Positions 1 to 14,179 of a DNA stretch of 14,179 nt are shown piece by piece. Source of the stretch: an uncultured Clostridia bacterium (GTDB lineage: Bacteria > Bacillota_I > Bacilli_A > RFN20 > CAG-288); contig OMRU01000005.1 of NCBI GenBank assembly GCA_900313465.1, positions 1-14,179 of the forward strand, given 5' to 3'. The position numbers and the translations under genes are program-made. The notes beneath the pieces were generated by a model. The model was not told where the DNA came from and searched no databases. It saw only the letters and a program-made list of their open reading frames with translations. How positions within the stretch are numbered: the first letter of the stretch is position 1; each line of letters starts with the position of its first letter.

Positions 1-1
1 A

Positions 2-772
2 ATTCAGCAGTTAAATGGTTTATTATTGCCCTCTCACGGCAAGATTATTGCCGATGATTATGTCATCGATATGACTCTGGTCTATAAAAAGAATGGCAAG
101 ATTGATGAAAGAGCCATGAAGAAGAAACATAAGGCCAAACTTAAGAACATCAAGTCCCTAAGAAAGAAAGTCGGTATTGTCTTCCAGTTCCCAGAATATC
201 AGATCTTTGAAGAAAGCGTCATTAAAGACGTTTCTTATGGCCCAAAAAACTTTGGCCAGAGTGAAGAAGATGCCATCAAGCAAGCCAAAGAAGCCTTAAC
301 GCTTGTCGGATTAGATGAATCTTATTATGAGAGAAGTCCGTTTGAGCTTTCCGGTGGTGAAAAAAGAAGAGTCGCCATCGCTGGAATATTAGCGATGAAG
401 CCCGATATTCTTGTTTTGGATGAGCCTACTGTTGGCCTTGATGCTGCTGGTGAGGAAAACCTCATGGGACTGATCACGCATCTTTATGATGAGGGAACAG
501 CCATTATTTTGGCCACCCATAATATGGATGTGGTCCTGAAGTATTGTAAGAGAGCCATCGTCTTAGATCACGGCAAGATTGTTCACGACTCCACTCCTTT
601 AGAGTTGTTCCAAAACAGCGAATATCTTAAATCCTCTTCTTTAGAGCCACCAAAGGTTTTCCGTTTTGCCCTGGATCTGATTCAAGGTGGTTTAGATCTC
701 GATTTAAGCAAAGTCAAAGATACCAAGTCTTTAGCTGCTGAAATCGTCCGCGTCAAAGGAGGTATGAGATAA
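2..772 (+). CDS. ecfA2: Energy-coupling factor (ECF) transporter ATPase EcfA2, 5'-truncated
   Basis: ATP-binding subunit of the ECF vitamin/micronutrient importer; it pairs with EcfA1 and EcfT at the cytoplasmic face to power substrate-binding S components. The frame is open from base 2 (codons reading I-Q-Q-L-N-G-L-L-L before the TTG at 26), so the Walker A lies off the left edge. Visible motifs are the Q-loop VFQFPEYQ (about 179-202), the LSGGE signature (347-361), Walker B LVLDEP (410-427) and the H-loop ATHN with His at 518-520. The VFQFPEYQ and YGPKNFG stretches are typical of EcfA2 rather than EcfA1. A Lys-rich insert of about 25-30 residues (71-160) precedes the Q-loop. The TAA overlaps the ecfT ATG by one base, with an AAAGGAGG SD inside the gene end, so the two are coupled. 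An upstream ecfA1 is expected. Confidence 0.95.
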   Translation: MQQLNGLLLPSHGKIIADDYVIDMTLVYKKNGKIDERAMKKKHKAKLKNIKSLRKKVGIVFQFPEYQIFEESVIKDVSYGPKNFGQSEEDAIKQAKEALTLVGLDESYYERSPFELSGGEKRRVAIAGILAMKPDILVLDEPTVGLDAAGEENLMGLITHLYDEGTAIILATHNMDVVLKYCKRAIVLDHGKIVHDSTPLELFQNSEYLKSSSLEPPKVFRFALDLIQGGLDLDLSKVKDTKSLAAEIVRVKGGMR

Positions 773-1659
773 TGTATACTTCCTTAGGTAAATATCAGCC
801 ATATAACACCATTGTCCATAAAATGGACGCTAGGGTAAAGCTGGTCACGATGATTATCCTGATGGTCTCTGTCTTCATGACCTATAGTGAAAACAGCTTC
901 ATGAATTTGACCATCTACGCTATCTTATTTGTCTCATTTTTGTTGCTTAGCGCATTTGCCAAAGTCTCCTTCTTATCCATCTTCAAGTCCTTGGCTGCCA
1001 TCTGGGTCATGATCTTATTTGTCATGATTCTCAACGTCTTCTTTGCTAAGCCGACCATACCAGAAGGGGTAGATCCAAAACCATACATCGCTATCAGCAT
1101 CGGCAGTGTTGATATCTATTGGTTGAGTATCGTCAACCTTCTTTATGTCATTTCCCGTCTGGTCCTGATTATCATGATCACCAATATCTTTACTTCCACC
1201 ACCAAGCCGATGGAGATGACCAATGCTCTGGAATGGTTATTATGGCCTCTTGGACTGATTGGCGTTCCGATTCACAAATTCGCTATGGCAATCTCTTTAG
1301 CCTTGCGTTTCATCCCTACCTTACAAGAAGAAACCGACCGCATCATGAAGGCTCAGGCTAGCCGTGGTGTCGATTATAAACAAGGTAAATTCAAAGAAAA
1401 GATTAAGGCCTTAGTCGCTTTGATTATTCCTTTATTCATGACCGCCTTTACCACCTCTGGTCAATTGGCTGACGCGATGGAAGCAAGAGGTTATGACCCT
1501 AATGCCAACCGCACCAGATACAAGACTAATCATTGGGGAATCAGAGATTTCATGGGTTGCCTTTTTGCGCTCTGTTGGCTAGCTGGCATTATTGTCTTAG
1601 CCATCATGCAACCAGATATCTATAAGTTCTTCCAGGTCACTCTACCTATGGTGAAATGA
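772..1659 (+). CDS. ecfT: ECF transporter transmembrane subunit EcfT
   Basis: Membrane scaffold of the ECF importer, linking the EcfA1/A2 ATPases to exchangeable S components. The 295-residue length is slightly above the family norm. The N-terminus (KYQPYNTIVHKMDARVKL) matches the usual EcfT opening. Several hydrophobic helices follow (about residues 23-60, 70-92, 108-140, 165-180), then the cytoplasmic coupling helices carrying both Ala-Arg-Gly type signatures: ASRG at 196-199 and ARG at 238-240. A final hydrophobic helix lies at about 258-280. The ATG overlaps the ecfA2 stop (TAATG), and its own TGA overlaps the truA start (ATGA). No S component is encoded here, consistent with a group II ECF module shared by unlinked S components; that is inference from family knowledge. 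Confidence 0.95.
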   Translation: MYTSLGKYQPYNTIVHKMDARVKLVTMIILMVSVFMTYSENSFMNLTIYAILFVSFLLLSAFAKVSFLSIFKSLAAIWVMILFVMILNVFFAKPTIPEGVDPKPYIAISIGSVDIYWLSIVNLLYVISRLVLIIMITNIFTSTTKPMEMTNALEWLLWPLGLIGVPIHKFAMAISLALRFIPTLQEETDRIMKAQASRGVDYKQGKFKEKIKALVALIIPLFMTAFTTSGQLADAMEARGYDPNANRTRYKTNHWGIRDFMGCLFALCWLAGIIVLAIMQPDIYKFFQVTLPMVK

Positions 1660-2435
1660 TGAAAATATTGATTCGCATATCGTTTCTGGGAACATCGTTC
1701 TACGGAACACAAAAGCAATCGGATAAAAAGACGATTCAAGGAGACTTCGAATCTCTTTTAAGCCGTGTCTATGATGAGAAAGTCAAGGTTACCATCTCTT
1801 CTCGATTAGATCGAGGTGTTCATGCTTTAGACTTTGCTTTGACCTTTGATGTTCCCAATGATCATGTCACCTTAAGCCATCTTGAATATTACCTGAAAAG
1901 AAGTGTGTCAAAGGACATCTTCATCAAGGAAGTATTCCCAGTCGATGATAACTTCTCTCCTCGCTATGACTGCACAAACAAGACTTACCTGTATCTGATT
2001 CAAAACGGAACAAGTGTAAATCCAATTCTGAATCCTTTTACCTACACACCGACAAAACCATTAGACATAGAAAAGTTCAAGGCCTGCCTTTCTTTATTTA
2101 AAGGCCTTCATGATTTTCGTTCCTTTGCTTCACCAGAAGGAGAGGAAAAGACACTTCTTGTTGTCGATGATGTCATCTTAGAAGAACAAAATGACTTATT
2201 GAAGATTCGTTTTACCTCTAAAGCCTTTTTACGTTATCAGGTCCGTTTTATGGTAGGCACATGTATTTATGTGGCACAAGGAAAACTGACTCTTGATGAA
2301 GTAAAAGAATCCTTAGCTACCGGTAAAGAACTTCGTATCCGCTACAAAGCAGATCCACAGGGATTGATCCTAGAACAAATCAATTATCCGCAGTTAGAAA
2401 ACACTCAAGAAACACCATCCGTTTTATTATTTTAA
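1656..2435 (+). CDS. truA: tRNA pseudouridine synthase A (divergent TruA)
   Basis: Isomerises uridines 38-40 in the anticodon arm of tRNAs to pseudouridine. The 259-residue length fits TruA. The catalytic-loop Asp is present as D52 in SSRLDRGVHA, where most TruA proteins read GRTDAGVHA. The second half keeps GLHDFRSFA and FLRYQVRFMVG, corresponding to G-HDF--F and FL--MVR-MVG. The start is ATGATG, so initiation could also be at 1659; the ATG at 1656 overlaps the ecfT TGA, and no strong SD is visible, so translation is probably by coupling. The ecfA-ecfT-truA order is a classic Firmicute arrangement and supports the call. The altered RTD motif and substituted MVR region make this a divergent member, so the exact tRNA target positions are less certain than the family. 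Confidence 0.9.
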   Translation: MMKILIRISFLGTSFYGTQKQSDKKTIQGDFESLLSRVYDEKVKVTISSRLDRGVHALDFALTFDVPNDHVTLSHLEYYLKRSVSKDIFIKEVFPVDDNFSPRYDCTNKTYLYLIQNGTSVNPILNPFTYTPTKPLDIEKFKACLSLFKGLHDFRSFASPEGEEKTLLVVDDVILEEQNDLLKIRFTSKAFLRYQVRFMVGTCIYVAQGKLTLDEVKESLATGKELRIRYKADPQGLILEQINYPQLENTQETPSVLLF

Positions 2436-2459
2436 AAAAATAATAAATATTGCTATAAT
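2431..2459 (+). promoter_or_regulatory. Predicted promoter of pgsA-spx
   Basis: An extended -10 element TGCTATAAT lies at 2451-2459. A weak -35 candidate, TTTAAA at 2431-2436, sits 17 bases upstream and overlaps the truA stop. A start site near 2466 would leave only about 11 bases of leader, with GAGAAG serving as the SD before the ATG at 2477. This would let pgsA-spx be transcribed separately from the ecf-truA operon. The -10 match is good and the -35 is poor. Confidence 0.5.
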
Positions 2460-2476
2460 ATATCCTTGAGAAGACT

Positions 2477-3226
2477 ATGAAAAACACAAACGAAAGTAAC
2501 AATCAAAATTTTATCAATATTCTGAAAAAATACTTCCGCAAGGAAGATGTTTTCAAAGTACCAAACATTCTTTGTTATTTCAGAATGCTTTTGGTTGTTG
2601 CCTTTATGCTTTGTTATCTTCTTCCCATCACAATCTTAGGAAATCATAGAGCAGGCACATACATCGCCGTAGCCATGATGATGATTGCTGCCTACACCGA
2701 TTTCATCGACGGCTTTATCGCAAGAACCTTTGATCAGAAATCCAATTTAGGTTCCTTGCTCGATCCGATTGCAGATAAATTCATGCAGTTTTGTATCGCC
2801 ATAGCCTTGATGGTCAAATTCTCCGCCTTCCCTGCTGTTTATGTTATGTTTGGTGTCTTTATGGGAAAAGAGTTGACCTTAGTCTTTGAAGATATCTCTT
2901 TAGCCAAACGCAATCATACTTTTGGCGGAGCCAAATGGTATGGAAAAGTCGCTTCCTTTATCTTCTATCTCATCACCGTCTTCCTTCTGATCGCCGGTCC
3001 GTTTATTGTCGAAGCGTTTCCTGTCACTGGCCCAGAGGCCAGTAGTGAAACCATCCGTGTCGCACACTATATCTTTGATTCTTGCTGTGCTTTTGCTACC
3101 TTATGGTTATTGATTTCCTGGATTCAATATTTCTTCTTATATCTCAAATTAAGAAAACAAGGACCATTAGAAATTTCCAAAGGCGAGCAAACAGAATCAG
3201 GAAAGGAACTTAACAATCATGATTAA
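2477..3226 (+). CDS. pgsA: CDP-diacylglycerol--glycerol-3-phosphate phosphatidyltransferase
   Basis: Makes phosphatidylglycerophosphate from CDP-diacylglycerol and glycerol-3-phosphate in the cytoplasmic membrane, the committed step to phosphatidylglycerol. The full CDP-alcohol phosphatidyltransferase signature D-x2-D-G-x2-A-R-x8-G-x3-D-x3-D is intact (D75, D78, G79, A82, R83, G92, D96, D100). The N-terminal FKVPNILCYFRMLLV resembles the PNLLTLLR opening of PgsA. About six hydrophobic helices are visible. At 249 residues it is longer than the usual 180-200, because of a polar N-terminal tail, an extra loop between late helices (about 176-192) and a polar C-terminal tail. The gene overlaps spx by 8 bases. 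A cardiolipin synthase of the same superfamily is the main alternative, but PgsA is more likely from the N-terminal motif. Confidence 0.85.
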   Translation: MKNTNESNNQNFINILKKYFRKEDVFKVPNILCYFRMLLVVAFMLCYLLPITILGNHRAGTYIAVAMMMIAAYTDFIDGFIARTFDQKSNLGSLLDPIADKFMQFCIAIALMVKFSAFPAVYVMFGVFMGKELTLVFEDISLAKRNHTFGGAKWYGKVASFIFYLITVFLLIAGPFIVEAFPVTGPEASSETIRVAHYIFDSCCAFATLWLLISWIQYFFLYLKLRKQGPLEISKGEQTESGKELNNHD

Positions 3227-3716
3227 AATTTATTCCTCTCCCAGCTGCTCTAGTTGCCGTAAAGTCAAAGCCTGGTTCAATAAGGAGAAGATTCCTTATC
3301 GCGAAGTCAACATTCTCAAAGAGAAGTTGACCGAAGAAGACTTGAAAGAAATGTTAGAAAAATCCCTTGATGGTACGGATGAAATCATCTCTACCAGAAG
3401 CAAGATTTTCAAGGAACAGCATATCGATGTCGAATCGATGTCCATCAAAGCACTTCTTGCCTTCATTCAGGAAAATCCAAGCATTCTCAAGCGCCCTATC
3501 ATCGTCGATGATTCCAAGATTCAGGTCGGCTACAACTCCGATGAAATTGAAATCTTCGAACGTGAAAAACAAATCATCGCTGCTAAGCAGATCGCCAAAG
3601 AAAATTGTCAGAACTGTCCTGACAGAGAAAACTGCGTCCATCGCTTTGACGATACCAAAGCTGCCATCGAAAGAGAACTCTTAGAAAAAAGAGAACTTAA
3701 GGTCAAGATTAACTAA
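3219..3716 (+). CDS. spx: Spx-family redox regulator with Cys-rich C-terminal extension
   Basis: An ArsC-fold regulator that, in Bacillus, binds the RNA polymerase alpha C-terminal domain and redirects transcription under disulphide stress. The first ~115 residues match Spx closely: the redox switch CxxC (C10, C13 in SPSCSSCRK), DGTDEIISTRSK (51-62) and KRPIIVDD with R92 in the RPI motif. It is 165 residues long rather than ~131. The extra tail has a C-x2-C-x5-C cluster (C130, C133, C139) followed by a charged helix, which canonical Spx lacks. The start has AAGGA at 3203-3207, about 11 bases upstream, and the gene overlaps pgsA by 8 bases. A canonical Spx tail is targeted by ClpXP; whether the extension changes turnover is inference. 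Arsenate reductase is excluded by the CxxC and the Spx-specific motifs. Confidence 0.88.
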   Translation: MIKIYSSPSCSSCRKVKAWFNKEKIPYREVNILKEKLTEEDLKEMLEKSLDGTDEIISTRSKIFKEQHIDVESMSIKALLAFIQENPSILKRPIIVDDSKIQVGYNSDEIEIFEREKQIIAAKQIAKENCQNCPDRENCVHRFDDTKAAIERELLEKRELKVKIN

Positions 3717-3730
3717 TGTATCATTTATAG

Positions 3731-3760
3731 AAACACGCTTTCATCTAAGCGTGTTTTTTC
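3731..3760 (+). terminator. Intrinsic terminator after spx
   Basis: A perfect 10-bp stem, AAACACGCTT (3731-3740) pairing with AAGCGTGTTT (3747-3756), with a 6-base loop and a run of T through 3759. It lies 15 bases past the spx stop and closes the pgsA-spx unit. Confidence 0.9.
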
Positions 3761-3820
3761 GTATACTCTTATTGTGTATCACTACTTGTATGTAATGTAT
3801 AACTTATAGGAGCAATCTTC

Positions 3821-4405
3821 ATGCTAGAATGTAACAAAAGCGTAGACAGACGTACGTTATCCACAAAACAGTTTTTTCTCAAAGCCCTCGAAAGCCTACT
3901 GATGGAGAACAATTACCAAGACATCACCATTCAAAAACTCTGCACTCGTGCAGGACGCTCAAGAGAAACGTTTGCCAGAAACTTCAAATCCATGGATGAA
4001 CTCTTGAAAATGCTATTTGAAAACCTGCATCATCAGATTCTCGCATCTCTTGAACTCGATCATATCCCTGAAGGAAAAGAAAACTATACTACCTTGCTCA
4101 CTTCCTTATTAAGAATAGATTATTTCCTACAGACAAATCAGGATAAATATAACCCTATACTGAAACACGACTTGCCAGGGCTTGGCATCGTCTTTGGTTG
4201 TTTCTCTATGGCTGTAGCAAATAGCATCAAGGATGTCTATATGCTTCATCAGAAGTTTTTACCTCATCTACCAAAGAACCCAACCATCGCTTGTCTTCTC
4301 ATGTCTGTCTTCTTCATCAACATCAATTTCATCGAAAATGATAAATCCAGTGTTGAAGTCACGGAATGGATTCAAAAATTTCTCTCCTTCATGATGGAAA
4401 AATAA
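3821..4405 (+). CDS. TetR/AcrR-family transcriptional regulator
   Basis: A probable DNA-binding repressor of 194 residues, typical for TetR. The N-terminal DNA-binding domain is clear. A helix (about 14-29, TKQFFLKALESLLMEN) is followed by the helix-turn-helix ITIQKLCTRAGRSRETFARNF (36-55), where most relatives read AGVSRSTFYRHF. The ligand-binding C-terminal half is unspecific, so the inducer and targets cannot be named. The start is supported by AGGAG (3808-3812), 8 bases before the ATG. It is flanked by terminators on both sides and looks monocistronic. The upstream 3761-3820 stretch is AT-rich with no convincing -35/-10 pair and no clear operator that I can see. No transporter partner lies on the same strand beside it; its neighbour is the convergent feo operon. 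Confidence 0.85.
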   Translation: MLECNKSVDRRTLSTKQFFLKALESLLMENNYQDITIQKLCTRAGRSRETFARNFKSMDELLKMLFENLHHQILASLELDHIPEGKENYTTLLTSLLRIDYFLQTNQDKYNPILKHDLPGLGIVFGCFSMAVANSIKDVYMLHQKFLPHLPKNPTIACLLMSVFFININFIENDKSSVEVTEWIQKFLSFMMEK

Positions 4406-4407
4406 AG

Positions 4408-4448
4408 AAAAAATGTGATTCTTTGTTTTTGGAAGAATCACATTTTCT
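4408..4448. terminator. Bidirectional terminator between tetR and the feo operon
   Basis: A perfect 14-bp stem, AAAATGTGATTCTT (4410-4423) with AAGAATCACATTTT (4433-4446), with a 9-base loop. It is flanked by A-rich sequence on the left and T-rich on the right. It can end tetR transcription on the + strand and the feoAAB-HMA transcript on the - strand. Confidence 0.88.
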
Positions 4449-4479
4449 TTTGTTTTGAGAATTCTAATCTTCTTAGAAA

Positions 4480-4743
4480 CTATTTTTTCAAGAACGAGAA
4501 GAAGCCTTTCTTCTGATATGGTTCTATCTTATGACCCTGAACCTGATATCCTAAAGAAGAGATTGCCTTGATCAAAAAACTAACATCAACATTCTCTTCA
4601 TCTACGATAAAACTAGCGATGCCTTTCTTATGGTCAGCCTTAACTTTTTTAGCGTTAGGAAACACCTTACGGATATGATCACAGATATGGGCTTCGCACA
4701 TCCCACACTTCATACCTTCTATATTTAAAATAACAGATTTCAT
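4480..4743 (-). CDS. Small heavy-metal-associated (HMA) domain protein at the end of the feo operon
   Basis: An 87-residue soluble ferredoxin-fold metal-binding protein resembling copper chaperones (CopZ/Atx1 fold). The metal site is GMKCGMC with C13 and C16, followed by EAHICDHI, which adds a third Cys (C21). It ends in the EPYQKKGFF motif and a Lys-rich tail, seen in a family of small Firmicute HMA proteins. The SD AAGGAG (minus strand, 4755-4750) is 6 bases before the ATG. It lies 52 bases downstream of feoB with a strong hairpin between them, and ahead of the shared terminator. Co-transcription with feoAAB suggests a metal handling or delivery role on the cytoplasmic side. Which metal it binds (Cu(I), Zn or Fe) cannot be read from sequence. 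Confidence 0.85.
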   Translation of the reverse strand: MKSVILNIEGMKCGMCEAHICDHIRKVFPNAKKVKADHKKGIASFIVDEENVDVSFLIKAISSLGYQVQGHKIEPYQKKGFFSFLKK

Positions 4744-4761
4744 TTATTTCTCCTTGAGAGA

Positions 4762-4789
4762 AAGAGGTGGCAATTTCTTGCCACCTCTT
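4762..4789 (-). terminator. Strong hairpin between feoB and the HMA gene (attenuator-like)
   Basis: A perfect 12-bp stem, AAGAGGTGGCAA (4762-4773) with TTGCCACCTCTT (4778-4789). On the coding minus strand the loop is GAAA, a stable GNRA tetraloop, and the stem is followed by TTTCTCTC, an imperfect U tract. It may be a leaky terminator or a processing/stability hairpin that sets HMA expression below feoB. The SD of the HMA gene begins just downstream of it. Confidence 0.7.
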
Positions 4790-4795
4790 GAGAAT

Positions 4796-7177
4796 TTAAG
4801 CAGACAAAGCTTCTTTTGCTCTCATCTTCTTATCATAGAAGTGAACAGCAAAGAACGTGCAAGCGACTAAAGCGACAATCACAATCGGAATCACAATGCC
4901 GCCGACAAGACCAAAGTTACCAACCACAGCATCGGTGAAGAGATAGAAGAGAGAAGCGATAACATAAGCGCCTAATAACCAGAACAAGATTGTACCGATA
5001 TAGGACTTCTTAGTTGGAAGTTCACCCTTGGCAGTACCAACAGAAGCAAAGCAAGGAATGGTGAGAAGGTTAAAGACAGTGAAGCCCATGATACCACCAG
5101 CGGTAATACCGGTAGCAGCAAACATCTGAGAAACAGCATCGCCATCTTCTAAGCCTTCGATATCCTGGCCGACAATACCAGCTAAGGCAGTCAAAGTACC
5201 AGTGACGTTTTCCTTGGCGACAATACCCTGGATGGTAGAGACACCGAAGACCCAACCGGTGCTGTTGAGCTGAGTACCAAAGCCAATTGGAGTGAATAAT
5301 GGCATGATGACCTTACCAAGGCTAGAAAGCATACTGGAAGCTTCCATCGCTTCATAAGAGGCATAGCCAAGAGCCTGAATTTCTTCTAAGGCAGCTTCTT
5401 CGAAAGCAGGGATGAATCTCCAATCCCAAGTGAGATTTTCCATCATGGTGATGACAATAGTGGAGATGAGAATAATGGTACCGGCTTTTTTGAGGAAGTG
5501 TTTGCCCTTATCCCAGACATGGATAGCGACAGCCTTTGGCTGTGGCATATGATAAGCAGGTAATTCCATGATGAATGGTGGGACTTCTTCTCTCTGGGTA
5601 GTCTTGTTCATCAAGATGACCACGACAATCGCCATGGCAAAGCCCATGACATACATACCCATCGTGAACAAATCAGCATTCCAACCAAAGGATAAGGCGA
5701 CCGAAGCACTTACGGCAGCAAGGATATCAGCCTTGGCACCGCAGGTGAAGTAAGGAATGACACGGATGGTCTTGATTCTTTCCTTGTCGGAATTGAGGGT
5801 TCTGGTATTGACCATAGCTGGGACACCACAACCTAAACCCATAATCATAGGTAAGAAAGCACGACCGGAAACGCCGAAACGGCGGAAGATACGATCTAAG
5901 ACGAAAGCGACACGAGCCATGTAACCGGAATCTTCTAAGATGGAGAAGAATAAGAAGAGGATGAGAATCTGTGGAACAAAGCCAACAACGGCAGCGACAC
6001 CATTTAAGACACCATCATAGATAACCATGACGATAGGATCTGGTGTACCCATGACAAGAAGCAACTGCTTGATACCAAGACAGATCAAGCCGAGAATACC
6101 TGTTTCATTGTCACCGGCTAAGACATGGAAGAATTCGCCAATAGAGTTGACACCATCAGCGGTATAGAACAAACCAGCAAATGGAGTATAGGTTTCACCA
6201 TCCGCTAAGGTAAAGGAGATGAAACCTGGATAATCCTCAAGTTCAAGACCAAACCACTGATGCATATAGAGCAAATCGCCAGCAAAAGTGACATGGAAGA
6301 TGATCCAAAGAAGAACTAACAGGATCGGGATAGCAGCCCACTTGTTGGTCAAGACTCTATCAATCTTATCGGAGATAGATAACTTCTTGCTTTCCTGAAC
6401 AGGAGCGCCAGTGCGATACTTGGCTAATTCATTGGTGATGTATTTGTAGCGTTTATCGGCAGAATTGGCTTCAAATTCATCGATATTGACACCCAATTCC
6501 TTGACCTTTTCAAAGGCGAGGTGATTCTTTTCGGCTTCAATTTCATCACCTTCCAGTGCTTTGACAGCATGGAAGAGAGGATCTGTGACTTCTTCTTTCT
6601 TATAGATGGCGATGGCTTCATCGACCTTGGAAGCATATTCGCCATAGTCCCAGAAGGATTTACCTTCTCTTTTTTCGCCAGCGACTTCGCTTGCAACCTT
6701 CATCAGTTCATCTAAGCCCTTGTTGCGAAGAGCAGAGATCTTCACGACTCTGACACCAAGCTTCTTGGCGATGGCTTCTGCATCGATGGACATGCCATTA
6801 TTTTCCACAGCATCCATCATATTCAAAGCGATGACAACTGGGACATCCATTTCCAGAATCTGGGTCGTCATATATAAGTTACGTTCCAAATTGGTGGCAT
6901 CCAGAACGTTGATGACAACATCAGGGTGCTCTTCCAAAATGAAATTTCTGGAGACGACTTCTTCTGGTGTATAAGGAGATAAGGAATAAATACCAGGTAA
7001 GTCGACGACATCGACGACTAAACCATCCTTGGATTTATACTTACCTTCTCTTTTCTCAACTGTGACACCTGGCCAGTTACCGACATAGGCGGTAGAACCG
7101 GTCAAGGAGTTAAATAAAGTGGTCTTACCGCAGTTTGGATTACCGGCAAGAGCAACATTCAATACTTTGCTAGACAT
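4796..7177 (-). CDS. feoB: Ferrous iron transporter FeoB
   Basis: A GTP-dependent Fe(II) importer in the cytoplasmic membrane, 793 residues. The N-terminal G domain has G1 GNPNCGKTT (12-20), G2 in WPGVTVEKREG (T39), G3 DLPG (59-62), G4 NMMD (119-122) and G5 SAL (148-150). A helical spacer domain (~170-270) precedes a polytopic membrane region. The membrane domain keeps three hallmark cysteines: GLGCGVPA (C450), FTCGAKAD (C479) and IPCFAS (C709). It also keeps the DSGYMARVAF segment and the second gate segment VAKENVTGTL. The C479 motif departs from the usual CSARLPVY. The start overlaps the feoA stop by one base, and AAGGAG lies at 7193-7188. The operon also has two FeoA proteins upstream and an HMA protein downstream. 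Regulation is probably through the twin dyads at the operon promoter. Confidence 0.97.
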   Translation of the reverse strand: MSSKVLNVALAGNPNCGKTTLFNSLTGSTAYVGNWPGVTVEKREGKYKSKDGLVVDVVDLPGIYSLSPYTPEEVVSRNFILEEHPDVVINVLDATNLERNLYMTTQILEMDVPVVIALNMMDAVENNGMSIDAEAIAKKLGVRVVKISALRNKGLDELMKVASEVAGEKREGKSFWDYGEYASKVDEAIAIYKKEEVTDPLFHAVKALEGDEIEAEKNHLAFEKVKELGVNIDEFEANSADKRYKYITNELAKYRTGAPVQESKKLSISDKIDRVLTNKWAAIPILLVLLWIIFHVTFAGDLLYMHQWFGLELEDYPGFISFTLADGETYTPFAGLFYTADGVNSIGEFFHVLAGDNETGILGLICLGIKQLLLVMGTPDPIVMVIYDGVLNGVAAVVGFVPQILILFLFFSILEDSGYMARVAFVLDRIFRRFGVSGRAFLPMIMGLGCGVPAMVNTRTLNSDKERIKTIRVIPYFTCGAKADILAAVSASVALSFGWNADLFTMGMYVMGFAMAIVVVILMNKTTQREEVPPFIMELPAYHMPQPKAVAIHVWDKGKHFLKKAGTIILISTIVITMMENLTWDWRFIPAFEEAALEEIQALGYASYEAMEASSMLSSLGKVIMPLFTPIGFGTQLNSTGWVFGVSTIQGIVAKENVTGTLTALAGIVGQDIEGLEDGDAVSQMFAATGITAGGIMGFTVFNLLTIPCFASVGTAKGELPTKKSYIGTILFWLLGAYVIASLFYLFTDAVVGNFGLVGGIVIPIVIVALVACTFFAVHFYDKKMRAKEALSA

Positions 7178-7491
7178 TACTTGTTTTCTCCTTCAGCTGA
7201 AGATGTGGATGGTAAATCAGTAACCTTGATCTCCACATATTGGGCTTCATCTTTTCTAAGAGAAAGTTCATAACCTCTTAAGGTAATTTCAAGTGGATCA
7301 CCTAAAGGAGCCTTCTTACGTAAGAAAACTTCTGCTCCAGGGGTGAGCCCCATATCGAACAAACGACGACGAACTCTTCCTTCACCATTGACTTTGACAA
7401 TGGTTCCAGAAGTACCAATGAGAACCATGTTGAGCGTGACAACATCACCTACATTGATGGAACCAGCAGACTGCATTATGTTGTCTGACAT
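7177..7491 (-). CDS. feoA: Ferrous iron transport protein FeoA (second, longer copy)
   Basis: A small cytosolic SH3-fold partner of FeoB, needed for full Fe(II) uptake and thought to act on the FeoB G domain or its assembly. This 104-residue copy contains the standard FeoA core (about 26-93): LIGTSGTIVKVNGEGRVRRR, then DMGLTPGAEV and PLGDPLEITLRGYELSLRK. A ~20-residue N-terminal and ~10-residue polar C-terminal extension flank it. The stop overlaps the feoB ATG by one base (TAATG), so translation is coupled. It starts 14 bases after the preceding feoA, with a GGGAAAAG-type SD. Its core is closer to the FeoA usually paired with FeoB than the shorter upstream copy is. Confidence 0.93.
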   Translation of the reverse strand: MSDNIMQSAGSINVGDVVTLNMVLIGTSGTIVKVNGEGRVRRRLFDMGLTPGAEVFLRKKAPLGDPLEITLRGYELSLRKDEAQYVEIKVTDLPSTSSAEGENK

Positions 7492-7505
7492 ATTTCTTTT
7501 CCCTT

Positions 7506-7721
7506 CTAAGCCGCCACGACAATAGACATCGCAACGTTACAATCAATGGCAAGACGCATTTCATCAACCATGACAATCACTCCATTGCTAGTGGCTTTTA
7601 AAACAGTTAGATTTCTTCCTGGAACGATGCCTAAGCTCTCTAAATGCTTACGCTCTTTGTCGCTTCCGGAAACGCGCTTGATTGTGAGCATCTGATTGAT
7701 GGGTGCAATTAAAATTGGCAT
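7506..7721 (-). CDS. feoA: FeoA-family protein (first, short copy)
   Basis: A 71-residue minimal FeoA/SH3-like protein that leads the operon. It has KERKHLESLGIVPGRNLTVL followed by VDEMRLAIDCNVAMSIVV, the usual LxxLGIxPG and final small-residue strand pattern of FeoA. Its SD is GGAGG (minus strand, 7733-7729), 7 bases before the ATG. The feo promoter and operators lie immediately upstream. Two FeoA proteins in tandem ahead of FeoB recur in anaerobic Firmicutes; the division of labour between them is not known to me. The two copies share fold motifs but little direct identity, so this is not a recent duplication. Confidence 0.9.
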   Translation of the reverse strand: MPILIAPINQMLTIKRVSGSDKERKHLESLGIVPGRNLTVLKATSNGVIVMVDEMRLAIDCNVAMSIVVAA

Positions 7722-7737
7722 ATGATTTCCTCCGAGT

Positions 7738-7753
7738 TAGTTAAATATAACTA
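7738..7753. promoter_or_regulatory. Dyad operator at the feo transcription start
   Basis: A 16-bp inverted repeat, TAGTTA (7738-7743) and TAACTA (7748-7753) with a 4-base centre. It shares the TAGTT-6-AACTA framework with the -35 dyad and starts exactly 40 bp away from it. It lies just downstream of the predicted start site and ends 4 bases from the SD, so a bound repressor would block initiation or early elongation. Confidence 0.6.
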
Positions 7754-7761
7754 TCCTCAAT

Positions 7762-7790
7762 ACTATAATCTTGCAAATAGTTTGTGTCAA
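7762..7790 (-). promoter_or_regulatory. feo operon promoter
   Basis: On the minus strand, a perfect -35 TTGACA (7790-7785) is spaced exactly 17 bases from the -10 TATAGT (7767-7762). The start site is expected near 7754-7756, giving a ~34-base leader before the first feoA. This is the most consensus-like promoter in the window, and both flanking dyads fit around it. Confidence 0.85.
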
Positions 7791-7793
7791 CTA
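7778..7793. promoter_or_regulatory. Dyad operator covering the feo -35 box
   Basis: A 16-bp inverted repeat with arms TAGTT (7778-7782) and AACTA (7789-7793) and a 6-base spacer. It contains the entire -35 hexamer. The same arms and spacing recur at 7738-7753. It probably binds an iron-sensing repressor, possibly the DtxR-family protein encoded at 8437; that link is inference. Confidence 0.6.
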
Positions 7794-7821
7794 ATTTTTG
7801 TGAATTTTTGCCTGGGTTCAT

Positions 7822-7834
7822 ACTAAACGTTAGT
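7822..7834. promoter_or_regulatory. Small dyad between feo and nifU
   Basis: A 13-bp inverted repeat, ACTAA-ACG-TTAGT. It has TTAGT-like arms but a different spacing and orientation from the two feo dyads. It may be a further regulator site for the divergent nifU gene or chance in AT-rich DNA. Confidence 0.3.
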
Positions 7835-7857
7835 TATGACAAACATAGCAAGTCTTT

Positions 7858-7887
7858 TTGTTGCAATTAACCGAAAAAAAATATTAA
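7858..7887 (+). promoter_or_regulatory. Possible nifU promoter
   Basis: TTGTTG (7858-7863) and TATTAA (7882-7887) are 18 bases apart. An alternative pairing is TTGCAA at 7861 with TTAAAT at 7884. Neither is strong. It would leave a leader of about 20 bases before the ATG at 7912. Confidence 0.3.
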
Positions 7888-7911
7888 ATAGTCTCACCGA
7901 GTCATAAAAAC

Positions 7912-8238
7912 ATGAGAACACTTGAAGATAGAATTGAATATACATTAAACAAAATTCGCCCCTACTTAATGAACGAAGGGGGAAATATCGAAATCGATCA
8001 TTACGAAAAAGAAACTGGCATCCTCTATGTCAGAATGATTGGAGCCTGTGCTGGATGTGGACTTGCCCCAAGCGATGTCTCTGATTCCATCGCTGTGCTT
8101 TTGATGAATGAGATTCCTCAGATCACTGCTGTCGAATTAGTCGGCAAGGGGGCAAATCCTGGTTTCCGTTCTCTCCAGCAGCAACTGATGAACCCCAGGA
8201 CCATTTCTCAACAGATGGAAAAGGAAAAAGAAAAATAA
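7912..8238 (+). CDS. NifU C-terminal-domain iron-sulphur scaffold/carrier protein
   Basis: A 108-residue stand-alone Nfu-type protein that binds an Fe-S cluster, usually [4Fe-4S] at a dimer interface, and passes it to apo-proteins. Family hallmarks are IRPYLMNEGGNIEI (15-28), the metal-binding GACAGC motif with C46 and C49, and the following helix-strand up to ITAVELV. The family optimum is ~70-80 residues; the Gln/Met/Glu-rich tail (about 86-108) is extra. The ATG fits the family start, but no clear SD precedes it (AGTCTCACCGAG upstream), so expression may be weak or leaderless-like. It is divergent from feo and followed by the DtxR-family gene on the same strand, placing an Fe-S delivery protein among iron uptake and sensing genes. 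Confidence 0.88.
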   Translation: MRTLEDRIEYTLNKIRPYLMNEGGNIEIDHYEKETGILYVRMIGACAGCGLAPSDVSDSIAVLLMNEIPQITAVELVGKGANPGFRSLQQQLMNPRTISQQMEKEKEK

Positions 8239-8275
8239 AAAGCCCAGACTGGTTCAAGGCCTGGACTTTCTATAT
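8239..8275 (+). terminator. Probable terminator after nifU
   Basis: A stem of AAAGCCCAG (8239-8247) with CTGGACTTT (8261-8269), with one C-A mismatch and a 13-base loop, followed by CTATATAT rather than a solid T run. It starts at the base after the stop codon. It is likely a modest terminator. Confidence 0.5.
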
Positions 8276-8290
8276 ATTGGAGGTCGTCAT

Positions 8291-8317
8291 TTATTCTTGC
8301 GGTTCAAACAAGAATAA
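8291..8317. repeat. Isolated hairpin in the nifU-dtxR interval
   Basis: A perfect 9-bp AT-rich stem, TTATTCTTG (8291-8299) with CAAGAATAA (8309-8317), with a 9-base loop. The loop contains GGTTCAA, which also occurs in the loop of the preceding hairpin (8251-8257). It is not followed by a T run. The role is unknown. Confidence 0.5.
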
Positions 8318-8322
8318 TTTGA

Positions 8323-8351
8323 TTGTTAGTTGCGTCTAACCATCGTATAAT
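8323..8351 (+). promoter_or_regulatory. Promoter of the DtxR-family regulator
   Basis: A perfect -10 TATAAT (8346-8351) lies 17 bases from TTGTTA (8323-8328). The start site would be near 8358, giving a leader of ~80 bases with an AGGAGG SD at 8423-8428. A second, weaker set, TTGACT (8369-8374) and TTTGAT (8392-8397), lies downstream. Confidence 0.65.
8325..8340. promoter_or_regulatory. Dyad overlapping the regulator promoter
   Basis: An inverted repeat of GTTAG (8325-8329) and CTAAC (8336-8340) with a 6-base spacer, sitting between and partly on the -35 and -10 elements. It is an autoregulation candidate. Its TTAG/CTAA core resembles classic DtxR/IdeR half sites, but its half-site spacing is not the same as in the two feo dyads. 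Confidence 0.45.
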
Positions 8352-8436
8352 AAAATATAAAAAAGCAATTGACTTGTCAACAAAAATGATTTTTGATTTA
8401 CTATTAGTATGTAACATTTGCTAGGAGGAATTCACC

Positions 8437-8829
8437 ATGCAAGATACAAAGACAAATGAATCCGCAGAAAACTATTTAAAGAGAATCCTGATGCTCCAGG
8501 AAGAGGGCAATCCCAACGTTCATGCCATCGATATCGCTACTTCCATGAATTTCTCTAAAGCCAGTGTTTCCATCGCTTTAAAGAAATTGGAAAACGAGGG
8601 TTATGTCACCGTCGGTCCAAAGCAGGTTCTGAACCTCACTGAGGCTGGTATGGCAATCGCCAAGAAGGTCTATGGCAGATATATCATCCTTCATCGATTC
8701 TTTGTCTCTTTAGGTGTCGATGATCAGACCGCATTTGATGATGCTTGTCGCATCGAACACGACTTATCCGAAAATACCTTCCAGGCATTAAAGAAACTCT
8801 ACGAAGATAAAGTCGCTCACAAAGAATGA
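8437..8829 (+). CDS. DtxR/MntR-family metal-dependent transcriptional regulator
   Basis: A probable Fe(II)- or Mn(II)-sensing repressor, 130 residues. The winged helix covers ~8-65 (ESAENYLKRILML, then AIDIATSMNFSKASVSIALKKLENEGYV). A dimerisation/metal domain follows (~70-120) with the DtxR-like DACRIEH motif: C104, E107 and H108 match C102, E105 and H106 of DtxR. N12 occupies the DtxR Met10 position. Y82 and H86 replace the usual ancillary His and Glu ligands. There is no C-terminal SH3/FeoA-like domain, as in MntR-length proteins. It has a strong SD (AGGAGG, 8423-8428) and its own dyad-bearing promoter. The adjacent feo operon with dyads at its promoter makes it the obvious candidate regulator; that link is inference. 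Confidence 0.88.
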   Translation: MQDTKTNESAENYLKRILMLQEEGNPNVHAIDIATSMNFSKASVSIALKKLENEGYVTVGPKQVLNLTEAGMAIAKKVYGRYIILHRFFVSLGVDDQTAFDDACRIEHDLSENTFQALKKLYEDKVAHKE

Positions 8830-8835
8830 AAAATC

Positions 8836-8864
8836 GGGATCGTTAAATAACGATCCCTTTTCTT
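8836..8864. terminator. Bidirectional terminator between the regulator and the EAL gene
   Basis: A perfect 9-bp stem, GGGATCGTT (8836-8844) with AACGATCCC (8849-8857), an AAAT loop, TTTTCTT on the right and AAAAAT on the left. It serves the convergent DtxR-family gene and the EAL gene, whose stop lies only 10 bases away. Confidence 0.9.
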
Positions 8865-8866
8865 AT

Positions 8867-10801
8867 TTACTGATTGTGAGTGGCAATAAATTCTAAAAAC
8901 TGAGGAACAGGTAAAGGCTTGGCATAGTAGAAACCCTGAATATATTCAACCCCCATCTTGATAACCTGCTCGGCTTTTTCCTTAGTCTCCACACCTTCGA
9001 CCAAGGTCGCCTTACGAATATCTCTCATCATGATGACAGAATGTTCCAAAACTGATAAGCCACTAGCATTATCAGCGGCATCGACCATACTCTTATCAAA
9101 CTTGATGATGGATAAAGGAAGACTTAACATTCTGGTGATGTTGGAATATCCCGTACCATAGTCATCTAATGATAACTGATAACCCATAGATCTTAGTTTC
9201 TCTAAATTGTAATGCAATAAGTCATGGTCTTGCGCATAGATAGATTCGGTGACTTCAAAGTTGATCTGGCTTGGTAAGACACCAAACTTTTCCTGTAGAC
9301 TTTCAATATGAGAAATCAAAGAAGGATCAATAGCTTGCTGAACCGAGAGATTGACCTCTACAAATTCGACACCAGACTTCTTGAACTCCTCGCTGCCCAC
9401 AAAGCGGAAGACATCCTCTAAGACAAATTCACCAATCGGCCCTAGCATGTTCTTCTTTTCAGCAGCTGGGATAAATAACCCAGGCATGATCATGCCATAT
9501 TCAGGGTCATTGAGTCGTATTAAGGCTTCAGCGCTACGGAACTTGCCAGCCTTGATATCATAAATTGGTTGGTAATACATTTCAAAGCGTTCATTCTTGA
9601 CGGCTTCAAGAAGAATCTCTTTAAGATTAGATTCGATGATATACATCTTCTGATGGATGATGTCTTTACCATAGCAGAAGAGTTCCTGATTTCCCATATA
9701 GCGATCAAAGGAATGACCAAGACGAAGAATCGTCTCAATGTCATTGCTTTCATTAGGAAGATTGATCTGACAGTTCTTTAATTGCAGATAAGCAGTAACA
9801 CTGCTATCCTTTGAACCCTGGCTGCGGAAATAGGAAATCATATCCATGGTGAAAGCATAACAATCGAAATCCTTATCCTCAATGAATACATAAAGATTAC
9901 CCGGTTCTTCAAAGAAGACATCGGAATAGATTTTTCTTCGTTTGCATTCCAAGATATATCGAGCAGCAATTTCACGAACAGAGTTGAGATAACTTTCTTC
10001 ACCATAGAATGTCTTGATATTTGAAACGTTCAGAATCTTGATCATGTGAAGAGAAAGTTTTTGCTTGGAAAGGATTACCTTTTTCAGTTCAAACTGATAA
10101 TCCTGATAGGAGCGAAGACCAGTCTTGCTATCAGATAATTCTTCTGGTCGAAGGACAAACAAGGCAATCAACAATAAGGATAGGGAAGTGATAAAGATTT
10201 CAATCTGCAGGGAAGGAACAAAATACTGAATGCCTACCGCAATAAAGGAAAAGACATAGACAGACTGTAGACAAACCCACTTACCAAAGCGAATAAAGCG
10301 AATGCATAAAAACATCAACACGATACCAGCAATACCATAAATAGCGGATAAAACATAAACAACATTCAACAATGGTTGTCTCTGATAGAGGTTGATTAAG
10401 TCGATGGAAAACACCATGTGATGGAATGGGTTAGACAATACAAGACCAAAAATAGAGACAATCGGCAAGGTGAAGACAATCTGAATCCATGTCTTCTTTA
10501 AAAGCCAATGCACTCTAAAGGCAAATAGCAAGAACACCAGATACAAGAATATCGTGGTATTTCGCATCAGGAAATAAAGAGTGGAAAGAAGATAAGAAAA
10601 GGTTAAGGCAATATTGTTATCAAATACTGTATGACGAAGTAAACCATTGCCGAAATCCAATAAGGCAACAGCCAAGGTGAAATAATTCATCACCAAAAAA
10701 TACAGGTTCGCTCTACCCTTAATCGTTTTGCGCACATATAAGGAAATGATGATAAGAATTTGAATCGGGATAGAACACCCTGTATAAATCAATTGCTGCA
10801 T
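8867..10801 (-). CDS. Membrane-bound EAL-domain c-di-GMP phosphodiesterase with degenerate GGDEF
   Basis: A 644-residue signalling enzyme predicted to hydrolyse cyclic di-GMP to pGpG at the inner face of the membrane. Residues 1-~220 form about seven hydrophobic helices (a 7TM-type sensor). Residues ~225-385 look like a GGDEF fold (SKTGLRSYQDYQ opening), but the catalytic loop reads FEEPGNLY, so no cyclase activity is expected. The EAL domain (~395-640) keeps the key residues: EAL 425-427 (E425), NLS motif, E516 and E519 in FEVTES, D546-D547 in LDDYGTGYS, K567, E602 and E605 in VEGVET, and Q622 in QGFYYAKP. The AAGGAA SD at 10813-10808 fixes the start. Its own extended -10 promoter lies upstream. 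It is monocistronic, ending at the shared terminator. The sensed signal is unknown. Confidence 0.92.
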   Translation of the reverse strand: MQQLIYTGCSIPIQILIIISLYVRKTIKGRANLYFLVMNYFTLAVALLDFGNGLLRHTVFDNNIALTFSYLLSTLYFLMRNTTIFLYLVFLLFAFRVHWLLKKTWIQIVFTLPIVSIFGLVLSNPFHHMVFSIDLINLYQRQPLLNVVYVLSAIYGIAGIVLMFLCIRFIRFGKWVCLQSVYVFSFIAVGIQYFVPSLQIEIFITSLSLLLIALFVLRPEELSDSKTGLRSYQDYQFELKKVILSKQKLSLHMIKILNVSNIKTFYGEESYLNSVREIAARYILECKRRKIYSDVFFEEPGNLYVFIEDKDFDCYAFTMDMISYFRSQGSKDSSVTAYLQLKNCQINLPNESNDIETILRLGHSFDRYMGNQELFCYGKDIIHQKMYIIESNLKEILLEAVKNERFEMYYQPIYDIKAGKFRSAEALIRLNDPEYGMIMPGLFIPAAEKKNMLGPIGEFVLEDVFRFVGSEEFKKSGVEFVEVNLSVQQAIDPSLISHIESLQEKFGVLPSQINFEVTESIYAQDHDLLHYNLEKLRSMGYQLSLDDYGTGYSNITRMLSLPLSIIKFDKSMVDAADNASGLSVLEHSVIMMRDIRKATLVEGVETKEKAEQVIKMGVEYIQGFYYAKPLPVPQFLEFIATHNQ

Positions 10802-10821
10802 ATAAATTCCTTACTGTTATT

Positions 10822-10830
10822 ATTCTATCA
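10822..10830 (-). promoter_or_regulatory. Extended -10 promoter of the EAL gene
   Basis: Minus-strand TGATAGAAT, with the -10 TAGAAT at 10827-10822 preceded by the TG of an extended -10. The -35 is weak: TTGTAC lies 19 bases upstream. The leader would be about 15-20 bases to the ATG. Confidence 0.5.
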
Positions 10831-10892
10831 TATTTCGGTATTTATTGTACAAGTGCATAATTACGCTGCGTACACACAAGTCATAAAATGTT

Positions 10893-10916
10893 AAAAACGC
10901 CCCGAAGGGCGTTTTT
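10893..10916 (-). terminator. Terminator of the ncRNA, with UUCG tetraloop
   Basis: A perfect 10-bp stem, AAAAACGCCC with GGGCGTTTTT. On the minus strand the loop is C(UUCG)G, an exceptionally stable tetraloop, followed by the T run. It ends the ncRNA and probably any read-through from the ABC genes before the EAL promoter. The A/T flanks could also let it act on the + strand. Confidence 0.9.
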
Positions 10917-11028
10917 GATTTTGTGGTACGACTGATAGCGGCAATGTTCTTAAAGCAATGGCTTGCGACAAAGAGAAGCCGGACTGAAGAAGCCTGTGGC
11001 TACAAGTCCTAGTATGCTATCAGTGGAA
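10893..11028 (-). ncRNA. Structured non-coding RNA of unassigned family (6S-like possibility)
   Basis: A ~136-nt minus-strand RNA gene candidate with no open frame, its own promoter and an intrinsic terminator. A 9-bp closing stem, ACTGATAGC (11024-11016) with GCTATCAGT (10939-10931), encloses two hairpins. The first is GGACT/AGTCC (11009-11005 with 10985-10981), with inner AGCC/GGCT. The second is GGCTT/AAGCC (10980-10976 with 10964-10960). A 20-base unpaired 3' strand (10959-10940) carries CATTGC-type sequence twice. An alternative fold pairs GGACTTG with CAAGCC into one long arm, leaving an asymmetric bubble as in 6S RNA. No SRP tetraloop motif, tmRNA or RNase P signature is seen. 6S is the leading guess at low confidence; the length is short for it. 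Confidence 0.65.
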
Positions 11029-11032
11029 CAAT

Positions 11033-11060
11033 ATTTTATCAAACTGAAAGAAAAATGCAA
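11033..11060 (-). promoter_or_regulatory. Promoter of the ncRNA
   Basis: On the minus strand, -35 TTGCAT (11060-11055), a 16-base spacer and -10 TAAAAT (11038-11033) preceded by TGA, an extended -10. The start site is expected near 11028. It lies just after the stop of the downstream ABC gene, so the RNA does not depend on that operon. Confidence 0.7.
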
Positions 11061-11074
11061 GCCCTTTCAAACAA

Positions 11075-12919
11075 TTATTCCATCACGGCATCAGATTCCA
11101 GATTGAACTGAGAATTGTAAAGCGAGGCATAAAAACCATTCTGTTTCATCAATTCATCATGATTGCCCTGTTCGATGATATTGCCATCTTTCATGACCAG
11201 AATGAGATCTGCATTCTTGATGGTGGAAAGACGGTGTGCGATGACAAAGCTAGTCTTGTTGGCAGTAAGTCTATCCATCGCTTCCTGAATCTTTTCTTCA
11301 GTTCTCGTATCTACGTTGGAGGTCGCTTCATCTAAGATCAGCATCGGTGATTTCTTGAGCATTGCTCTAGCGATAGTGATCAACTGTTTCTGACCACCAG
11401 AGATCGATCCACCATCCTTGATGACATAATTCAAACCGCCAGGAAGAGAACGAACAAAGTGCGTCAGATGAGCGTCATGGATGACATTCTTGATATCTTC
11501 ATCCGTAACATCAGGTGTGTTATAGATCAAGTTTTCTTTTAAGGTTCCATCAAAGATCCAGGTATCCTGTAAGACCATGGCAAACTGAGCATGAAGTTCT
11601 TCTCTCGTCATTTCCTTAACGGGAACACCATCGATCTTGATATCACCAGCATTGGTCTCGTAAAAACGCATCAGAAGATTGACCATAGTCGTCTTACCAG
11701 CACCAGTAGGACCGACGATTGCCACTTTCATGCCAGGCTTGATATCCGCAGAGAAATCGTGAATGATTTCTCTTGTGGAATCATAGGAGAACTTGATGTG
11801 ATCAAACTCAACTTTACCCTGTAATTCTTCATCTCCAAGAGGTGCAAAGTGTACTCTCTTATTTGTCTCGTCTTCTAATTCCTCGACTCCCAAGAAGCCA
11901 AAGACACGAGCGCCAGAAGCAGCTGCATTCTGCAAAGAGTTCATCGCCTGGGCAATCTGAGTGAGTGGAGACTGGAAGAGATTGACATACATCAAGAAGG
12001 CAGTGATGGTACCCATAGTGATACCAGGAGTTGAAGAAGAGAGAAGTAAACCGCCGACAACACAAACTGCAGCATAGGCAACATAAGACATATAGTTCAT
12101 CACCGGTTGCATCAAACCGCCGAAGAATTCTGCTTTGAACATCGTCTTTCTTAATTCATTGTTCTTCTTATCGAAGGTTGAGGTCATCTTATCTTCGGCG
12201 TTGAACACCTTGATGATCAACTGACCGTTGTAGTTTTCCTCGACAATGCCATCGACTTCACCGACCAACAATTGGCGTTTCATGAACTGTGGGCCAGCAA
12301 ACTTCAAGATGACCATCAGAAGAATCGCCATAATAGGAAGGGTAGCTAAGGCAACGAAGGCTAACTGCCAAGAAGTGATAAACATGGCAATAAGAGAGCC
12401 AACCAACATGAAGAGAGCGGAGACAAGCATGCTTAAAGACTGCTGGAAGGACTGAGAAATCTGATCGACATCATTAGTGAGAATAGAAAGGATATCACCC
12501 GTGGAATTCGTATCGAAATAATTTAACGGAACGACATTGATTTTCTCAGTGATCTGTTTTCTTAATGAATGTGTGTATCTCTGAGCCACAGTGGTCATGA
12601 TAAAGGAAGAGGTGAAATTAGAAAGAGCAGAGACAACATATAAGATGGCTAGAGTGGTACCAAAGCCACTGATTTTATCCATATCGATTGTTCTGGATTC
12701 AGCACCAGAAACGATCGTATTGGTCAAATCCTTAAGAATATTTGGTGCGATAACCGCAATGACAACATATCCGACAATGAAGAAAAAGGAAACAAAGATA
12801 GCTGGCCAATAACGTCTCATGGACTGGCCGATTTTGACTAAAGACTTATTCATCTCGCCTTTGGCCATCTTTTCATGGACACCCATACCACGAGGTCTTC
12901 TTGCTTTTTGTGCGCTCAT
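11075..12919 (-). CDS. ABC exporter, fused membrane-ATPase subunit with consensus ATP site
   Basis: One half of a probable heterodimeric (LmrCD/BmrCD/TM287-288-type) exporter for drugs, lipids or peptides; the substrate is unknown. It has 614 residues. A polar Arg/Lys-rich N-terminus (1-36) is followed by six predicted membrane helices (~37-330) and then the nucleotide-binding domain: Walker A GPTGAGKT (403-410), signature ISGGQ (506-510), Walker B LILDEATS with catalytic E531, D-loop D537 and switch His H562. These residues make a hydrolysis-competent site. The AAAGGAGG SD at 12937-12930 supports the start, and the ATG overlaps the upstream subunit's TGA (ATGA), so the pair is translationally coupled. 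No own terminator is obvious; transcripts may stop at the ncRNA terminator. Confidence 0.92.
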   Translation of the reverse strand: MSAQKARRPRGMGVHEKMAKGEMNKSLVKIGQSMRRYWPAIFVSFFFIVGYVVIAVIAPNILKDLTNTIVSGAESRTIDMDKISGFGTTLAILYVVSALSNFTSSFIMTTVAQRYTHSLRKQITEKINVVPLNYFDTNSTGDILSILTNDVDQISQSFQQSLSMLVSALFMLVGSLIAMFITSWQLAFVALATLPIMAILLMVILKFAGPQFMKRQLLVGEVDGIVEENYNGQLIIKVFNAEDKMTSTFDKKNNELRKTMFKAEFFGGLMQPVMNYMSYVAYAAVCVVGGLLLSSSTPGITMGTITAFLMYVNLFQSPLTQIAQAMNSLQNAAASGARVFGFLGVEELEDETNKRVHFAPLGDEELQGKVEFDHIKFSYDSTREIIHDFSADIKPGMKVAIVGPTGAGKTTMVNLLMRFYETNAGDIKIDGVPVKEMTREELHAQFAMVLQDTWIFDGTLKENLIYNTPDVTDEDIKNVIHDAHLTHFVRSLPGGLNYVIKDGGSISGGQKQLITIARAMLKKSPMLILDEATSNVDTRTEEKIQEAMDRLTANKTSFVIAHRLSTIKNADLILVMKDGNIIEQGNHDELMKQNGFYASLYNSQFNLESDAVME

Positions 12920-14179
12920 AAACCAAGTTCCTCCTTTGATAACTGGGATAAGGCAATGTCTCTATAGATTGGACAGGATTCTAAGAGTTCTTCATGTCTA
13001 CCATAGCCGACCATCTTACCTTCACTTAAGACAACAATATGATCTGCATCCATGACGGTACCAATACGTTGAGCAACGATCAACTTGGTAGCATCTTTGG
13101 CTTCTTCTTTTAAATTTTCTCTAACTTTTCTATCGGTCTTGAAATCAAGAGCGGAGAACGAATCATCAAAGACGAAGAATTCAGGATTTTTGATGACAGC
13201 ACGAGCAATACATAGACGCTGTCTTTGACCGCCGGAGACATTGCTGCCGCCTTGAGCAATTAAAGCATCATATTTCTGATTCATTTCCTGGATGAAGGAA
13301 TCCGCCTCGGCTACCTTAGCGGCACGAATGACTTCTTCATCTGTAGCCTTTTCAGCACCGAATTTGATATTGGACTTCACACTGCCAGAGAATAACAAAC
13401 CCTTCTGAGGGACAAAACCGACTAAGTCACGAAGCGTCTTCTGCTTTAAGTTTTTGACATCTACGCCATCGATGATGACATGACCTTCACTAGCATCATA
13501 TAAACGAGAGACAAGATTGACGATAGTGGACTTACCAGAACCAGTTGCGCCGATAAAGGCAATCGTCTCACCTTTCTTAGCTTCAAAGGAAATATGGCTT
13601 AAGACATCATCATCACCATCTGGATATCTGAAGCTGACATCATCAAACTTGATAGAGCCTTGTTCTTTTAATGGTTCTTCCATCTCAGGATCAGTAATAC
13701 TATTCTTGGTAGCTAATACTTCATTAATACGTTTCGCAGAAACGGAAGCTCTAGGAAGCATGAAGAACATGACTAGAAGCATCATGAAGGACATAACAAT
13801 CTGAGTAGATAGCATCATCATAGACAAGACTTCAGGATAGGAAGTCACGCCATCGTTGATCAGATAAGAACCAAACCAATAGACCAACAAGGAGATGGCA
13901 TTCATGATTAAGGTGATATATGGCATCAAAACAGCCATCGATCTACCAGTGAATAATTGAGTCTTGGTCAATTCATCATTGGTCGAGGCAAACTTATCCT
14001 GCTGATAAGTTTCAGCATTGTAAGCATGAACAACACGAATACCATTGACGTTTTCTCTTGTCTGGCCGTTGACCTTATCCAATAGCTTCTGAGCAAGACG
14101 GAACTTTGGCATAACTAAGACAAGTAAGAAGACAAGGAAGACAACCAAGGCGATAACACCGACCAAGGTAGGAATCATC
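12916..14179 (-). CDS. ABC exporter partner subunit with degenerate ATP site, 5'-truncated
   Basis: The other half of the heterodimeric exporter. The frame runs off the right edge with no start, so about 150-160 N-terminal residues (the first helices) are missing. The Met at 14178 is internal. Counting from that Met: the remaining membrane helices, Walker A GATGSGKST (210-218), signature VSGGQ (314-318), and then Walker B FVFDDSFSALD with D339 where the catalytic Glu should be. Q370 (IVAQRIG) replaces the switch His. This D/Q pair is the known hallmark of the degenerate-site subunit in heterodimeric exporters such as TM287. The tail VGYGRHEELLESCPIYRDI also fits that subunit. It overlaps the next gene by 4 bases. 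Confidence 0.93.
   Translation of the reverse strand, partial: MIPTLVGVIALVVFLVFLLVLVMPKFRLAQKLLDKVNGQTRENVNGIRVVHAYNAETYQQDKFASTNDELTKTQLFTGRSMAVLMPYITLIMNAISLLVYWFGSYLINDGVTSYPEVLSMMMLSTQIVMSFMMLLVMFFMLPRASVSAKRINEVLATKNSITDPEMEEPLKEQGSIKFDDVSFRYPDGDDDVLSHISFEAKKGETIAFIGATGSGKSTIVNLVSRLYDASEGHVIIDGVDVKNLKQKTLRDLVGFVPQKGLLFSGSVKSNIKFGAEKATDEEVIRAAKVAEADSFIQEMNQKYDALIAQGGSNVSGGQRQRLCIARAVIKNPEFFVFDDSFSALDFKTDRKVRENLKEEAKDATKLIVAQRIGTVMDADHIVVLSEGKMVGYGRHEELLESCPIYRDIALSQLSKEELGL

Follow-up and report, generated by a model that had tools for sequence, protein, structure and literature searches.

The minus strand of the window (the whole stretch of DNA analysed, 14,179 nucleotides) very probably carries a real RNA gene from about 11029 to 10893, and the best account of it that we can offer, held with about even confidence, is an independently transcribed, trans-acting small RNA of ~136 nt that matches no Rfam family and belongs to one clade of a Bacilli genus. 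That the gene encodes a structured RNA beyond the catalogued families is supported by its presence in three genomes and the lack of Rfam hits, and since no catalogued family matches and few close relatives carry it, a new and narrowly distributed regulatory RNA is probable.

Read on the minus strand from 11060 to 10893, the source genome (G000) presents a -35-like hexamer TTGCAT, a 16-nt spacer, an extended -10 element (TGATAAAAT), a 92-nt core whose ends are closed by CUGAUAGC/GCUAUCAG, and a terminator (Table 1), with the start of the RNA predicted at about 11029-11026. The extended -10, the 9-bp closing stem and the UUCG-loop terminator of the original prediction are all there in the sequence, and promoter-like element, closing stem and terminator are present in all three carriers (G000, G007 and G002). 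The -35-like hexamer is TTGCAT in G000, TTGCAA in the aligned G007 and TTGACA ahead of the G002 copy; TTGCAT shares 3 of 6 letters with the consensus, which lies under the limit of our promoter scan, hence its absence from the scan list. The promoter that the scan did list beside the RNA (TTGATA/TAGCAT, 11042-11014) is not the one originally predicted and its start would fall within the RNA, and promoter-like sites in the region are at chance level (2 versus 1.8 expected from shuffles). The case for a promoter is therefore built on the recurrence of the promoter-like element in three genomes and not on the scan. Terminator-like sites numbered 2 versus 0.2 expected in a simple scan, and the G007 and G002 terminators occupy the same position as that of G000 with unlike sequences; the three terminators, changed in sequence yet with their stems kept, give, as we read them, the plainest indication that structure is under selection. 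The RNA-promoter sequence TTTGATAAAATATTGTTC also recurs closely ahead of another gene (L002 68-96, contig C269 of G000), with no RNA core after it.

Table 1. Features of the predicted RNA gene and its surroundings (positions in the window)
Feature	Position	Strand	Basis
Predicted small RNA, about 136 nt including terminator	10893..11029	-	Fold, homologues, conservation
-35-like hexamer TTGCAT, 16-nt spacer	11055..11060	-	Sequence; hexamers of relatives
Extended -10, TGA-TAAAAT (TGATAAAAT)	11033..11041	-	Sequence; G007 TGATACAAT, G002 TATACT
P1 closing stem, 5' arm ACUGAUAGC	11016..11024	-	Folds, pair counts
P1 closing stem, 3' arm GCUAUCAGU	10931..10939	-	Folds, pair counts
P2 arm: GGACU/AGUCC, asymmetric internal loop, apical GCC/GGC hairpin	10981..11009	-	Alignment, pairing
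P3 arm: GGC/GCC base, variable inner stem	10940..10980	-	Alignment, folds
Conserved segment AUUGCUUUAA within P3, candidate pairing site	10950..10959	-	AUUGCUUU invariant in 3 genomes
Pyrimidine-rich UUCUCUUUG, candidate anti-Shine-Dalgarno segment (weak)	10969..10977	-	Complementarity to CAAGGAGAA
Intrinsic terminator: 10-bp stem, UUCG loop, U tail	10893..10916	-	Terminator scan
Promoter-like element of the EAL gene, extended -10 TGATAGAAT	10822..10830	-	Promoter scan

The stretch had also been called non-coding, which agrees with our check of the RNA's minus strand (ATG, GTG or TTG starts, at least 8 aa): no reading frame is common to all three carriers. A small-peptide reading was rejected, as the sole frame shared by G000 and G007 starts with a TTG inside the RNA, stays open into the unlike terminators (26 and 28 aa) and is missing from G002, whose copy holds different frames of at most 36 aa. 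By sequence, then, each of the three genomes has a non-coding gene with a predicted promoter and terminator of its own, as expected of a stand-alone small RNA.

The predicted fold of G000 is more stable than dinucleotide shuffles with the terminator included (z -5.3, 0/200 as good), with the terminator excluded (z -3.3, 1/200) and for the 92-nt core (z -3.0, 0/200), and the G002 core by itself is slightly more stable than its shuffles (z -1.6, 11/200). The structure is a three-way junction of P1, P2 and P3 with zero unpaired bases at the P2/P3 and P3/P1 joints, and G007 and G002, folded separately, give P1, P2 and the P3 base as in G000. P3 is one long arm in G000 and G002, and the inner pairs of G000 and G007 differ from those of G002. 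Two inner hairpins had been proposed, of which the first is present and the second (GGCUU/AAGCC) is broken in G007 and G002 and missing from the minimum-energy fold of G000, where the region forms a longer arm closed by GGC/GCC; a repeated CATTGC fared likewise, its first copy being kept as ATTGC in the relatives and its second not. The proposed alternative arm GGACTTG/CAAGCC is broken by the changes in G007, its 3' side could not be located in G002, and energetically it falls short of the best core fold by 7 kcal/mol in G000 and by 12 in G007. Because this arm is not conserved, the suggestion that the RNA is a switch finds no support.

Core identity between G000 and G007 is 104/108, versus 569 of 1010 identical fourfold-degenerate sites across eight genes of the neighbourhood (feoB is highest at 67% and the EAL gene, whose proteins are 68% identical, lowest at 38%), and thus constraint on the RNA is strong. 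The G000 and G002 cores are identical at 67 of 92 aligned positions, versus 108/280 fourfold sites in three genes, the G002 alignment having been fitted to the covariance model and so biased towards agreement. The best-conserved parts are P1 and P2. Seven of the 9 P1 pairs are invariant across the three genomes, one is retained via a one-sided change and one is broken in G002; the P2 outer stem is paired in all three, with one G-C changed to G-U, and G007 and G002 each lose one pair of the P2 apical stem. P3 is variable save AUUGCUUU, which is identical in the three genomes. In a three-sequence count, 92% of cells were paired, versus 21-51% with a slid partner, and 22 of 500 shuffles equalled this. 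Comparison of aligned relatives for compensatory changes, as originally advised, gave core covariation that was not above controls in these three carriers, of which G000 and G007 are near copies: one pair has two-sided changes, equalled by 174/500 shuffles, and sliding the partner by +1 yields 2 two-sided pairs and a covariation score higher than that of the real pairing. As the single two-sided change is matched by controls, the fold is consistent with the alignment and not proved by covariation.

The uneven conservation inside the closing stem bears on how the RNA might work. It could act mainly by binding a protein through the conserved P2, as a sponge or scaffold with the logic of 6S RNA without being 6S, and this alternative, unlikely as we judge it, gains from the contrast between P2 (25/29 aligned bases identical in G000 and G002) and P3 (24/41) and from the near-invariance of P1. 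We recognised, however, no known protein-binding motif by eye, and three sequences cannot part structural from sequence constraint. A stand-alone RNA acting in trans on mRNAs is the reading that we prefer.

The RNA was found in 3 of the 15 genus genomes: besides G000, a DNA search of these 15 genomes located the copy of G007, and a covariance model made from the G000 and G007 copies located that of G002, directly after the same ABC-exporter gene. On record, G007 is an uncultured Erysipelotrichaceae bacterium (RUG11704) and G002 a Bacilli bacterium from a roe-deer omasum (RGIG4442). Two models, R1 and R2, run over the family (23 genomes), the order (279) and a class sample (395), yielded no additional credible copies in the 279 order and 395 class genomes. 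Model R1 matched 3/279 order genomes at E 0.1, missing G002 under stricter filters and recovering it in another run; one match (G163), with 23.8 bits the equal of the G002 score, was dropped since most of P3 is missing and it is not in the R2 list. Model R2 matched 8/23 family genomes at E 1, and, with their alignments inspected, we dropped G012, G009, G003, G001 and G019 as weak (E 0.03 to 0.9). R2 further matched 12/279 order genomes at E 0.05, nine of which were dropped (best E 1.3e-4), and 12/395 in the class sample, eleven of which were dropped (best E 8.6e-5). Fifteen of 17 dropped loci that we checked for frames lie inside stop-to-stop frames of at least 110 residues, and the two with no such frame, L118 and L120, were dropped solely for poor alignment (10 of 18 alignments covered). 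Phage and plasmid collections gave zero matches at E 1e-5. A DNA pattern hit 20 loci in a genome-contig collection, 2 of them the G002 and G007 copies themselves and the other 18, from other groups (two Paenibacillus, Bacteroidota, Proteobacteria and others), rejected with a best model score of 14.4 bits (E 0.26); its 4 loci in viral contigs reached E 5 at best and were likewise discarded. By sequence match, all carriers among the genomes searched belong to a single clade of a Bacilli genus.

In a tree of the ABC protein, covering 14 of the 15 genus genomes (G008 gave no match), the three carriers fall in one supported clade of five together with G006 and G004. Presence of the RNA requires two changes on this tree, and one change in 2% of 200 bootstrap trees; the supported branches force only one, the branching within the five-member clade being unresolved, so that the ABC tree does not separate a single gain plus losses from two gains. 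The RNA is dispensable in the clade, as G006 has the ABC-dtxR junction without it.

The gene order in G000 is ABC1-ABC2-RNA-EAL on the minus strand, followed by convergent dtxR and by the nifU and feo genes (Pfam assignments for six G000 proteins). G007 has RNA-EAL-dtxR-nifU-feo on one contig and the ABC genes at the end of another, G002 has ABC-RNA-convergent dtxR with no EAL match on that stretch of contig, and in G006 both RNA and EAL are missing from between ABC and dtxR. These four orders tie the RNA to the ABC-dtxR junction. The two G007 contig ends (L033 about 3357-3374, L101 about 144-161) share the same 18-bp inverted terminus, each beside the 9-bp AATTGAAAG, the pattern that an insertion element duplicating 9 bp of its target would produce; such an element seems to separate the ABC gene from the RNA promoter there. 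In the neighbouring segment 4796-8829 of the window, Pfam identifies a DtxR-type regulator, a NifU-domain protein, FeoA and FeoB, and by eye there is another FeoA-like frame; TAGTTAAATATAACTA ahead of feoA and GTTAGTTGCGTCTAAC ahead of dtxR resemble palindromic operators. Iron control of the RNA by the neighbouring DtxR was rejected, because comparison by eye with the feo and dtxR upstream regions found no similar palindrome at the RNA promoter.

This arrangement raises the question of whether the RNA is simply the 3' UTR belonging to the ABC-exporter operon: a tail, stabilising or processed, that supplies the operon with its terminator. In G000 and G002 the RNA does directly follow the ABC-exporter gene and shares its strand, with no other terminator between the two (G000 by scan, G002 by eye), and the RNA-less G006 has a plain terminator-like hairpin in its ABC-dtxR gap (by eye). 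Yet all three carriers have a promoter-like element ahead of the RNA and an insertion-like junction parts it from the ABC gene in G007, and we consider a 3' UTR rather improbable. The RNA appears independent of its neighbours, since in G002 it sits between ABC and a convergent dtxR and the G007 junction cuts the ABC gene off immediately upstream of the RNA promoter. A more novel possibility strikes us as improbable: a new class of structured regulatory RNA whose conserved P2 would bind a protein or ligand, the RNA coupling the ABC exporter with the DtxR/Feo iron genes and, in two species, with the adjacent c-di-GMP phosphodiesterase.

It is distinctly improbable, too, that the RNA serves the EAL phosphodiesterase gene as a cis-acting leader or riboswitch controlling terminator read-through, even though a three-way junction and terminator stand about 90 bases ahead of that gene in both G000 and G007. 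The main ground is that a convergent gene (dtxR) follows the RNA in G002, so that it is not upstream of EAL in every carrier; moreover, both EAL-bearing genomes have an EAL promoter-like element of their own past the terminator (its stretch GAAATATGATAGAATA also occurs ahead of the G007 EAL gene), the single alternative fold tested is broken in G007 and G002, and no Rfam riboswitch matched. Going by the gene orders, the EAL gene is an extra in two species.

The claim that the RNA lies outside the common families holds in a covariance search with 4227 Rfam families, none of which exceeded its cut-off in the window. Up to E 10, 13 hits fell in 10800-11130 (best E 0.11), most of which, 10 in number, overlap the terminator; neither 6S RNA (RF00013) nor the GEMM c-di-GMP riboswitch models were among the matches up to this E at the locus. 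The G007 and G002 copies gave zero Rfam hits up to E 1, and ARAGORN found zero tRNAs and zero tmRNAs in the window. A 6S-like bubble, the other fold originally entertained, finds no support, given the predicted three-way junction in three genomes, none of which shows a rod with closing stem, central bubble and terminal stem, the missing RF00013 hit and the separate 6S-like loci. Elsewhere in the family, RF00013 gave hits up to E 10 in 12/23 genomes, none over the gathering cut-off (4 were over it in 14 control genomes). One lies in G002 (E 2e-5) and, weakly, one in G007 (E 0.013), the latter resembling the former by eye, flank included; in a rerun at E 0.01, the G002 and G006 loci passed and the G007 locus failed. 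The weakest of the family's 6S-like loci (L066-L075) may not be real, and no 6S was found in the 75%-complete assembly of G000. The RNA and a 6S thus appear to coexist in G002, and probably in G007. Some Firmicutes have two 6S RNAs. That the RNA is a second, diverged 6S, as its stand-alone promoter and terminator, its long closing stem and such Firmicutes pairs might suggest, is very improbable given its three-way junction in place of a rod with central bubble, the failure of RF00013 to match up to E 10 and the separate 6S-like loci in G002 and, weakly, G007.

In the trans-acting small RNA that we favour, the RNA would be transcribed from its own promoter, end at its own terminator and fold as a three-way junction with a P1 closing stem, a P2 arm with conserved internal loop and a variable P3. 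Its weakly paired P3 segments, namely AUUGCUUU and the preceding pyrimidine-rich stretch, may then base-pair in trans with mRNAs, with P1 and P2 possibly serving as scaffold or protein-binding part. This guess comes from the stand-alone anatomy and not from a target. By hand, UUCUCUUUG is complementary to CAAGGAGAA with one G-U, which allows pairing to strong ribosome-binding sites, and CAAGGAGAA occurs 3-9 bases ahead of an ATG 8, 11 and 8 times in G000, G007 and G002, versus 1, 3 and 3 for its reversal used as control. Such a site is common to three G000/G007 orthologue pairs and none extends to G002, where the UUCUCUUUG segment differs; the CAAGGAGAA sites may be ordinary ribosome-binding sites only. 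The AUUGCUUUAA segment (in G000 and G007) and the UUCUCUUUG segment are partly paired in the predicted folds. Duplex energies were computed for ten starts in the window and for eight starts in each of G000 and G007, and none of the eight is prominent in the two genomes alike: feoA2 had 7/200 shuffles as low in G000 and 142/200 in G007, HMA 13/200 and 45/200, and tetR 24/200 and 28/200 (HMA and tetR being names read from translations).

The RNA adds a well-bounded, uncatalogued gene family, ordinary in kind, to a little-studied Bacilli group in which the conservation of this gene exceeds that of silent sites in the neighbouring genes, and it leaves general understanding unchanged as long as no target is shown. 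In the parts available to us, PMC6429828, PMC8040213 and PMC11109978 do not describe this RNA, which may still be in print. The last of these ('The discovery of novel noncoding RNAs in 50 bacterial genomes') reports, in the part available, the ykoW motif (WRC-65-2) of Thioalkalivibrio, a three-stem junction with few representatives upstream of an EAL-domain gene, whose P1 overlaps the Shine-Dalgarno sequence and which may be a cis regulator. From this partial description, the likeness to our three-stem junction ahead of an EAL gene is superficial and concerns a distant group, whereas here a terminator and a second promoter-like element part the RNA from EAL and G002 has no EAL gene there. With 6S RNA, the RNA has in common an independent gene with a long closing stem, but it forms a three-way junction that the RF00013 model leaves unmatched. 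As with GEMM riboswitches, it stands ahead of a c-di-GMP turnover gene in two genomes, but it has no Rfam match up to E 10 and the G002 copy does not precede such a gene. Stand-alone intergenic small RNAs of Firmicutes have their own promoter and terminator, measure about 100-200 nt, and combine a structured 5' part and a pyrimidine-rich stretch with a narrow distribution. Although the RNA described here falls outside all 4227 Rfam families, it shares with these small RNAs the size range, the signals of its own, the structured 5' part, the narrow distribution and the pyrimidine-rich stretch.
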